Assembly: GCF_019923725.1 (NCBI RefSeq)
Contig: NZ_JAHXRI010000001.1
Coordinates: 248,001 to 312,000, forward strand
Source of the DNA: Zwartia hollandica
Lineage (GTDB): Bacteria; Pseudomonadota; Gammaproteobacteria; Burkholderiales; Burkholderiaceae_B
Length of the DNA stretch: 64,000 nt
Direction: 5' to 3'
Positions 1-64,000 of this stretch are shown one piece after another. Position 1 is the stretch's first letter, and each line of letters starts with the position of its first letter. The notes under the pieces were generated by a model. The model did not search any database. It worked only from the letters and a program-made list of their open reading frames with translations, and was not told the DNA's origin. Both the position numbers and the translations under genes were made by a program.

Positions 1-214
1 GGCAATCATCCACTGCACCCGAACACGCTTGCCGGAAAGACTGCTCAAGCGCAGCATCACGCTCAAACAAATGGGCGGCTGGCCACCCTACCAGGGAACG
101 CCTAGACCGCCCGAACATCACTTCTGCCGCCGCATTCGCTTGTGCAACTTCGCCGTTCTGGTTCAGTAACAGAACCGTCGTGGCGAGTAGATCGAAAGCT
201 TCAACGGAGTTCAT
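1..214 (-). CDS. glnL: Nitrogen regulation sensor kinase NtrB, N-terminal fragment
   Basis: The 5' part of a gene that runs off the left edge; about 71 codons are visible. The translation begins MNSVEAFDLLATTVLLLNQN and continues with a PAS-like stretch (ANAAAEVMFGRSRRSL). This is the sensory PAS domain at the N-terminus of NtrB, the histidine kinase/phosphatase that controls NtrC. It sits 42 bases downstream of glnA on the same strand, the usual glnA-ntrB-ntrC order. The kinase domain and ntrC should lie beyond the edge. No clear ribosome binding site precedes the ATG. Identification rests on the PAS residues plus position after glnA. Confidence 0.85.
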   Translation of the reverse strand, partial: MNSVEAFDLLATTVLLLNQNGEVAQANAAAEVMFGRSRRSLVGWPAAHLFERDAALEQSFRQACSGAVDDC

Positions 215-256
215 GGGTATCAGGCCGGGAGGCCCGACCCCAAATTTGTCGGCAGT

Positions 257-1669
257 TTAGAGGCTGTAGTAAAGATCAAACTCAACAGGGTGCGTTGTCA
301 TGCGCAGACGGTTGACTTCCTGCATCTTTAATTCAACGTATGCATCAAGCATCTCGTTTGTGAACACGCCACCACGGGTCAAGAACTCGCGGTCTTTGTT
401 CAGCTCTTCAAGAGCTTGTTCCAGTGAGCTGCACACTGTTGGGATCTTTGCATCCTCTTCAGGTGGCAAGTCGTACAAGTTTTTGTCTGCTGGATCGCCA
501 GGGTGAATCTTGTTCTGCACACCATCCAGACCCGCCATCATCAATGCCGAGAAAGCCAAGTATGGGTTGGCCAGTGGATCTGGGAAGCGCGCTTCAATGC
601 GACGACCTTTGGGGTTTGCAACATAAGGAATGCGGATCGAAGCAGAGCGGTTGCGTGCCGAGTAGGCAAGCTTCACAGGCGCTTCGTAGTGTGGGACCAA
701 ACGCTTGTATGAGTTCGTACCTGGATTGGTGATTGCATTCAGTGCACGTGCGTGCTTGATGATGCCGCCGATGTAGTACAGCGCAAACTCAGACAGACCG
801 GCATAACCATTGCCTGCGAACAAATTCTGACCGTCTTTCCATATCGACTGATGCACGTGCATGCCCGAGCCGTTGTCACCGACAATTGGCTTCGGCATGA
901 AGGTGGCTGTCTTGCCGTAGGCATGAGCAACGTTGTGAATCGTGTACTTCATGATTTGGTTCCAGTCCGCACGTGTAACGAGTGTGCTGAACTTGGTGCC
1001 GATCTCGAGCTGACCAGCGCCAGCCACTTCGTGATGGTGCACTTCCACTGGAATGCCAGCTTCTTCGAGCAACAAGCACATCTCTGAACGCATGTCTTGC
1101 ATTGAGTCGACCGGAGGAACGGGGAAATAGCCGCCCTTCACCTTAGGACGGTGGGCCAAGTTACCGCCTTCGAATTCCATGCCAGTTGACCATGAGCCTT
1201 CTTCGGACTTGATCTTGACGTGGCAGCCGGACATGTCGTCGCCCCAGGTCACGCCGTCAAAAACGAAGAACTCTGGCTCAGGACCAAAAAAGGCTGTGTC
1301 ACCCAGACCACTGGACTTCAGATAGGCTTCTGCGCGTTTTGCCAACGAGCGTGGATCGCGTTCGTAACCTTTCATGTCCGAGGGCTCGACCACATCACAT
1401 GTCAGAATCATGGTCGACTCTTCACGGAACGGATCCATGTGCGCTGTCGCTGGATCTGGAATCAACAGCATGTCTGAAGCTTCAATGCCTTTCCAGCCAG
1501 CGATCGACGAACCGTCAAATGCATGACCGTCCTTGAATTTCTCTTCGCCCATTTGGCTGACAGGCACCGAGACGTGTTGCTCTTTGCCCATTGTGTCCGT
1601 AAAACGGAAATCAACAAACTTGACTTCGTTTTCGGCAATCTTCTTCAGAACATCTTTAGAGGTGGTCAT
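257..1669 (-). CDS. glnA: Glutamine synthetase, type I (GlnA)
   Basis: Joins ammonia and glutamate to glutamine using ATP; a cytosolic dodecamer and the main ammonium assimilation enzyme. It has 470 residues, the normal length for the type I beta enzyme. Visible signatures: FDGSSIAGW (51-59), the metal-ligand segment [10 protein letters not shown] (129-138), [10 protein letters not shown] near 267-275, and [12 protein letters not shown] near 316. The NLYDLPPE segment carries Tyr399, equivalent to the Tyr that GlnE adenylylates, so post-translational control is expected. Transcription is expected from the sigma-54 promoter at 1755-1770, with NtrC sites further upstream. ntrB follows on the same strand. 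Confidence 0.98.
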
Positions 1670-1754
1670 TATTGACTCCGGATATGAATTAGAAGGAATG
1701 ACTGACTGCTATCGTGGTTGAAACTGACAAGCAATTTTACCTTGGCAGAACCAA

Positions 1755-1770
1755 AGCAATTTTTGTGCCA
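1755..1770 (-). promoter_or_regulatory. Sigma-54 promoter of glnA
   Basis: Read on the minus strand, the sequence is TGGCAC-AAAAA-TTGCT. This matches the RpoN -24/-12 consensus (TGGCAC-N5-TTGCW) with the invariant GG and GC in register. The predicted transcription start is near 1744, leaving a leader of about 75 bases before the glnA ATG at 1669. The three NtrC-type sites at 1812-1869 lie upstream at typical enhancer distance. Confidence 0.9.
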
Positions 1771-1811
1771 GCAAGCAAGTCATGAAATAGCCCTGTTGCG
1801 GGGCTTTTATT

Positions 1812-1869
1812 TGCACTAATATAGTGCAAATGCGCACTTCATGTGCATTTAATGCACTTTTATGGTGCT
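1812..1869 (-). promoter_or_regulatory. Triple NtrC-binding enhancer upstream of glnA
   Basis: Three 17-base sites fit TGCNC-N7-GTGCN. The first is 1812-1828 (TGCACTAATATAGTGCA), which lies inside a perfect palindrome spanning 1810-1830. The second is 1831-1847 (TGCGCACTTCATGTGCA). The third is 1853-1869 (TGCACTTTTATGGTGCT). Starts are 19 and 22 bases apart, close to two helical turns, so bound dimers would lie on roughly one face. Centres are about 76, 95 and 117 bases upstream of the predicted start. The third site overlaps the hemW stop codon. Confidence 0.85.
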
Positions 1870-3100
1870 AATCAAGAAAAGATTCTTGCAACTCGTTTAG
1901 AAAGCGCCAGCCTAGCGGAGTTGCTTGATAGCGGTCCGTTATGTCCGCTAATAGCCCTTTCTGCCTGGCTCCAGCTAGCATCTTCGCAAAACCAGCAGGC
2001 GCCTGACCGCAACGCTCGGCGTAAAACGACTGAGGCACACCTTGCCTTAGGCGTAGGGCGTTAAGCATAAACTCGAACGGCAGCTCACTTGGAGCGAGGG
2101 TACGTAATTCGGACACCTGTGACCCATCGCGGCGCAGCGCCGCTTGCATCCAGACCTCGGGATTACGTGTTCGGGCCTGCCTGAGTATTTTGTCTGGAAA
2201 GGACAATTTACCGTGAGCCCCTGGGCCCAAACCGAGGTAATCCCCAAACTCCCAGTAGTTGAGGTTGTGTCGTGCTTGCGCCCCTTTTCTAGCAAAAGCG
2301 GACACTTCGTATCGCTCAAGACCCGCCTTTTTGCACAACCCCTCAATCGCCTCTTCCATTTCCACAGCGAGATCATCCTCTGGCAGCGCTGGAGGGAATT
2401 TCGCAAATACTGTGTTGGCTTCAATCGTTAATTGATACATCGACAAGTGTTCGGTCCCGAACGCTAACGCTTGGGTCGCATCGTGCACACACTCTTGCAG
2501 CGTCTGTTGGGGCAAGGCGAACATTAAATCGAGATTGATGCGCGGCACAGCTTGTTGCGCCATATCGATCGCGGCACGCGCTTGATCAGCATTGTGGACT
2601 CGACCAAGTGCCTTGAGTTGCTTGTCATCGAAAGATTGAATTCCCAAGGAAATTCTGTTGACACCGCTACGACCATACTCTTTGAATCTATGCGCCTCCG
2701 CTGCCCCTGGGTTCGCTTCGAGAGTGATCTCGGCGTCGGGCCATACATTTAAGTGCGAACGCAACATCGACAGTAGACGATCAATTGCGCGCTCACTCAG
2801 CAGACTAGGCGTCCCGCCACCGATAAAGATAGTGTGAACCTGACGACCCCAGACGTCAGGTAGTGCTTGCTCCAGATCGGCTTGCAGTGCATCAAGGTAC
2901 AGATCTTCTGGCAGAACGGCCGCAACTTGATGTGAATTGAAATCGCAATAGGGACATTTGCGCACGCACCAAGGAACATGAATGTAAACAGATAACGGGG
3001 GTAAGGTGGCCAACAGCGATCTCGCTGTGGGCCTGGCCAAAGGCGCTGAGCCGCGCACGCCATTTGGTGTCTCAGGAACGATGGGAATAACACGCGCCAT
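1868..3100 (-). CDS. hemW: Heme chaperone HemW (radical SAM family)
   Basis: Radical SAM protein of the HemN-like family, formerly annotated as oxygen-independent coproporphyrinogen oxidase; characterised members bind heme and deliver it to target proteins. The CxxxCxxC cluster motif is WCVRKCPYCDF, with Cys45, Cys49 and Cys52. The motif FIGGGTPSLL follows. It has 410 residues, slightly longer than usual because of an N-terminal extension of about 30 residues. Its ATG overlaps the rdgB stop (ATGA), so translation is probably coupled. It ends inside the NtrC enhancer of glnA. HemN itself is unlikely because the extra HemN N-terminal residues are absent. Confidence 0.93.
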   Translation of the reverse strand: MARVIPIVPETPNGVRGSAPLARPTARSLLATLPPLSVYIHVPWCVRKCPYCDFNSHQVAAVLPEDLYLDALQADLEQALPDVWGRQVHTIFIGGGTPSLLSERAIDRLLSMLRSHLNVWPDAEITLEANPGAAEAHRFKEYGRSGVNRISLGIQSFDDKQLKALGRVHNADQARAAIDMAQQAVPRINLDLMFALPQQTLQECVHDATQALAFGTEHLSMYQLTIEANTVFAKFPPALPEDDLAVEMEEAIEGLCKKAGLERYEVSAFARKGAQARHNLNYWEFGDYLGLGPGAHGKLSFPDKILRQARTRNPEVWMQAALRRDGSQVSELRTLAPSELPFEFMLNALRLRQGVPQSFYAERCGQAPAGFAKMLAGARQKGLLADITDRYQATPLGWRFLNELQESFLD

Positions 3101-3714
3101 CAGACCAGCATCCCAGTTTGCCTGAGCTGAATCAACAGCGCACGCATCGCCATGCCGCGATGGCTAATACGATTTTTCTTGTCTGGTTCGAGCTGGGCGG
3201 CACAACAGGCCTCTTCTTTCAAATAAAAATAAGGATCGTAACCAAACCCATTGGCACCACGAGCCTGGTCAACAATTTCCCCCACCCAGTTCGCCTGCGC
3301 AATCACAGGTTGTGGGTCATCGGGGCGAGTAACGAGCACCAACACCGCCACATACCATGCGCGTCGATCAGTCACGCCCTGCAGCATCTTGATTAATTTC
3401 TCGTTATTGGCCGCATCCGAACGTGGGCCGTCCAACACTTGCGCATAGCGAGCCGAATGCACGCCCGGCTCCCCGCCGAGCGCCTGTACGCAAAGACCAG
3501 AGTCATCTGCTAGCGCTGGCAGGCCGGACAAGGCACTCGCATGCCTAGCCTTGGCCAGCGCATTCTCTATAAACGTGACATGAGGTTCAGGGGCATCCGG
3601 AATATTTAGGCTCTTTTGCGAAATCAGAGTCACTCCCAGAGGTGCGAAGAGAGCCTCGAACTCTTTGATTTTTCCCGCATTTCCAGAGGCTAGAACAATC
3701 GACGACAGTATCAT
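3100..3714 (-). CDS. rdgB: dITP/XTP pyrophosphatase RdgB (Ham1 family)
   Basis: House-cleaning NTP pyrophosphatase that hydrolyses dITP, dXTP and ITP to monophosphates, keeping deaminated purines out of DNA. It has 204 residues from the ATG at 3714, close to the family length near 197. The substrate motif SGNAGK lies at 10-15, and DDSGLCV and GVHSARYA follow. The open frame extends further upstream, but the ATG at 3714 overlaps the stop of the preceding LysR gene (ATGA) and matches the family start MILSSIVLASGN. It overlaps hemW downstream in the same way, so LysR-rdgB-hemW are tightly packed. Confidence 0.95.
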   Translation of the reverse strand: MILSSIVLASGNAGKIKEFEALFAPLGVTLISQKSLNIPDAPEPHVTFIENALAKARHASALSGLPALADDSGLCVQALGGEPGVHSARYAQVLDGPRSDAANNEKLIKMLQGVTDRRAWYVAVLVLVTRPDDPQPVIAQANWVGEIVDQARGANGFGYDPYFYLKEEACCAAQLEPDKKNRISHRGMAMRALLIQLRQTGMLV

Positions 3715-4631
3715 TCTCGCTCCTGCAAGTCTGCGAGTGGAACATCCTGGATCAACATATTGACCAAGTCGCGCGCAAAGCCTGGCAACTGGTCCAATTT
3801 GCGCACACAAATCTGTAGTTTTCGATCCGCCCACTCGTCAGACAACCTGACAATCTTTATCTTTAGGCGTTGAGCATAGCGCCTTGCCACGAGCTCGGGG
3901 ACCACGCCGATACCGACCCCCGCCTCAATCATGCGACATACCGCCTCAAAGCTACCCACTTCAACCCTGAACCGAAACGGATGTCCAAGCTTATCTGCAG
4001 CTTGTATCAAGAACGCATGGATCGCGCTCCACTCAGACAGCCCCACATATTCGTAACGCATCGTCTCGCCGAAAGCGACTTCGGGTCGCTCGGCGAACTC
4101 ATGATGATCAGACGTGACAAGAACCAAGCGATCCTTCCGGTACGGCAGATACTCCAGCTCCGAGGACTCAGGACGACCCGCGACAATGCCAATGTCGGCC
4201 GACCCCTCCGACACGGCCTTGATCACCAAGTAACTCAAGCGCTCGCGTAACTCGACCGTGACATCGGGGTGCGACGCGAGGTACCGGCTTAATACGGCAG
4301 GCATGAACTCCGTCATAGCCGTCGTGTTCGCCAACACCCTCACCTGCCCCTTGATTCCGCGTGCGTACTCGTGAATATCGCCCCGTAAATGGTCAATTTG
4401 TCTTAAAACTAACCGTGCATGGCGAAGAAATGCCTCGCCTGACGGTGTCAATGTGACCCCCTGGCTGTTACGGTTAAATAGCCTAGTCCCAAAGTGGTCT
4501 TCAAGGTTTTTGACCCGATTACTGGCGGCTGGGAGCGACAAATGCGACTTTTCAGCACCACGGGTCAGACTACTGGCATCGCCAATATTGACGATCAGCT
4601 GCAAGTCCGTCAGGTCGAAGTGGTTTGCCAT
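3711..4631 (-). CDS. LysR-family transcriptional regulator
   Basis: A 306-residue LysR-type regulator with an N-terminal winged helix (FDLTDLQLIVNIGDASSLTR, then AASNRVKNLEDHFGTRLF) and a C-terminal effector domain. It is divergent from the acyl-CoA dehydrogenase at 4747 across 115 bases, the standard arrangement for a LysR protein controlling an adjacent catabolic operon. Its effector is unknown; by position it may be an acid or CoA ester metabolised by the cassette at 4747-8093. Its stop codon overlaps the rdgB start, so this accessory regulator is physically joined to a housekeeping operon. Confidence 0.92.
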   Translation of the reverse strand: MANHFDLTDLQLIVNIGDASSLTRGAEKSHLSLPAASNRVKNLEDHFGTRLFNRNSQGVTLTPSGEAFLRHARLVLRQIDHLRGDIHEYARGIKGQVRVLANTTAMTEFMPAVLSRYLASHPDVTVELRERLSYLVIKAVSEGSADIGIVAGRPESSELEYLPYRKDRLVLVTSDHHEFAERPEVAFGETMRYEYVGLSEWSAIHAFLIQAADKLGHPFRFRVEVGSFEAVCRMIEAGVGIGVVPELVARRYAQRLKIKIVRLSDEWADRKLQICVRKLDQLPGFARDLVNMLIQDVPLADLQERE

Positions 4632-4746
4632 GAATTGTGCGTCGCTTAAGCAATCAAAAAGCCCGGGTTAACCAAACAACAATAGTCAGGCGGTCCGCGC
4701 TCGGGCACAGTAACGTTTTCGCCATACACGCCATCATAAGACAATC
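4632..4746. promoter_or_regulatory. Divergent control region between LysR gene and catabolic cassette
   Basis: Non-coding 115 bases between two divergent starts. Two short perfect palindromes are visible, GCTTAAGC (4644-4651) and GGTTAACC (4666-4673), 22 bases apart. LysR proteins often bind imperfect dyads here, so these are candidate operator halves. No convincing -35/-10 pair could be fixed by eye. Confidence 0.35.
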
Positions 4747-5910
4747 ATGCAAACAACTCACTCAGACCAGTACCAAGACATTCGTGACGCTATCCGGGAT
4801 CTCTGCAAGCAGTTTCCCGACGAATATTTTCGCAAAATCGACGAAGCACGCGGTTACCCTGAAGAGTTCGTTAATGCCTTGACTCAAGCTGGCTGGATGG
4901 CAGCCCTTATCCCGCAAGAGTACGGTGGCTCTGGTCTCGGACTTACCGAGGCCTCTGTCATCATGGAAGAGATTAACCGCTCGGGAGGCAATTCCGGCGC
5001 GTGCCATGGCCAACTCTACAACATGGGTACCCTGTTACGCCATGGCTCAGTCGAGCAAAAAAATCTATATCTGCCAAAGATTGCGGCGGGCGAGTTACGC
5101 CTGCAGTCCATGGGGGTCACCGAGCCTACGACCGGCACCGACACCACCAAAATTAAAACGACTGCGGTTAAAAAAGGGGATCGTTACGTTATCAATGGTC
5201 AAAAGGTGTGGATTTCGCGTATTCAGCACTCGGACCTGATGATTCTGTTGGCTCGAACCACGCCACTTGACCAAGTGACAAAGAAATCTGAAGGGATGTC
5301 TATTTTTCTTGTTGATCTGCATGAGGCGATCGGACATGGCTTAACTGTGCGCCCCATTTTGAATATGGTTAACCACGAAACAAACGAGCTCTTTTTCGAG
5401 AATCTCGAGATCCCAGCCGAGAATCTCATTGGCGAGGAAGGTAAAGGGTTCAAGTACATTCTTGACGGCTTGAATGCCGAGCGCGCCTTGATTGCAGCCG
5501 AGTGTATCGGTGATGGCTACTGGTTCATCGACCGTGTATCTAAGTATGTGAAAGATCGTATCGTTTTTGGTCGACCGATCGGCCAAAACCAAGGTGTGCA
5601 ATTTCCAATCGCGCGCGCCTTTGTTAACGTTGAGGCGGCAAGCTTGATGCGTTACGAGGCGTGTCGTTTGTTTGATGCGAAACAGGCGTGTGGTACGCAA
5701 GCAAACATGGCTAAGCTGCTTGCAGCTGATGCCTCCTGGGAAGCGGCGAATGCCTGTTTGCAGTTCCATGGAGGCTTCGGCTTCGCTTGCGAATACGATG
5801 TTGAGCGCAAGTTCCGCGAAACACGTCTGTACCAAGTCGCACCGATTTCTACCAACTTGATTCTGTCGTACGTTGCTGAACACGTACTCGGTCTTCCACG
5901 TTCGTTCTAA
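4747..5910 (+). CDS. Acyl-CoA dehydrogenase family protein
   Basis: FAD-dependent enzyme of 387 residues, family length, expected to introduce an alpha-beta double bond into an acyl-CoA and pass electrons to ETF. Visible elements: GVTEPTTGTDTTKIKT (123-138, flavin/substrate loop), NGQKVWIS (150-157) and LDGLNAERALIAAECIG near 239-254. The usual C-terminal YEGT motif with its catalytic Glu is absent; this stretch reads RLYQVAPIST. A Glu is present at 245, where isovaleryl-CoA dehydrogenase has its base, so a branched-chain substrate is possible (inference). It is the first gene of a cassette with MmgE/PrpD and SDR genes. Confidence 0.92.
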   Translation: MQTTHSDQYQDIRDAIRDLCKQFPDEYFRKIDEARGYPEEFVNALTQAGWMAALIPQEYGGSGLGLTEASVIMEEINRSGGNSGACHGQLYNMGTLLRHGSVEQKNLYLPKIAAGELRLQSMGVTEPTTGTDTTKIKTTAVKKGDRYVINGQKVWISRIQHSDLMILLARTTPLDQVTKKSEGMSIFLVDLHEAIGHGLTVRPILNMVNHETNELFFENLEIPAENLIGEEGKGFKYILDGLNAERALIAAECIGDGYWFIDRVSKYVKDRIVFGRPIGQNQGVQFPIARAFVNVEAASLMRYEACRLFDAKQACGTQANMAKLLAADASWEAANACLQFHGGFGFACEYDVERKFRETRLYQVAPISTNLILSYVAEHVLGLPRSF

Positions 5911-5920
5911 AGGATAAAAC

Positions 5921-7309
5921 ATGACTGCCGTTCGCTCGCCTGCCCCCACTGCTGTCTTGCACCCTAGCGCTACGCTAGCCAAGTTTGCCTCTGAACTAAA
6001 GTACTCCGATATTCCAGAGTCCGTGCGGATGCGCTGCGAAGACTTGTTTTTAGACACGATGGCCTCCATTTTGGCGGGTTCGTCTGCGCGTGCGGTTCAA
6101 GCCATGGCGAAGTACACCGCACTGATGGGGCCGTCGGAGGGAAAGTCAGAAGACTTCGTGAACCGCCGAATGACGAACCCATTCTTTGCCGCGATGGTTA
6201 ACGCGGCTGCCGCGCACGTCGTCGAGCAAGACGACGTCCATAACGGCTCGGTATTTCATCCGGCTGCCGTGGTATTCCCACCAGCACTTGCGGTGGCGCA
6301 AGCAATTGGCGCCTCAGGCGAGGAGTTCATTACCGCGTCTGTCGTTGGCTACGAAGTTGGCATTCGCGTAGGCGAGTTCCTAGGTCGCTCCCACTACAAG
6401 ATCTTTCACACAACGGGAACAGCTGGAACCGTGGCCGCTGCAGTGACAGTTGGGCGCCTGCTTAAACTGAATCCCGAGCAGATGCTCAATGCGATTGGCT
6501 CTGCTGGAACACAAGCGTCCGGCTTGTGGGAGTTTCTGCGAGACGCTGCTGACTCGAAGCAGCTGCACACTGCGCACGCCGCGTCGACAGGGTTGAGCTC
6601 AGCCTACTTGGCCAAAGAAGGCTTCACCGGCGCGCGTCGTATCCTTGAAGGCGTTCAAGGGATGGCCGCCGGTATGTCCACAGATGCTGACCCCGCCAAA
6701 CTCACAGACCGCCTTGGCGTGCGCTGGGCGCTACCTGAAACCTCCTTTAAATACCACGCCTCGTGCCGCCATACGCACCCCGCAGCGGACGCACTTCAAC
6801 ACGCCATGAAGACACATGGACTCAAAGCGGGTGACATCTCGCGTGTCGTGACCCATGTGCATCAAGGGGCGATTGACGTACTGGGTCCGGTCGTCGATCC
6901 ACAGACTGTCCATCAGTCCAAGTTTTCGATGGGTACCGTGTTGGCGCTCATCGCACTGCGAAACTCGGCAGACCTGGCCGGCTTTGACCAGGCCCTCAAA
7001 GATGGTCAGGTTGCTGCGTTCCGCGACAAGGTAACCATGGAACTCGACGAAGAAGTCGACACTGCCTACCCGCAGCGTTGGATCGGCAAGGTGACGGTCA
7101 CTACCAAGGATGGCCGTAACCTTGCAGGTCGTGTAGACGAGCCAAAGGGTGACCCAGGCAACACGCTATCGCGTCCGGAAATTGAAGACAAAGCCTTGCG
7201 CCTTGGCACTTATGAAGGCAATGCAACTGAAGCACAGGTTAAAAAGCTGATTCAAACTGTTTGGGGAATTAGCAAACAACCTGTGATGGGCCGTGTCTTA
7301 GCCGACTGA
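5921..7309 (+). CDS. MmgE/PrpD family protein
   Basis: A 462-residue member of the MmgE/PrpD family, which includes 2-methylcitrate dehydratase and cis-aconitate decarboxylase (metal-independent dehydratases/decarboxylases of tricarboxylic acids). Family segments are visible: SVVGYEVGIRVGEFLG, FHTTGTAGTVAAAV, GSAGTQASGLWEF and FKYHASCRHTHPAADAL. It starts 10 bases after the acyl-CoA dehydrogenase stop, so the two are almost certainly cotranscribed. No citrate synthase, propionyl-CoA or CoA-transferase gene is nearby, so a classical methylcitrate cycle is not indicated and the substrate is unknown. Confidence 0.9.
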   Translation: MTAVRSPAPTAVLHPSATLAKFASELKYSDIPESVRMRCEDLFLDTMASILAGSSARAVQAMAKYTALMGPSEGKSEDFVNRRMTNPFFAAMVNAAAAHVVEQDDVHNGSVFHPAAVVFPPALAVAQAIGASGEEFITASVVGYEVGIRVGEFLGRSHYKIFHTTGTAGTVAAAVTVGRLLKLNPEQMLNAIGSAGTQASGLWEFLRDAADSKQLHTAHAASTGLSSAYLAKEGFTGARRILEGVQGMAAGMSTDADPAKLTDRLGVRWALPETSFKYHASCRHTHPAADALQHAMKTHGLKAGDISRVVTHVHQGAIDVLGPVVDPQTVHQSKFSMGTVLALIALRNSADLAGFDQALKDGQVAAFRDKVTMELDEEVDTAYPQRWIGKVTVTTKDGRNLAGRVDEPKGDPGNTLSRPEIEDKALRLGTYEGNATEAQVKKLIQTVWGISKQPVMGRVLAD

Positions 7310-7343
7310 TGTCAATCAAGAAAAAATCCAGGAGACCACCCGT

Positions 7344-8093
7344 ATGCGTTTACAAAACAAAGTAGCAATCGTCACGGGGGCCGCGAGCGGTTTCGGTGCC
7401 GAAATCGCTCGCTATTACGTCCGTGAAGGTGCAAAAGTCGTCATCGCCGACCTAAATGAAGCCGGCGCCCAAAAGGTTGCCGCGGAAATTGGTGCATCCG
7501 CCGTAGCCGTCAAGTGCGATGTCAGCAAACGTGCCGATATTGATCTAGCAGTCAGCACAGCCGTTCAAAAATTTGGCTCTGTCGATATTGTTGTAAACAA
7601 TGCGGGCTACACCCATAAGAATCAGCCGTTCTTAAATGTCGATGAAGCAACCTACGACCGATGCTTCGATGTGAACGTCAAAGCAATCTATCACATGATC
7701 AATGCGGTCGTGCCCATGATGCGTGCAAAGAAATCAGGTTGCATCATTAACGTCGGCTCAACCGCCGGCATTCGCCCACGTCCCGGATTGACTTGGTACA
7801 ACGCCTCAAAAGGAGCCGCCAACCTACTGTCTAAATCGCTTGCAGTGGAACTCGCAGGCGACAACATTCGCGTCAATGTGATTTGTCCGGTTATGGGTGA
7901 CACTGGGATGTTGGGCGATTTCATGGGCATCCCTAACACCCCAGAAAACCGAGCAAAATTCATTGCAACGATTCCAATGGGTAGACTGAGTGTGCCGCGC
8001 GACATTGCTAATGCAGCGGTGTTCTTGGCCTCTGAGGAGGCATCCTTTTTGACGGGCTTAGAGTTGCCCGTAGATGGTGGCAGAACGATCTAG
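7344..8093 (+). CDS. Short-chain dehydrogenase/reductase (SDR)
   Basis: A 249-residue classical SDR. The Rossmann motif is TGAASGFG (11-18), NNAG lies at 85-88, the catalytic Ser is 139, and the YxxxK pair is Tyr152/Lys156. Asp36 after the second beta strand suggests NAD(H) preference (inference from the family rule). It is the last gene of the LysR-controlled cassette, preceded by AGGAGACC about 10 bases before the ATG and followed by a strong terminator. A hydroxyacyl or alcohol dehydrogenase step would fit a pathway of desaturation, hydration and oxidation. Confidence 0.92.
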   Translation: MRLQNKVAIVTGAASGFGAEIARYYVREGAKVVIADLNEAGAQKVAAEIGASAVAVKCDVSKRADIDLAVSTAVQKFGSVDIVVNNAGYTHKNQPFLNVDEATYDRCFDVNVKAIYHMINAVVPMMRAKKSGCIINVGSTAGIRPRPGLTWYNASKGAANLLSKSLAVELAGDNIRVNVICPVMGDTGMLGDFMGIPNTPENRAKFIATIPMGRLSVPRDIANAAVFLASEEASFLTGLELPVDGGRTI

Positions 8094-8137
8094 CAACGCA
8101 CCAACACCAAGCCCAGCCTGTTCAAGCAGGCCCACAG

Positions 8138-8168
8138 AATCAGCCCAAACGGGCTGATTTTTGTTTTT
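8138..8168 (+). terminator. Intrinsic terminator of the catabolic cassette, inside the rph 3' end
   Basis: Perfect 9-bp stem AATCAGCCC / GGGCTGATT (8138-8146 and 8151-8159) with loop AAAC, then a T-rich tail (TTTGTTTTT, 8160-8168). It serves the plus-strand cassette. The stop codon of rph on the other strand lies in the first arm, so the hairpin and the last rph codons share bases. On the minus strand no T-run follows the stem. Confidence 0.88.
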
Positions 8169-8895
8169 GTGCCAAGAGAGCAATGCCGTCTTCTGCCAAC
8201 GCTAACAGGTGGTTTAGTTCAGTGCGATCAAAGGTGTGTCCTTCTGCAGTGCCCTGCACCTCGACGTAACGCCCCACGCCGGTCATCACGATATTCATGT
8301 CTGCATCGCAGCCAGAATCTTCTGGATAATCAAGATCCAGCACTGGCTGTCCGCCCACCATACCGACCGAAACCGCTGCGACCGAATCGATGAGAGGATT
8401 TTTTGTCAGCAATCCCTGCTTGAGCAACCCGTCCACTGCGTCCGCAACAGCGACCCATGCACCGGTAATACTCGCGCAGCGCGTGCCGCCATCCGCTTGC
8501 AACACATCACAATCAATCTGTATCGTACGCTCACCGAGCGCTGTCATGTCCATCACCGCACGCAAACTCCGACCAATCAGACGCTGAATTTCTTGGGTCC
8601 GACCAGACTGCTTTCCCTTGGCCGCCTCTCTGTCGGAGCGGGTATGGGTCGAGCGCGGCAACATACCATATTCAGCTGTCACCCAGCCTTGGCCCTGGCC
8701 TTTTAGAAATGGAGGCACTTTTTCGAGTACGCTTGCTGTGCACAGCACTTGTGTATTGCCCATACAAATCAGAACAGACCCCTCTGCGTAGCGCGTAAAT
8801 GCCCGCTGCATGGAAACAGTACGAAGCTCGTTGGCGGCACGGCCTGACGGACGCGGTTGAACGGCGGCGGTTTGATGAGTATTGATAGTTGACAC
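8140..8895 (-). CDS. rph: Ribonuclease PH
   Basis: Phosphate-dependent 3'-5' exoribonuclease that trims tRNA 3' ends. It has 251 residues, slightly above the usual 238-245. Family segments are visible: [52 protein letters not shown] and [13 protein letters not shown]. The start codon is GTG at 8895 with a weak GAGAG upstream. The start of ggt lies 36 bases away on the other strand. In many Burkholderiales rph, rdgB and hemW are adjacent; here an accessory cassette separates them. Confidence 0.96.
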
Positions 8896-8931
8896 GATGT
8901 GCTCTCACAAAAATCAGATAGTGGGTCGACC

Positions 8932-10842
8932 ATGAATCACAGCAGCCAATCCCTAGGTTTACAGCGACACAGTATACGCAGCGCAGCGCAGCGTGTCCTG
9001 CTGAACGCCTTCTGTCTGTGGGTGGTCGCTGCGACCTTCACCCCACTTGCCGCACAGCCTCGCTCCTCAGCAACGACCCTGCCGGGATCGGCAGTCCCTG
9101 GGCCAGCAAACAACGAGACGGCGGTGGTGCGATATGACGGATCCTTCGAAATATTCCATCCCGTTGTCTCGACCGGCGGCATGGTGGCCAGCGAGCACCG
9201 ACTTGCCAGTCAGATCGGTGCTCGGATTCTGGAGCAAGGAGGCAATGCCACAGACGCGGCAGTCGCAATGGGGTTTGCGCTGGCGGTCGTCCTACCCAAT
9301 GCCGGCAATCTTGGTGGCGGCGGCTTCATGCTGGTCCACGAGGCTACACATGCAAGAACAGTCGCCCTCGACTTTCGTGAAACGGCTCCTGCCAGTGCTC
9401 GCCCAAATATTTTTCTTGATGCAGAGGGCCAAGTCATTGCGGGTAAGTCGACCCGCACACCCTTTGCGGTTGGCGTGCCTGGATCAGTCGCCGGCCTTGC
9501 CCAGGCCGCACGCGACTACGGCAGTCTTCCCCTCGCTCAACTTGTGGCCCCGGCAATTGAATTAGCCGAGAGCGGCTTTATTGTCAGTGCAGTGCTCGAA
9601 GAGCAATTTAAAACTCACCGGGCACATCTGATTCGCTGGCCGGGCACGCGAGAAGTCTTTTTTAAGCGCAAGCAGCACGCATCTGCTTGTGCGCTTGAGC
9701 ACTGCCCTCATGATGCACTCGAGACCTATAGCCGCGGCGATCGGCTGATTCAAAAGGACTTAGCAAATACCTTGCGTCTCATCGCGCAAGCTGGCGCGAA
9801 CGGGTTTTATACCGGTCCCGTTGCTCAGCAGATTGTGGCCGAGTTAAGCAACGGGGTGGATACCTCACCCATGACGATGCAAGATCTAAGCAACTACCGA
9901 GTCGCACTGCGGCAGCCCGTTCAAGGTACCTACCGCGGGTATCAGATACTTTCGATGCCTGCCCCAAGCTCGGGCGGCATACACTTGGTTCAAATGCTGA
10001 ACATTCTCGAACGCTACCGGCTCGCAGACTTCGGTGCCGGAAGTGCACAAACGATTCATTTGATCGCCGAGAGCGCCAGACTGGCCTATGCCGATCGAGC
10101 AGAATTCCTTGGGGATCCAGACTTTGTCAAGGTTCCACAACGGGGGCTAAGCGCCAAGGGTTACGCCGACCAAATAGCGTCCGGCATTCATTTAAGCAAA
10201 GTGACGCCAAGCAATCTCATACGTCCCGGGCAGCCCCAGCCGTTCGAGAGCGATCAAACGACCCATTTCTCGGTGATGGATCGTATGGGCAATGTCGTGA
10301 GTTGCACTTACACACTCAATTTAAACTTCGGATCAGGAATCGTCGCACGGGGTACCGGTGTACTTCTAAACAATGAAATGGACGACTTTGTTGCAAAGCC
10401 AGGTGTCCCCAACGCCTTCGGACTTCTAGGCGGTGATGCGAACGCGGTCGAACCAGGCAAGCGACCCCTCAGCTCAATGACTCCCGTCATTGTCATTAAG
10501 GATGGAAGCCCCTGGTTAGCGACAGGTTCGCCAGGTGGCTCGAGAATCATCACAACCGTCTTACAAAACCTCATCAATGTTATCGATTTCAATATGAATA
10601 TCGCCCAAGCGATCTCAATGCCTCGTGCGCACCATCAATGGATGCCCGACTATCTGAGAATCGAACGAGGCATTAGCCCTGACACCATTGGACTACTTAA
10701 GCAAATGGGCCATGACGTCAGGATAATGCCGACGATGGGCCGTGCACAAACCGTACAGCACGCACACGGTCGCTTTTTTGGCGCCTCTGACCCTCGCAAT
10801 CCTGATGGCGCAGCAATAGGCATAGAGAGAAGAAATGATTAA
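8932..10842 (+). CDS. ggt: Gamma-glutamyltransferase, exported
   Basis: Self-cleaving gamma-glutamyltransferase/glutathione hydrolase of about 636 residues. An N-terminal signal segment (hydrophobic core LNAFCLWVVAATFTPLAAQ) predicts periplasmic location. The processing site is in QTTHFSVMD; the first Thr (about residue 443) becomes the N-terminal nucleophile of the small subunit. Substrate-binding segments NLGGGGFM and KRPLSSMTPVIV are present. The frame opens earlier with a GTG at 8899, but the ATG at 8932 gives a compact signal peptide. The last 8 bases overlap yicC. It releases glutamate and cysteinylglycine from glutathione-type peptides. Confidence 0.94.
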   Translation: MNHSSQSLGLQRHSIRSAAQRVLLNAFCLWVVAATFTPLAAQPRSSATTLPGSAVPGPANNETAVVRYDGSFEIFHPVVSTGGMVASEHRLASQIGARILEQGGNATDAAVAMGFALAVVLPNAGNLGGGGFMLVHEATHARTVALDFRETAPASARPNIFLDAEGQVIAGKSTRTPFAVGVPGSVAGLAQAARDYGSLPLAQLVAPAIELAESGFIVSAVLEEQFKTHRAHLIRWPGTREVFFKRKQHASACALEHCPHDALETYSRGDRLIQKDLANTLRLIAQAGANGFYTGPVAQQIVAELSNGVDTSPMTMQDLSNYRVALRQPVQGTYRGYQILSMPAPSSGGIHLVQMLNILERYRLADFGAGSAQTIHLIAESARLAYADRAEFLGDPDFVKVPQRGLSAKGYADQIASGIHLSKVTPSNLIRPGQPQPFESDQTTHFSVMDRMGNVVSCTYTLNLNFGSGIVARGTGVLLNNEMDDFVAKPGVPNAFGLLGGDANAVEPGKRPLSSMTPVIVIKDGSPWLATGSPGGSRIITTVLQNLINVIDFNMNIAQAISMPRAHHQWMPDYLRIERGISPDTIGLLKQMGHDVRIMPTMGRAQTVQHAHGRFFGASDPRNPDGAAIGIERRND

Positions 10843-11764
10843 AAGTATGACGGGTTTCGGTAGTGCAAAAGCGGAGCAGCCCTTCGGCTCAGTCACTATC
10901 GAGCTAAAAACCGTAAATAGCCGGTATTTGGATGTGCAATTTAGGATGCCAGACGAGCTGCGACTGGCAGAGCACCCCATACGCGAGCGCATCGCCAACG
11001 GTCTTACCCGCGGCAAAATTGAAGTGCGCGTCAGCTTTGCCCGCACAGCAGGCGTACAAGAGACAAGCTTCGCACCAGCATTATTACACCGCGTCGCCGA
11101 GCAACTCGCACAAGCGCGCCAGTTGTTACCTGAGACCCCCACTCCTACATTGCCTGAACTGCTCTCTTGGTCTGGAGCAGCGCAACAACACATTGAGCCG
11201 GAAAGCTGGGCAAAGCTCTGTCTCGATGCGTTGGAACCCGCACTGACGCAGCTAGTGGAGGGACGCCAACGCGAGGGCCACCGATTAGCCAACGTCATGC
11301 TTACAACGGCCGCACAAGTACGCGAGATTATTGAGGTCGTCCAAGCACATATGCCTGCGCTGGTTCTCGCACATCGAGAGCGGCTCGCGAACAAACTTAG
11401 GGAAACACTACAGGCCGCTTTTCCGGCTGGATTCACCCACATTACCGGCGCAGAACTGTCAGAACGTATCGCAAGTGAAACGAGCCTCTTCGCGATACGT
11501 ATTGATGTCGCGGAAGAGCTCGCGCGCTTGACATCACACTTGACCGAGCTTGAGTTTTTGTTGAACCCTGGCGAGACTCCATCAGCCAAAAAGACACACT
11601 CAGCAGGCAGCGTCGGTAAACGGCTTGACTTTTTGTTTCAGGAGATGAACCGTGAGGCGAATACCCTTGGTTCTAAAGCAGGCAGCTTGGAGATGACGCA
11701 AGCGGCTATCGATTTGAAATTGCTGATCGAACAAATGCGCGAACAGGCAATGAATATCGAGTAG
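10835..11764 (+). CDS. yicC: YicC family endoribonuclease
   Basis: A 309-residue YicC-family protein. It opens with the family hallmark MIKSMTGFGSA and has ELKTVNSRYLDVQFRMP; the C-terminal part contains GKRLDFLFQEMNREANTLGS. E. coli YicC is reported as an endoribonuclease affecting the small RNA RyhB. Its ATG lies within the end of ggt (8-base overlap, different frame), suggesting translational coupling. In many proteobacteria yicC directly precedes gmk; here two minus-strand genes intervene. Confidence 0.93.
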   Translation: MIKSMTGFGSAKAEQPFGSVTIELKTVNSRYLDVQFRMPDELRLAEHPIRERIANGLTRGKIEVRVSFARTAGVQETSFAPALLHRVAEQLAQARQLLPETPTPTLPELLSWSGAAQQHIEPESWAKLCLDALEPALTQLVEGRQREGHRLANVMLTTAAQVREIIEVVQAHMPALVLAHRERLANKLRETLQAAFPAGFTHITGAELSERIASETSLFAIRIDVAEELARLTSHLTELEFLLNPGETPSAKKTHSAGSVGKRLDFLFQEMNREANTLGSKAGSLEMTQAAIDLKLLIEQMREQAMNIE

Positions 11765-11797
11765 CCGCTATGTCTGTGCCTATAAACCAGCGTTAGC

Positions 11798-12553
11798 TTA
11801 GCCTCGTCCGACAAACGGCATCGTCGTCGCCATAATCGTGACAAACTGCACGTTGGTCTCAAGTGGGTAGCTCACAATCTGTGCAACCATTTGGGCAACA
11901 TGATCGACATCCATGCGAGGTTCAACACGTGTTGTGCCATCCGGCTGAGGAACACCTTTGGTCATACGTTCAGTCATCGGTGTCGCAGCATTACCTATAT
12001 CAATCTGTGTACAGGCGATGTTGTAATGGCGCGTGTCCAGCGAGATGGACTTGGTCAGACCAGTTACTGCATGTTTTGTGGATGTATACCCAATCGAAAA
12101 CGGACGCGGTGCATGTGCCGAGATCGACCCGTTATTGATAATCCGTCCGCCTTGCGGCTTCTGATTCTTCATGATCCGAATCGCAGCTTGGGCGCACAAA
12201 AACATACCGGTCAAATTAATGTTGACAATATCTTTCCAGATATCCACAGGTAGATCTTCAATTGGAACCGGCGGACCACCACGCCCGGCGTTGTTAAATA
12301 AAACATCCAACCGCCCAAAGCGCTTACTTACCTCTGCAAACAGTGCGTTCACTGACGCCTCGTCGCTAACATCCGTCACTACCGGGTGTAGCCGCGCACC
12401 ATGTGCACCTCCAAGACTACGTGTTTCCTCGAGGGCGTCCGCACGACGCCCAGCAAGCAAGACCTCATAGCCCGCTGCTGCCAAAGCATGTGACACTGCG
12501 CGCCCAATTCCGGAACCCGCTCCAGTAACCACTGCAACCTTCAAGTCAGACAT
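11798..12553 (-). CDS. Short-chain dehydrogenase/reductase (SDR)
   Basis: A 251-residue classical SDR with TGAGSGIG at 10-17, NNAGRGG near 88 and the YTSTK catalytic pair near 160. The start at 12553 is chosen because [13 protein letters not shown] begins the Rossmann fold there and AAGGG lies just upstream; the open frame extends further without support. It lies 65 bases downstream of the sulfurtransferase gene on the same strand, so the two may be cotranscribed. Substrate unknown. It sits convergent to yicC. Confidence 0.9.
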
Positions 12554-12618
12554 TATTTTCCCTTTTATATAAAAACAAGACATACCTACATGCTGAGCAA
12601 AGCGGCAATCACGAGAGC

Positions 12619-13485
12619 CTAGGCCTTGGCCGCACCCAATTCGATTGACGCATCTGGCTGAGCACTCCATTCACTCCAAGAGCCGCCATAGAGCGCAGCA
12701 CCGCTCAACCCCGCGAGTTCCATCGCTAACAAGAGATGGCAAGCCGACACACCAGAGCCGCAACTCGCCACCACTTCTGCAGGCTTGCGGTCACCCAGCA
12801 AGCGTGCGAACTCCGCACGCAACACCTCGGGAGATTTGAGTTTCCAGTCTGCGTTCAAGTTATCCTTCGACGGGCGGCTCAGGGATCCGGGGATATGCCC
12901 AGCCTTTGGGTCGAGCGTTTCATTCAAGCCTTGAAATCGATCGCCCGGACGTCCATCAATAATCAATCGGTCAGCGCGACCGAGTCCGGCACGCATGTTG
13001 GCCAGATCAACGGATTTCGTCAGGGAAACACCTTGCTTAAAATTTCCGCGCGAACGCGCTGCGGGCTTTGTGGGCGTGAGTTCAAAGCCCGCCTTGGTCC
13101 AGGCGTCGATCGTGCCATCTAACACCACGACCTTGGAATGTCCCACCCAGCGTGCTAACCACCACAAGCGGGCAGCGTACGAGCCACCTGGGGCATCGTA
13201 GGCCACAATCAACGTGTCCGCATTCACACCCAGCCCAGCAAGTTGCTCGGCGAACACACGCTGATCAGGTAAAGGATGACGACCATTTGAACCGTTTTTC
13301 TGGCCACTAAGTACGCGACCAAGATCGACGAACACCGCGCCAGGTATATGCGAGGCCTCATAAGCTCTGCGTCCCAGCTCGGCATCGACCAAATCATAAC
13401 GACAGTCACAAACGAGCACTGAGGCCGGATTGCTTGCCAGTAACTTCTGCAGGTCTTCGGGCGTGATGAGATGCTGACTAGTCAT
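12619..13485 (-). CDS. sseA: 3-mercaptopyruvate/thiosulfate sulfurtransferase
   Basis: Two-domain rhodanese-type sulfurtransferase of 288 residues. The N-terminal rhodanese domain is inactive (about 1-140) and the C-terminal domain carries the active-site loop CGSGVSA with Cys242. The CGSGV(T/S)A loop is typical of mercaptopyruvate sulfurtransferases, whereas thiosulfate rhodaneses have CRKGVT. It moves sulfur from 3-mercaptopyruvate to a thiol acceptor. The start at 13485 has AAGGA seven bases upstream. It is divergent from gmk and followed by an SDR gene. Confidence 0.92.
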
Positions 13486-13589
13486 GTAGGGGTCCTTCCT
13501 TTTTTCTAACATTGATAACCATGGTAGCGAGTGATGATTCTAGCGACTCTGCTATGCTTTTGTTTTGTCCTATTTTGCCATTGTCACCC

Positions 13590-14222
13590 ATGTCCTCGGT
13601 CGCCGGAAACGTTTTTATGGTCGTGGCGCCTAGCGGCGCTGGAAAGTCCAGCTTAGTCAACGCACTGCTGGCGCAGGACAATTCGCTCTGGCTGTCCGTC
13701 TCTTGCACCACGCGCGCTCCCCGCGCAGGTGAGCAGCATGGCAAAGACTACCGGTTTGTCACACACGCCGAATTTGATGCACTGCGCCATCACAACCAGT
13801 TGTTGGAGTGGGCGGAAGTGCACGGCAACTACTACGGAACGCCACGCGATCACATTGATGCAGCCCTAGCGAGAAATCAGGACGTCTTGCTTGAAATCGA
13901 CTGGCAAGGTGCGCGGCAAGTCAAAAAGCTCTACCCAGACTCTAAAGGCATCTTTATTCTGCCACCTTCCATAGACACGCTACGCCAACGCCTGACTGCG
14001 AGAGGTCAAGATAGTCTTGAGGTTATCGAGCGGCGTATACAAGCTGCGGCCGAGGAGATTTCTCATGCACCAGAGTTCGAATATGTTATTATTAATCAAG
14101 ACTTTAGCTTGGCGTTAGCGCAGCTCGCAGAGATCATACGCACAAATCGTTTGCGCTACCGCTCCCAGCAGGTACTCCATGCCGCCTTGTTCAGTCAACT
14201 TGGCTTGGCGGCACCCAAATAG
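13590..14222 (+). CDS. gmk: Guanylate kinase
   Basis: ATP-dependent GMP kinase, essential for GTP supply. From the ATG at 13590 the product has 210 residues, matching the family. The P-loop is APSGAGKS (13-20), and GMP-binding segments [18 protein letters not shown] and [10 protein letters not shown] are visible. The frame is open back to 13512, but those 26 residues are not family-like. It is followed closely by rpoZ and spoT, the conserved gmk-rpoZ-spoT block that links GTP production to (p)ppGpp metabolism. Confidence 0.95.
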
Positions 14223-14265
14223 GTTTGAAGTCAAATCCGCATTACCTTTTTGAAACAGGAACTCC

Positions 14266-14469
14266 ATGGCCCGCATCACCGTTGACGATTGCCTCGATCA
14301 CATCCCAAATCGCTTCAAACTCACGCTGGCCGCAACCTACCGTGCGCGAGAACTTGCACAAGGTCATGCCGCCCGCCTTGAGACCAAAGACAAGCCCTGC
14401 GTGACCGCTTTGCGCGAGATCTCTGCTGGTTTGACCGGCGTAGAAATGTTGCGCAAGGTTCCGACCTAA
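14266..14469 (+). CDS. rpoZ: RNA polymerase omega subunit
   Basis: A 67-residue omega subunit beginning [17 protein letters not shown], with the conserved [14 protein letters not shown] helix. Omega promotes assembly of the beta' subunit and in proteobacteria helps form a ppGpp-binding site. It sits 43 bases after gmk and 11 bases before spoT, the usual arrangement. The length is typical for betaproteobacteria, shorter than the E. coli protein. Confidence 0.96.
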
Positions 14470-14480
14470 GTCAGGCAGGT

Positions 14481-16769
14481 ATGGCCTTCCCCGGCTTACG
14501 ATACGCGTCATCCGGGTTGTTGGCTGCCCTAAGGGTCGGCTCGCGCTTGACCCGCCGCAATGAACCTGTGGTCGCACTAGGCACTGTCTCCGGTGCCGCG
14601 ACCCCGGTTGGTACCTCTACCGAGCCCGCGATTGCTTCCATGGCATCGCTACAAAGTTTGCTCGATGGCTATTTAGATCCCAAAGACGTCTCCCTGGTTC
14701 GCGACGCTTATCGATTTGCTGATCAAGCCCACCTTGGTCAGTTTCGCTCTAGTGGGTCACCTTACATCAGTCACCCCATCTCGGTGGCAGAGATTTGCGC
14801 CGGCTGGAAGCTTGATGTCAATGCGATACGTGCCGCACTATTGCACGATGTCATGGAAGACCAAGACATCGCAAAGCAAGAGCTACTCGAAAAATTTGGT
14901 GATGAAGTGGCAGAACTGGTGGATGGTCTGTCGAAGCTCGACCGTCTAGAGTTTGCGAGCAAAGCGCAGCAACAAGCAGAGAGCTTTCGCAAGATGCTCT
15001 TGGCCATGGCACGCGACATCCGTGTCATCCTGATTAAGCTCGCAGATCGGCTGCACAATATGCGTACGCTCGATGCAGTTTCACCAGAAAAACGTCGCCG
15101 TATCGCTACCGAAACGCTAGATATCTATGCACCGATCGCCCACCGCTTAGGTCTTAACGCCTTATACCGTGAGCTGCAAGATTTGTGCTTCATGGCGATT
15201 TTTCCAAATCGCTATCACGTGCTCGAGAAAGCAGTGATGGCTGCACGTGGTAACCGCCGAGAAGTTCTAACCAAAATCGATGAGCACGTTCGCGCGGCGT
15301 TACCTGCCGCAGGAATCGAAAGCGAAGTAACAGGCCGAGAAAAAACCTTGTACGGTATTTATCACAAGATGGTCGAGCAAAAAAAATCGCTATCGAGTGT
15401 TTTGGATATCTATGGTTTTCGAGTCATTGTTCGGACCTTACCCGAGTGCTATATGGCGATGGGAATCTTGCATCAACTGTACAGACCTGTACCTGGAAAA
15501 TTCAAAGACTACATTGCTATTCCGAAGGCAAACGGCTATCAGTCGCTCCACACTACCTTGGTGGGCCCTTACGGCACACCGATAGAGTTTCAATTCCGCA
15601 CGCAGGATATGCACCAAGTTGCTGAGGAAGGCGTAGCCGCGCATTGGCTTTATAAATCCAACGCCTCGAGTATGCAGGACATACAGCAACGCACGAGTCA
15701 ATCGCTGCAATCACTGCTCGACATTCAAAGCCAAACAGGTGACTCGACGGAGTTCTTAGAACACGTAAAGGTCGATCTTTTCCCCGATGCGGTCTATGTC
15801 TTTACACCCAAGGGAAATATTGTTTCCTTGCCGCGCGGCGCAACCCCCGTGGACTACGCGTACTCTATACACACGGATGTCGGTAACCATGCAATTGGAA
15901 GTTTGGTCAATGGCGAAGAAGTGCCCTTGCGCACCGAGCTGTCGAGTGGTGATACCGTGAGTATTACAACTGCCCCAGACGCACGCCCGAGCGCGCAATG
16001 GCTAAACTACGCAAGAACCGGGCGCGCTCGTTCCGAGATCCGACACTACTTACGGACCGTCCAATATGACGAGTCCGTTGCGTTCGGTGAGAGAATGCTT
16101 GCACAGGCGTTAGGTGAGCTACAACTCGCGTTGCCCGACACGAAAGACCCCATATGGGAGAAACTCGCACGATCAAGCGGTGCAACATCGCGCCAAGAAA
16201 TCCTCGCTGATATTGGCTTAGGCAAACGTCTTGCCGCCGTCGTTGCGCGACGCTTCACCCCAGACCACCCTCTCATTGCAACCACTGCAGCTGCCGACGA
16301 CGAAATTAGCGCGGCACGCACAACCCCAATCCTGATTCACGGCCACGAGGGCCAGGGTGTGCAACTAGCGCCGTGCTGTGGTCCCTTACCGGGCGACGAA
16401 ATTATCGCGGGAATCCGCGTTGGACATGGGCTTGTTGTGCATACAGCCGAGTGTCCTATCGCTCTTCGAGCACGCGCAAAAGAACCCGAGCGCTGGATTG
16501 ATATTGCCTGGGACTCGGAAACAGCAAAACATTTCTCTGCTCGCATAGAGATCATCGCGGTTAACGAACGTGGGGTACTTAGCCGTATTGCCGCCGAAGT
16601 CGCACAGGCAGATTCAAACATTATTCACGTGACCATGCATGACGACGCGGCATCGACAGTGATCCTGAACCTAACGGTGCAGGTTGACAGCAGGCGTCAC
16701 CTTGCACAGGTGTTCCGCTCAATCCGACACGTACCTCAAGTCAGAAAAATAATTCGAACGAAAGGCTAA
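14481..16769 (+). CDS. spoT: Bifunctional (p)ppGpp synthetase/hydrolase SpoT
   Basis: A 762-residue long RelA/SpoT homologue. The hydrolase HD domain looks intact: SHPIS with His98, and HDVMED with His122/Asp123. The synthetase domain is also complete: GREKTLYGIYHKM, LDIYGFRVIV, GYQSLHT and FQFRTQDMHQVAEEGVAAHW. A TGS domain (VFTPKGNIVSLPRGATPVDY) and a C-terminal ACT domain (IEIIAVNERGVLSRIAAEVA) follow. It should therefore both make and degrade the alarmone. The ATG has AGGCAGG just upstream; the first 50 residues are variable. It is cotranscribed with rpoZ and gmk. Confidence 0.96.
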   Translation: MAFPGLRYASSGLLAALRVGSRLTRRNEPVVALGTVSGAATPVGTSTEPAIASMASLQSLLDGYLDPKDVSLVRDAYRFADQAHLGQFRSSGSPYISHPISVAEICAGWKLDVNAIRAALLHDVMEDQDIAKQELLEKFGDEVAELVDGLSKLDRLEFASKAQQQAESFRKMLLAMARDIRVILIKLADRLHNMRTLDAVSPEKRRRIATETLDIYAPIAHRLGLNALYRELQDLCFMAIFPNRYHVLEKAVMAARGNRREVLTKIDEHVRAALPAAGIESEVTGREKTLYGIYHKMVEQKKSLSSVLDIYGFRVIVRTLPECYMAMGILHQLYRPVPGKFKDYIAIPKANGYQSLHTTLVGPYGTPIEFQFRTQDMHQVAEEGVAAHWLYKSNASSMQDIQQRTSQSLQSLLDIQSQTGDSTEFLEHVKVDLFPDAVYVFTPKGNIVSLPRGATPVDYAYSIHTDVGNHAIGSLVNGEEVPLRTELSSGDTVSITTAPDARPSAQWLNYARTGRARSEIRHYLRTVQYDESVAFGERMLAQALGELQLALPDTKDPIWEKLARSSGATSRQEILADIGLGKRLAAVVARRFTPDHPLIATTAAADDEISAARTTPILIHGHEGQGVQLAPCCGPLPGDEIIAGIRVGHGLVVHTAECPIALRARAKEPERWIDIAWDSETAKHFSARIEIIAVNERGVLSRIAAEVAQADSNIIHVTMHDDAASTVILNLTVQVDSRRHLAQVFRSIRHVPQVRKIIRTKG

Positions 16770-16802
16770 CACCCTCGTCTCACACCATTTTGAAGGATCT
16801 TC

Positions 16803-17468
16803 ATGCCGCACCACCACACTATTCAACAAACAAGCGACGCGATGGGCGAATTGTTCATTTGGACCGATGTCGATCCCGCACACGAACAAGATTTCAACCG
16901 CTGGTACGACCTTGAGCATATGCAAGAGCGCGCCGCGATCCCAGGCTTTCACTGGTCGAGACGCTATCACTCAAAAACTTGTACACGCCCTTACCTGGCG
17001 CTCTACCGTACCGAGAGCCTTAAAGTGTTCACTTCAGATACCTATAGGCAAGCGTTTACCAAACAAACAGACTGGTCTGTACGGAATTTTTCTCGGATGC
17101 ACAACACACAGCGCCGGGTAGCCGCCGTGACGCTCGCCTATGGGGCGGGCACGGGCGCAGGTATTGCTCTCATTTGTCTCGGTTCACTCGCAGTCGCAGA
17201 AAAGGCGCTCCCGCTGTGCAAAACACTTGCGCAAGCTGCTGAAGGAATTGTGAGCGCAAAAATACTTACGCCCGATCCAGTACTGTCTACCCCATTGCCC
17301 TCAGAAAACACCACACAACGCCTGTTAGAGCCCTACCTCATCATCGACGCTACGAAGCTGAGCGAGGCAAACAAGGCTGCCGCAGCGATTGCCGCGCAAC
17401 TGGGCTTACCTGAGCAGGCCTGTCACAGCTTTGATTTATTGTGGGACTTGCAGGCGGGCGACCTTTAG
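16803..17468 (+). CDS. Dimeric alpha/beta barrel-like protein, DUF4286-type
   Basis: A 221-residue protein without signal peptide. The N-terminal half has the pattern of small ferredoxin-like barrel proteins (ELFIWTDVDPAHEQDFNRWY, LEHMQERAAIPGF, YLALYRTES), resembling DUF4286 proteins common in Burkholderiales; the second half may be a second copy of the fold. Function unknown. It has a good site (AAGGA five bases before ATG) and sits 33 bases after spoT, but is not a usual member of that block. It nearly meets the DctP-like gene on the other strand. Confidence 0.75.
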   Translation: MPHHHTIQQTSDAMGELFIWTDVDPAHEQDFNRWYDLEHMQERAAIPGFHWSRRYHSKTCTRPYLALYRTESLKVFTSDTYRQAFTKQTDWSVRNFSRMHNTQRRVAAVTLAYGAGTGAGIALICLGSLAVAEKALPLCKTLAQAAEGIVSAKILTPDPVLSTPLPSENTTQRLLEPYLIIDATKLSEANKAAAAIAAQLGLPEQACHSFDLLWDLQAGDL

Positions 17469-17472
17469 TCGC

Positions 17473-18537
17473 TCAAGGCTGTTTGACCACGGTGCGCAAT
17501 ACCTTACCTGCCGTGTTGTTGAAATCAGTCACACATTGCCCTGCGCACCTAGAACCCCACCTGTCTAAGCCTGACTGAATAGCAATACGTCGAACAGTGG
17601 CGAGATCTGCCACTGACGGCTGAACCACCACCATCTGGCCTCGCGGGGGCTGCGTGCAATGGCGAGCGCCAGCGTTGCATGCCAGCGCCTGGACATACTG
17701 TTGCTCAGCGTAGGTCCAGAGATTTTGCAATAACAAATCAATATTGGACAGAAGAAAGCTTTGGACCGGTGCAGAAAGCTGATCCCAGACTTTTTGATTA
17801 ACCGCGTGTACCTCGTAGTTCCAACCCAAGGGCAATGCATATAAGTGTGTTGCCGCCAAATACCACTGCGCCTCAAAGCCGGAGTGCGCGCCACCGACAG
17901 CACAGTTGATTGTTTTCTTTTTGAACGCCCCAAGCACCTCACTAAAACTCATCGCCACACTTTTTGCACCAAGTGCCTCGATTAAGTCGGCTTGTGTACG
18001 CGAAATCGTGCGCACCACTTTACCCTTTAAGTCGGACAGCGCGGCGATCGGCGTCTGACAAAACAATACCTGAGGGCCATAGGGTGTCACCCCCAAAACT
18101 TTGATTTGCTGTTGCGTCGACATGCTCTGGGCGACGACAGCAGTCATCGACTGCACGACTTGGCGCGCGGTCGCGCTGTCTGGCACAAGCCCTGCAATGT
18201 CTAGCGCCTCAGAGAGCGGAGACTCGGAGGCCAGATACGAGAGCGGCACAATACCAAACTCAATAATCCCTTGACGCATTAGCTTTAGCAACTCTGGGCC
18301 TTTTAAGCCGAGCTCGTCATAGCCCTTGATCGAGGCAGTGACTCGCCCCTCGGACTTTTCCGGCAGCGACTTGATCCAAAAGGGTTTCTCAACCTCTTGA
18401 AAAGATGCCCTCGTGCTTCGTCCGCCTACGACCTTCAGCTCAGTTTGCGGTAGCAACTGAGCGAACGCGACTCCAGACGAGGTGATCGCACAGAGCAGCG
18501 CTAAAAACTTGAGGGCAAGGTGTTGTTTAAAGGTCAT
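17473..18537 (-). CDS. DctP-like TRAP transporter solute receptor (orphan)
   Basis: Exported binding protein of about 354 residues. A signal peptide (LALKFLALLCAITSSGVAFAQ) is followed by the DctP fold (VVGGRSTRASFQEVEKPFW, LSDLKGKVVRTISRTQADLI). DctP proteins bind organic acids for DctQM permeases, but none are encoded nearby. The C-terminus is unusual in carrying four cysteines (CNAGARHC, CAGQC), possibly disulfides. A TTG at 18555 could start translation earlier; ATG at 18537 gives the better signal peptide. Ligand unknown. Confidence 0.85.
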   Translation of the reverse strand: MTFKQHLALKFLALLCAITSSGVAFAQLLPQTELKVVGGRSTRASFQEVEKPFWIKSLPEKSEGRVTASIKGYDELGLKGPELLKLMRQGIIEFGIVPLSYLASESPLSEALDIAGLVPDSATARQVVQSMTAVVAQSMSTQQQIKVLGVTPYGPQVLFCQTPIAALSDLKGKVVRTISRTQADLIEALGAKSVAMSFSEVLGAFKKKTINCAVGGAHSGFEAQWYLAATHLYALPLGWNYEVHAVNQKVWDQLSAPVQSFLLSNIDLLLQNLWTYAEQQYVQALACNAGARHCTQPPRGQMVVVQPSVADLATVRRIAIQSGLDRWGSRCAGQCVTDFNNTAGKVLRTVVKQP

Positions 18538-18611
18538 AGAACGAGATTTTAACAACGCCTAGATGTTATACAAGGACTATCGTATAACTGCCATACCGTT
18601 ACTGAGCTTCT

Positions 18612-19517
18612 ATGCAACACCCCAAAATGCCGATTACCAAGCCGTTTCTTGGGGTTGCCTGTTTGCTTCTGTCCATGTTGGCCTTGACAGGACTAGATGC
18701 CACCGGGAAATGGGTGATGGCAACCGGCGTACCGCTACTATTCTTTTGCTGGATCCGCTACATCGTCCACTCCGTCCTCGTATTAGCGATTGCCACACCG
18801 AGCCTCGGGTTAAGCGTTTTTAAAACCAAACAGCCTAAGCTACAACTAATACGTGCTGTGGCCATGCTGTGCGCCACTTTGACGTTTTTCACCACGCTCA
18901 GTTACCTCCACCAGGCTGAAGCCACGGCTTTGATTTTTATAGCTCCCCTGCTGATGCTATTAGTTGCACCCTGGCTACTGAAAGAACGCAGCTATCCCTC
19001 GCGCTGGATTGCGGCGGCTTTTGGATTGCTCGGTATCATTATCGTGGCGCGGCCAAGCGCTGGTCTACCTTGGATAGGCGTTTTATATGGCCTAATTACG
19101 GCATGCCTCTTTACTGGACAGCATTTAGTGTCGCGCATGCTTGCAGCAGACAATGCGCTGACAACCTCATTACTCAGCGGCACCTTCGGCGCCGCGATTC
19201 TAAGCTTAACAATGCCCTTTGTTTTACCTGAAGCTTGGTCGATGATCTCGACGCTATCTTGGAAAATGTGGGCGCTCATCCTACTAGGAGGTATCTGTGG
19301 CGGTATGGGACAGCTCTTACAAATCCAGTCCTACCGCTTCGCCCCCGCATCGATGCTTGCACCCTTCATCTATCTACAAATCACCTTTGCAGCGACATTT
19401 GGGTGGCTCATTTGGTCTCACATGCCCGACGGCCTCACATGGGTTGGAATCGGTATCATCTGCGCAAGCGGGGTGATCAACAGTCTAGTGGAGTGGCGCA
19501 GAAGTCAACGCGGATGA
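18612..19517 (+). CDS. EamA/DMT-superfamily transporter
   Basis: A 301-residue integral membrane protein with about ten hydrophobic segments in two five-helix repeats, typical of the drug/metabolite transporter superfamily (EamA, RhaT-like). Examples are FLGVACLLLSMLALTGLDAT at the start and a second repeat from WIGVLYGLITACLFTGQHL. Such proteins usually export small metabolites or amino acids; the substrate cannot be inferred. It is divergent from the DctP-like gene across about 75 bases. Confidence 0.9.
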   Translation: MQHPKMPITKPFLGVACLLLSMLALTGLDATGKWVMATGVPLLFFCWIRYIVHSVLVLAIATPSLGLSVFKTKQPKLQLIRAVAMLCATLTFFTTLSYLHQAEATALIFIAPLLMLLVAPWLLKERSYPSRWIAAAFGLLGIIIVARPSAGLPWIGVLYGLITACLFTGQHLVSRMLAADNALTTSLLSGTFGAAILSLTMPFVLPEAWSMISTLSWKMWALILLGGICGGMGQLLQIQSYRFAPASMLAPFIYLQITFAATFGWLIWSHMPDGLTWVGIGIICASGVINSLVEWRRSQRG

Positions 19518-19546
19518 CTATCCCTCACTAAAAGTTGGCGCTGAGG

Positions 19547-20224
19547 CTAAGACCCGGCAAGCCGCCCCCCTTGCATCACTAGCTGTCTGTCACAACGGCT
19601 TGCCAATTGAGGGTCGTGCGTGACCAAGACAAGTGTTGTTTGCTGCGTGCGCTGAAACTCAAACATCAGGTCAATAATCTTTGCACCGGTCACCTCATCC
19701 AGACTTCCCGTGGGCTCATCGGCAAATAAGACGGAAGGTTGCTGCGCGAAGGCCCTCGCCAGGGAAACGCGTTGCTGCTCTCCACCCGATAGCGTGGAAG
19801 GGAAATGATGAAGGCGCTCGCCTAGACCGACGCGCTGTAAGAGCGCCGTGGCAGGCGCCAGAGCCTCTCGACCGGCCAACTCCAAGGGCAGCATCACGTT
19901 CTCCAGCGCGTTTAAGTTGGGAAGCAAATGAAACGACTGGAAAACGAAGCCAATACTTCGTGCACGCAAGGCTGCGCGTCCGTCCTCGTCTAGGGCAAAG
20001 AGCCCCTGTCCGAGCAAATTAACCTGCCCTGACGTAGGGGTATCCAATCCAGCTAGCAAACCCAATAATGTAGACTTTCCCGAACCGGAAGCGCCAGTAA
20101 TCGCAAGAGATTCGCCTGCACGCAGGCAAAAGGTAATGTCATCTAAAATCGTCAACATCCCAGCCGCGTCTTGAACGCGTTTGCTTAGCTGTTTGACCTC
20201 AATTGCGTTAACTTCAGCATCCAT
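19547..20224 (-). CDS. ybbA: ABC transporter ATP-binding protein, YbbA/LolD-like
   Basis: A 225-residue ATPase of the LolD/MacB/YbbA group. The Walker A is [10 protein letters not shown]-loop [11 protein letters not shown], signature [14 protein letters not shown] and Walker [14 protein letters not shown]. In E. coli YbbA pairs with the permease YbbP; no permease gene adjoins it here, so it either uses a distant partner or is an orphan. Its ATG overlaps the tesA ATG on the other strand in the shared tetramer CATG (20222-20225), leaving no intergenic promoter space. Confidence 0.92.
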
Positions 20225-20876
20225 GTCTTCATTCTCTCAGCGACGTCGATTAGTCAGTCTAGCTCTTTTCAGTTTTCTGCCCCTCATCACCCTCACTGCG
20301 TGGGGGCAAACGGGATCACCAACGGCTATCCGCATTCTAATCGTTGGAGACAGCCTGTCCTCCGAGTATGGCATTACCCGAGGCACTGGCTGGGTAGCCC
20401 TGCTCAAGCAGGCACTCTCCGCCCAGCGTGTTGAAACAGACATCCTGAATGCAAGTATTAGCGGCGACACAACAAGTGGCGGCGTCACCCGCCTCAAGCG
20501 TTTACTTGATAAACACACCCCTGCACTCGTGATAATTGAACTCGGTGGAAACGATGCGTTGCGAGGACTGCCACTTGAGATGACACAACAAAACCTGCGA
20601 ACCATGGCCAAACAAGCCACTGCAGCCGGCGCTAAAGCTGTTGTGGTCGGGATGCAAATTCCGCCGAACTACGGCCGGGAATACGCGACAGGTTTCAAAG
20701 ACGTATTTGAAAAGGTAGCCAAAGAAAGCGGAGCAAGTCTAGTGCCGTTTCTTCTTGAGGGGGTCGCTGCCGACCCAAAGTATCTGCAAACAGACAACCT
20801 CCACCCAAACGAGCTTGCACAGCCGCGAATGATGCGTAATGTGCTGGAGGTCATCCTTCCATTGCTAAAGCCGTAA
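20223..20876 (+). CDS. tesA: GDSL esterase/lysophospholipase TesA
   Basis: SGNH/GDSL hydrolase of 217 residues, a periplasmic thioesterase/arylesterase/lysophospholipase L1. A signal peptide (LVSLALFSFLPLITLTAWGQ) precedes block I GDSLSS with nucleophile Ser44. GGND (Asn110) contributes to the oxyanion hole and DNLH supplies Asp191/His194. The start at 20223 overlaps the divergent ybbA start. Its stop codon directly abuts the ppiD stop on the other strand, with no base between. The ybbA/tesA divergent pairing also occurs in E. coli. Confidence 0.94.
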   Translation: MSSFSQRRRLVSLALFSFLPLITLTAWGQTGSPTAIRILIVGDSLSSEYGITRGTGWVALLKQALSAQRVETDILNASISGDTTSGGVTRLKRLLDKHTPALVIIELGGNDALRGLPLEMTQQNLRTMAKQATAAGAKAVVVGMQIPPNYGREYATGFKDVFEKVAKESGASLVPFLLEGVAADPKYLQTDNLHPNELAQPRMMRNVLEVILPLLKP

Positions 20877-22844
20877 CTACAACCTCGCTGCGTCCAGTTC
20901 ACCGCTGATGACTTTTGCGGCATCCGGTAACACTTTGACTTTGTAGGTTTGACGCAAAATCTTTAAGGCAGCCTGCTCTTCAGCAGCACCCCAAGCCTGA
21001 GCGAGTTGTAACTGAAGCTGAGAGACTTGCGCTGCATCAGGTGCCGCGGCTTCCTCCACCTTAGTGAGCATCAAGATACTGTATTGATTGCTACCCTTAA
21101 CACCTAAATACAAAGGCAACGCTTTCGCACTGGCTGACATCACGACTTCGAGCTCTTCGCGTGTCAGTTTGTCAGGGGACTGGCGCGTAACGGTCATTGG
21201 TGGAGCAAAACCAGCCGGCTCAGCAGGCTTATCTGCCTTGAGCGTGTTTAGCTCTTTGCTACCGGCGGCTTCCGCGGCCGCTAACGCACGCTGCTCTACC
21301 AAAATATCGCGTATACGCGCAGATACTTTGTCTAGAGCAGGCACACGGGACGGATGCACTTGATCCACACGTAACGCCACGATGACATCCGGAGAGAGCT
21401 CAATGACACCAGAGTTGAGTTTTTCTTTAAGCACATCGTTTGAAAATGCGGCTTGGCGCACTTTCGGATTTCCAAGAATCATTTGCGCTGCTTCAGACGG
21501 CTGGCTAGAACTGTCGCGTTGCTGGGTCGGCAGCAAACCGTCTCTACTCAAGCCTGCAACCGTTTCGATCTTCAAATTCAATGCATCAGCGATCGGCTTG
21601 AGGCTATCTCTCTGGTCATAGACCAAGTTGGTGAGTTTGCCTGCCAAATCAGCAAAACGCTCGGCCGCAAGTTGCTTTCGAATCTCTAGGGCAACATCTT
21701 CTTTGACATCGGCCAGTGGCTTAACTGAGGCCGGCTGAAGCTCAAGCACATTTAGCACATGAAAACCAAACGGACTCTCAATCACACCAGAAATCTTTCC
21801 GGCTTCGAGCTCAAAAACAGCCTGTTCGACCTGGGGGACCAACATGTTCTTGCTGATCCAACCAAGATCCCCACCTTGACTCGCCGATCCACTATCTTGC
21901 GAAAACTCTTTGGCAAGTGCTGCAAAATCTTTGGGAGACGCCACCGCTCGCTTAGCGATGTCTTCCGCACGCTCTTTTGCCTTCGACTTCGTTGCCTCAT
22001 CTGCAGAGGCCGGCACCTCAATCAGAATATGACTCACACGCCGACGCTCGGGCTGACCATAGCGCGCCTGATTCTGTTTGTAAAAGCTCTCGATGTCGGC
22101 CTCCGACACTTTCACATCTTTCGTGGCAGCCTCTTCATTTAACACAAGGTACTGCACATCCACATTCTCAGGAATCCGCAGCTGATCTTGGTTCGTGTCG
22201 TACCAACTTTTGATATCGGCATCGGACACTTCAACCGACTTGACGAAGCTTTCGGCTGCAAACACTTGGCGGGACACCACACGCTTCTCGGTGACTAAGG
22301 CGAGAATATTTCTAGCCACCTCAGTGGGTACGCGAGCAGTAAGGCCAATCGGCTGCAATACCTGTGCAATGGCGAGGTCACGTCGTAGACCCAGCTCGAA
22401 GGAAGCGGGCGTCATGCCTTGCGCAGCAAGGACTTGCCGATAGCGTTCTGAGGAAAACTGACCATCTTGTTGCACAGCCGGAATACCGGCAATCGTGCGG
22501 CGAAGCGTTTCGTCTGACACGGAATAGCGACCCTTGCTCGCGGCGGCAGCCACGGTGCGCTGATCGACAAGCGTGTTAAACAACTGCTCACGAAACAGAG
22601 GTGTGTCAAAAGCGGCTGGATCGAACTGCGCCCCCAAAGCCGAGCGATATTGCTCGAGCTGTGCAGTACGGGCACGATTGAACTCGCCCAAAGTAATGGG
22701 CTGCCCATCCACCGTGGCCAGATCAGGCTCTTTGGACATGAAGCTGGTGTAGCCTTCCAAACCAAAAAATACGAAGGACGGGAGGATCAGCAACAACAAA
22801 ATGAGCTGCATCCAACGCCGGTGATTGCGGATAAAGTCAAACAT
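20877..22844 (-). CDS. ppiD: Periplasmic folding chaperone PpiD
   Basis: A 655-residue membrane-anchored SurA/parvulin family chaperone. One N-terminal transmembrane segment (LILLLLILPSFVFFGLEGY, about 14-32) anchors a large periplasmic part. A SurA_N-like region follows, then a parvulin domain near 270-360 (RRVSHILIEVPASADE, GGDLGWISKNMLVPQ, SPFGFHVLNVLEL). It assists proteins leaving the Sec translocon. The length matches the family near 620-650. It is convergent with tesA with no spacing. Confidence 0.94.
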   Translation of the reverse strand: MFDFIRNHRRWMQLILLLLILPSFVFFGLEGYTSFMSKEPDLATVDGQPITLGEFNRARTAQLEQYRSALGAQFDPAAFDTPLFREQLFNTLVDQRTVAAAASKGRYSVSDETLRRTIAGIPAVQQDGQFSSERYRQVLAAQGMTPASFELGLRRDLAIAQVLQPIGLTARVPTEVARNILALVTEKRVVSRQVFAAESFVKSVEVSDADIKSWYDTNQDQLRIPENVDVQYLVLNEEAATKDVKVSEADIESFYKQNQARYGQPERRRVSHILIEVPASADEATKSKAKERAEDIAKRAVASPKDFAALAKEFSQDSGSASQGGDLGWISKNMLVPQVEQAVFELEAGKISGVIESPFGFHVLNVLELQPASVKPLADVKEDVALEIRKQLAAERFADLAGKLTNLVYDQRDSLKPIADALNLKIETVAGLSRDGLLPTQQRDSSSQPSEAAQMILGNPKVRQAAFSNDVLKEKLNSGVIELSPDVIVALRVDQVHPSRVPALDKVSARIRDILVEQRALAAAEAAGSKELNTLKADKPAEPAGFAPPMTVTRQSPDKLTREELEVVMSASAKALPLYLGVKGSNQYSILMLTKVEEAAAPDAAQVSQLQLQLAQAWGAAEEQAALKILRQTYKVKVLPDAAKVISGELDAARL

Positions 22845-22939
22845 GTAGAAATCGCTTACCTAAAGACTGAGCGGGGGCAAGTTTACCACCCAGTGCGTTA
22901 TGCTTGTGCCCTTACCCCGCAGCTACTACATGTTTTTCG

Positions 22940-23683
22940 ATGACTCCCTCCCAAACTTGGCAATACCCCCAGCTTGTCGCCCATCGGGGCGGCGGCTCGC
23001 TCGCACCAGAAAATACCCTTAGCGCCCTGCGTGCCGGGACCCAGTTCGGCTACAAAATGGCTGAATACGACGTTAAATTGTCCAAAGACGGGGTTGCGAT
23101 CTTGTTGCATGATGCCGCCCTGGATCGGACGACGAACGGCAAGGGAGCCGCCGGTGACCTGGATTTTGCGGCCTTGGCGACTCTTGACGCCGGTAGTTGG
23201 TTTGCCCCATCCTTTGCAGGCGAAGCAATTCCGACGCTTGGCGCCATCGCTCGATATACCCAAGCGGTAGGAATGGCCAGTAACATCGAAATCAAGCCTA
23301 CCCCTGGACTTGAAACCGTGACAGGCATGCGTGTGGCGGAGCTAGCCCAAACACTCTGGTCTGGTGTCTCGCCGCCCCCCCTGCTTTCGTCTTTTTCACT
23401 TGAAAGCCTACGCGCGGCCAAACAAGCGGCACCCTCGCTGCCTCGAGGCTGGATTACTGACACCCTCAGTGCCGGGTGGCAACAAGCCTTGGCTGAACTT
23501 GAGTGCGTATCCTTACACCTGAAACACACACTCGTCACGAAAGCATTGATCGCCGAACTGCGTAACCAGGGCCTACGTTTGGCTGTTTGGACCGTTAACG
23601 ACCCGGTTCGAGCAAACGAATTGTTGGGCTGGGGCGTTGACGCCGTCATCACTGATGCAATCGATCGTATCCACCCTAAGTAG
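22940..23683 (+). CDS. ugpQ: Glycerophosphodiester phosphodiesterase
   Basis: A 247-residue GDPD family enzyme with a TIM-barrel fold, hydrolysing glycerophosphodiesters to glycerol-3-phosphate and an alcohol. Signatures: AHRGG with His15/Arg16, APENT (Glu24), YDVKLSKDG and LHDAALDRTT. No signal peptide, so a cytoplasmic UgpQ-type enzyme is likely rather than periplasmic GlpQ. The start at 22940 is the first ATG fitting the family; an upstream TTG at 22904 is less likely. rlmJ follows 30 bases later. Confidence 0.92.
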   Translation: MTPSQTWQYPQLVAHRGGGSLAPENTLSALRAGTQFGYKMAEYDVKLSKDGVAILLHDAALDRTTNGKGAAGDLDFAALATLDAGSWFAPSFAGEAIPTLGAIARYTQAVGMASNIEIKPTPGLETVTGMRVAELAQTLWSGVSPPPLLSSFSLESLRAAKQAAPSLPRGWITDTLSAGWQQALAELECVSLHLKHTLVTKALIAELRNQGLRLAVWTVNDPVRANELLGWGVDAVITDAIDRIHPK

Positions 23684-23713
23684 TATCTTGTATTAATTGC
23701 TCCGGAGAATACA

Positions 23714-24571
23714 TTGTTCAGTTACCGCCACGGCTTCCACGCGGGCAATCATGCCGATGTGCTCAAGCACATTGTCTTGACCCAAATTCTCCGTTATTTC
23801 AATCAAAAGGACACGCCTTACTGGTTCATCGACCTACATGCAGGTGCTGGCCTATATGACCTAGAAGGACAGTGGGCACAAAAAAAGGGAGAATACTTAG
23901 GCGGCATTGCGTCAGTCTGGGGTGCGAAAAATCCACCCGCTGCTGTATTGCATTATCTTGACGTGATCAAAGGCTTGAACCCTGACGGTGAGTTACGCAT
24001 CTACCCGGGTTCGCCGTGGATCGCTTTCGAAAGCTGCCGGGAACAGGACAAGCTGCGCCTTTTCGAAATGCACCCTAGCGAAGCGGACATCCTTCGGATG
24101 AACGTCGAGCATCGCGGCACCCAAAGTCTTCGCCAAACAAACATGTACGCCGAAGACGGCTTCGCTGGCCTGAAGGCGCACATTCCCCCACCAAGCCGCA
24201 GAGCGATCGTCCTAATCGATCCCTCCTACGAAGATAAAAACGACTATCGACAAGTTGTCGTCACACTGAAAGATGCGCTTGCGCGCTTTCCAACAGGTTG
24301 CTATGCCGTGTGGTATCCCCAAGTGTTACGCCGAGAAGCGCAGGACTTACCTCGACAACTCGAACGTCTGGCCGGCAAAAGTTGGACCCATGCGAGCCTG
24401 TCAATACAAAAACCAGCACCTGATGGACTAGGTCTTTATGGTAGCGGGATGTTTGTCATCAACCCGCCGTGGACGCTCAACGCCGAACTCAAACAAACCT
24501 TACCGTGGTTAGTTAGCCACCTTGGGGTTGATGCTCGCGCCGCGTACAAGTTGGACTTTCTAGACAAATAA
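23714..24571 (+). CDS. rlmJ: 23S rRNA (adenine-2030-N6)-methyltransferase RlmJ
   Basis: A 285-residue SAM-dependent methyltransferase modifying A2030 of 23S rRNA. The start matches the family (FSYRHGFHAGNHADVLKH), and the methylation motif DPSYE near 165 is typical. Translation starts at TTG (23714), supported by CGGAG seven bases upstream and by alignment of the second residue onward with family N-termini; no in-frame ATG lies nearby. It is in line with the upstream glycerophosphodiesterase. Confidence 0.94.
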   Translation: MFSYRHGFHAGNHADVLKHIVLTQILRYFNQKDTPYWFIDLHAGAGLYDLEGQWAQKKGEYLGGIASVWGAKNPPAAVLHYLDVIKGLNPDGELRIYPGSPWIAFESCREQDKLRLFEMHPSEADILRMNVEHRGTQSLRQTNMYAEDGFAGLKAHIPPPSRRAIVLIDPSYEDKNDYRQVVVTLKDALARFPTGCYAVWYPQVLRREAQDLPRQLERLAGKSWTHASLSIQKPAPDGLGLYGSGMFVINPPWTLNAELKQTLPWLVSHLGVDARAAYKLDFLDK

Positions 24572-24604
24572 GGACGACAAGCATACGACTGTGTTTGGTG
24601 TGCG

Positions 24605-25354
24605 TTAAAAACGCTCGTGTGCGGCAAGGTAGCGCCATTGTCCGACGGGTAGGTCCGCCAACATCACTTGGCCAATCCGCACACGCTTGAGACCTAAAAC
24701 GGTCAGACCGACTAGCTCGCACATACGTCGAATTTGTCGCTTCTTCCCCTCACGCAAGACAAATCGAAGCTGATCGTCGTTTTGCCACTGTACCTGCGCC
24801 CGCTTTAAGCGCTTACCATCGAGGGACAAACCTTCATTGAGTAACTCTAGTCCACCGGGACGCAACTTTCCCTGCACCCGAACTAGGTATTCTTTCTCAA
24901 CCTCAGAGTCTTCGCCAATCAGAGTGCGTGCGACGCGACCGTCCTGTGTCAGCACAAGAAGACCGGTCGAATCAATATCTAAGCGACCAGCGACCGCTAA
25001 GCCACGAAGCTGGTTACGGTCAAAGCGCAAAGGGCTGCGGTCGGTACGCGAGCGATTTGCAGCCGTGATGAGCGCCACAGCGGGTGTATAGCCGTCTTCA
25101 GCTTGGCCCGAAACATAGGCCATTGGCTTGTTGATCAAAATTGTGACGCGCGCGCTCTGTTGCGAAGCAACATTTTTATCAAGAGTGATGGTCTGAGAAG
25201 CGGTCGCGCGCTCACCCAGAGTCGCCACCACACCATCGACCTTTACCCACCCGCGCTCAATGTAGCTGTCAGCCTCTCGGCGGGAACACATTCCGCGCTC
25301 CGCCATCAGTTTCGAAATCCGCACTTTTTCCATAAGTTGCGATAATACAGCCAT
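24605..25354 (-). CDS. rluF: RluF-like pseudouridine synthase
   Basis: A 249-residue RsuA/RluB/E/F-family pseudouridine synthase. An N-terminal S4 domain ([20 protein letters not shown]) is followed by the catalytic motif [13 protein letters not shown] containing the essential Asp, and by EKEYLVRV and KRQIRRMCE. It resembles RluF (U2604 of 23S rRNA) more than RsuA, by segment similarity only. The start at 25354 is chosen because GGTGAGG lies five bases upstream. That ATG shares the tetramer CATG with the start of ubiC on the other strand. Confidence 0.88.
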
Positions 25355-25901
25355 GCAGCCCTCACCTTCAGGCCTTCGTTGGCGTAACACCCCGCCTCCT
25401 GCACTTACCATCTGCCAGAAAAACTGGCTCATGCGTCCTGGCGCCCTCACTGCTGCCCTACGACAGTTAGGTGCACTAGACTTGCGCGTGCTCTCAGAGA
25501 AAGTCCGTCCACTGACTAGGGAGGATAGCAGTCTAATTGGCTTAGCTGTGGGTCAACCGGCTTGGGTCCGGGAGGTTGCGATGCGCCTAGGCGGTCAAGA
25601 CTGTGTCGTAGCGCGCAGCCTGACACCCTTGGGTCCATCGCACGGCGTCTGGCAAGGGATCCGACGATTGCGCACGCGCCCTTTAGCAGACATGCTCTAC
25701 CAGGATGCCTCAATTCATCGCTCAGATTTTGAAGTCGCACGTTTAGGTCGCCGTAGTGCATTGTTTCAGACAGTACAGCGCAACCTAACAAAGCCCGTGA
25801 CGCATACTTTGCTCGCCCGCCGTTCAGTATTTTGGCGCTCTGGTCAACCCTTGCTCGTGGCCGAGTGCTTTCTACCTGAGTTTTGGCGGCAAGCTCAATA
25901 G
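25353..25901 (+). CDS. ubiC: Chorismate lyase UbiC
   Basis: A 182-residue UbiC-family protein converting chorismate to 4-hydroxybenzoate plus pyruvate, the first committed step of ubiquinone synthesis. Family features include [16 protein letters not shown] near the start and a central REVAMRL, followed by [10 protein letters not shown]. The end ([20 protein letters not shown]) is characteristic, with the conserved Glu in AECF. The first ATG overlaps the divergent rluF ATG within CATG (25352-25355). The last 7 bases overlap the convergent DsrE gene. Confidence 0.9.
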
Positions 25902-26269
25902 ACTAGAACCTTACACGTCGGATCGAGTGCGAGCTCAAGCATACTGACCATTCCGATTATCTCCGTTGCATCAGGAATCATGTCAGCGGGGGCGAGAGCA
26001 CGATCACGCATCGCCGTTGAGCAAAGCGCGACACGCACACCGCTACGTAATGCATCATCGATATAAGCAGAGAGCGCCCGACCGAGCGGCGCAACTGGAG
26101 TGTGCCTCGCGTGATTGCTCTGTTCAAAAAGCTCAACGCTTGATCCTAGGGCGTGTATGCAAACCTCAACATCCATCGCCGCGGCACTCGCCGCGATCAT
26201 GAAAGGGGTCGCACTATGCTGAGCGTCGTGCGTGCCACTTTGCCAGAGCTGAATGACCAACCTCATCAT
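25895..26269 (-). CDS. DsrE-family protein, last gene of the Sec/formate locus
   Basis: A 124-residue DsrE/TusD-like protein. Its predicted beta-alpha fold (MRLVIQLWQ, VEVCIHALGSSVELF, GVRVALCSTAMRDRAL, ATEIIGMVSMLEL) is typical. Cys83 in ALCSTAMRDRAL falls where TusD/DsrE carry the sulfur-accepting Cys. Cys37 and Cys120 are also present. The ATG overlaps the stop of the lipoyl-carrier gene (ATGA), so the two are translationally coupled. DsrE proteins act in sulfur relay; a DsrE-TusA fusion, YedF, is linked to selenium metabolism. A sulfur or selenium transfer role here is inference. Confidence 0.85.
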   Translation of the reverse strand: MMRLVIQLWQSGTHDAQHSATPFMIAASAAAMDVEVCIHALGSSVELFEQSNHARHTPVAPLGRALSAYIDDALRSGVRVALCSTAMRDRALAPADMIPDATEIIGMVSMLELALDPTCKVLVY

Positions 26270-26727
26270 GCGCCCTGATCAGGTTTGAAGTCAGCAAACG
26301 AAGTCATTTGATGCAAATCCATCAACTCGGTCGCTCGTACAGACACCCCCGTGCCTTTTAACAAACAGGTATGCGCTGCCGCCACATCCGACACCGCAAG
26401 TCGTGACAACCAGTTCATGTACGGGCTGCGGCTGATCTTCATAGGAGTTGCTGTCAAGGGCTCATTAATCTCTACCACCTCACAGGCAAAAGGCACGCGA
26501 ACCGACAACACCGTTTTCGCCACCTCGACAAGAGCGAAAGCCTTGCCCGCTTCAATCTCACGACCCACTGGGCGCGGATTGAACATGTACAGCTCCCCGA
26601 CTAGCGCTAGACCAAAGGACGTGAGCCCAGCTTCAAATTGCCCAGCGCCCAAGTCTCGAAACCAGACATTGAGCTCTTGGTCGTAACTTAAATCGTCTGG
26701 AAACTCGCACCCTCGAACTTCAGCCAC
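26266..26727 (-). CDS. GcvH-like lipoyl-carrier protein next to tRNA-Sec
   Basis: A 153-residue protein of the glycine cleavage H-protein fold. The lipoylation segment LVEVAKTVLSVRVP aligns with the H-protein motif LVESVKAASDIYSP and keeps the modifiable Lys (71 from the GTG start chosen here). CEVVEIN follows as in GcvH. No gcvT or gcvP is nearby, so glycine cleavage is unlikely. Lipoate-binding proteins of this type serve sulfur oxidation (LbpA of the sHdr pathway). It lies just after selC and is coupled to the DsrE gene. The start is GTG at 26727 (GGAG five bases upstream); GTG at 26733 is an alternative. Confidence 0.85.
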   Translation of the reverse strand: MAEVRGCEFPDDLSYDQELNVWFRDLGAGQFEAGLTSFGLALVGELYMFNPRPVGREIEAGKAFALVEVAKTVLSVRVPFACEVVEINEPLTATPMKISRSPYMNWLSRLAVSDVAAAHTCLLKGTGVSVRATELMDLHQMTSFADFKPDQGA

Positions 26728-26752
26728 ACACACACTCCGTCAAGCAAAGAAT

Positions 26753-26849
26753 TGGCGGAAGAGTATGGGAGTCGAACCCACCAAGGACTGTACGACAGCC
26801 ATTCCCGGATTTGAAGTCCGGACGTCCCACCCGGGAGCGACACTCTTCC
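26753..26849 (-). tRNA. selC: tRNA-Sec (anticodon TCA)
   Basis: A 97-base selenocysteine tRNA including the encoded CCA. The acceptor is 8 bp (GGAAGAGT at 26849-26842 with ACTCTTCC at 26764-26757), followed by discriminator G and CCA. The anticodon stem CCGGA/TCCGG encloses CTTCAAA, with TCA at 26814-26812. A long variable arm and a T-loop (TTCGACT) are present. The extended acceptor, long variable arm and UGA-reading anticodon identify it as selC. It lies directly downstream of selB on the same strand. Confidence 0.97.
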
Positions 26850-26881
26850 TACACACCACACATTAAACCAACACGTACCAC

Positions 26882-28837
26882 TTAAGGCTGTACGTCTTGC
26901 TGCGCGCCACGAAAAAGCGCTGCATTTCTAAGTATTCTATGATCCTTTTCTACCGCGCGACCGGTTCGACCTAAGCTCACTAAACGGCGTGTCAGCCCAA
27001 CGCGATCGAAGGCCTCGAGAATCTGAATGGCTCGCTTGCGTCCGATTCCAAGCTTGTCACGGAAATTGATCACGCTCACGAAGCCCTGTTCGCCTACGGT
27101 TTCTCGAATCATATCCGCCATTCTAGACATCGTTGCGTCAGGATAGAACAGATCCTTCACCAGCTGGGTCAGTGCTGAGGTACGAGCCTGCTTTTTAAAC
27201 AGCAATCGGACCTCCTCCTCGCTCGCACTCACCATCAGAGCCACGTCGCGCACCCAGGGAGGATCAAACTCTCCATCCAAAAGCTTAGGAAGCGCGCGCT
27301 CCCACAAGATACGCTCGGGACCGGAAAGCTCGACTTTATGTCCAACGGCGTGGACGAAGCTTCCAGTCAGGGCAAATGTCCCCGCACTAATCTGCGCCGT
27401 CAACCAAACCTTAAAAACAGAAGCTTGCAGGTCCGGCACAGCCATCCGCCTCAAACGCTCAAACGCAAGCCCTGGCTCGTCCGGATCAGATATATGAAAA
27501 GCATCAAGGCAAGCGCGCACACGTTCGGTCAGCCCCGACTGCGCCTCCATACCCAAAATTAACTGATGCGCACCATCCTGCAACTGTAGAGCAAGCCTCG
27601 GCTCAAGCGCACGCAAGAGCAGCTCGGCACTGCGGTTCATCGCAGCCGCCCAATGCGTGAGATCCAGAGGGCCACGAGCGCGGTCCATCAGACCGAGCAA
27701 AGCAGTGACTGGATCAGCTTGCTGCAACGTAGCCAACACATCGAAGCGTTCTGGCTTTTTCCGCCCACGCACAGGTGGTGCGATATCCATGACTTGCGCG
27801 CCCGCCAACGTATGGCGTGCACTCGCGTCACGCAACACGAGCCGATCCTGCCAACAGAGCGCAAGAGGCCGATCCAATACAATTTGTGCCCAGGCCTCTT
27901 GTCCAGCGCCGATCTGTCCACGATCCAATAAAATCAACCGTGCCGAAACTTGTTGGCAACCATGATGCAACAACACGAGTTCACCATCCTTGATCACACG
28001 CTCTGCATCGTGGGGAACAGACAGTAGGCAATCTACACGCACAGTCTGTAGGTCGAGCTCTGGCCCAACAAGCCAGTCACCACGCGTGACTTGCTCAACA
28101 TCCACACCCGACAATACGATGCCGCAACGCTCGCCTACGGTTGCCTGCTGTGCCGACTGATTCTGCGCATGAATGGAGCGTACCCTCGCCTCAAGCCCGG
28201 CATGCGCAAGTCGTACCCGATCCCCCACAGCAATACGGCCGGCGATCACTGCACCCGTCACGGCAACACCCATCCCCTTCACAACAAAAACGCGGTCAAT
28301 CGCGAGACGGAAATAGCTAGGAGCTTCGGAAGGCTGGCTCAACCTCAACGCAAACAGCGCTGCTTGTAACGCCGCAACACCAGCTTGGGTACGAACGGAG
28401 ACCGGGTAAGCCTCAACTTCACCAAAGCGCGTCAGCCCAACATGGTCAAGCACTTCGCGTGTAACGGCTTGCACACGCTGAGCGTCGACCAAATCTATTT
28501 TTGTGATGGCAACCGACAGTTGGGGGACACCAAGCAAGTCAAGTATGCGTAAATGCTCACGCGTCTGCGGCATCAAGCCGTCATCGGCCGCAACAACCAG
28601 CAACCCATGATCCATCCCGATCGCACCGGCTGCCATCGTATGCACAAATTTTTCATGACCCGGTACATCCACAAAGCCTACGACCGAGCCCGACGCAGTC
28701 GGTGCGTAGGCGAAGCCGAGGTCAATGGTGATGCCGCGCGCCTTTTCTTCAGGCAGCCGGTCTGCGTTGACACCCGTCAAGGCCTCTACCAGCGAGGTCT
28801 TGCCGTGATCGATATGACCCGCCGTACCGATAATCAT
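26882..28837 (-). CDS. selB: Selenocysteine-specific elongation factor SelB
   Basis: A 651-residue GTPase that brings Sec-tRNA to UGA codons by binding the SECIS hairpin. The G domain opens at residue 1: MIIGTAGHIDHGKTSL (P-loop GHIDHGKT), with DVPGHEKF and TKID. EF-Tu-like domains II and III follow, and the C-terminal winged helices (final one near 580-650, FRDKLGIGRKRAIQILE) contact the SECIS. Its ATG overlaps the selA stop (ATGA). tRNA-Sec follows 33 bases after its stop. Confidence 0.97.
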   Translation of the reverse strand: MIIGTAGHIDHGKTSLVEALTGVNADRLPEEKARGITIDLGFAYAPTASGSVVGFVDVPGHEKFVHTMAAGAIGMDHGLLVVAADDGLMPQTREHLRILDLLGVPQLSVAITKIDLVDAQRVQAVTREVLDHVGLTRFGEVEAYPVSVRTQAGVAALQAALFALRLSQPSEAPSYFRLAIDRVFVVKGMGVAVTGAVIAGRIAVGDRVRLAHAGLEARVRSIHAQNQSAQQATVGERCGIVLSGVDVEQVTRGDWLVGPELDLQTVRVDCLLSVPHDAERVIKDGELVLLHHGCQQVSARLILLDRGQIGAGQEAWAQIVLDRPLALCWQDRLVLRDASARHTLAGAQVMDIAPPVRGRKKPERFDVLATLQQADPVTALLGLMDRARGPLDLTHWAAAMNRSAELLLRALEPRLALQLQDGAHQLILGMEAQSGLTERVRACLDAFHISDPDEPGLAFERLRRMAVPDLQASVFKVWLTAQISAGTFALTGSFVHAVGHKVELSGPERILWERALPKLLDGEFDPPWVRDVALMVSASEEEVRLLFKKQARTSALTQLVKDLFYPDATMSRMADMIRETVGEQGFVSVINFRDKLGIGRKRAIQILEAFDRVGLTRRLVSLGRTGRAVEKDHRILRNAALFRGAQQDVQP

Positions 28838-30285
28838 TTTGTGGTGGCCAACCGCTGTGCGGCAGCCAGCATCGTATCGCGCAACACCGTGACTTTATCT
28901 TCGGTGAGGCAGCGCAAATCTAACAACAAAGTCTTATCGGACAAACGCCCGATCACCGCAATGTCTGAACCTCTCAAGAGCCGCTCCAAGCGAACGACCC
29001 TTTTCTCATAGGAACGATCAACAGCTGAGATCGCCAACGCAACGGAGGGCAGCCGCTCGACAGGCAAAGAACCCGAACCAATTTGAGACTTTACCGCCTG
29101 CGCGGCAATGCTTAACCCGCAGCCGGCGAGCGCCTCCTCAAGAGCAGGAATCAGACCATCCGCTTGTGCTTGCATCGACGACGCCGTGCGCGTCAATAAC
29201 TGAATGACTTTCACCCGCTCGGGTAAGGTCGCAGGATTTCGGTACATCCGCAACACCGACTCCAACGCAGCCAGGGTGACTTTTCCGACACGCAAGACAC
29301 GTTTAAGCGGATTTTTTTTGATGCGTTGGATAAGATCCTTACGTCCGACCAAAATGCCCGCCTGCGGACCACCTAACAACTTATCGCAACTAAAGGTCAC
29401 CAAATCGGCGCCGTCTGCAATCGCCTCGGCCGGGGTAGGTTCTTTTGGCAACCCAAACTGTGTCAGATCGACCAACGTACCTGAACCGAGATCCACCACA
29501 AATGGCACCTCTCGCTCGTGCGCAATCTTGGCTAACTCATTCTCAGGCACTTCTGCAGTGAAGCCTTGAACGACATAGTTACTCGTATGCACCTTCATCA
29601 CAAGCGCGGTCTTCGGGCCGATCGCCTCAGCGAAATCACGAGCATGCGTGCGGTTCGTCGTACCGACTTCAACGAGCCGTGCCCCTGCGCGCTTCATGAT
29701 GTCGGGAATACGAAAAGCGCCTCCAATCTCGATCAACTCACCGCGCGAAACAATGGTCTCCTTGCGATTGGATAACGCATGGAGCAAAAGAAAAACAGCT
29801 GCTGCATTATTGTTCACGACGGTTGCGGCCTCTGCACCCGTTAGCTCGCAGAGCAGTTCCTCAACCAGCTCATCGCGGTCACCGCGTTTGCCTTCACCGA
29901 GGTCATACTCGAGCGCGCACGGCTCTGCGGCAGCGCTCGCCATCGCAGCGATCACCTCATCGGGCATGACCGCCCGCCCTAAGTTCGTGTGTAGTACTGT
30001 CCCGGTGAGGTTAATCACACGACGCAGATTGGGACGGGCACGAGCGACCAAGCGTGCATCAATCAGGGCATGCAATGATTGATCAGAAGGTACAGCATCG
30101 AGATCGTTAGAACTGATTTTTTTGCGGATTGCGTCTAAGACCAGACGAATACAACGCAATAACTCATCGCGCCCATACTGCGTAACCCAGGCGGTGGCTG
30201 GGTCAGACAACAGCAGCTTATCGACAGAAGGAAGCTGGGCGAGCAACACTGACACGGGCGCACGCGCCACGGACTGAGGTTTCAT
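28834..30285 (-). CDS. selA: L-seryl-tRNA(Sec) selenium transferase SelA
   Basis: A 483-residue PLP-dependent enzyme that converts Ser-tRNA-Sec to Sec-tRNA-Sec using selenophosphate. The PLP-lysine motif is SCDKLLGGPQAG near residue 300; INLTGTVLHTNLGRA near 90 and VNNNAAAVFLLLHAL near 160 are family hallmarks. A homodecamer in bacteria. It is coupled to selB by a 4-base overlap and lies 26 bases after fdhE. The selenophosphate donor enzyme SelD is not encoded in the window. Confidence 0.97.
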   Translation of the reverse strand: MKPQSVARAPVSVLLAQLPSVDKLLLSDPATAWVTQYGRDELLRCIRLVLDAIRKKISSNDLDAVPSDQSLHALIDARLVARARPNLRRVINLTGTVLHTNLGRAVMPDEVIAAMASAAAEPCALEYDLGEGKRGDRDELVEELLCELTGAEAATVVNNNAAAVFLLLHALSNRKETIVSRGELIEIGGAFRIPDIMKRAGARLVEVGTTNRTHARDFAEAIGPKTALVMKVHTSNYVVQGFTAEVPENELAKIAHEREVPFVVDLGSGTLVDLTQFGLPKEPTPAEAIADGADLVTFSCDKLLGGPQAGILVGRKDLIQRIKKNPLKRVLRVGKVTLAALESVLRMYRNPATLPERVKVIQLLTRTASSMQAQADGLIPALEEALAGCGLSIAAQAVKSQIGSGSLPVERLPSVALAISAVDRSYEKRVVRLERLLRGSDIAVIGRLSDKTLLLDLRCLTEDKVTVLRDTMLAAAQRLATTK

Positions 30286-30311
30286 ATTGAGATCACATGT
30301 TGGTGTGTAGG

Positions 30312-31253
30312 CTAGTCACTCTTTGACGGCTCATCCTGACCCGTCACAAAAAACAAATTTCTACCCGTTCGCTGATAACCCTCAGAGGCTAAAGCAAGAT
30401 CGAGGTTTAACGTGGCCAAGTCGTCAGCACTCGGATCCATCAACGGCTCTTTCGATTGAAACATGATTTTGATGTAACCACCACAATCATCGCAGCACTC
30501 GCCTTGCACAAGACTGTCAGGCGTTTCACCCAAACGCGACACTTCTTTCGGTGTGTCACAATTTGTACAACGCGCACGCGGTGCATACCACTCCGACGCA
30601 CACAGCGAACAAACTAGATAGCGATGACCATCACGATCACCCACGCGCAATACACTGGTGACGGGGTGCGAGCCACAAACCGGGCACAACCCATTCTCGC
30701 CTTTATGCAAGTGCGTAAAGCTCGACACCAGCTTGGCCTCGCAGGTCCAGAGCAGTTGTAACGCAGCGCCGATAAACGGTGCCAAGTCAGCCGCCACCAA
30801 TTGTTCTTCTGCCGCCAGCAAGGCTTGAGCCTGCTTATGTTGCTCAGAAAGGGGAAGCGCGACCAACCGATCGAGCGCTGCGCGTACACCGTCCGGCAAG
30901 CCCTGCTTGCGCAGTGATGCTTCGAGCGCCGCCAAAACCACGGACCAGCGCGCGTCAGGCTTCCAGGTAGAAATTGATAAGGGTGGTACCGAATGCTTAA
31001 AGGATTCTTGGACAACCGTCTCATCTAGCGCGACCGTTTCAACCGAACCCAACGCATCCACCTGCGCCTGCGCGAGCTGTGCGCAAAATCCCAACCAAGC
31101 AGAGTCCGTGTGCGTCGCCGCCAACTGAGCTAGCCGAGTCGCGCGATCTTGGAAAGCCTGCCGAGCGTCCATCACCACCAATAGTGGCGTATCGTCTTCA
31201 GGCATCCCCTGGATTTCACCAGGTTGAATCAATTTAATCGCAGATACAGTCAT
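30312..31253 (-). CDS. fdhE: Formate dehydrogenase accessory protein FdhE
   Basis: A 313-residue FdhE-family protein needed for activity of respiratory formate dehydrogenases. The C-terminal half holds four CxxC pairs: CPVCGS, CSLCAS, CTNCDT and CCDDCGG, rubredoxin-like metal knots. Cytoplasmic. It follows the membrane subunit gene after an 86-base gap with a hairpin, and precedes selA. Its presence with the Sec genes indicates that the locus is a self-contained maturation unit. Confidence 0.95.
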   Translation of the reverse strand: MTVSAIKLIQPGEIQGMPEDDTPLLVVMDARQAFQDRATRLAQLAATHTDSAWLGFCAQLAQAQVDALGSVETVALDETVVQESFKHSVPPLSISTWKPDARWSVVLAALEASLRKQGLPDGVRAALDRLVALPLSEQHKQAQALLAAEEQLVAADLAPFIGAALQLLWTCEAKLVSSFTHLHKGENGLCPVCGSHPVTSVLRVGDRDGHRYLVCSLCASEWYAPRARCTNCDTPKEVSRLGETPDSLVQGECCDDCGGYIKIMFQSKEPLMDPSADDLATLNLDLALASEGYQRTGRNLFFVTGQDEPSKSD

Positions 31254-31279
31254 TTCTTTATCTCAATCACTAAAAGAAC

Positions 31280-31306
31280 AAGGGGAAGAATATCAGTCTT
31301 CCCCTT
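31280..31306 (-). terminator. Hairpin between the formate dehydrogenase gamma gene and fdhE
   Basis: Inverted repeat AAGGGGAAGA / TCTTCCCCTT (31280-31289 and 31297-31306), a 10-bp perfect stem with a 7-base loop. On the transcribed minus strand it is followed by a modestly T-rich stretch (GTTCTTTTAG). It may partly terminate transcription or stabilise the 3' end of the structural-gene mRNA, so that maturation genes are expressed less than the subunits. The weak T-run argues for partial termination. Confidence 0.6.
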
Positions 31307-31339
31307 GGTTTCCCCTACGAGTCCGCAAAGCGGATCGGG

Positions 31340-31966
31340 TTACTTACCGCCTGTAACTTCCTTGAACCAGCCTGGATGGTGCTTGCGCGCCCATGCTCGG
31401 CTCACGATACCCGTGCGCATGGCGCCAATCGTACCCTGAACCCAAATTGCGGCATACACGTGCACGATGATGGTCAGGATCAATACCCAAGCCGAAAACG
31501 CATGCACAAGCGCAGCAACACGATTCACATCCACGGGAACGTAATGTGAAAAGTATGGGCGCCAAAAGGCAAAGCCCGACACGGTAAGCAAGAGCATCGA
31601 AACAACCATTACCCAGAACGCGAGCTTCTGGCCGCCGTTATAGCGACCAACCTCTGGCAGTTTCTCGTGATGCCCATTGAGCACATCGCCAATCTGGCCA
31701 AGCCACTTGCGATCGTTCGCATTCAGGACATTGTGATGCCAGAACTTGAACATGATGCCCACAAACAAGACGAACATCGCCACACCGATGAATGGGTGCA
31801 GGATGCGTGCCCAAGAGCCGCCGCCAAACAGACCAACCAAGAAATACATGGAAGGATGAAAGAGCGCGAGGCCCGACAAAGCAGCCAGAACAAATAGCAG
31901 TGCGACGATCCAGTGGTTCGCACGATCCGAACCACTGTAACGCACCAAACCATTTTCGTTAGACAT
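31340..31966 (-). CDS. fdoI: Formate dehydrogenase, cytochrome b556 (gamma) subunit
   Basis: A 208-residue integral membrane di-heme cytochrome b of the FdnI/FdoI family. Four transmembrane segments are visible (WIVALLFVLAALSGLALFH; FIGVAMFVLFVGIMFKFWH; FWVMVVSMLLLTVSGFAFW; VHAFSAWVLILTIIVHVYAA) with several His near the segment ends as heme ligands. It passes electrons from the beta subunit to quinone. The last 60 bases hold KHHPGWFKEV, typical of the family C-terminus. It follows the beta subunit after 11 bases. Confidence 0.94.
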   Translation of the reverse strand: MSNENGLVRYSGSDRANHWIVALLFVLAALSGLALFHPSMYFLVGLFGGGSWARILHPFIGVAMFVLFVGIMFKFWHHNVLNANDRKWLGQIGDVLNGHHEKLPEVGRYNGGQKLAFWVMVVSMLLLTVSGFAFWRPYFSHYVPVDVNRVAALVHAFSAWVLILTIIVHVYAAIWVQGTIGAMRTGIVSRAWARKHHPGWFKEVTGGK

Positions 31967-31977
31967 GATGGTTCTCC

Positions 31978-32853
31978 TTAAGCCTTAGGATCATGGTCGT
32001 CTTCAACCTTGTCCGGACCTTTGATGGCGTAGTGAATCACGCCAGCAAATACGGTCGCAGCCATGGTCAGCAGAGCGATTGGTTTCATGATTCCCTTCCA
32101 AATACTGACCGTCGGCGAGATCGTTGGATTCGCCGGCAAGCCGCTGTATTCAGTGGGACGATCGCCATGTGGCAACACGTACATCACATGTGTTCCACCA
32201 ACACCTTGTGGGTTGTATAGCGCTGCTTTGCTAAAGCCACGGCTGTTCAGATCCTTGATGCGCTCGTTTGCGTATTGAATCCGCTCTTCCTTCGGGCCAA
32301 ACGTCAGCGCCTGGGTTGGGCAGGACTTCACGCAAGCTGGCTCTTGACCAACCGAGACGCGATCCGAACACAAGGTGCACTTTGTCGCCTTGTTTGTGAC
32401 TTCGGAAATCTTGGGGACATCAAACGGACAACCGGAGACACAATAGCCGCAGCCGATACATTTGTCAGAGTTGAAATCCACAATACCATTGTCAAGTTTG
32501 ACAATCGCACCGGGACTTGGGCAAGCCTTCAAACAGCCTGGATCCTCGCAGTGCATACAACCGTCTTTACGGATCAACCAGTCCAAACCACCCGTGGCGG
32601 TTTCGACCTCGTTGAACTTCATGACAGTCCATGCTGCTGGACCTAACTCTGCTGGGTTGTCGTATGAGCCGTCATTGATACCGATTTCAGGACGGGTTTC
32701 ATTCCACTCCATACAGGCAACCTGACAGGCCTTACAGCCGATACAGGTCGATATGTCGATCAGCTTGGCCACATGCGTGGTTTTAGCCGCAGCAGCGGGG
32801 GGGGTCATAGTCGTGGCGGACTGAGCAACGACGTGTAGTGCTTGAGTAGCCAT
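31978..32853 (-). CDS. fdoH: Formate dehydrogenase, iron-sulfur (beta) subunit
   Basis: A 291-residue four-cluster ferredoxin-type subunit. The Cys groups are CIGCKACQVACMEWN, CMHCEDPGCLKACPSPGA, CIGCGYCVSGCPFDVP and CTLCSDRVSVGQEPACVKSC, matching four [4Fe-4S] clusters. A C-terminal hydrophobic segment (IALLTMAATVFAGVIHYAI, about 258-276) anchors it in the membrane. It carries electrons from the Sec-containing alpha subunit to cytochrome b. It lies 10 bases downstream of the alpha gene. Confidence 0.96.
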   Translation of the reverse strand: MATQALHVVAQSATTMTPPAAAAKTTHVAKLIDISTCIGCKACQVACMEWNETRPEIGINDGSYDNPAELGPAAWTVMKFNEVETATGGLDWLIRKDGCMHCEDPGCLKACPSPGAIVKLDNGIVDFNSDKCIGCGYCVSGCPFDVPKISEVTNKATKCTLCSDRVSVGQEPACVKSCPTQALTFGPKEERIQYANERIKDLNSRGFSKAALYNPQGVGGTHVMYVLPHGDRPTEYSGLPANPTISPTVSIWKGIMKPIALLTMAATVFAGVIHYAIKGPDKVEDDHDPKA

Positions 32854-32863
32854 GTCGTTCTCC

Positions 32864-35800
32864 TTAAGCCTTCACGATATTGACAAGGAACGCCTTAAAT
32901 TCTGGCGTCTGTGAGTTTGCATCACCAACAAACGGTGTCAAGGTATTGGCCAACTGTGCTTGCTTGGTTTGGCCCTTGAAGCCGTAGTGAATTGGAATAC
33001 CAACGTGATAAACCGTCTGTCCATCCACTTTCATACCCTTGAAGCGTTTGGTCACGACCGCTTTCGCATTAACGAAACCACGCGCTGAGGTCACTTTTAC
33101 CTTGTCACCGTTTGCGATACCTTTCTCTTTTGCAAGAGCTTCGCTGATCTCAACAAACATCTCAGGCTGGACAATGGCATTCAACTTTGAATGCTTAGAC
33201 CAGTAGTGATAGTGTTCCACCAAGCGATAGGTCGTAGCGGCGTACGGATAGTCCTTGGGTGAACCAAACACTTCCATATCCCCTTTGTACACACGCGCAG
33301 CCGGATTCGACTTGGCTTTCGTGTTGTTGGGATGCATGGGGTTACGTGCCAACGGTGTTTCAAACGGCTCGTAGTGCTCAGGGAAAGGACCCTCCGCCAT
33401 CTGTGGCGCAAACAAGCGAGCAACACCCTCAGGGTTCATGATGAACGGCATCACGTTCTCTTCAGGTTTTGCATTGGGACGCATATCGGGGATGTCGTTA
33501 CCACCCCAACGATCGCCCAACCACTTCAGCACGGTACGTTTCTCGTCCCAAGGCTTACCACTGAGATCGGTTGAAGCGCGGTTATAAAGAATGCGACGGT
33601 TAGCCGGCCAGGCAAAGCCCCAGTTGGCGCTCTGACCCAAACCTTGATCCGAGGTCTCCCGTGGATCACGACGCGCTGTTAGGTTACCGGCCTGGCTCCA
33701 GCAGCCAGAGTAAATCCAGTTACCGCAGGCTGTCGTGCCATTGTCCTGCAGCAGCGCAAAGCCCGGAACCTGCTGACCCGCTGCAACAAGCACCTTACCA
33801 GAAGCATCCTTAATGTCTGCCAAGGCTTTACCGCTAATCTCACGCGTGAGCTCGGCAGCATCTGGGTTGTTGGGGTTAGCGTAGGGCCATGTCAAGTTCA
33901 CGATGGCGTCAGGGAATGCACCGCCCTCTTTCTTGTACATATCACGCACTTTATTAAAGAGCGTTGCCATGATCTCGCAGTCGGACTTCGACTCACCCGG
34001 ACCATCCGCAGCTTTCCAGTGCCACTGAATCACACGACCTGAGTTCGTGAAGGTACCGTCTTGTTCAGCAAAACACGTCGCTGGCAAACGGAACACTTCT
34101 GTCTGAATCTTGGACGAATCAACATCGTTGAATTCGCCATAGTTCTTCCAGAACTCGCTCGTCTCGGTTTGTAGAGGATCAATCACCACCAAGTACTTCA
34201 GCTTGGCCAGTGCAGCGCCAATCTTGTTCTTGTTAGCAACCGCGGCCAAGGGGTTAAAGCCCGAGGAAATGAATCCTTCCATCTTGCCTTGGTGCATTCT
34301 TTCAAAAATAGCCAGAATGTCGTAGGCACCGTCCCGCTTAGGCAGGTAATCAAAGGCAAAATCCGTCTCTGCCGTTGCCTTGTCGCCGTACCAGGCCTTC
34401 ATCAAGCTGTTAAACCACTTGGGGAAGTTCTGCGGGAAGTTCATCTGATTAGGCCGAAGCGCCTTGGGCGTGCGCGCATTACGGTAATCCGCGTACGTCT
34501 TGTCCGCTTCGAGCGGCGCGGACAGGTAGCCTGGCAACACTTCGGAGTACAAGCACATATCAGTAATGCCTTGTACGTTCGCATGCCCACGCAAGGCATT
34601 CACACCGCCGCCGGCCATACCCATGTTGCCTAGGAGCAACTGGATCATAGCCATCGTACGAATGTTTTCCGAGCCGATCGAGTGTTGTGTCCAACCCAGC
34701 GCATAACAAATGGTCATGGTCTTGTCAGGCGCGGAGGTTGCAGCAACCATTTCGCACACTTTCAGGAACTGGTCCTTAGGTGTACCGGTGATGCTGCTCA
34801 CGAGGTCAGGTGTGTAACGCGAGAAATGCTTCTTCATCAGTTGGAAGACGCAATTTGGATCTTGCAAAGTGGTGTCCACTTTGGCGAATCCGTCTTCCAT
34901 TTGATAGGTCCAAGTCCCCTTCGCATAGCTGCGCTTGGCTTCGTCGTAACCCGAGAAAATGCCCTCCTTGAATCCGAACTCCGGATTAATCAAGAAAGAT
35001 GCGTTCGTGTAATTCAACACGTAGTCTTTGTGGATCTTGTTGTTCTCAAGCAGGTAATGAATCAGCCCGCCCAAGAATGCAATATCCGCACCAACACGAA
35101 TCGGCGCGTAGTAGTCAGCGACTGCTGCTGAACGCGTGAAACGCGGATCCACCACAACCAGCTTGGCTGCGCGTTTAGCTTTAGCCTGAATCACCCACTT
35201 GAAACCACAAGGGTGCGCCTCGGCTGCATTGCCGCCCATAATTAACACTACATCGGCGTTCTTGATGTCAACCCAATGGTTGGTCATCGCACCGCGCCCA
35301 AACGTCGGGGCCAGACTGGCCACCGTCGGAGCGTGTCAGATACGCGCTTGTGTGTCGAGTGCTACAACGCCCATCGAACGCAAAATCTTGGCAGTCATAT
35401 AGCCAGATTCGTTGTTCGACGCAGAACTCACCAACATACCAAAGGTGTTCCAACGGTTCACCGTTAGGCCATCAGCATTCTTGGCGACGAAATTCTTATC
35501 GCGATCAGCCTTCATTCGCTTGGCAATGCGTGTCAGCGCCTCTTCCCAAGAAATACGCTTGAACTCTTTGCTGCCTGGCTCACGCACTTCAGGAAATTGC
35601 AAACGGTCAGGACTGTCGATCATGTCGAGCAAGCCAGCGCCCTTGGGACACAAGGTGCCCTTATTCACTGGATTATCTGGATCGCCTTCAACGTGCATCA
35701 CTTTCTGTTTGCCCTGCGCGTCTTTCGCGCTGTAGAGCAATACACCACAGCTCACGGAACAGTAAGGACAGGTGCTACGCGTCTCTGTTGTCTTTTCAAG

Positions 35801-35926
35801 TTTGTTCGGTTTCTTAAACACCGGATCAGCAGCATTCGCAAGACCCATGACGGTCATGCTGCTAGTTCCGAGTCCTGCACCGGTCACCTGAAAAAACTGA
35901 CGCCGGGTCAGTTTAATTTGGGACAT
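32864..35926 (-). CDS. fdoG: Formate dehydrogenase alpha subunit, selenocysteine-containing
   Basis: Molybdenum/tungsten bis-MGD formate dehydrogenase catalytic subunit of 1020 residues when the in-frame TGA at 35338-35336 is read as selenocysteine 197. The context ARI-Sec-HAPTVASLAPTFGRG matches FdnG/FdoG. A twin-arginine signal (RRQFFQVTGAGLGTSSM) predicts Tat export; the [4Fe-4S] motif CPYCSVSCGVL follows near 53. The ribosome site is AGGAG eight bases before the ATG. The two open halves are contiguous in frame, so this is neither a frameshift nor a pseudogene. It heads the beta, gamma, fdhE, selA, selB, selC series. Confidence 0.97.
35302..35338 (-). promoter_or_regulatory. SECIS element for the UGA of formate dehydrogenase
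   Basis: Counting from U1 of UGA (35338), the hairpin pairs C14-G16 with C31-G33 and G18-C21 with G27-C30, enclosing the loop AGUCU. U17 (35322) is left as a single bulge, and G23-U24 (35316-35315) lie in the loop. These are the exact positions known to be required for SelB binding in E. coli fdhF and fdnG. A lower stem continues with G12-C35 and C11-G36. Confidence 0.92.
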
Positions 35927-36013
35927 TTTGAAGGCTCCTAGGTTTTTTGTAACAACGTGGTAATTTTAAGACTTATCGCGTTAAAAACTAGCTAAATTCG
36001 CACAACACTCAAT

Positions 36014-36050
36014 AAAAAGCGGACTTTTAGGGAAAACCCTAAAAGTCCGC
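36014..36050 (-). terminator. Intrinsic terminator after the nadE-glnB-ggt2 operon
   Basis: A perfect 14-bp stem, GCGGACTTTTAGGG (36019-36032) and its complement (36037-36050), with a 4-base loop. On the minus strand it is followed by TTTTT (36018-36014). It lies 25 bases beyond the ggt2 stop and upstream of the formate dehydrogenase gene, so it insulates the two minus-strand operons. Confidence 0.93.
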
Positions 36051-36074
36051 TCGTCATGCGTTACAACCGTTTAA

Positions 36075-37699
36075 TTAAAACCCGACCGCCTGCCCGTCCC
36101 GGCGACTGTCGCTTGCGACAACATACCCATCTTCCAAATCGCGCGATAAGCGCCAGATGAACTGACCGGAACCAAAGTCCATGTAAGGATCATCAATCGC
36201 CTTCAAGGTATGTCCTAACCCCTTGAGGCCTTCAATCGTTTGGGCACGCATCGAGGACTCCACATCGAGGGTGAAATCGCGATTGAGCTTCCAGCGCGGT
36301 GCGCAACAGGCAGCCTGCGGTTGCTGGTCATAGTCCAGCATGCGCACTACCGTCTGAACATGGCCTTGCGGTTGTATATCGCCGCCCATCACGCCAAAGC
36401 TCATCACGGGCTCCCCACCTTTCGTGAGGAAGCCAGGAATAATGGTGTGGAACGGTCTTTTGTGACCAGCAACCACATTCGCGGATTTCGGGTCCATTGA
36501 GAAACCCACACCGCGATTCTGGAAACTGACGCCAGTACCAGGCACCACAACCCCGGAACCGAACCCCATGTAGTTCGACTGGATGAAAGACACCATCATG
36601 CCGTTTTCATCAGCGGCGGTGAGATAAATCGTTCCACCCGAGGACGGATTGCCCGGGGGAAACTGTGTGGCACGGCTCGGATCAATCAACTTGGCGCGGG
36701 AGGCCAAATAGGCATCATCGAGCATTTGCTCGGGCGTGACTTCCATCGTGCGCGGGTCGGCCACATAGCGATACAGATCTGCCATCGCAAGCTTCATCGC
36801 CTCGATCTGGATGTGTTGAGATTCAACGGAATCGACTTTAAGCGACGACAAATCAAAATGTTCGAGCATGCCCAACGCCATCAGCGCCGAGATACCTTGT
36901 CCATTTGGCGGGATCTCGTGCAGCGTATAACCGCGGTAATTCTTCGAGATGGGCGTGACCCAATCCGGACGGTAGCTACGAAAATCGTCCAGCGTGTGCG
37001 CGCCACCATTGGCGCGAATGAAGGCAACTAGCTTTTCAGCGGTTTCACCTTCGTAAAGGTCACGTCCCTTGGTCGCTCCAATCTTGCGAAGCGTTTGCGC
37101 GACGTCCTTAAACACAAACCGCTCACCTACGTTGGGCGCGCGTCCATTCGGCATAAAGGTATGCGCAAAACCGGGTTGGTCTTTGAGCTCATGCACGGCC
37201 GCCGCCCATTTCTGTGCGACCACGGGCGGCACAGCGTAACCACGCTCTGCAATTTCAATGGCCGGAACCATCAAATCAGCAAACGGTAGCTTTCCGTAGC
37301 GCTCGTGCAAGGCTGCCCAACCCGCAACTACGCCAGGCACAGTAATTGCGTCGACGCCGCGTTTGGGCGCCTGGGCCAAGCCATTTGCACCGACACCGTA
37401 CTTGTTCTTAAAGTAGTCAACATTCCAAGCCTCAGGCGCATAGCCCGAGGCGTTCAAACCTTGTAGCGTCTTACCGTCCCAGACGATGGAAAAGGCATCG
37501 CCACCTAGCCCGCAAGAGACCGGCTCAACTAACGCGATTGTTGCCGCCGCTGCGATCACAGCGTCAACCGCACTGCCCCCTTTGAGCAACATCCGCAAAC
37601 CGGCCTGCGCAGCCAGAGGATGCGAGGTGGAGACAACGTTGCGCGCAAATACCGGTATCCGAATGGTTGGATAAGGGTTATTCCAGTTAAATTGTTTCA

Positions 37700-37700
<1 letters not shown>
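36075..37700 (-). CDS. Gamma-glutamyltransferase family protein, cytosolic YwrD-like
   Basis: A 541-residue gamma-glutamyltransferase-family Ntn hydrolase without a signal peptide, unlike the exported ggt at 8932. The likely self-cleavage nucleophile is Thr357 in SSGGTIYLT. SCGLGGDAF near 62-70 and GHKRPFHTIIPG match the substrate regions. It resembles the YwrD-type group, whose substrate is poorly known. Its ATG overlaps the stop of glnB (ATGA), so it is cotranslated with a nitrogen signalling protein; use of a gamma-glutamyl compound as nitrogen source is a plausible inference. Followed by a strong terminator. Confidence 0.9.
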
Positions 37701-39717
<2,017 letters not shown>

Positions 39718-39788
39718 GTTGATTCCGGACTTTTTGAGTTGTAACGTTAAAAAATTATCGCATGGACACAGGGTTAAAGCCCCCGTTC

Positions 39789-39794
39789 TATAAT
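39789..39794 (+). promoter_or_regulatory. Perfect -10 hexamer close to the argH start
   Basis: TATAAT lies only 8 bases before the argH ATG at 39803, so transcription from it would begin within a few bases of the start codon. No good -35 is visible at 16-18 bases, and no Shine-Dalgarno sequence lies between. This suggests a leaderless or near-leaderless argH mRNA, but experimental support is absent. Confidence 0.45.
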
Positions 39795-39802
39795 TTATCC
39801 CT

Positions 39803-41218
39803 ATGAAAAATAACCCAAACTCCAATCAGAGCCAATTTGACAAGAAAGGGCAAGCGTGGTCCGCCCGCTTTTCCGAGCCCGTTTCGGACCTTGTCAAACG
39901 TTACACAGCCTCGGTCGACTTTGATAAGCGACTGGCCATGTTCGACATACAAGGCTCGCTCGCCCACGCCCAGATGCTGGAAGCGGTCAAAGTCATCAGC
40001 CCCCAAGACCGGGCAGACATCGAACGCGGCATGGCGCAAATTCAAAGCGAAATTCAAGCTGGCACATTCATATGGCTGCTCGATCTGGAGGATGTGCACC
40101 TCAACATCGAAAAACGATTGGTCGAACTAGTCGGCGATGCCGGTAAACGTCTACACACGGGCCGCTCCCGTAACGACCAGGTGGCCACCGATATCCGGCT
40201 TTGGTTACGAGATCAAATTGATCAATTGATTGAACTACTCAAGCAATTACGCCGTGCGTTGGCGACCGTCGCACTTGAGCACTCCAGTACGATATTGCCA
40301 GGCTTTACGCACATGCAAGTCGCGCAGCCAGTTACTTTTGGCCACCACCTCCTGGCCTACGCCGAGATGTTCGGACGTGACACCCAGCGTCTCATCGACT
40401 GCCGCACTCGTGTCAACATCCTCCCCTTAGGTGCTGCCGCTTTAGCGGGCACGAGCTTTCCCATCGATCGTCCGCTGGTTGCGAAACTGTTGGGCTTCGA
40501 CGGAGTCTGCCTGAACTCACTTGATGCCGTATCGGATCGTGACTTCGCCATCGAGTTTGTCAGCGCCTGCGCCCTAATCATGACGCATATATCACGCCTG
40601 TCGGAAGAAATCGTGATTTGGATGAGCCCGCGCGTTGGTTTCATTGATCTGGCCGACCGCTTTTGCACAGGCAGCTCCATCATGCCGCAAAAAAAGAATC
40701 CTGATGTTCCCGAGCTTGCGCGCGGCAAAACAGGTCGGGTGAATGGCCATCTGGTGGCGCTACTGACTCTCATGAAAGGGCAACCACTCGCCTACAACAA
40801 AGACAACCAAGAAGATAAAGAAGGCCTGTTCGACACAGCGGATACTGTGCGCGACACGCTCACAATCTTTGCGGATATGGTGCCTGGCATCACAGTCAAG
40901 GCAGACAATATGCGGGCTGCGGCGTTGCAAGGTTTCGCGACAGCGACCGACTTAGCCGACTACCTTGTCAAGCGCGGCGTGCCTTTCCGTGACGCCCATG
41001 AGGCAGTCGCTCATGCTGTGCGTGAATGTGAAACAAAAGGCTGTGACTTAGCCGATTTAAGCGTGGCGGAATTACAAAAATTCCATCCTTCAGTACAAGA
41101 CGATGTACATGCTGTCTTGACGCTAGAAGGCTCGGTCGCCGCACGCAACCACATCGGCGGCACAGCGCCCGAACAAGTTCAACGGGCAGCACAAACTATT
41201 TTGACTGCGCTCTCCTGA
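39803..41218 (+). CDS. argH: Argininosuccinate lyase
   Basis: A 471-residue enzyme of the fumarase/aspartase superfamily that splits argininosuccinate to arginine and fumarate. The superfamily signature [12 protein letters not shown] with the catalytic Ser lies near 289; [13 protein letters not shown] near 118 and [12 protein letters not shown] near 168 also match. The first ATG at 39803 lies 8 bases after a TATAAT and lacks a Shine-Dalgarno sequence. Its stop directly abuts the rlmD stop on the opposite strand. Confidence 0.96.
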
Positions 41219-42532
41219 TTAGATGTCGAACACGGCGATGGATTCAACATGCCCCGTATGCGGGAACATGTTGACCACGCCGGCGCTACTAAGTTGATAG
41301 CCACCCTCGTGCACCAAGATTGCGGCATCCCGCGCAAGCGTCGCCGGGTTACACGATACGTACACAATGCGGCGTGGGCGTTGTTCTGGGGTCGTTTGCA
41401 CCAAAGCTTGCGCTAGCGCCAAAGCACCCTCTCGGGGAGGGTCGATAAGCATACGGTCAAAATACCCAAGCGACTGCAACCACTGGGCAGATACTTCAAA
41501 CAAATTGAGAGTTGAAAAACTCACGTGCTTCAGTCCATATGTGTTTGCCGCAGTCTGCGCACGTTGAGTCAAGGCCGGGCTGCCCTCAAGACCGACCACC
41601 TCACGACATTTGGTCGCAAGCGGCAAGGTAAAGTTGCCCAGACCACAAAACATGTCAGCAATACGATCGGTCGGAGCGGGCTCGAGCAAGCTCAACGCTC
41701 GCGATACCAACACTCGATTTATTTGATGATTAACTTGGGTAAAGTCAGTTGGCCGAAAGGGCATCGTCAACCCGAACTCTGGAAGCGTGTACGTTAAAGC
41801 TGTCTCGTGCTCAGGCTCAAGTGCATGAACTGTATCGGGCCCTTTCGACTGCAGCCACCACTGGATATCATGCTCTTGCGCAAAGTGGCGCAAATGCACA
41901 AGATCGTCCTCTGTTAACGGCATCAAATGGCGCAGCACGAGGGCTGTTACCGCCTCACCCACCGACACTTCAATTTGCGGAAAGCGATCGGGAGCAGATA
42001 AGGACATGATCAAGCCGCGTAAGGGCACAAGCAACGCAGCGACATGCGCAGGAAGAACATGGCAGGTTCGGATATCTGCAACGAAACTACTCTTTCGCTC
42101 ATGAAAACCAACGAGAATCGTCCCTTTTTTTGCTACCCAACGCACTGCCAAGCGCGCACGATAACGGTAGCCCCAGTAAGGACCATGCAAAGGCGCAAGC
42201 ATGCGCGCTGGTTTGACATTCGCCAGATGCGACAAGCCGTCCTCGAGCGCGCGCTGCTTAATGGCAACTTGTGCGCTCGGCTCTAAGTGTTGCATCAGAC
42301 AACCGCCACACACACCGAAGTGCGGGCAGCGCGGGGTGACCCTTTGTGCAGCAGAACGGTGAATCTGCTCAACCCGTGCGACTTCATAAGACGGCTTACG
42401 CCTAAACGTATGCACGCTGACGCGCTCGGTGGGCAGAGCCCCTTCAATAAAAACAACTTTGCCCTCGCGCCGAGCAACGCCACGGGCTTCGAGGTCGAGA
42501 GCGTCGACCTGCAATACATCTGAAGTCATCAT
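41219..42532 (-). CDS. rlmD: 23S rRNA (uracil-1939-C5)-methyltransferase RlmD
   Basis: A 437-residue SAM-dependent m5U methyltransferase. An N-terminal TRAM domain (about 1-58) is followed by the [4Fe-4S] Cys set [10 protein letters not shown]. The SAM motif is [13 protein letters not shown] near 302, and the catalytic Cys lies in [12 protein letters not shown]. Length and motif order match RlmD (RumA). It is convergent with argH without a spacer. In related genomes this gene is often near rpoS/nlpD; here a Spy-like protein and an exonuclease lie in between. Confidence 0.95.
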
Positions 42533-42578
42533 AAAAACGAAATGATTTGTTTAAACGGGCGGAGAGCTTGAATGCAGC

Positions 42579-43091
42579 TTAGCCTTTACCGCGTGCCGCA
42601 GAGGCAGTGCCTTGTTTGAGGTGCTGCTCCTTCATGTAAGCAACCAGCACTTTTTTCTGTCCTTCATTCAAGGCATCCCAAAAAGCTAGCCATTTTTCCT
42701 GTACAGCATCAAAGCGCGCATCAATCGCGGCGCGGGTCTTCTTTCGTAGGGCAACCGCTTCGCGTGGATCAAAGGCTTTATTGTTGAGCAACTCTGTCAA
42801 ACCTGCATATTCGGCCTGACGGCTCTTCCGGTTAGCAGACCACATTGTGCGACGCGCGTCATGCGCGGCATCGAGTTTCTGTTTTTGTGCTGGATTGAGT
42901 TCTAGCTGCGCAATCACTGCCGCAGGAATCTCGCCCAAACTGGATGGCGTACTGGCTTGGCTAGCCGCCGCAGGGGCTTTAGGCGCGGCGGTCTGCGCTT
43001 GGGTTGCACCAAGCCAGAGCAACGATGTCATTGTTGCCAGAGCAACTAAGCCCTTAACCGAACAAATTAAAACTGTAGCAATGCGACGCAT
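42579..43091 (-). CDS. Spy/CpxP-like exported protein
   Basis: A 170-residue exported protein. The signal peptide (VALATMTSLLWLGATQAQ) is followed by an Ala/Pro/Ser linker and a helical region with LTxxQ-type features (LNPAQKQKLDAAHDARRTMW, LNEGQKKVLVAYMKEQHLK). CpxP/Spy proteins are periplasmic chaperones/stress sensors induced by envelope damage or metals. The start at 43091 has AGGAG eight bases upstream; a TTG at 43109 is less likely. It is one of two such proteins in the window (the other is at 63663). Confidence 0.82.
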   Translation of the reverse strand: MRRIATVLICSVKGLVALATMTSLLWLGATQAQTAAPKAPAAASQASTPSSLGEIPAAVIAQLELNPAQKQKLDAAHDARRTMWSANRKSRQAEYAGLTELLNNKAFDPREAVALRKKTRAAIDARFDAVQEKWLAFWDALNEGQKKVLVAYMKEQHLKQGTASAARGKG

Positions 43092-43133
43092 AGCGAGCGC
43101 TCCTGTCAAAAAATTGCATACGGCACAAACCGA

Positions 43134-43907
43134 TTACTTCCATGCCGCGAGATATTCTGCCCAATGGGGCTCTGTGCTTTGTTCAAGTGTCGAGCGCACG
43201 AGCTCAATTTCCGCATCATAAGACTTGGTGTCGAGTTCACCGCGCAAAAGTCTAAAACGGCAATACACCAACCACGTATTGACGACATCTGTTTCACAAT
43301 AGGCTCGAACTTCGGCTGCACGACCGTCGGTCCACGCCTGCCATACCTGGCTGCCATCCATACCGAGTTTGCCTGGAAAACCGCAAAGCTTTGACAAGTC
43401 ATCTAAGGGTGCATTTCCGCGACCGTTATATTTTGCAAGCACATCCATCAGGTCGAGATGGCGTGTGTGGTAACGACTGAGATAATTGTTGTACTTAAAG
43501 TCGCGATCTTCCTCGCCCATATCCCAGTAGCGTGGGGCCGCAACGCCATGAATCAAACTGCGGTAGTGCAGCACCGGGAGATCAAAGCCCGAGCCGTTCC
43601 AACTAATGAGTTTTGGTGTGTAACGTTCAATTGTTTTGAAAAAACCCGCCAGAAGCGCTGGCTCAGGGTCATCTTCTTGTCCTAAGCACTTGACCCGAAA
43701 GCCTTGGTCATCGCGAAAGACACAGCCTACAACCGCGACGCGATGTAAATGCAAGGGTAGGAAATCACTCCCTGTAATCTCTTTGCGTGCAGCGAAGGCG
43801 CGCGTCGCAACCTCGCTATCCGGCACCTCAGCGGACCAGCCATTCAAACGGCGCAACCCAACAATGTCAGGAATAGTTTCTAAGTCAAAGACAAGGGTGG
43901 GCGTCAT
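43134..43907 (-). CDS. Predicted 3'-5' exonuclease, PolB-type proofreading domain
   Basis: A 257-residue stand-alone DnaQ-like exonuclease domain related to family B polymerase proofreading domains. Exo I is FDLETIP, with catalytic Asp/Glu near the start; exo II is LISWNGSGFDLPVL; exo III is YCETDVVNTW. It should degrade single-stranded DNA or mismatched 3' ends in the cytoplasm. Its biological role is undefined. It directly follows nlpD, where rpoS is found in many proteobacteria. Start ATG 43907 has no clear ribosome site; coupling to nlpD is likely. Confidence 0.88.
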   Translation of the reverse strand: MTPTLVFDLETIPDIVGLRRLNGWSAEVPDSEVATRAFAARKEITGSDFLPLHLHRVAVVGCVFRDDQGFRVKCLGQEDDPEPALLAGFFKTIERYTPKLISWNGSGFDLPVLHYRSLIHGVAAPRYWDMGEEDRDFKYNNYLSRYHTRHLDLMDVLAKYNGRGNAPLDDLSKLCGFPGKLGMDGSQVWQAWTDGRAAEVRAYCETDVVNTWLVYCRFRLLRGELDTKSYDAEIELVRSTLEQSTEPHWAEYLAAWK

Positions 43908-43916
43908 CGCAAGCAA

Positions 43917-44720
43917 TCAACGCGCAGGCAAGTACTGCAGGGGATCTACAGGCGTGCCCTGTCGACGCACCTCAAAGTGAAGCCGGACTGAGGTTGTGTC
44001 TGTCTGACCCATTTCCGCAATCTTGAAACCTTTCCTGACCTCTTGCCCTGCTTTAACCAGCAGCGTACGGTTGTGTGCATACGCAGTGATGAAGCCATCG
44101 CTATGCTCAATGATGACTAAGTTCCCAAGCCCTCTTACACCATTCCCGGCGTACATGACTTTGCCACCCGCTGCCGCTTCGATCGCATCACCAGCAGCGC
44201 CTGCAATGTCAATTCCTTTAGTCGCTGGTGTGAAACCTTGAATCACTTTGCCCTTGGCTGGCCAACCCCAGTTAATGACCCCTGCATCCGCTGCGCGCGG
44301 AGGTGGCGAGCTTTCACTTGAGGTCGATGCAGACGCTTGCGGTGCAGGACGCGACATTCCGGCGCTGCTAGGCTTGGGTGCTGGCGCTGCTCCGTCTGAC
44401 AAGCGCAACACTTGTCCCACAACCAACAGGTTTGGGTTGGAAATTTTATTCAGTCGCGCAATCGTTGCCTCTGACACGCCAGTTGCCCGCGCAATCTTGT
44501 TGAGGGTGTCACCTGCTTTCACGGTGTAGGTCGCTGCCGAGGAGGCCGAAGACCCGCTCAGGTCCGTAACAGGCGCCCGCGATCCAGACTGGTTGGCACA
44601 ACCCGCCACTAAGGCAGCAGCAGCCACACACGCTACTAGCATCCATCGAGAGGCACCATGACGCACAACCCCTGCGGTCTCACCATCTTGTTTATCGTGG
44701 GATCTGTAGCCACCCTGCAT
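43917..44720 (-). CDS. nlpD: NlpD-like lipoprotein with LysM and degenerate M23 domains
   Basis: A 267-residue outer-membrane lipoprotein. The lipobox is LVAGC; a LysM domain follows (YTVKAGDTLNKIARATGVSE), then an M23/LytM domain (about 150-265). The zinc ligands are missing: the HxxxD motif reads TKGIDIAG and the HxH motif reads RLHFEVR, as in E. coli NlpD, so it should activate an amidase (AmiC-type) rather than cut murein. The start at 44720 has AGGAG six bases upstream; an ATG at 44738 overlapping the pcm stop is an alternative. The surE-pcm-nlpD order is conserved. Confidence 0.93.
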   Translation of the reverse strand: MQGGYRSHDKQDGETAGVVRHGASRWMLVACVAAAALVAGCANQSGSRAPVTDLSGSSASSAATYTVKAGDTLNKIARATGVSEATIARLNKISNPNLLVVGQVLRLSDGAAPAPKPSSAGMSRPAPQASASTSSESSPPPRAADAGVINWGWPAKGKVIQGFTPATKGIDIAGAAGDAIEAAAGGKVMYAGNGVRGLGNLVIIEHSDGFITAYAHNRTLLVKAGQEVRKGFKIAEMGQTDTTSVRLHFEVRRQGTPVDPLQYLPAR

Positions 44721-44737
44721 TCTCTTCTCCTGTGTCA

Positions 44738-45550
44738 TCACGTCTGTACCCCCGCTTTAAGCGGCACAAACCGAACTTCTTCAAGTTCTTGCCTTTCCCA
44801 ATTTGCCACCCCGGTGCGCTGAATCTTAACGAGACGCTGCGTACCTGCCCCCTCCGGCGCAATCAAAATGCCACCGACTGCCAACTGACTCAACAATGCT
44901 TGCGGCACTTTCAAACCAGCCGCTGCAACAACGATTGCATCAAAGGGGGCTGCACTAGGTAACCCCGCCATTCCATCGCCATACGTAAGCCGAATCCGCG
45001 AAAGCTTTAACGTACGTAAATGTTCTCTAGCCATATCGTACAACGCCCGGATACGCTCGATCGAGTACACCTGCGAAAAAACTTGTGCCATCACCGCCGC
45101 TTGGTAGCCGCAACCCGTGCCAACCTCGAGTACTTTTGTCGCGCCAGCGACCTCCGCTGCAATCGAAATCATTCGTGCCACTACCCACGGTTGAGAAATA
45201 GTTTGGCTGTGCCCGATCGGCAAGGCGGCATCATCGTAGGCGCGACTAGCGAGTGCACCATCGACAAACGCGTGGCGCGGCACGAGCTGCATCGCTGCAA
45301 GCACGCGGTCATTCGTGATGCCCTGCGCGAGCAGCCTTTCAACCATGACCGTGCGCATACGCTCTGAGTTCAGCCCCTGATTGCCCAAAGCCGATCTTTC
45401 CGCCGGTGGTGGCGTCGCCGAGGTCCGTAAGCGCGATGCTGATATTTTTGTATTGCTGTTCGTTGCAGTAATGCCATGCAAACCTTTGCCCGCACCCAAG
45501 GCTGAGCGCCCTGGCGTCGGTGTAGGCTTATGACGGCTCTGCTCGCTCAT
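44738..45550 (-). CDS. pcm: Protein-L-isoaspartate O-methyltransferase
   Basis: A 270-residue protein. The C-terminal 210 residues are a complete Pcm domain ([22 protein letters not shown] motif [16 protein letters not shown]). The first 60 residues are a low-complexity Ser/Thr/Pro/Lys extension not seen in E. coli Pcm. The enzyme methylates isoaspartyl residues in damaged proteins for repair. The start at 45550 overlaps the surE stop (ATGA); an ATG at 45565 is possible. Part of surE-pcm-nlpD. Confidence 0.94.
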
Positions 45551-46293
45551 AGCGGATTGACCCATCGACCAATCTGATCGACCTGCGCTTGCTGAGTCAA
45601 GTCAAGACGCAGAGGCGTGACGGATACATAGCCACGCTGCAAAGCATAAAAATCTGTTCCCTCCGAATCATCATTTGCCGCTCCCGAGGGGCCGATCCAG
45701 TAGACCGTCTCGCCCGAGGGTGTACTCGTTGGAATCACGGGCTGGGAAGGGTGGCGCTTACCGAGGCGTGTGGCTTGAACACCCTTTGTTTCGCCAAAGG
45801 GCAAATCGGGGATATTGACGTTCAATAACACCGGACCGGCGATTGGATTCTTCAGTTGGTGGGCAACCATGCTCCGTGCGTACTGCGCCGCAGCATCTAG
45901 ATTGGACCAGGCCTTAGACACAAGTGAAAAAGCGATGGAAGGAATGCCGAACAAATAGCCCTCTGCCGCGGCAGCAACCGTGCCCGAGTACAAGGTGTCA
46001 TCGCCCATATTGGCACCATTGTTGATGCCGGACACGATGAGGTCTGGACGACGGTCGAGCAGACCTGTTAGCGCGACGTGCACACAGTCCGAGGGTGTCC
46101 CGTTCACATAGGTAAAGCCATTCGGTGCCTTCCTCACAGCCAAGGGCCTGCTTAGCGTGAGTGAATTAGAGGCGCCGCTGTGGTTGACCTCTGGGGCAAC
46201 CACAGAGATCTCAGCAAGATCGCGCAGTGCATGCACCAAAGCCTCGATCCCTGGGGCGGTGTAGCCGTCATCATTTGAGACCAAAATATGCAT
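45547..46293 (-). CDS. surE: 5'/3'-nucleotidase SurE
   Basis: A 248-residue metal-dependent survival protein and nucleotidase. The N-terminal metal site is SNDDGY with Asp8/Asp9; [14 protein letters not shown] near 38-51 and [20 protein letters not shown] near 90 complete the active site. It dephosphorylates nucleoside monophosphates and short polyphosphate. First gene of surE-pcm-nlpD. The 137-base gap to plsY on the other strand must hold both promoters. Confidence 0.95.
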
Positions 46294-46430
46294 ATGCGCG
46301 CACTAAATACCTTTTATGAATCAAGTTGGATTGTACTCGCTGCTAGGCGACTAACCCGCTATTTTTATAGGATGAGCGCAAGGTCGCGCTAGAATCCCGA
46401 TAACAGATTTCATCATGGGAATATCATCAA

Positions 46431-47066
46431 ATGAGCCTACCAAACGACTGGCTGTTTGCAGTCTCTTTAGTGATCGGGGCCTACTTAGTGGGCTCCATCC
46501 CCTTCGCGGTTGTATTTAGCAAGCTTTTTGGCCTGGCTGATCCAAGATCCTACGGCTCAGGCAACCCAGGTGCGACTAATGTGCTGCGCTCAGGCAACAA
46601 GGCTGCCGCCCTGCTCACTCTTGTCGGAGACGCTGCAAAAGGCTGGTTTGCCGTTTGGTTTGCGTCAGGATTGGCAAGCAATCCAATCACTCTTTCCTGC
46701 GTAACCCTTGCGGTGTTTTTAGGACATCTCTACCCACTATTTCTGGGCTTCAAAGGCGGCAAAGGTGTCGCCACCGCTTTTGGGGTTCTGATTGCAGTCC
46801 AACCGGTCATGGCGTTACTCACCGCGGCTGCCTGGCTTGGCACAGCAGTCTTTTTCCGGTATTCGTCTTTGGCGGCCATTGTCAGCGCGTTCCTAGCCCC
46901 ACTCATCTACATCGTCGCGGGACAATATTTTTGGAAGGCAACCTTACCGATGAGCCTCGCACTCTCCGCAATGGGCTTGCTGCTGCTCTACCGACATCGC
47001 GCAAATATCACTCGTCTGCTGCAGGGGACTGAGCCACGCCTAGGCGCAAAAAAAACATCTAAATAG
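46431..47066 (+). CDS. plsY: Glycerol-3-phosphate acyltransferase PlsY
   Basis: A 211-residue inner-membrane enzyme acylating glycerol-3-phosphate with acyl-phosphate, the first step of phospholipid synthesis. Family motifs are [33 protein letters not shown] and [14 protein letters not shown], with about five membrane segments. Its last 8 bases overlap the tsaD 3' end on the opposite strand. Confidence 0.95.
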
Positions 47067-48093
47067 AGGCGAGATCCCAACGAGGGCGCACGTCAAAGCC
47101 ATGACTGCGCGGAGCGCGCAGGTCAACGAGCCCGCGTGACACCCGTTGTGCAGCTGCAAAAGCAATCATTGCACCGTTATCCGTACAAAATTCAAGCGGT
47201 GGAAAAAAAACTTGTGCGCGCTTTTTTGCCAAACGCTGCGCAAGACGCTCACGAAGCAAACGATTTGCGCCCACCCCACCCGAGACAACCAACCTCGTGA
47301 GTCCTGTCTGCTCCAGCGCTGAAACCGACTTGGCCACCAACACATCAACAATAGCAGCCTGCGTTGCCGCGGCTAAGTCGGCCTGCATGCTCTCAGTGAC
47401 TGGCCCATGCAAAGCCTGCACATCCCGCAACCGGGTCAACACGGCCGTTTTAAGTCCACTGAAACTGAAATCCAAATTGTGGCTGTGTAGCATCGGACGT
47501 GGCAAAACGATGCGTTCAGGGTCCCCCTGTTCGGCGAGTCGCGCCAATGCCGGTCCGCCGGGGTAGCCCAACCCAAGCAGCTTGGCCGTTTTATCGAAGG
47601 CCTCACCCGCCGCATCGTCCAAGGTTTCCCCCAACAAGATATAGGCTCCCACATCATCGACACGCATCAACTGCGTATGTCCGCCAGACACTAACAACGC
47701 AACAAAGGGAAACTCTGGACACGGATCTACCATGCGCGGCGAGAGCAGGTGCCCCTCAAGGTGATGAATCGGAATGGCGGGTAAATTCAGGGACCAGGCA
47801 ATAGACTGCGCGACACTTGCTCCCACCAGCAACGCACCCGCAAGGCCCGGTCCAGCCGTATAGGCGACCGCGTCGACATCAGTCAGATTCAGGCCTGCTT
47901 GCAACAACACCGTACGCGTGAGCGGCACGACGCGACGCACATGATCACGGGAGGCGAGTTCCGGAACCACTCCGCCATAGGCAGCGTGCATGGCCACCTG
48001 CGTATGCAACGCATGAGAAAGCAGCCCGCGCTCGGTGCATACGAGCGCCACACCCGTTTCATCACAAGAGCTTTCAAAACCCAGAATAATCAT
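47059..48093 (-). CDS. tsaD: tRNA N6-threonylcarbamoyladenosine synthase TsaD
   Basis: A 344-residue ASKHA-fold enzyme that transfers threonylcarbamoyl to A37 of ANN-decoding tRNAs together with TsaB/TsaE. Motifs: [13 protein letters not shown] at the start, metal-binding HHLEGH near 110, [10 protein letters not shown] near 134 and [14 protein letters not shown] near 271. Length is normal. It follows the ABC-F gene by 21 bases on the same strand and overlaps plsY at its 3' end. Confidence 0.96.
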
Positions 48094-48114
48094 TACATCA
48101 ACGCTGTCCGAGCA

Positions 48115-49719
48115 CTAGTGATCAACGCCTTTAGAGGCAAGGTACTCTTCGTAAGGTCCACGGTAGTCGGTCACTTCGCCATTTGACTGGATTTCCCAAA
48201 CCCGTGTCGCCAACGCCGAGACAAACTCTCGGTCATGCGACACAAACATCAATGTGCCTTTGTACTTGTCTAACGCGAGTTGCAAGGACTCAATCGACTC
48301 CATATCCAGGTGGTTGGTCGGCTCGTCTAGCAACATCACATTGTGCCGTTTGAGCATTAACCGACCGAAAGTCATCCGATTTTTCTCGCCGCCAGACAGC
48401 ACACATGGCGCCTTAGGCAAATCATCCGCCGAAAAAAGTAATCGGCCAAGTACCGAGCGGATCGACTGATCGTCATCACCAGGCTGGCGATAATGCGTCA
48501 TCCACTCAAAGAGGTTGCTGTCTTTCTCGGTAAAGAGCTCGGACACATCCTGCGCCATATAACCAATATCCGCATTCTCTGACCACTTGACAGTGCCTTT
48601 GTCAGGACTCAAGTCAAGTGCGAGCATACGCAACAGCGTGGTCTTACCAACACCGTTCGCACCGATAATGGCGATTTTCTCACCCGCCTCGACCATTGCA
48701 GAGAAAGGACGGATCACCGGAGCCTCAAACGCCTTGGCGACATTCTCTAAGGTCACCGCTTGCCGGTGCAAGACTTTGAGCTGTTCAAAACGAATAAACG
48801 GGTTCTGACGCGACGAAGGTTTGACCTCGATCTGCGACGATTTGAGGCGATCAATTTGCTTTAGTCTTGAGGTTGCCTGACGTGCCTTGGACTTGTTAGC
48901 CGAAAAGCGACGTACAAAGTCCTGTAGCTCCGTCACACGTTCTTTTGCTTTTGCATTGGCACTCGATACACGCTCTCGTGCCTGAGTCGAAGCCAACATA
49001 TAGTCATCATAGTTACCGGGATACACCCGTAACTCGCCGAAATCAAGGTCCGCCATGTGCGTACACACCTGGTTCAAGAAGTGGCGATCGTGGCTAATAA
49101 TAATCATGGTGCTCTGATAACCATTGAGCACATCTTCCAGCCAACGAATGGTGTTGATATCAAGGTTGTTGGTTGGTTCATCGAGCAACAGGACATCTGG
49201 GTTCGAAAACAAAGCCTGCGCAAGCAGCACCCGAAGCTTCCAGCCTGGCGCAATTTCGCGCATGGGTAACTGATGCTGTTCTACGGGAAACTCGAGCCCA
49301 AGCAACAACTCGCCCGCACGCGCTTCTGCTGTGTAGCCGTCGTACTCGGCAAACTTCGCTTCGAGATCGGCTGCGCGCATATAGTCTTCATCACTCGACT
49401 CTGCGCAAGCGTAAATCGCATCACGCTGGGTCATGGCTTCCCACATTTCGGTATGGCCCATGAGCACCACATCAAGTACACGTTGATCTTCAAAAGCGAA
49501 CTGGTCCTGGCGCAACTTACCTAAACGCAAGCCAGGCTCAAGATGGACGTTACCGACCGTCGAGTCTAAGTCTCCGCCAATAATTTTCATCAATGTGGAC
49601 TTGCCCGATCCATTTGCGCCGATCAGGCCGTAGCGGTTGCCCTCGCCAAACTTGACGTTAACGTTTTCAAAAAGTGGCTTGGGTCCAAACTGTATTGCAA
49701 GGTTTGATGCTGTTATCAC
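48115..49719 (-). CDS. ybiT: ABC-F family ATPase, YbiT-type
   Basis: A 534-residue ABC-F protein with two ATPase domains and no membrane part. Walker A motifs are GANGSGKST (about 35-43) and GANGVGKTT in the second half; both have ABC signatures and [21 protein letters not shown] Walker B runs. A charged linker (about 240-320) joins them. The N-terminus ([20 protein letters not shown], then GNRYGLIG) most resembles YbiT rather than EttA or Uup. ABC-F proteins act on the ribosomal E site during translation. Confidence 0.92.
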
Positions 49720-49875
49720 GGTAGGCTGCTTATGTAAATATTGTGGTTACATCTTGATAGATATGTTTTCAGTGTAACAACTCGGATAAATCGGCCTATT
49801 TTTAGCCTCGCCTGCCTATCATGCGACGGGACTGCTTCAGGGCATGTCTCGATCACACAATACGAGGAGAAAAAC

Positions 49876-51204
49876 TTGGAATCGCTGACTATTTTATTTC
49901 ACACACTGGGGGGCTACGTCTGGGGCCCGGTCTTACTTATCCTGTTGGTCGGCACAGGATGCTACCTCACCATACGACTAGGGGCATTGCAAATCCGACT
50001 GCTGCCAGAAGCACTGCGTATGGCTTTTTCACCAAAGAGGCACCCCGACATGCCTGGGGACATCTCGCAATTTCAATCACTGATGACAGCCCTTGCGGCA
50101 ACGATCGGCACAGGAAACATTGCAGGCGTCGCCACGGCAGTCGTTTTGGGCGGTCCAGGCGCAATTTTCTGGATGTGGCTCAGCGCCTTCTTTGGCATGG
50201 CCACCAAGTACGCAGAAGGCTTACTGGCCGTCAAATATCGCGTCAAAGAGGCTGACGGAACCATGTCAGGCGGTCCGATGTATTACATCGCGAATGGCCT
50301 GAAAATGAAATGGCTCGCAATCTGCTTTGCGGTCTTTGGCATGATTGCTGCGCTAGGCACAGGTGCCTCCGTGCAGTCGAACTCGCTTGCGCAATCTGCA
50401 CAAGCGAGTTTCGGGATGCCAGGCTGGCTAACTGGCGTGATCCTGACAACAATCACAGCGCTTGTCATTCTGGGGGGTATCAAAAGCATTGCACGCGTGA
50501 CCGCCGTGATCGTGCCCTTCATGGCCGCGACATACTTACTTGGTGGTTTGGCGGTCATCCTGTTTAACATCGAAGCATTGTTGCCCGCGCTCGCCGTGAT
50601 CTTTCAAGACGCTTTTACAGGGCAAGCTGCAGCCGGCGGTGCGATTGGCACAGTCATTCGATATGGCGTCGCACGTGGTGTGTTCTCAAACGAAGCTGGC
50701 CTAGGAACCGCGCCCATCGCCGCCGCAGCCGCCAAAACGGACCAGCCAGTCAAGCAGGCACTGGTATCCATGACGGGAACCTTTATCGACACAATCATTG
50801 TTTGCTCGATCACCGGGATCGTCTTGGTGATGGGTGGTCAATACCAGTCAGGCACAACCGGTGCAGCACTCACCTCGCTATCGTTTGACAACATGTTGCC
50901 CGGGCCTGGCGGTTGGATTGTCACAATCGGACTACTGTTCTTCGCTTACTCAACCATTCTGGGCTGGAGCTACTACGGCGAAAAGTGCACCCAATACGCC
51001 TTAGGCAAACGCTTCGTCACGCCCTATCGCTGGGTCTATACAAGCTTTGTGATGATTGGAACGGTGGTGTCGCTTGATCTTGTCTGGGCAGTTTCCGATG
51101 TCTTTAACGGACTGATGGCCTTCCCTAACCTGATTGGGATTGTGTTGCTATCCGGCGTTGTCATCAAAGAGACGCAGGAATACCTCAAAGCACGCGACAA
51201 ATAG
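49876..51204 (+). CDS. Sodium:alanine/glycine symporter, AGCS family
   Basis: A 442-residue membrane protein of the alanine or glycine:cation symporter family, with about eleven transmembrane segments. Family motifs include ATIGTGNIAGVATAV near 72, KYAEGLLAVKYR and SNEAGLGTAPIAAAAA near 277. Translation most likely starts at TTG 49876, because GAGGAG lies six to seven bases before it and the sequence then enters the first membrane helix. The frame is open upstream to 49741, but that part is not family-like. It imports small neutral amino acids with sodium. Confidence 0.92.
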   Translation: MESLTILFHTLGGYVWGPVLLILLVGTGCYLTIRLGALQIRLLPEALRMAFSPKRHPDMPGDISQFQSLMTALAATIGTGNIAGVATAVVLGGPGAIFWMWLSAFFGMATKYAEGLLAVKYRVKEADGTMSGGPMYYIANGLKMKWLAICFAVFGMIAALGTGASVQSNSLAQSAQASFGMPGWLTGVILTTITALVILGGIKSIARVTAVIVPFMAATYLLGGLAVILFNIEALLPALAVIFQDAFTGQAAAGGAIGTVIRYGVARGVFSNEAGLGTAPIAAAAAKTDQPVKQALVSMTGTFIDTIIVCSITGIVLVMGGQYQSGTTGAALTSLSFDNMLPGPGGWIVTIGLLFFAYSTILGWSYYGEKCTQYALGKRFVTPYRWVYTSFVMIGTVVSLDLVWAVSDVFNGLMAFPNLIGIVLLSGVVIKETQEYLKARDK

Positions 51205-51231
51205 TAAAGGGCGGCTTGTCGCCGTCACTCT

Positions 51232-51260
51232 GCACCGCGATTAAGGCTTAGTCGCGGTGC
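51232..51260. repeat. Inverted repeat between convergent symporter and ldcA
   Basis: GCACCGCGA (51232-51240) and TCGCGGTGC (51252-51260) form a 9-bp perfect stem with an 11-base loop; the ldcA stop codon is in the loop. Neither strand has a T-run after the stem, so it is a weak terminator candidate or an mRNA 3'-end structure. Confidence 0.5.
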
Positions 51261-52171
51261 TCATCAAACACGATATGAGCCAAGCCGTCTTCAGTCGCGA
51301 CACCTACCTTTGCGCCGACCGGTAGCGTTGCCTTCATCGGCGTATGTCCAAACGGCAATCCCGTAATAACAGGGATGCCCACAGACTGCTTAATAAAGCG
51401 AATAGCCGACTGCAAATCGTAGCCCCGATCATGCTCAGCCAACCTGTAGTCGGTAAAACCTCCAAGCAACAAGGCTTTCTGCTTACTTAGAATTCCCGAT
51501 TGAGCAAGTTGAAGCAACATGCGCTCGATGCGATACGGATGTTCACCCACGTCTTCAATAAACAAAATGCCTTTTTTTATCTTAGGCATAAAAGGCGTAC
51601 CAATGAGCGCAGTAATCATTGCCAGATTCCCACCCCACAAGACGCCTCGGCAATCCACCGCGTCTGAGTCATCAGATTCAAAACTCAGGATCTCGAGCTC
51701 ACCACGCATGACTTCACCAAAAATCTCAGTCGTCAAAATCTCTGGCTTAGGTGCTCCAAAGTCATAGCAAACAGTCGGCCCGGCATAACTAACTAAACCG
51801 GTCTTGGCGAGCAGAGCCAGATTAAAGGCGGTGAAGTCACTTTGTCCGACAAAACGTTTGTTGGCTTGAGCCATCAGGTGCCAATCAATGTGCGGCAATA
51901 AGCGTGTGATCCCGTAGCCACCGCGCGAGGCCATGACAATCGGCAAGCTTTGTTTAGCCGCTCGATGCAAGCCTGCCAGGCGTGACTGATCTGAGCCAGC
52001 AAAGCGCTGCTCGCGCGCAAGCGTATCGCGGTCAAGTGCAACTTTAAAACCCATTTTCTCTAGGCGTTTAACGCCGCGCACCAGGACCTTCGCATCCGCA
52101 ACCGCACTTGAGGGTGACACGACATAAATACCCCGCGCCCGAGCATCCAAAGCTTGTTTTTTGTTACTCAT
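51248..52171 (-). CDS. ldcA: LD-carboxypeptidase (peptidase S66)
   Basis: A 307-residue cytoplasmic serine peptidase that removes the terminal D-Ala from murein tetrapeptides during recycling. The nucleophile is Ser82 in ASRGGYGITR; WGGNLAMI, FIEDVGEHPYRIERM (Glu) and GHTPMKATLPVG (His) complete the site. The start at 52171 has GAGG just upstream and gives the E. coli length; the frame is open into the end of tadA. It is the third gene of the HAD-tadA-ldcA run. Confidence 0.93.
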   Translation of the reverse strand: MSNKKQALDARARGIYVVSPSSAVADAKVLVRGVKRLEKMGFKVALDRDTLAREQRFAGSDQSRLAGLHRAAKQSLPIVMASRGGYGITRLLPHIDWHLMAQANKRFVGQSDFTAFNLALLAKTGLVSYAGPTVCYDFGAPKPEILTTEIFGEVMRGELEILSFESDDSDAVDCRGVLWGGNLAMITALIGTPFMPKIKKGILFIEDVGEHPYRIERMLLQLAQSGILSKQKALLLGGFTDYRLAEHDRGYDLQSAIRFIKQSVGIPVITGLPFGHTPMKATLPVGAKVGVATEDGLAHIVFDEHRD

Positions 52172-52184
52172 ACGGCCTCGTGTG

Positions 52185-52676
52185 TCATGTTGCATCCATC
52201 GGGTCAGCTTGCTTGGTCTTGCCACGTCTATCTTTAAAGAAATCCCGTAAGTACGTCCCGCACTCCTCCGCCAAAATACCCGACGTCAGCACTGTCTGAT
52301 GGTTGAGTGTCGCGTGCTCGAGCAGATTGACCACGCTTCCGCAGGCTCCTGTTTTGGGGTCAGCTGCCGCAAAGACAATACGACCCAAACGTGCGTGGAG
52401 CATGGCACCCAAGCACATTGCACAGGGCTCTAGGGTGACATAAAGTGTTGCGCCGGGCAGACGATAGTTCTGCACTTCCCGCGCTGCCGCCCGCAAGGCG
52501 ACGATTTCAGCGTGGGCTGTTGGATCGTGGTCAGCAATGGTCCGATTAAAGCCTGTCGCGATCACCTGCCCCGAGGCATCTAACAACACGGCACCAACCG
52601 GGACCTCTCCTAGGTCTTTTGCGCGGGCGGCTTGCTCCAGGGCAAGACGCATGATGGCTTCATCCGCGGTAGACAC
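52185..52676 (-). CDS. tadA: tRNA-specific adenosine deaminase TadA
   Basis: A 163-residue zinc deaminase converting A34 to inosine in tRNA-Arg(ACG). The zinc and proton shuttle motif is HAE (His55, Glu57), and the second motif is PCAMC with Cys85/Cys88. Length is normal. Its first codons overlap the end of the HAD hydrolase gene by 17 bases in another frame, and ldcA starts 13 bases after its stop. Confidence 0.95.
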   Translation of the reverse strand: MSTADEAIMRLALEQAARAKDLGEVPVGAVLLDASGQVIATGFNRTIADHDPTAHAEIVALRAAAREVQNYRLPGATLYVTLEPCAMCLGAMLHARLGRIVFAAADPKTGACGSVVNLLEHATLNHQTVLTSGILAEECGTYLRDFFKDRRGKTKQADPMDAT

Positions 52677-53505
52677 GAGATTTCAGTGCAATCCGACCTG
52701 CCAGGCTGGTCAAGGCTTCCTCCAGCCATTGATACAGCTCAGCATCATCATCGTAGCGTGCTTGATTAAGATTGGACACGCGCCCGTCCTCAATAAATCC
52801 CCATGCGCGGCTGCGCTTATCCCGGTGCTTGGGATCCCAGACGCCAAAAGCGAAACCGCCAGAACTGCGGATCAAAGAGAAACACGGGATGTCGGTGTAG
52901 CCGTCACCCACAAACACCATTTGATCAAACGGTACGCGCAGACGGTCCTCAGGGACTTTACGGTTCACCTCAAAAGGCTTGCCAATGAAAGCAGGGCCAA
53001 CAATCCCTTTTTGGATGTGAAACAAGTAACGCGTTTTATCGGTGAAGCTGACAATCCGCCTTGGAAAAGCAATCCCACCATCCTCGCCATAGATAAACTC
53101 GGAGGCCCAAATGGCATTAAATTCAGAAGCAATCGCCGTGTGGCGCACGACATCACCGATGCCGCTGGAGATCAGATAAAACTCGAGCTGCACCTGCGGG
53201 TGCGCACGGCGCACTTGCTCTCGCAATCTTGCAAACAATGTTGTGACGCCCGTGTGCAGGGGCAAAGTGCGACCCCAGGCCTGCAGGCGTTCTTGGGTAA
53301 TCAGCCCACAATCACCCTTTTGCGACAATGCAATCATCTCGTGCAAATAGGCGGGCACAGGATCCCAGTCCTGGGCCAGTAGCGGATCGACCCGACCAGA
53401 CCAAAATTGCTGTGTATCGACACCTATGCTTTCCAGAAAGCCCGAAGTGCTGTCCGGAGCAAGCGTATCGTCAAAATCGAAAATTAGCGCAATGACGTCA
53501 GACAT
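52660..53505 (-). CDS. HAD-superfamily hydrolase
   Basis: A 281-residue haloacid dehalogenase-fold hydrolase. Motif I is FDFDDTLAP, with nucleophile Asp10 and Asp12. Motif II is YLISSG near 136, and the final motif is FVGDGYTDIPCF near 215. The large cap between motifs suggests a phosphatase; the substrate is unknown. The start at 53505 is the family-like MSDVIALIFDFD. The frame is open further upstream but crosses the divergent methyltransferase start. It is the first gene of a run with tadA and ldcA. Confidence 0.9.
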   Translation of the reverse strand: MSDVIALIFDFDDTLAPDSTSGFLESIGVDTQQFWSGRVDPLLAQDWDPVPAYLHEMIALSQKGDCGLITQERLQAWGRTLPLHTGVTTLFARLREQVRRAHPQVQLEFYLISSGIGDVVRHTAIASEFNAIWASEFIYGEDGGIAFPRRIVSFTDKTRYLFHIQKGIVGPAFIGKPFEVNRKVPEDRLRVPFDQMVFVGDGYTDIPCFSLIRSSGGFAFGVWDPKHRDKRSRAWGFIEDGRVSNLNQARYDDDAELYQWLEEALTSLAGRIALKSRVYRG

Positions 53506-53569
53506 CGTCTCTACCGCTTTATTCAGAATAGGCACATTGTACCGAGCATTTGTACGATAATCTGGCACC

Positions 53570-54412
53570 ATGACTGCACCTGATATCCGTCCCGAACAAT
53601 CCCCAGAGCTGCTAAAAGCCCTGCACATCCTGACGCGCGACGGCAAGCTGAATCAAGATAGCCGACGCAAGCTCAAACAGGTCTATCATCTGCACCAATT
53701 TATCGAACCCTTACTGAAAGAGCTTGCGCTTGAGCGCCCGAATTTTAGCGTAGTCGATCACGGCGCAGGCAAGTCTTATCTGGGTTTCATCCTAGTGGAT
53801 TTGTATCTCAGACACCACGCGAAGCAAGCCACGATGCTCAGCATTGAAAGTCGCCCAGAGCTCGTCACACACGCGCAGGATCTTGCAAACAAACTCGGCT
53901 TCACCCAAATGCGGTTCTTGAATCAGACGGTGGCACAAGCGATCGCATCCGAAGACATCAGCGATCGTATTGATATGGTCACGGCCCTCCACGCCTGCAA
54001 TACCGCCACGGACGACGCCATTCGCTTCGGCCTCACAAAGCAGGCGCGCTACATGGTCCTCGTGCCGTGCTGCCAGGCCGAAGTGGCGAGCGTCTTACGC
54101 AAACACAAAACAGCCCAACTTAAGGACCCCCTGACCGAAATCTGGCGTCATCCGTTACATACGAGGGAATTTGGGAGCCAAGTCACGAATTCGCTACGCT
54201 GCCTCCAACTCGAAGCGCATGGGTATCAAGTGACCGTGACCGAACTGGTGGGATGGGAGCATTCAATGAAGAACGAGCTGATCATCGCCGAACGTAAAGG
54301 GCCTCCGAAACCGGTTGCCGCTGCACGCCTACAAGCAGTGCTTGAGCGCATCGGATTGACTGAGCTACAGGAGCGTTTCTTTGTGCCGACCACCGGAGCA
54401 CAAGCGACATGA
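53570..54412 (+). CDS. SAM-dependent methyltransferase, Methyltransf_32-like
   Basis: A 280-residue protein with the SAM fold signature VVDHGAGKSYLGFILVDLY near 61 and TALHACNTATDDAI near 139, features of the Methyltransf_32 group. This group includes homologues of eukaryotic TRMT13/RRNAD1-type proteins, so an RNA substrate is possible but unproven. Two adjacent Cys lie in LVPCCQAEVA. Its stop overlaps the start of the next gene (ATGA), indicating an operon with the epimerase-like protein. Confidence 0.82.
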   Translation: MTAPDIRPEQSPELLKALHILTRDGKLNQDSRRKLKQVYHLHQFIEPLLKELALERPNFSVVDHGAGKSYLGFILVDLYLRHHAKQATMLSIESRPELVTHAQDLANKLGFTQMRFLNQTVAQAIASEDISDRIDMVTALHACNTATDDAIRFGLTKQARYMVLVPCCQAEVASVLRKHKTAQLKDPLTEIWRHPLHTREFGSQVTNSLRCLQLEAHGYQVTVTELVGWEHSMKNELIIAERKGPPKPVAAARLQAVLERIGLTELQERFFVPTTGAQAT

Positions 54413-55299
54413 AGTCCTCACACTCAGACCCCTTAGCCAACGCAAAGATACTCATCGCGGGTTGTGGCGACCTGGGCATTCGGCTGGCGCATCAGCTTGG
54501 TGTTTTTAACGCTACGCAAGTGATTGGGTTCCGTCGAACGCCGCTCACAACCGCTGCCATGCCGAAAAACTTTGAATGGCTCAGTGCGGACCTCACACGT
54601 ACCGAGACCTTGCAGACACTGCCGAAAGACATCACACATCTTGTCTTTGCCGCTGCGCCAGGCGCGCGTACACCGGCGGACTATCAAGCGGTCTACTTGC
54701 ATGGCTTGCAACAAACGATTCTGGCCTGCGCTTCTCCCGAACTCAGGCGTATTGTTTTTATTTCATCTTCTGCTGTGTATAGCGATCAGGAAGATCGCTG
54801 GGTGGATGAGAACACACCGACAGCACCAAAGGGTTTTAATGGGGAGGTTCTATGCGAGGCTGAGCAGTGGTTAAGCGGCTACGGGCTGAGTCATCAAATT
54901 CAAACGATTAGTTTGCGTTTGTCCGGTATTTATGGCCCGGGTCGCAATTTCTTACTAGATCGCCTACGCCTTGGACAAGCCTCTGCGCCACTTGGTGACA
55001 GCCACTGGGTCAACCGTATCCATGTCGAAGATGCGGCTGCGGCGATACTTCACATGCTCTCACTTCAGAACCCGGATTCTGTATATATCGTGTCAGATTC
55101 GACGCCGCTACCGATGCGAGCGCTTTACGAAGCCTTAGCGCAAGCCGTAGGAGGACCCTGCCCGCCGGTTGGCCCAGCGCCCGCAATGGTTGGCAGCAAG
55201 AGGCTTAGTAACGCTCGCTTAGTTGCAACAGGATTTAAACTCAAATGGCCGGATAGTCGCGATGGCTATGCCGCCGCAATCGCTAAGCCGGATAACTGA
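54409..55299 (+). CDS. NAD-dependent epimerase/dehydratase-like (extended SDR, YeeZ-type)
   Basis: A 296-residue extended or atypical SDR. The nucleotide motif is GCGDLGIRLA near 21-30, with SSSAVYSD near 123; the usual YxxxK is not obvious, as in atypical YeeZ-like proteins. Substrate and role unknown. It is translationally coupled to the upstream methyltransferase by a 4-base overlap, and its 3' end overlaps the convergent greB by 17 bases. Confidence 0.85.
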   Translation: MKSSHSDPLANAKILIAGCGDLGIRLAHQLGVFNATQVIGFRRTPLTTAAMPKNFEWLSADLTRTETLQTLPKDITHLVFAAAPGARTPADYQAVYLHGLQQTILACASPELRRIVFISSSAVYSDQEDRWVDENTPTAPKGFNGEVLCEAEQWLSGYGLSHQIQTISLRLSGIYGPGRNFLLDRLRLGQASAPLGDSHWVNRIHVEDAAAAILHMLSLQNPDSVYIVSDSTPLPMRALYEALAQAVGGPCPPVGPAPAMVGSKRLSNARLVATGFKLKWPDSRDGYAAAIAKPDN

Positions 55300-55834
55300 T
55301 CTCTAGAATATCCAACTCTTCGATCCCGCCTGGGGTGCGCAGTGTCACTAGGTCCCCTACTCTGCTTTTGGTCAACGCCCGTGCTACAGGCGACACCCAG
55401 CTGATTTTTCCCTGTAGCGGCTCCGCTTCATCCACGCCGACGATGGTCACGCGGTGCTCCTCACCGTCTTGGTTCACATACAAAACGGTCGCACCAAAAA
55501 ACACCTGATCTCGATTCGTTTGTGCCGCGGGGTCCACCACTTCGGCAAGCTCAAGACGCTTAGTCAAAAAACGCATCCGCCGATCAATTTCCCGCAAACG
55601 CTTTTTACCGTACAAATAGTCGCCGTTCTCTGAGCGATCGCCGTTCGAGGCAGCCCAAGAAACAACCTGTACCATCGCTGGCCGCTCTTCATTCATCAGT
55701 CGAGCTAATTCTTCACGCAAAGTCGCATAGCCCTTAGGGGTCAAATAATTTTTTGTCCCCTTAGGCAGAGCCAGTGCTTCAGGGAGATCCTCGTCCTGAT
55801 CCCCATCTTGTTCTTTCACAAAGGCTTTGTTCAT
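55283..55834 (-). CDS. greB: Transcription elongation factor GreB
   Basis: A 183-residue Gre factor that inserts its coiled coil into the RNA polymerase secondary channel and stimulates cleavage of backtracked RNA. The coiled-coil tip has the acidic residues in GDRSENGDY, followed by LYGKKRLREIDRRMRFL, which is closer to GreB than GreA. An acidic N-terminal extension of about 28 residues is unusual. In many betaproteobacteria greB lies beside spoT; here it is far from it. Confidence 0.93.
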   Translation of the reverse strand: MNKAFVKEQDGDQDEDLPEALALPKGTKNYLTPKGYATLREELARLMNEERPAMVQVVSWAASNGDRSENGDYLYGKKRLREIDRRMRFLTKRLELAEVVDPAAQTNRDQVFFGATVLYVNQDGEEHRVTIVGVDEAEPLQGKISWVSPVARALTKSRVGDLVTLRTPGGIEELDILEISYPA

Positions 55835-55840
55835 ATACGC

Positions 55841-56692
55841 TTAACTCAATACATTCCACACTGGCGTCAAATCGCTCGGTAACGGTGGCAAACTGCCCAG
55901 ATCGTAGCGGCCTTCGCCCGGACCATGAAAATCAGAACCACACGAGGCGAGAAACCCATACTGCCTCGCCACGCTAGCGTATGTTTGGTATTGACCCGGG
56001 TGGTGACTACCCGTGATCACCTCGATTCCCTTGCCCCCGAGTTCCTTGAAGGCAGCAAAGAAAGCATCGAACTGCGTTTGTGTAAATTCATAACGTCCAG
56101 GGTGCGCAATCACCGCAACGCCGCCGGCGTGACTAATCCAGGTAATGGCTTGATCCAACGCAGCCCAACGCATCGGTTCATGTGCTGGACCCCCATCGTG
56201 CAGGTAACGATCAAACGCTGTCTGTACATTCGGAACGAATTTAGCCTGATGCAAATACCGCCCAAAATGCGTACGACTAATGAGTTCAGGGTTGCCAGCA
56301 AGACTCGCTGCCCCTTCAAAAGCACCCGGCATACCCAATTCGGCTAATCGTTCACCGATGCGTCGTGCGCGCTCTGACCGACCACTGCGCGTGACCCGTA
56401 GACCTTCTGCCAAGACAGCGTTTTCGGCATCAATTCCCAAACCAACAATGTGAACTGTCTTACCCGCCCACGTCACCGAAATCTCGACACCACCAAGATA
56501 GTCCATGCCAATTTCTTGAGCCGTTTGCTTCGCAAGCTTCTGCCCAGCAAGCTCGTCATGATCAGTCAAGGACCACAGCGTTACACCACGCTCTTTTGCA
56601 CGCCGCGCCACCGTATCTGGCGAAAGTAGTCCATCAGACACTGTCGAATGGCAGTGCAGGTCAGCGCAAAATAAATTGGATCGCTCAGACAT
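55841..56692 (-). CDS. PHP-domain phosphoesterase (RNase AM / YciV type)
   Basis: A 283-residue PHP phosphoesterase. The metal motif DLHCHSTVSDG (Asp11, His13, His15) is followed by LTDHDEL, GVEIS, AHPGRY and SDFHGPGEG in order. E. coli RNase AM (YciV, TrpH) hydrolyses 3',5'-nucleotide bisphosphates and trims RNA 5' ends; this is the nearest described function. The start at 56692 is family-like; a GTG at 56716 is possible. It lies 7 bases upstream of greB on the same strand and after an alpha/beta hydrolase gene. Confidence 0.9.
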   Translation of the reverse strand: MSERSNLFCADLHCHSTVSDGLLSPDTVARRAKERGVTLWSLTDHDELAGQKLAKQTAQEIGMDYLGGVEISVTWAGKTVHIVGLGIDAENAVLAEGLRVTRSGRSERARRIGERLAELGMPGAFEGAASLAGNPELISRTHFGRYLHQAKFVPNVQTAFDRYLHDGGPAHEPMRWAALDQAITWISHAGGVAVIAHPGRYEFTQTQFDAFFAAFKELGGKGIEVITGSHHPGQYQTYASVARQYGFLASCGSDFHGPGEGRYDLGSLPPLPSDLTPVWNVLS

Positions 56693-56715
56693 ACAACCTA
56701 GTACTCCAGATACCA

Positions 56716-57651
56716 CTAATTATTCAAAAATGTTTGAACATGTTGCACTTGATCGTCGGCCATGAGCGTTGGCGCATGGCCGACTCCTGCAACGCGGAAC
56801 GCTTGTGCATTGCGATTACGGCTAAGCATTTGTACAAGCGTTTGCTCTGACAATAGGTCGGAATCGTTTCCGCGCACAATCAGTGTTGGGCAGCTAATCG
56901 AATCAAACGCGGACCACAAGATTGCCTCGCCTTGCGCAGCCGACTCTGGCGTCATCGTTTTAAATGGTTCGGCTAGCGCTAAATCGTAGTGCTTCACCCA
57001 CTTACCGTTCTGTTCGATATACGTATAGCGTGTCAACGCCGCCCACTGCTCAGCAGTGTGAGGTCCGAAGGAGGCTGCTGTTTGTTTGACATAAGCCACA
57101 GCCATCTCAAACGAGTCGAAGCTAACCGACTCTCCGACATACTGCCCAATCCGAACAAGAGACGCGGGCTCAATATGTGGCCCAACATCATTCAAAACCA
57201 AACGATCTAGACGCATCCCGCTTGGCGGCAACTCTGTGGCCTCTCGTGCAGGCAAGAGCTTAGTCGCATGCACCTGGCTTGCGGCTAGAGCGCCTGCGTA
57301 AACCAAACCGATTAGCCCACCCATCGATGTGCCAACCCAAGATAGACGTTGCGGCTGCAACCTGCCAATCAGAGTCACCATATCACTGGTGTATTGCGGC
57401 ACCGCGTAAAACATTGGCTGCGTTAATCGGTCAGATAAACCCCTGCCCACAACATCCGGGCACACAACACGATAGCGACTCGACAATGCTTGGGCAAGCA
57501 CATCAAAATCGCGACCTGTCCGCGTCAGACCGTGCACACACAAAACAACATCTGGATTATGTGCATCACCCCATTCCCAATACGCCATGCGGTGTGTCCC
57601 CGCAGGACTCACGCAAGAAATCGCCTTAAGACGGGGTGAGGTATCTGCCAT
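56716..57651 (-). CDS. Alpha/beta hydrolase
   Basis: A 311-residue cytoplasmic alpha/beta hydrolase. The oxyanion loop is HGLTRTGRDFD, the nucleophile elbow GTSMGG has Ser109, an acid lies in GNDSDLLS and the His is in VGHAPTL. Substrate unknown. Its ATG directly follows the stop of the Bug receptor gene (TAA then ATG), so the two are one operon. A hydrolase with an uptake receptor suggests use of an ester or ring-cleavage product. Confidence 0.88.
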   Translation of the reverse strand: MADTSPRLKAISCVSPAGTHRMAYWEWGDAHNPDVVLCVHGLTRTGRDFDVLAQALSSRYRVVCPDVVGRGLSDRLTQPMFYAVPQYTSDMVTLIGRLQPQRLSWVGTSMGGLIGLVYAGALAASQVHATKLLPAREATELPPSGMRLDRLVLNDVGPHIEPASLVRIGQYVGESVSFDSFEMAVAYVKQTAASFGPHTAEQWAALTRYTYIEQNGKWVKHYDLALAEPFKTMTPESAAQGEAILWSAFDSISCPTLIVRGNDSDLLSEQTLVQMLSRNRNAQAFRVAGVGHAPTLMADDQVQHVQTFLNN

Positions 57652-58614
57652 TTATTTCTTCAACATACCCGCGTTACGCGCGTCTTCCATGACCAGAGGC
57701 TCTTTCTCTTTCATGAAGGCCGGGATTTTTTCAAGCGGGATGTCCACGAGCACAAAGCCACCCTCTTCCAAGCGCTTCTTGGTTGCCGCATCGGCATTCA
57801 ACTGCGCCATGTAATCAGACATTTTTTTCTGGATGTCCATTGGTGTGCTCTTGGGCATGCCAATACCGCGATAGGCGCCATCCACCCAGTTCAAGCCTAG
57901 CTCTTTAAAAGTCGGAACATCAGGCAAAGCAGGATGGCGCGTCTCGGTCGCGACGGCCAGAGTACGGACGCGAGCTTTTTGCTGAATCGCTAGGGGCAAA
58001 TAGCCCATCGCACCGTCTACGTGCATGCCGATCAGTGATGAAATCAGGTCCCCCGTACCTTTGAATGGGACATAGTTCACCTTCACGCCAGCAAGCTTAT
58101 TCAAACGCTCCGTAGCCATGTGATTAGCGGAGTACTGGGCCGAGCCTGCCAACGTCATTTTGCCCGGGTTCTTCTTTGCAGCAGCCACAAAATCTTGATA
58201 CGTCTTGTATGGACTATCCGCAGACACCATCAACGCATCTGGCGTGAAATGGTAGTAATAAACCGCATTAATGTCTTGTGTTTTGTACTGGGTACCGTCC
58301 TGCAAAGGCTGCAACATGATGTGTGGAATATTCACGCCGACAATGTTCGTGCCATCCGCTGGATAGGTATTCATTTGGCTCCAAACTAGCGCACCGCCCG
58401 CACCCGCCCGATTGATCACGACCATTGGCTGCTTAAACTGTTTAGCGGAGATGTCTGATTGGAGACGCGCCACCACATCGGACTCTCCGCCGGGTGGAAA
58501 TGGAATGATGTATTGAATTGGCTTGTCAGAAAAAACTTGCGCCTGTACCGTCACCGAAGTGATCAAGGATAGGCCAGCCAAGCTTGCGGCCGAAACGAGT
58601 TTTAAGAATTGCAT
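57652..58614 (-). CDS. Bug/TctC-type tripartite tricarboxylate receptor
   Basis: A 320-residue periplasmic solute-binding protein. The signal peptide ends in TSVTVQAQ, then KPIQYIIPFPPGGESDVVAR, the Bug family signature. These receptors are greatly expanded in Bordetella and relatives, and bind small carboxylates or amino acids for TctAB permeases. No permease genes are adjacent. It is upstream of and abuts an alpha/beta hydrolase. Ligand unknown. Confidence 0.9.
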   Translation of the reverse strand: MQFLKLVSAASLAGLSLITSVTVQAQVFSDKPIQYIIPFPPGGESDVVARLQSDISAKQFKQPMVVINRAGAGGALVWSQMNTYPADGTNIVGVNIPHIMLQPLQDGTQYKTQDINAVYYYHFTPDALMVSADSPYKTYQDFVAAAKKNPGKMTLAGSAQYSANHMATERLNKLAGVKVNYVPFKGTGDLISSLIGMHVDGAMGYLPLAIQQKARVRTLAVATETRHPALPDVPTFKELGLNWVDGAYRGIGMPKSTPMDIQKKMSDYMAQLNADAATKKRLEEGGFVLVDIPLEKIPAFMKEKEPLVMEDARNAGMLKK

Positions 58615-58731
58615 GCAGAATCTCCGTTATTGTTAGGTCATACTTATTATTGCTAGCTTGAGTTTAGCTTAGTCTAGTAAACACGTATCACAAACATGAT
58701 ATCCAAAAAACCAGCATTTAAAAGAAGCTCG

Positions 58732-61272
58732 TTATTCCTGACGGTGCCAATAACGTTGGTTTAACGCCCGTTGACTGCGAACAATTAGCGCAGGGTGCAC
58801 AGACTGCACCTCGATCGCACCTTGACGATCGGAGCGCCAAAGCGTTGAGCCCACTTGTCGCCAACGCCTCTCCACCAGAGGATCCGGATGCTGAAAGCGA
58901 TTCTGATAGCCAACCAGCGCGAGCGCATGCCGTGCACGGACCGCGTCAACAAACTCCGCACTTGAGGAAGTTGCCGACCCATGATGAGGCATCACGACGA
59001 CATCCGCTGCGAGCGCATGTCTCTGCCACCCCACCAACGCACGTTCTTGTTGCGCTGGGAGGTCTCCGGGAAGCAAAGCGGTGTGATGTTGTCCAGAAAT
59101 TTTAAGAACACAACTCTGAGCATTTGTCCGTATTTTTGACACTGCTTTGACGCCTTGCTCACCCGGAGTTAACACGTGACTTGTCTCTTTCGGATGCAAG
59201 AAAGTAAAGGTCACACCATCCCAATGCCAGGTCATCCCCGCCATACACCGCTGAATGTTTAGCGAGGCGTTTCGTCTTGAACTAGCCTCATCCATCGCTA
59301 GCACATGAGCGCGCATGCGACGACGACGCAAGCGCTCTTGCAAAAACAAGCCAACGTCAAAAGACGCATAGGTTAGCGGGATTGTAAGTTCCGCATACAG
59401 AGACTCCAACCCGCCCGTGTGATCGATATCAGCATGGGACAAGACGAGTGCATCAAGCGTTCGTACACCAAGCGCTCTGAGCACCGGAATAACGATACGT
59501 TGCCCTGCATCAGTCTGACCCATCGCTGGCCCTGCATCAAACAATAGATGATGTTGTGCTGTACTAATTAATATTGCAGTGCCTTGGCCAACATCCAATG
59601 CCAGAAGACTCCAATCACCTGAAGCGGGTCGCTGCGGTTGCCACGCAAGCGCGGGGAGCATAAACACCCACCCCGTCCAGCGCACAGGGGTTCCACGCGG
59701 CATTAAGGCCCATGCGGCGCCCACCAAGGCCACAAATAGCCAGGTCATCGGCATCGCTGACACGCTAACCGCACCCCACGGCGCTTGCGACAGCCAGGTA
59801 ATGGGGATCAAGACCGCCTGGAGCGCTGCATGACCACACCAGGCAAACCAAGAGGTGAGAGAGTCAATACCTGGAAAGACCGAGAACAATGCAAGCAATA
59901 GTGCCAAGGGCGTAACGACGAACGTCACCACCGGAATTGCCAACGCATTGGCAAGGGGTGAACTGAGCGACACTTGTTGAAACAAAAATGCTAAGGGCGG
60001 TGTCATCGCAACCGTAATTAGCCACTGTAAGCGCGTCGCCTGACTCATTGCGCTCCACACGCGCTGCTGCAAGCTCTCAGACCGATTACTTGCGCGCACT
60101 CCGTGCGCGGCGCTAAACAGCACAGCAACCGCTCCAAAAGAGAGCCAAAACCCAGTCGCAAGTGGTGCCCACGGATCGATCACCACCAACACACCTGCGG
60201 CAAAACACAACACTCCCGACATCGAGACTGGCAATCTGAGTGAAAGTGCAGCACCAACTACGAGCAGCATAAAAAATGTCCGTCTTGCTGGCACACCCCA
60301 ACCCGCAAGCAAGCAGTAGCAAAAGGCGACTGCGACTGAGGCCATTGCAGCTAACACGCGTGCAGGTATCCATTCGCACAGGGCCCTGCGTTGCCAGCGC
60401 ACCCGGCGACTTAACCAAAACATCACAAGGCCACCCATTGCCGCAATCATCGTCACGTGCGAACCTGAAATGGATACAAGGTGTGTGATACCCGTCAGGT
60501 TGAAAACACGCCAATGCCTCTGATCAACGCTATCTTGATCCCCAATCGCCAGTGCGATCAGTACCGCACCGTAGCGCTTATTTTCTAAGTGCCGGCGCAT
60601 GCACGTACGCAACGCTTGACGCACCCTGCCCACAACAACCACTAGGCTGGCCCACGATTCGTCCCTCTGCCAGATCGGAGCGCCACGCACGCGACCGAGC
60701 GCGCGCACATTACGGGCAAACGCGTGACCTTCATAATCAAAACCGTGCGGATTAGAGAAACCTCGAGGTGCACGCAAAATGAGTGCGGCACGCCACACCT
60801 GCCCTGGCATAAGTTCCCGCTCTTGAGGCTGAGGCGTAGATCGCCAAACAACTTCAAGATGACGTGGAACACCCAACGGCACTGGATCGAGAACTTGTGC
60901 ATCAAATCGAAAACTATCGGACTGGTCTCGCACCATAGATTCAATACGGAAGGCGACACGCGTAACCACATTCTCCAGGGCGGGATCGAGCCGGTCCTGC
61001 AGCCGAAGGTCAGCGCGCCACACCACCCACATCAGCATGACCAACCCTGCAACAAGTAGGACCAGCAGTCGCTCGCAACCTCGCCGCCATTTAGCACCCC
61101 GGATTCTTGTGCCCGATCGCATACGATCGAAGCGTCGCAACGTGCAAAAAAACGCTAGCAGTGCCACTAAAGCGCCAGTCACCTGACTTAGCATTGCCCA
61201 ATCCGGCAACACTGCTAGTGTCAATGCGAACGAACTGACGAACACGCACAATAAGCCAAGAGCCCTTCCCAT
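58732..61272 (-). CDS. comEC: DNA internalisation protein ComEC/Rec2
   Basis: A full-length ComEC of about 846 residues. The N-terminal part has membrane helices and a DUF4131-like region; a competence domain follows near 240-520 with many helices (HLVSISGSHVTMIAAMGGLV). The C-terminal metallo-beta-lactamase domain has LSHADIDHTGG and MPHHGSATSS. It forms the inner-membrane channel for single-stranded DNA uptake. The intact reading frame implies natural transformation or a DNA-scavenging capacity. The start at 61272 (ATG) is chosen over a TTG at 61287. Confidence 0.93.
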   Translation of the reverse strand: MGRALGLLCVFVSSFALTLAVLPDWAMLSQVTGALVALLAFFCTLRRFDRMRSGTRIRGAKWRRGCERLLVLLVAGLVMLMWVVWRADLRLQDRLDPALENVVTRVAFRIESMVRDQSDSFRFDAQVLDPVPLGVPRHLEVVWRSTPQPQERELMPGQVWRAALILRAPRGFSNPHGFDYEGHAFARNVRALGRVRGAPIWQRDESWASLVVVVGRVRQALRTCMRRHLENKRYGAVLIALAIGDQDSVDQRHWRVFNLTGITHLVSISGSHVTMIAAMGGLVMFWLSRRVRWQRRALCEWIPARVLAAMASVAVAFCYCLLAGWGVPARRTFFMLLVVGAALSLRLPVSMSGVLCFAAGVLVVIDPWAPLATGFWLSFGAVAVLFSAAHGVRASNRSESLQQRVWSAMSQATRLQWLITVAMTPPLAFLFQQVSLSSPLANALAIPVVTFVVTPLALLLALFSVFPGIDSLTSWFAWCGHAALQAVLIPITWLSQAPWGAVSVSAMPMTWLFVALVGAAWALMPRGTPVRWTGWVFMLPALAWQPQRPASGDWSLLALDVGQGTAILISTAQHHLLFDAGPAMGQTDAGQRIVIPVLRALGVRTLDALVLSHADIDHTGGLESLYAELTIPLTYASFDVGLFLQERLRRRRMRAHVLAMDEASSRRNASLNIQRCMAGMTWHWDGVTFTFLHPKETSHVLTPGEQGVKAVSKIRTNAQSCVLKISGQHHTALLPGDLPAQQERALVGWQRHALAADVVVMPHHGSATSSSAEFVDAVRARHALALVGYQNRFQHPDPLVERRWRQVGSTLWRSDRQGAIEVQSVHPALIVRSQRALNQRYWHRQE

Positions 61273-61354
61273 TACCCCGCCGCGCAAAGCACAAAATAGT
61301 GCAAGCGATCGAGAAGTAATTCAAGCCCTAGTGGATCGACCTAGCAAGGTAGCT

Positions 61355-62743
61355 CTACGAGGATGCTCGAGGTAGGCGCAATGTAAGCCTCAAGCCCCGG
61401 TGCTCAGTATTTTCTGCATGCAAGCTGCCACCATGCAGCACGGCGATACTGCGCGCAATGCTCAACCCGAGGCCTGTTCCACCAGTATCTCGACTACGCG
61501 AACCCTCGACACGATAAAACGGCTCAAACAACATGGCGAGCTCGTTCGCAGCCACGCCAGCACCCTCGTCCTCAATCACGATCTGTAGCATCTGCCCTGA
61601 GTCGGTTATCTGTACATGAGCGACTTCACCGTACTTCACCGCATTTTCAATCAAGTTCGCAAGACAGCGTTTAAGCGACTGGGGCCGGCATAATAGTTCG
61701 CTGTGAGCCTGACCATCGATATGAACGACATGCCCTAACTCCCCACTGTCAGTTTGGAGCAACTTCAACAGCAAGTTGATATCCGTTGTCTGCAGAGGCT
61801 CACCATCCTGCACACCACGCATATAGTCAAGCGTACCACTGACCATCGCTTCAAGCTCTGCAAGGTCTTGTTTGAATTTAGCTTGCGTGACCTCGTGCTC
61901 AAGTAGCTCAGCACGCAGCCGCATGCGGGTGATGGGCGTTTTTAAGTCATGCGACATAGCGGTCAGTATGCGGGTGCGGTCACTCAGATACTTCGACAAG
62001 CGCGCCTGCATCTCGTTGAGTGCACGGGCGGCGCTGACAACTTCAGTAGGGCCTTTTTCCGGAAGCGGCGCACGATCAATGTTTTCACCCAGCCGCTCGG
62101 CAGCTTGGGCAAAGTCCTTTAATGGACGCGTGACCCAACGCACACCAAACCAAGCAAGTGCGATAACCGCCATCAAGAGCACTAACGCGCTGACGAGAGC
62201 GCGATATGGCCAAGACATTGTTTGCGGCTCCAGCGTCGAATCGACGCTTAGCCAAACACCGTCTTGCAATCTGATATGCGCAACGAGCACTGGGGAACCG
62301 CCACGACCTTCAGTGCGAACGCGGTGTGCTCCATGTTCTAGCGCGGGCGCGCCCCGCGGCATAGCGGATGTGCGCGCACGGATATTGACCCACACCTCTC
62401 TGTCACTTCCCAGTTTATGTCGCAACATCGACAGAAACACAGTTTCTTGTGCGCTAGGATCAAGCATCTCGCGCTTTACCTGAACTGCGCTTGCCTGCAG
62501 ACTGATCTTTAATTGCGGAGAGCGGAGCACCCGAATAATACGGTCACGCTCTGACGCATCGCTGGAATCCAGCAACTGTAGGATATCAACCACCCGCATA
62601 ACCGACTGCATACCACTGGCGCGGGCGAGAAACTCACCCCGATCTTGCAATAGGATGCTTAAGCTCACAAGTTGCGCAAGGATGAGTCCGCCTACAAACA
62701 CAATCACCAAGCGGCCGGACAAGGAGCGAGGCAGCCAGCGCAT
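61355..62743 (-). CDS. Sensor histidine kinase, EnvZ-like
   Basis: A 462-residue membrane histidine kinase. Two membrane segments (about 11-32 and 181-203) enclose a periplasmic sensor of about 145 residues. A HAMP-like linker is followed by the HisKA box MSHDLKTPITR with His265. ATP-binding boxes are NLIENAVKYG, DEGAGV and GTGLGLSIA. It overlaps the response regulator gene by ATGA. The signal is unknown; the divergent Met/Gly/His-rich protein suggests metal or envelope stress (inference). Confidence 0.93.
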   Translation of the reverse strand: MRWLPRSLSGRLVIVFVGGLILAQLVSLSILLQDRGEFLARASGMQSVMRVVDILQLLDSSDASERDRIIRVLRSPQLKISLQASAVQVKREMLDPSAQETVFLSMLRHKLGSDREVWVNIRARTSAMPRGAPALEHGAHRVRTEGRGGSPVLVAHIRLQDGVWLSVDSTLEPQTMSWPYRALVSALVLLMAVIALAWFGVRWVTRPLKDFAQAAERLGENIDRAPLPEKGPTEVVSAARALNEMQARLSKYLSDRTRILTAMSHDLKTPITRMRLRAELLEHEVTQAKFKQDLAELEAMVSGTLDYMRGVQDGEPLQTTDINLLLKLLQTDSGELGHVVHIDGQAHSELLCRPQSLKRCLANLIENAVKYGEVAHVQITDSGQMLQIVIEDEGAGVAANELAMLFEPFYRVEGSRSRDTGGTGLGLSIARSIAVLHGGSLHAENTEHRGLRLTLRLPRASS

Positions 62744-63456
62744 CAGTGCTCAACCGTCACTTCACAAGCCAGCACATATCCTTGCCCACGAGCTGTCTTG
62801 ATGAGGGAGGGTTCCTTGGGATTATCCAGAAGCCGGCGTCGAAGACGGCTCACTTGGAGATCAATACTGCGATCGAAGGGATCCGCCTCTCTGGACTGTG
62901 TCAGATCAATAAGTTGATCACGCGTTAAAACACGATTCGGGTGCTCTAGAAAAATACGTAATAGGCGAAATTCCGTACCACTCAGCAGGAACCGCGAGCG
63001 GTCAGGACCAATCAGATCGCGCGTGATCACCTCAAGCGTCCAGCCCGCAAAATGAATCACTCGCGCCTCATCTGGGCGAAGATTTGGCGGTAATGCCCGT
63101 GCACGGCGAAGGACACTCTTAATGCGAGCGACAAGCTCGCGCGGGTTAAATGGCTTGGCAAGATAGTCGTCTGCCCCCATCTCCAGCCCCACAATTCGAT
63201 CGATTTCTTCTCCGCGGGCGGTCAGCATCAATATCGGAACATCTGACTGACTGCGCAGTTCACGGCATAGCGTCAGACCATCCTCACCCGGCAGCATTAA
63301 GTCAAGCACAATCAGATCTGGCATGGCATGCGAAACTGCCGTGCGCATAGCTCGACCATCTGCAGCGACAGACACGCGATATCCTTGCTTTTGGAGATAT
63401 TCGCTCAGTAGCTCTCGGATATCTCGGTCATCATCTACGACTAGTATGTGATCCAT
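62743..63456 (-). CDS. Response regulator, OmpR family
   Basis: A 237-residue OmpR/PhoB-type regulator. The receiver domain has the acidic pocket VVDDDRD, phosphoacceptor Asp52 in LDLMLP, and Lys101 in AKPFNP. A C-terminal winged helix follows (GTEFRLLRIFLEHPNRVLTR, VSRLRRRLLDNP, IKTARGQGYVL). The start at 63456 is the family-like MDHILVVDDD. It forms a coupled operon with the kinase. The 206-base divergent gap to 63663 probably carries its own operators; no direct repeat could be fixed by eye. Confidence 0.94.
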   Translation of the reverse strand: MDHILVVDDDRDIRELLSEYLQKQGYRVSVAADGRAMRTAVSHAMPDLIVLDLMLPGEDGLTLCRELRSQSDVPILMLTARGEEIDRIVGLEMGADDYLAKPFNPRELVARIKSVLRRARALPPNLRPDEARVIHFAGWTLEVITRDLIGPDRSRFLLSGTEFRLLRIFLEHPNRVLTRDQLIDLTQSREADPFDRSIDLQVSRLRRRLLDNPKEPSLIKTARGQGYVLACEVTVEH

Positions 63457-63662
63457 AATGCCATCATGCCTTTGAAGCCCGACTCTGACCAGCTTCTTTT
63501 CCGAAAAATTGTATTGCAATGTGTCAAAGTACGAATTTCGACCTTAGCGTTACAAATCGCCGCTTGTCTGACATAAAAAAATCGTACGTGACTGATTGAA
63601 TACGTCTTGTCCGCAGCACACAATTTGCTGAGACATTTCTTTCACTTCAATAGGAACGCAAC

Positions 63663-64000
63663 ATGAACACACCACGTAAATTCGCAGCTCGCCTGATGGC
63701 CACCGTTGGTTTTGGCCTGGTGATGGTAACCGCCCAAGCACAAACTAGCCCACCTCCAGCTGCAACACCCGCTCCAACTGCTACTCAACCGCAGTGCCAA
63801 GGAAAAGGCCATGGCGACAAGGGGCACCGAATGGGAATGGGCCAAGGGATGGGGCAAGGCATGGGCTCAGGGATGCAGGGAGAAGGCGGCAAAAAGGCTC
63901 AGTCATGTGATGGCGAAAGACATGCTGCGATCCGAGAGCTCATGACCGAGCAGGAGCGCCAAGCGATGAAAGAAAAAATGCGTGCAGCGAAGTCGCCCGA
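63663..64000 (+). CDS. Met/Gly/His-rich Spy/CpxP-like exported protein, 3' end missing
   Basis: The start of an exported protein that runs off the right edge after about 112 codons. A signal peptide (LMATVGFGLVMVTAQAQ) is followed by a Pro/Ala linker and a segment with repeated Met-Gly (MGMGQGMGQGMGSGM), several His and Cys, then an LTxxQ-like helix (RELMTEQERQAMKEKMRA). AGGA lies seven bases before the ATG. It is divergent from an OmpR-type two-component system and is likely its target. The Met/His content suggests copper or another soft metal (inference). Confidence 0.8.
   Translation, partial: MNTPRKFAARLMATVGFGLVMVTAQAQTSPPPAATPAPTATQPQCQGKGHGDKGHRMGMGQGMGQGMGSGMQGEGGKKAQSCDGERHAAIRELMTEQERQAMKEKMRAAKSP

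Follow-up and report, generated by a model that had tools for sequence, protein, structure and literature searches.

The locus examined here raises the question of why a lipoyl-carrier-like protein and a DsrE-family protein are encoded at the very end of a gene run for selenocysteine (Sec) incorporation and formate dehydrogenase (FDH). The window (64,000 nucleotides of Zwartia hollandica, positions 248,001 to 312,000 of contig NZ_JAHXRI010000001.1, here C1) belongs to a genome of 3.22 Mb that is 99.7% complete. A sequence-only reading of it had suggested that a lipoyl-bound sulfur or selenium carrier feeds either selenophosphate synthesis or the sulfuration of FDH. Genomes are numbered with G and loci with L below, and the window's genome is G000.

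The run lies on the minus strand in the order fdhG-fdhH-fdhI-fdhE-selA-selB-selC-GcvH-like-dsrE. The gene fdhG (32864..35926) encodes the catalytic subunit of a Sec-containing FDH-N and has a single in-frame TGA for Sec at 35336-35338 (context QARI*HAPTVASL); as the query of the FDH-N alpha search it matches itself at 100%, with an open frame of 823 after the TGA. It is followed by fdhH for the iron–sulfur subunit (31978..32853; TIGR01582, 420 bits, cut-off 334.7), fdhI for the cytochrome b subunit (31340..31966; TIGR01583, 187 bits, cut-off 115.85) and fdhE for the FDH accessory protein (30312..31253; TIGR01562, 204 bits, cut-off 187.65). Between fdhI and fdhE a terminator-like hairpin, recognised by consensus match only, is located on the minus strand at 31307-31279, and the stretch from fdhE to dsrE may therefore be a sub-unit of transcription. 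Next come selA (28834..30285; TIGR00474, 577 bits) and selB (26882..28837; TIGR00475, 428 bits), which overlap by 4 nt, and closely behind them selC, the tRNA-Sec with anticodon tca (26753..26849; ARAGORN). The open reading frame (ORF) of the GcvH-like, or LbpA-like, carrier protein (26266..26733; assigned by Pfam GCV_H, AlphaFold model and tree) starts about 20 nt past selC, and judged from the congeners its start may be a GTG a few codons further downstream. Its stop shares the 4 nt ATGA with the start of dsrE (25895..26269; assigned by Pfam DsrE and AlphaFold model), onto the end of which ubiC converges. These coordinates and the overlap confirm the two coupled genes behind tRNA-Sec on the same strand that the sequence-only reading had described. 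Its statement that glycine cleavage genes are missing nearby also holds, as none was recognised among the window ORFs of 18-36 kb; the canonical GcvH of this genome is encoded on contig C22.

The GcvH-like protein reaches 64.7 bits for Pfam GCV_H (cut-off 22.2) but only 46.8 bits for the NCBIfam GcvH equivalog, far under its cut-off of 115.85. Its AlphaFold model (mean pLDDT 90.9) has the H-protein 1onl as best PDB match, with 28% identity and a TM-score of 0.90 by target. Fold and acceptor Lys are thus shared with canonical GcvH, whereas the tree puts the two apart: the 14 canonical GcvH rows form their own side, and the GcvH-like rows of the pair join the LbpA rows against them (100/99). Of the 33 rows from betaproteobacterial pair loci, 29 cluster together next to LbpA, with support (89/82) that falls short of full; the other four (L096, L084, L086 and L099) have long branches and join lower, a placement flagged as possibly false by the program. 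That the pair rows are sister to LbpA rather than nested within it has similarly incomplete support (89/82 and 90/93). The tree holds 84 of 156 distinct rows, including randomly drawn subsets of the LbpA (34 of 90) and GcvH (14 of 30) rows, and omits four pair loci found later. By sequence, the protein is not a canonical GcvH but a relative of LbpA, which is the lipoyl protein in sulfur oxidation by the sHdr system. A canonical role in glycine cleavage was rejected on the basis of the tree, the family score under cut-off and the separate GcvH of the genome.

Lipoylation of an acceptor Lys is determined by a Glu at position -3, a Gly at -16 and a Gly at +11. The Lys of LVEVAKT, already recognised as retained, is K73 and is invariant across all 17 relatives in the alignment, as are E70 at position -3 and the Gly at -16; position +11 holds Cys or Ala instead of Gly in 13 of the 17 rows. 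The window's genome encodes one protein of the LplA/LipB family, of LipB size (235 aa), on C22, and no match to the lipoate ligase that accompanies the pair in Alphaproteobacteria (see below); no lipoate ligase of their own was seen in the betaproteobacterial pair loci either. Modification of K73 would therefore have to come from the LipB-type protein. This is uncertain, since LbpA is not lipoylated by the machinery of E. coli or B. subtilis according to the accessible part of the LbpA study (PMC10332631), and it is the weakest link of the reading proposed here.

The DsrE protein (124 aa) matches Pfam PF02635 with 40.9 bits (cut-off 22.7), the sole domain over cut-off, and has no NCBIfam match; its AlphaFold model (mean pLDDT 94.4) resembles PDB entries 3mc3, 3pnx and DsrEFH 2hy5. 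The Cys of LCSTAM, to which the sequence-only reading had pointed, is C83 and is identical in 67 of 67 DsrE rows. From its family score and this Cys of sulfur-binding type, the protein is assigned to the DsrE/DsrF/TusD family. Synonymous sites are near saturation in comparison with four congeners, while dN is 0.09-0.21 for the GcvH-like gene and 0.15-0.45 for dsrE, so that both genes are under purifying selection. In the DsrE tree the betaproteobacterial pair rows form one side (93/80) and the alphaproteobacterial rows are nested within DsrE proteins of LbpA loci. The two trees together bear out the suggested kinship with the DsrE and lipoate-binding proteins of sHdr systems.

The pair is linked to Sec and FDH loci well outside the window. 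Of 32 genomes from the window's genus, 18 contain a close copy (identity at least 52%), and all 12 loci that were fetched contain selB (whole or in part), selC, the GcvH-like gene and dsrE. The same gene run occurs in Polynucleobacter MWH-Loch1C5 and in a Polynucleobacter MAG. A sample of 300 genomes of the order contained 85 with SelB over cut-off, and the selB stretches of all 85 were inspected, some of which stop at contig ends. The pair was found in 16 genomes from 10 families, always with both genes together (16/16); 69 of the 85 Sec-decoding genomes, and many sel-fdh loci, lack it. In 14 genomes it adjoins sel genes (G000, G264, G181, G081, G218, G248, G083, G250, G030, G187, G147, G064, G184 and G108), and in two more (G263 and G169) it follows fdhE, with selA and selB on another contig. 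The gene order varies between GcvH-DsrE, DsrE-GcvH and a split around selA-selC in L097, where the GcvH-like gene is ahead of selA and dsrE lies behind selC on the opposite strand. The linkage to sel and fdh loci is far beyond chance, and the survey for co-occurrence with sel genes and fdhE that the sequence-only reading had called for thus yields a real association, conserved across many genera.

Several neighbouring features were seen in these loci. A PepSY-associated transmembrane (PepSY_TM) gene is located directly 5' of the GcvH-like gene in L056 (10226-11485), L058 (8655-9872) and L130 (76-1284) and by selB in L098 (4504-5748), identified by Pfam in L058 and by similarity or by eye in the others. 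L094 (7212-8579; Pfam) and L099 (4494-5879) encode a flavoprotein similar to sulfide dehydrogenase (FCSD) between selA and selB. In L144 of Polynucleobacter sp. GWA2_45_21 a GcvH-like match extends over two frames (10001-10263), perhaps a decaying copy. Loci L109, L114, L117, L121 and L130 are on MAG contigs near the Sheuella-type genus, L130 farther from it, and their Bordetella parapertussis titles look wrong.

Pair loci also occur in Alphaproteobacteria. L141 (a Pseudorhodoplanes MAG) and L143 (a Xanthobacteraceae MAG) encode fdhGHI-fdhE-selA-selB-selC, two ORFs without assigned function, a lipoate ligase (in L141 matching PF21948 with 116 bits), dsrE, the GcvH-like protein and then selD or an NDH-SelD fusion; L137 contains the ligase-dsrE-GcvH-NDH/SelD portion. 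Compared with LbpA loci of the same order, the ligases are 31-41% and the DsrE proteins 58-65% identical. The three alphaproteobacterial GcvH-like rows group with LbpA (90/93 and 84/91), and they are therefore probably the result of a second, separate recruitment, as judged from the trees. Among 199 Hyphomicrobiales genomes, 13 have close GcvH-like matches and 11 have SelB over cut-off. The motifs read are ESGKW except in G331, most matches have sLpl and DsrE in the same stretch, and G331 alone has a Sec-linked pair; these matches are therefore mostly sHdr proteins. The two small ORFs behind selC (L141:7699-8163 and 8150-8551; L143:8025-8492 and 8476-8871) have no Pfam match where this was tested, in L141, and similar ORFs follow SelB or selC in L311, L313, L315 and L317, all without the pair. 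The NDH-like oxidoreductase by sel loci, which either forms a fusion with SelD or is its neighbour, is found at L141:10309-12684 (TIGR03169 and TIGR00476, both over cut-off), L137:1928-4285, L315, L316 and L309.

Compared with the LbpA-DsrE3-sLpl proteins of sHdr systems in Hyphomicrobium denitrificans and others, the pair has the same GcvH fold with acceptor Lys, the same DsrE with one invariant Cys and, in the alphaproteobacterial loci, a lipoate ligase that belongs to the same family. In contrast to the sHdr carriers it is encoded in sel/fdh loci, with no hdr-like gene seen beside it, and its acceptor motif is E[VLAMSC]xK[TSIV] (ESAKW in Alphaproteobacteria) instead of the ESGKW of sHdr LbpA. 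No hdr-like gene was recognised among the window ORFs of 18-36 kb by Pfam and NCBIfam searches of selected genes; tblastn likewise returned none, with a query set that held no Hdr subunits. Two control loci do have genes of hdr type (CCG, Fer4 and FAD) beside LbpA, namely L226 (G226), together with ligase and radical SAM genes, and L186 (G481). The pair looks like the carrier half of an sHdr system, minus its oxidising complex, attached to a Sec-containing FDH-N. YedF/FdhU and YedE/FdhT offer another parallel, since there too a DsrE-type protein is tied to selenium and FDH, as covered by the accessible part of a selenium-gene survey (PMC5322559). In YedF, however, a TusA domain is fused to DsrE and the motifs CPxP and CGxC are present, whereas the window DsrE has neither TusA nor these motifs and has a lipoyl-type partner instead. 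An identity with YedF was rejected, as no TusA/SirA domain is present in the 124 aa and only DsrE was matched.

FDH-N alpha was found in 68 of the 300 genomes (E<=1e-150), among them 15 of the 16 pair genomes; in the 16th, G030, fdhE-I-H reaches the contig end. In each of the 15 the frame is as long as expected for the Sec type, and the TGA was read directly in nine, including the window, the other loci being cut or unfetched. No pair is known from the 12 genomes whose FDH-N is exclusively of the Cys type, and all of them encode FdhD. By hand counts, 41 sel loci have fdh genes within the stretch that was fetched and 44 do not; the pair occurs in 12 of the former and 2 of the latter, and in these two (G083 and G187) FDH-N is encoded further up the same contig.

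FdhD is the sulfurtransferase for FDHs, and fdhD is absent from some FDH-bearing organisms, as stated in the consulted part of a 2023 review (PMC10609526). The window's genome has no match to FdhD (PF02634), which is present in 185 of the 300 genomes of the order sample. Of two culturable carriers, Polynucleobacter sp. MWH-Loch1C5 likewise shows no FdhD match, and Sheuella amnicola NBD-18 (G300) has FdhD. Among 18 FDH-N genomes without FdhD, 5 have the pair, 12 have an ESGKW LbpA and one, G231, has neither; among 50 with FdhD, 10 have the pair and 40 neither, the FDH loci having been read in 20 of these 40. The pair or an ESGKW LbpA is therefore present in 17/18 versus 10/50 genomes (Fisher p=2.8e-8), and the pair alone in 5/6 versus 10/50 (p=0.004), both raw values that ignore kinship. 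An FdhG tree of 42 of the 68 genomes, some with partial sequences, gave no more than four independent contrasts with support, of which about 2 are in favour, 0.1 against and 2 undecided, and the association is thus not significant after phylogeny. The 12 LbpA genomes without FdhD, in five of which DsrE was seen beside LbpA, belong to lineages of sulfur oxidisers, where the loss of FdhD may have had a different cause. Simple replacement of FdhD by the pair is weakened as an explanation, since 10 of 15 fdhG-bearing pair genomes keep FdhD (5, including G000, lack it) and G231 has FDH-N without FdhD and without a pair at its fdh and sel loci, both of which were read. The Sec-type FDH-N locus of that genome (L321, G231:C3:165000-179000) has a thioredoxin-like ORF upstream of fdhG. 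None of the 10 pair genomes with FdhD encodes it at a distance of 12 kb or less from fdhG, versus 10 of 20 non-pair genomes among the rows listed, and in two pair genomes it is flanked by moaA-like and mobA-like ORFs, as identified by eye.

We propose that the pair is a small sulfane-carrier relay devoted to maturing the Sec-containing FDH-N of its run. Sulfane sulfur picked up by Cys83 of DsrE would be handed to the GcvH-like protein, whose Lys73 would bear a swinging dithiol arm (presumably lipoyl) and which would offer the sulfur for insertion at the FDH-N active site. The likeliest step would be sulfuration of the Mo-bisPGD cofactor, the sulfur-transfer job of FdhD in E. coli. With FdhD, which is also a Moco chaperone, the pair would share this job only, as the folds are unrelated and both coexist in most of the fdhG-bearing pair genomes (10/15). 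Such a path from DsrE over a dithiol arm to the active site of FDH agrees with the components present and with the pattern of FdhD, although we infer lipoylation, sulfur binding, target and direction of transfer. That the pair is some sulfur or selenium relay for Sec-FDH-N or Sec maturation is probable, and for the specific reading that it matures Sec-FDH-N by sulfurating the molybdenum cofactor we estimate a probability of roughly 0.4. A broader version, in which lipoyl-type carrier and DsrE form an FdhD-independent route of Mo-bisPGD sulfuration and the sHdr LbpA/DsrE serves FDH-N in sulfur oxidisers without FdhD, is tentative and somewhat doubtful.

Between the two destinations named by the sequence-only reading, the data lean to FDH because of the Sec-type FDH-N wherever fdhG was found, the two fdhE-linked pairs and the window's genome without FdhD; delivery of selenium is still compatible with them. 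For Sec-tRNA synthesis, DsrE and the lipoyl arm would then supply SelD or SelA with selenium in the form of -S-SeH or of a selenotrisulfide, with selenide shielded from iron and oxygen. This matches the sel linkage (14/16 genomes) nearly as well as sulfuration does and agrees with the lack of a pair in genomes with Cys-type FDH-N only, and the consulted part of the survey (PMC5322559) connects the DsrE-containing YedF with the use of selenium and, in Campylobacter, with the biogenesis of Se-dependent FDH. The three alphaproteobacterial pair loci adjoin selD or the NDH-SelD fusion, but SelD is also encoded beside sel genes in the pair-less L253, L282, L286, L291, L309, L315 and L316; adjacency to SelD is therefore not specific to the pair and was discarded as proof of a selenium role. 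Moreover, the pair is commoner at sel loci with fdh genes, stands with fdhE away from selA/selB in G263 and G169, and is dispensed with by most Sec-decoding genomes (69/85). For a Sec-FDH-N sulfane relay we thus regard cofactor sulfuration as more likely and selenium delivery as unlikely.

Both remaining explanations do without a donation of sulfur to FDH. The dihydrolipoyl arm could be a thiol-redox helper of oxygen-exposed bacteria, for the reduction or repair either of FDH-N at its oxidised Sec/sulfido site or of a selenium–sulfide intermediate. Lipoyl dithiol chemistry with a redox-type DsrE partner would suit this role, as would the PepSY_TM genes in L056, L058, L098 and L130 and the FCSD-like flavoprotein with a thioredoxin-like protein in L094/L099. 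The single invariant Cys of DsrE and the kinship with sHdr carriers nevertheless favour sulfane carriage. FDH-N is periplasmic, and neither pair protein shows a signal peptide (by eye), so that repair after export would be hard; altogether we consider this role very improbable. A leftover or general function in sulfur metabolism (sulfane handling or sensing), co-transcribed and with no specific role for FDH or Sec, is improbable as well. It would be in keeping with the many pair-less sel-fdh loci and with relatives that work in sHdr sulfur oxidation, as described in the accessible parts of two studies (PMC6067878, PMC12423496), but it does not readily explain an association kept in 10 families despite altered gene order, a probably separate recruitment in Alphaproteobacteria and strong purifying selection.

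In the open-licence literature we found no publication that joins a lipoyl or GcvH-like protein with Sec genes or FDH maturation. The accessible part of the selenium-gene survey names YedE, YedF, a LysR regulator and DUF3343 and contains no GcvH or lipoyl term (PMC5322559); such terms are also absent from the corresponding part of a 2026 review (PMC13188914), and selenium and formate dehydrogenase are absent as terms from that of the eLife LbpA paper. How FDHs are sulfurated in organisms without FdhD is open, according to the part consulted of the 2023 review (PMC10609526), and the pair provides concrete candidates located inside an FDH-N gene run. If the sulfuration reading is true, an FdhD-independent route would account for active FDH-N in bacteria without FdhD, lipoyl-type carriers would gain a role beyond 2-oxoacid dehydrogenases, glycine cleavage and sHdr sulfur oxidation, and sulfane trafficking would be connected to the assembly of a molybdo-selenoenzyme. 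If selenium is carried instead, the pair would be a new protein-bound path for selenium donation.
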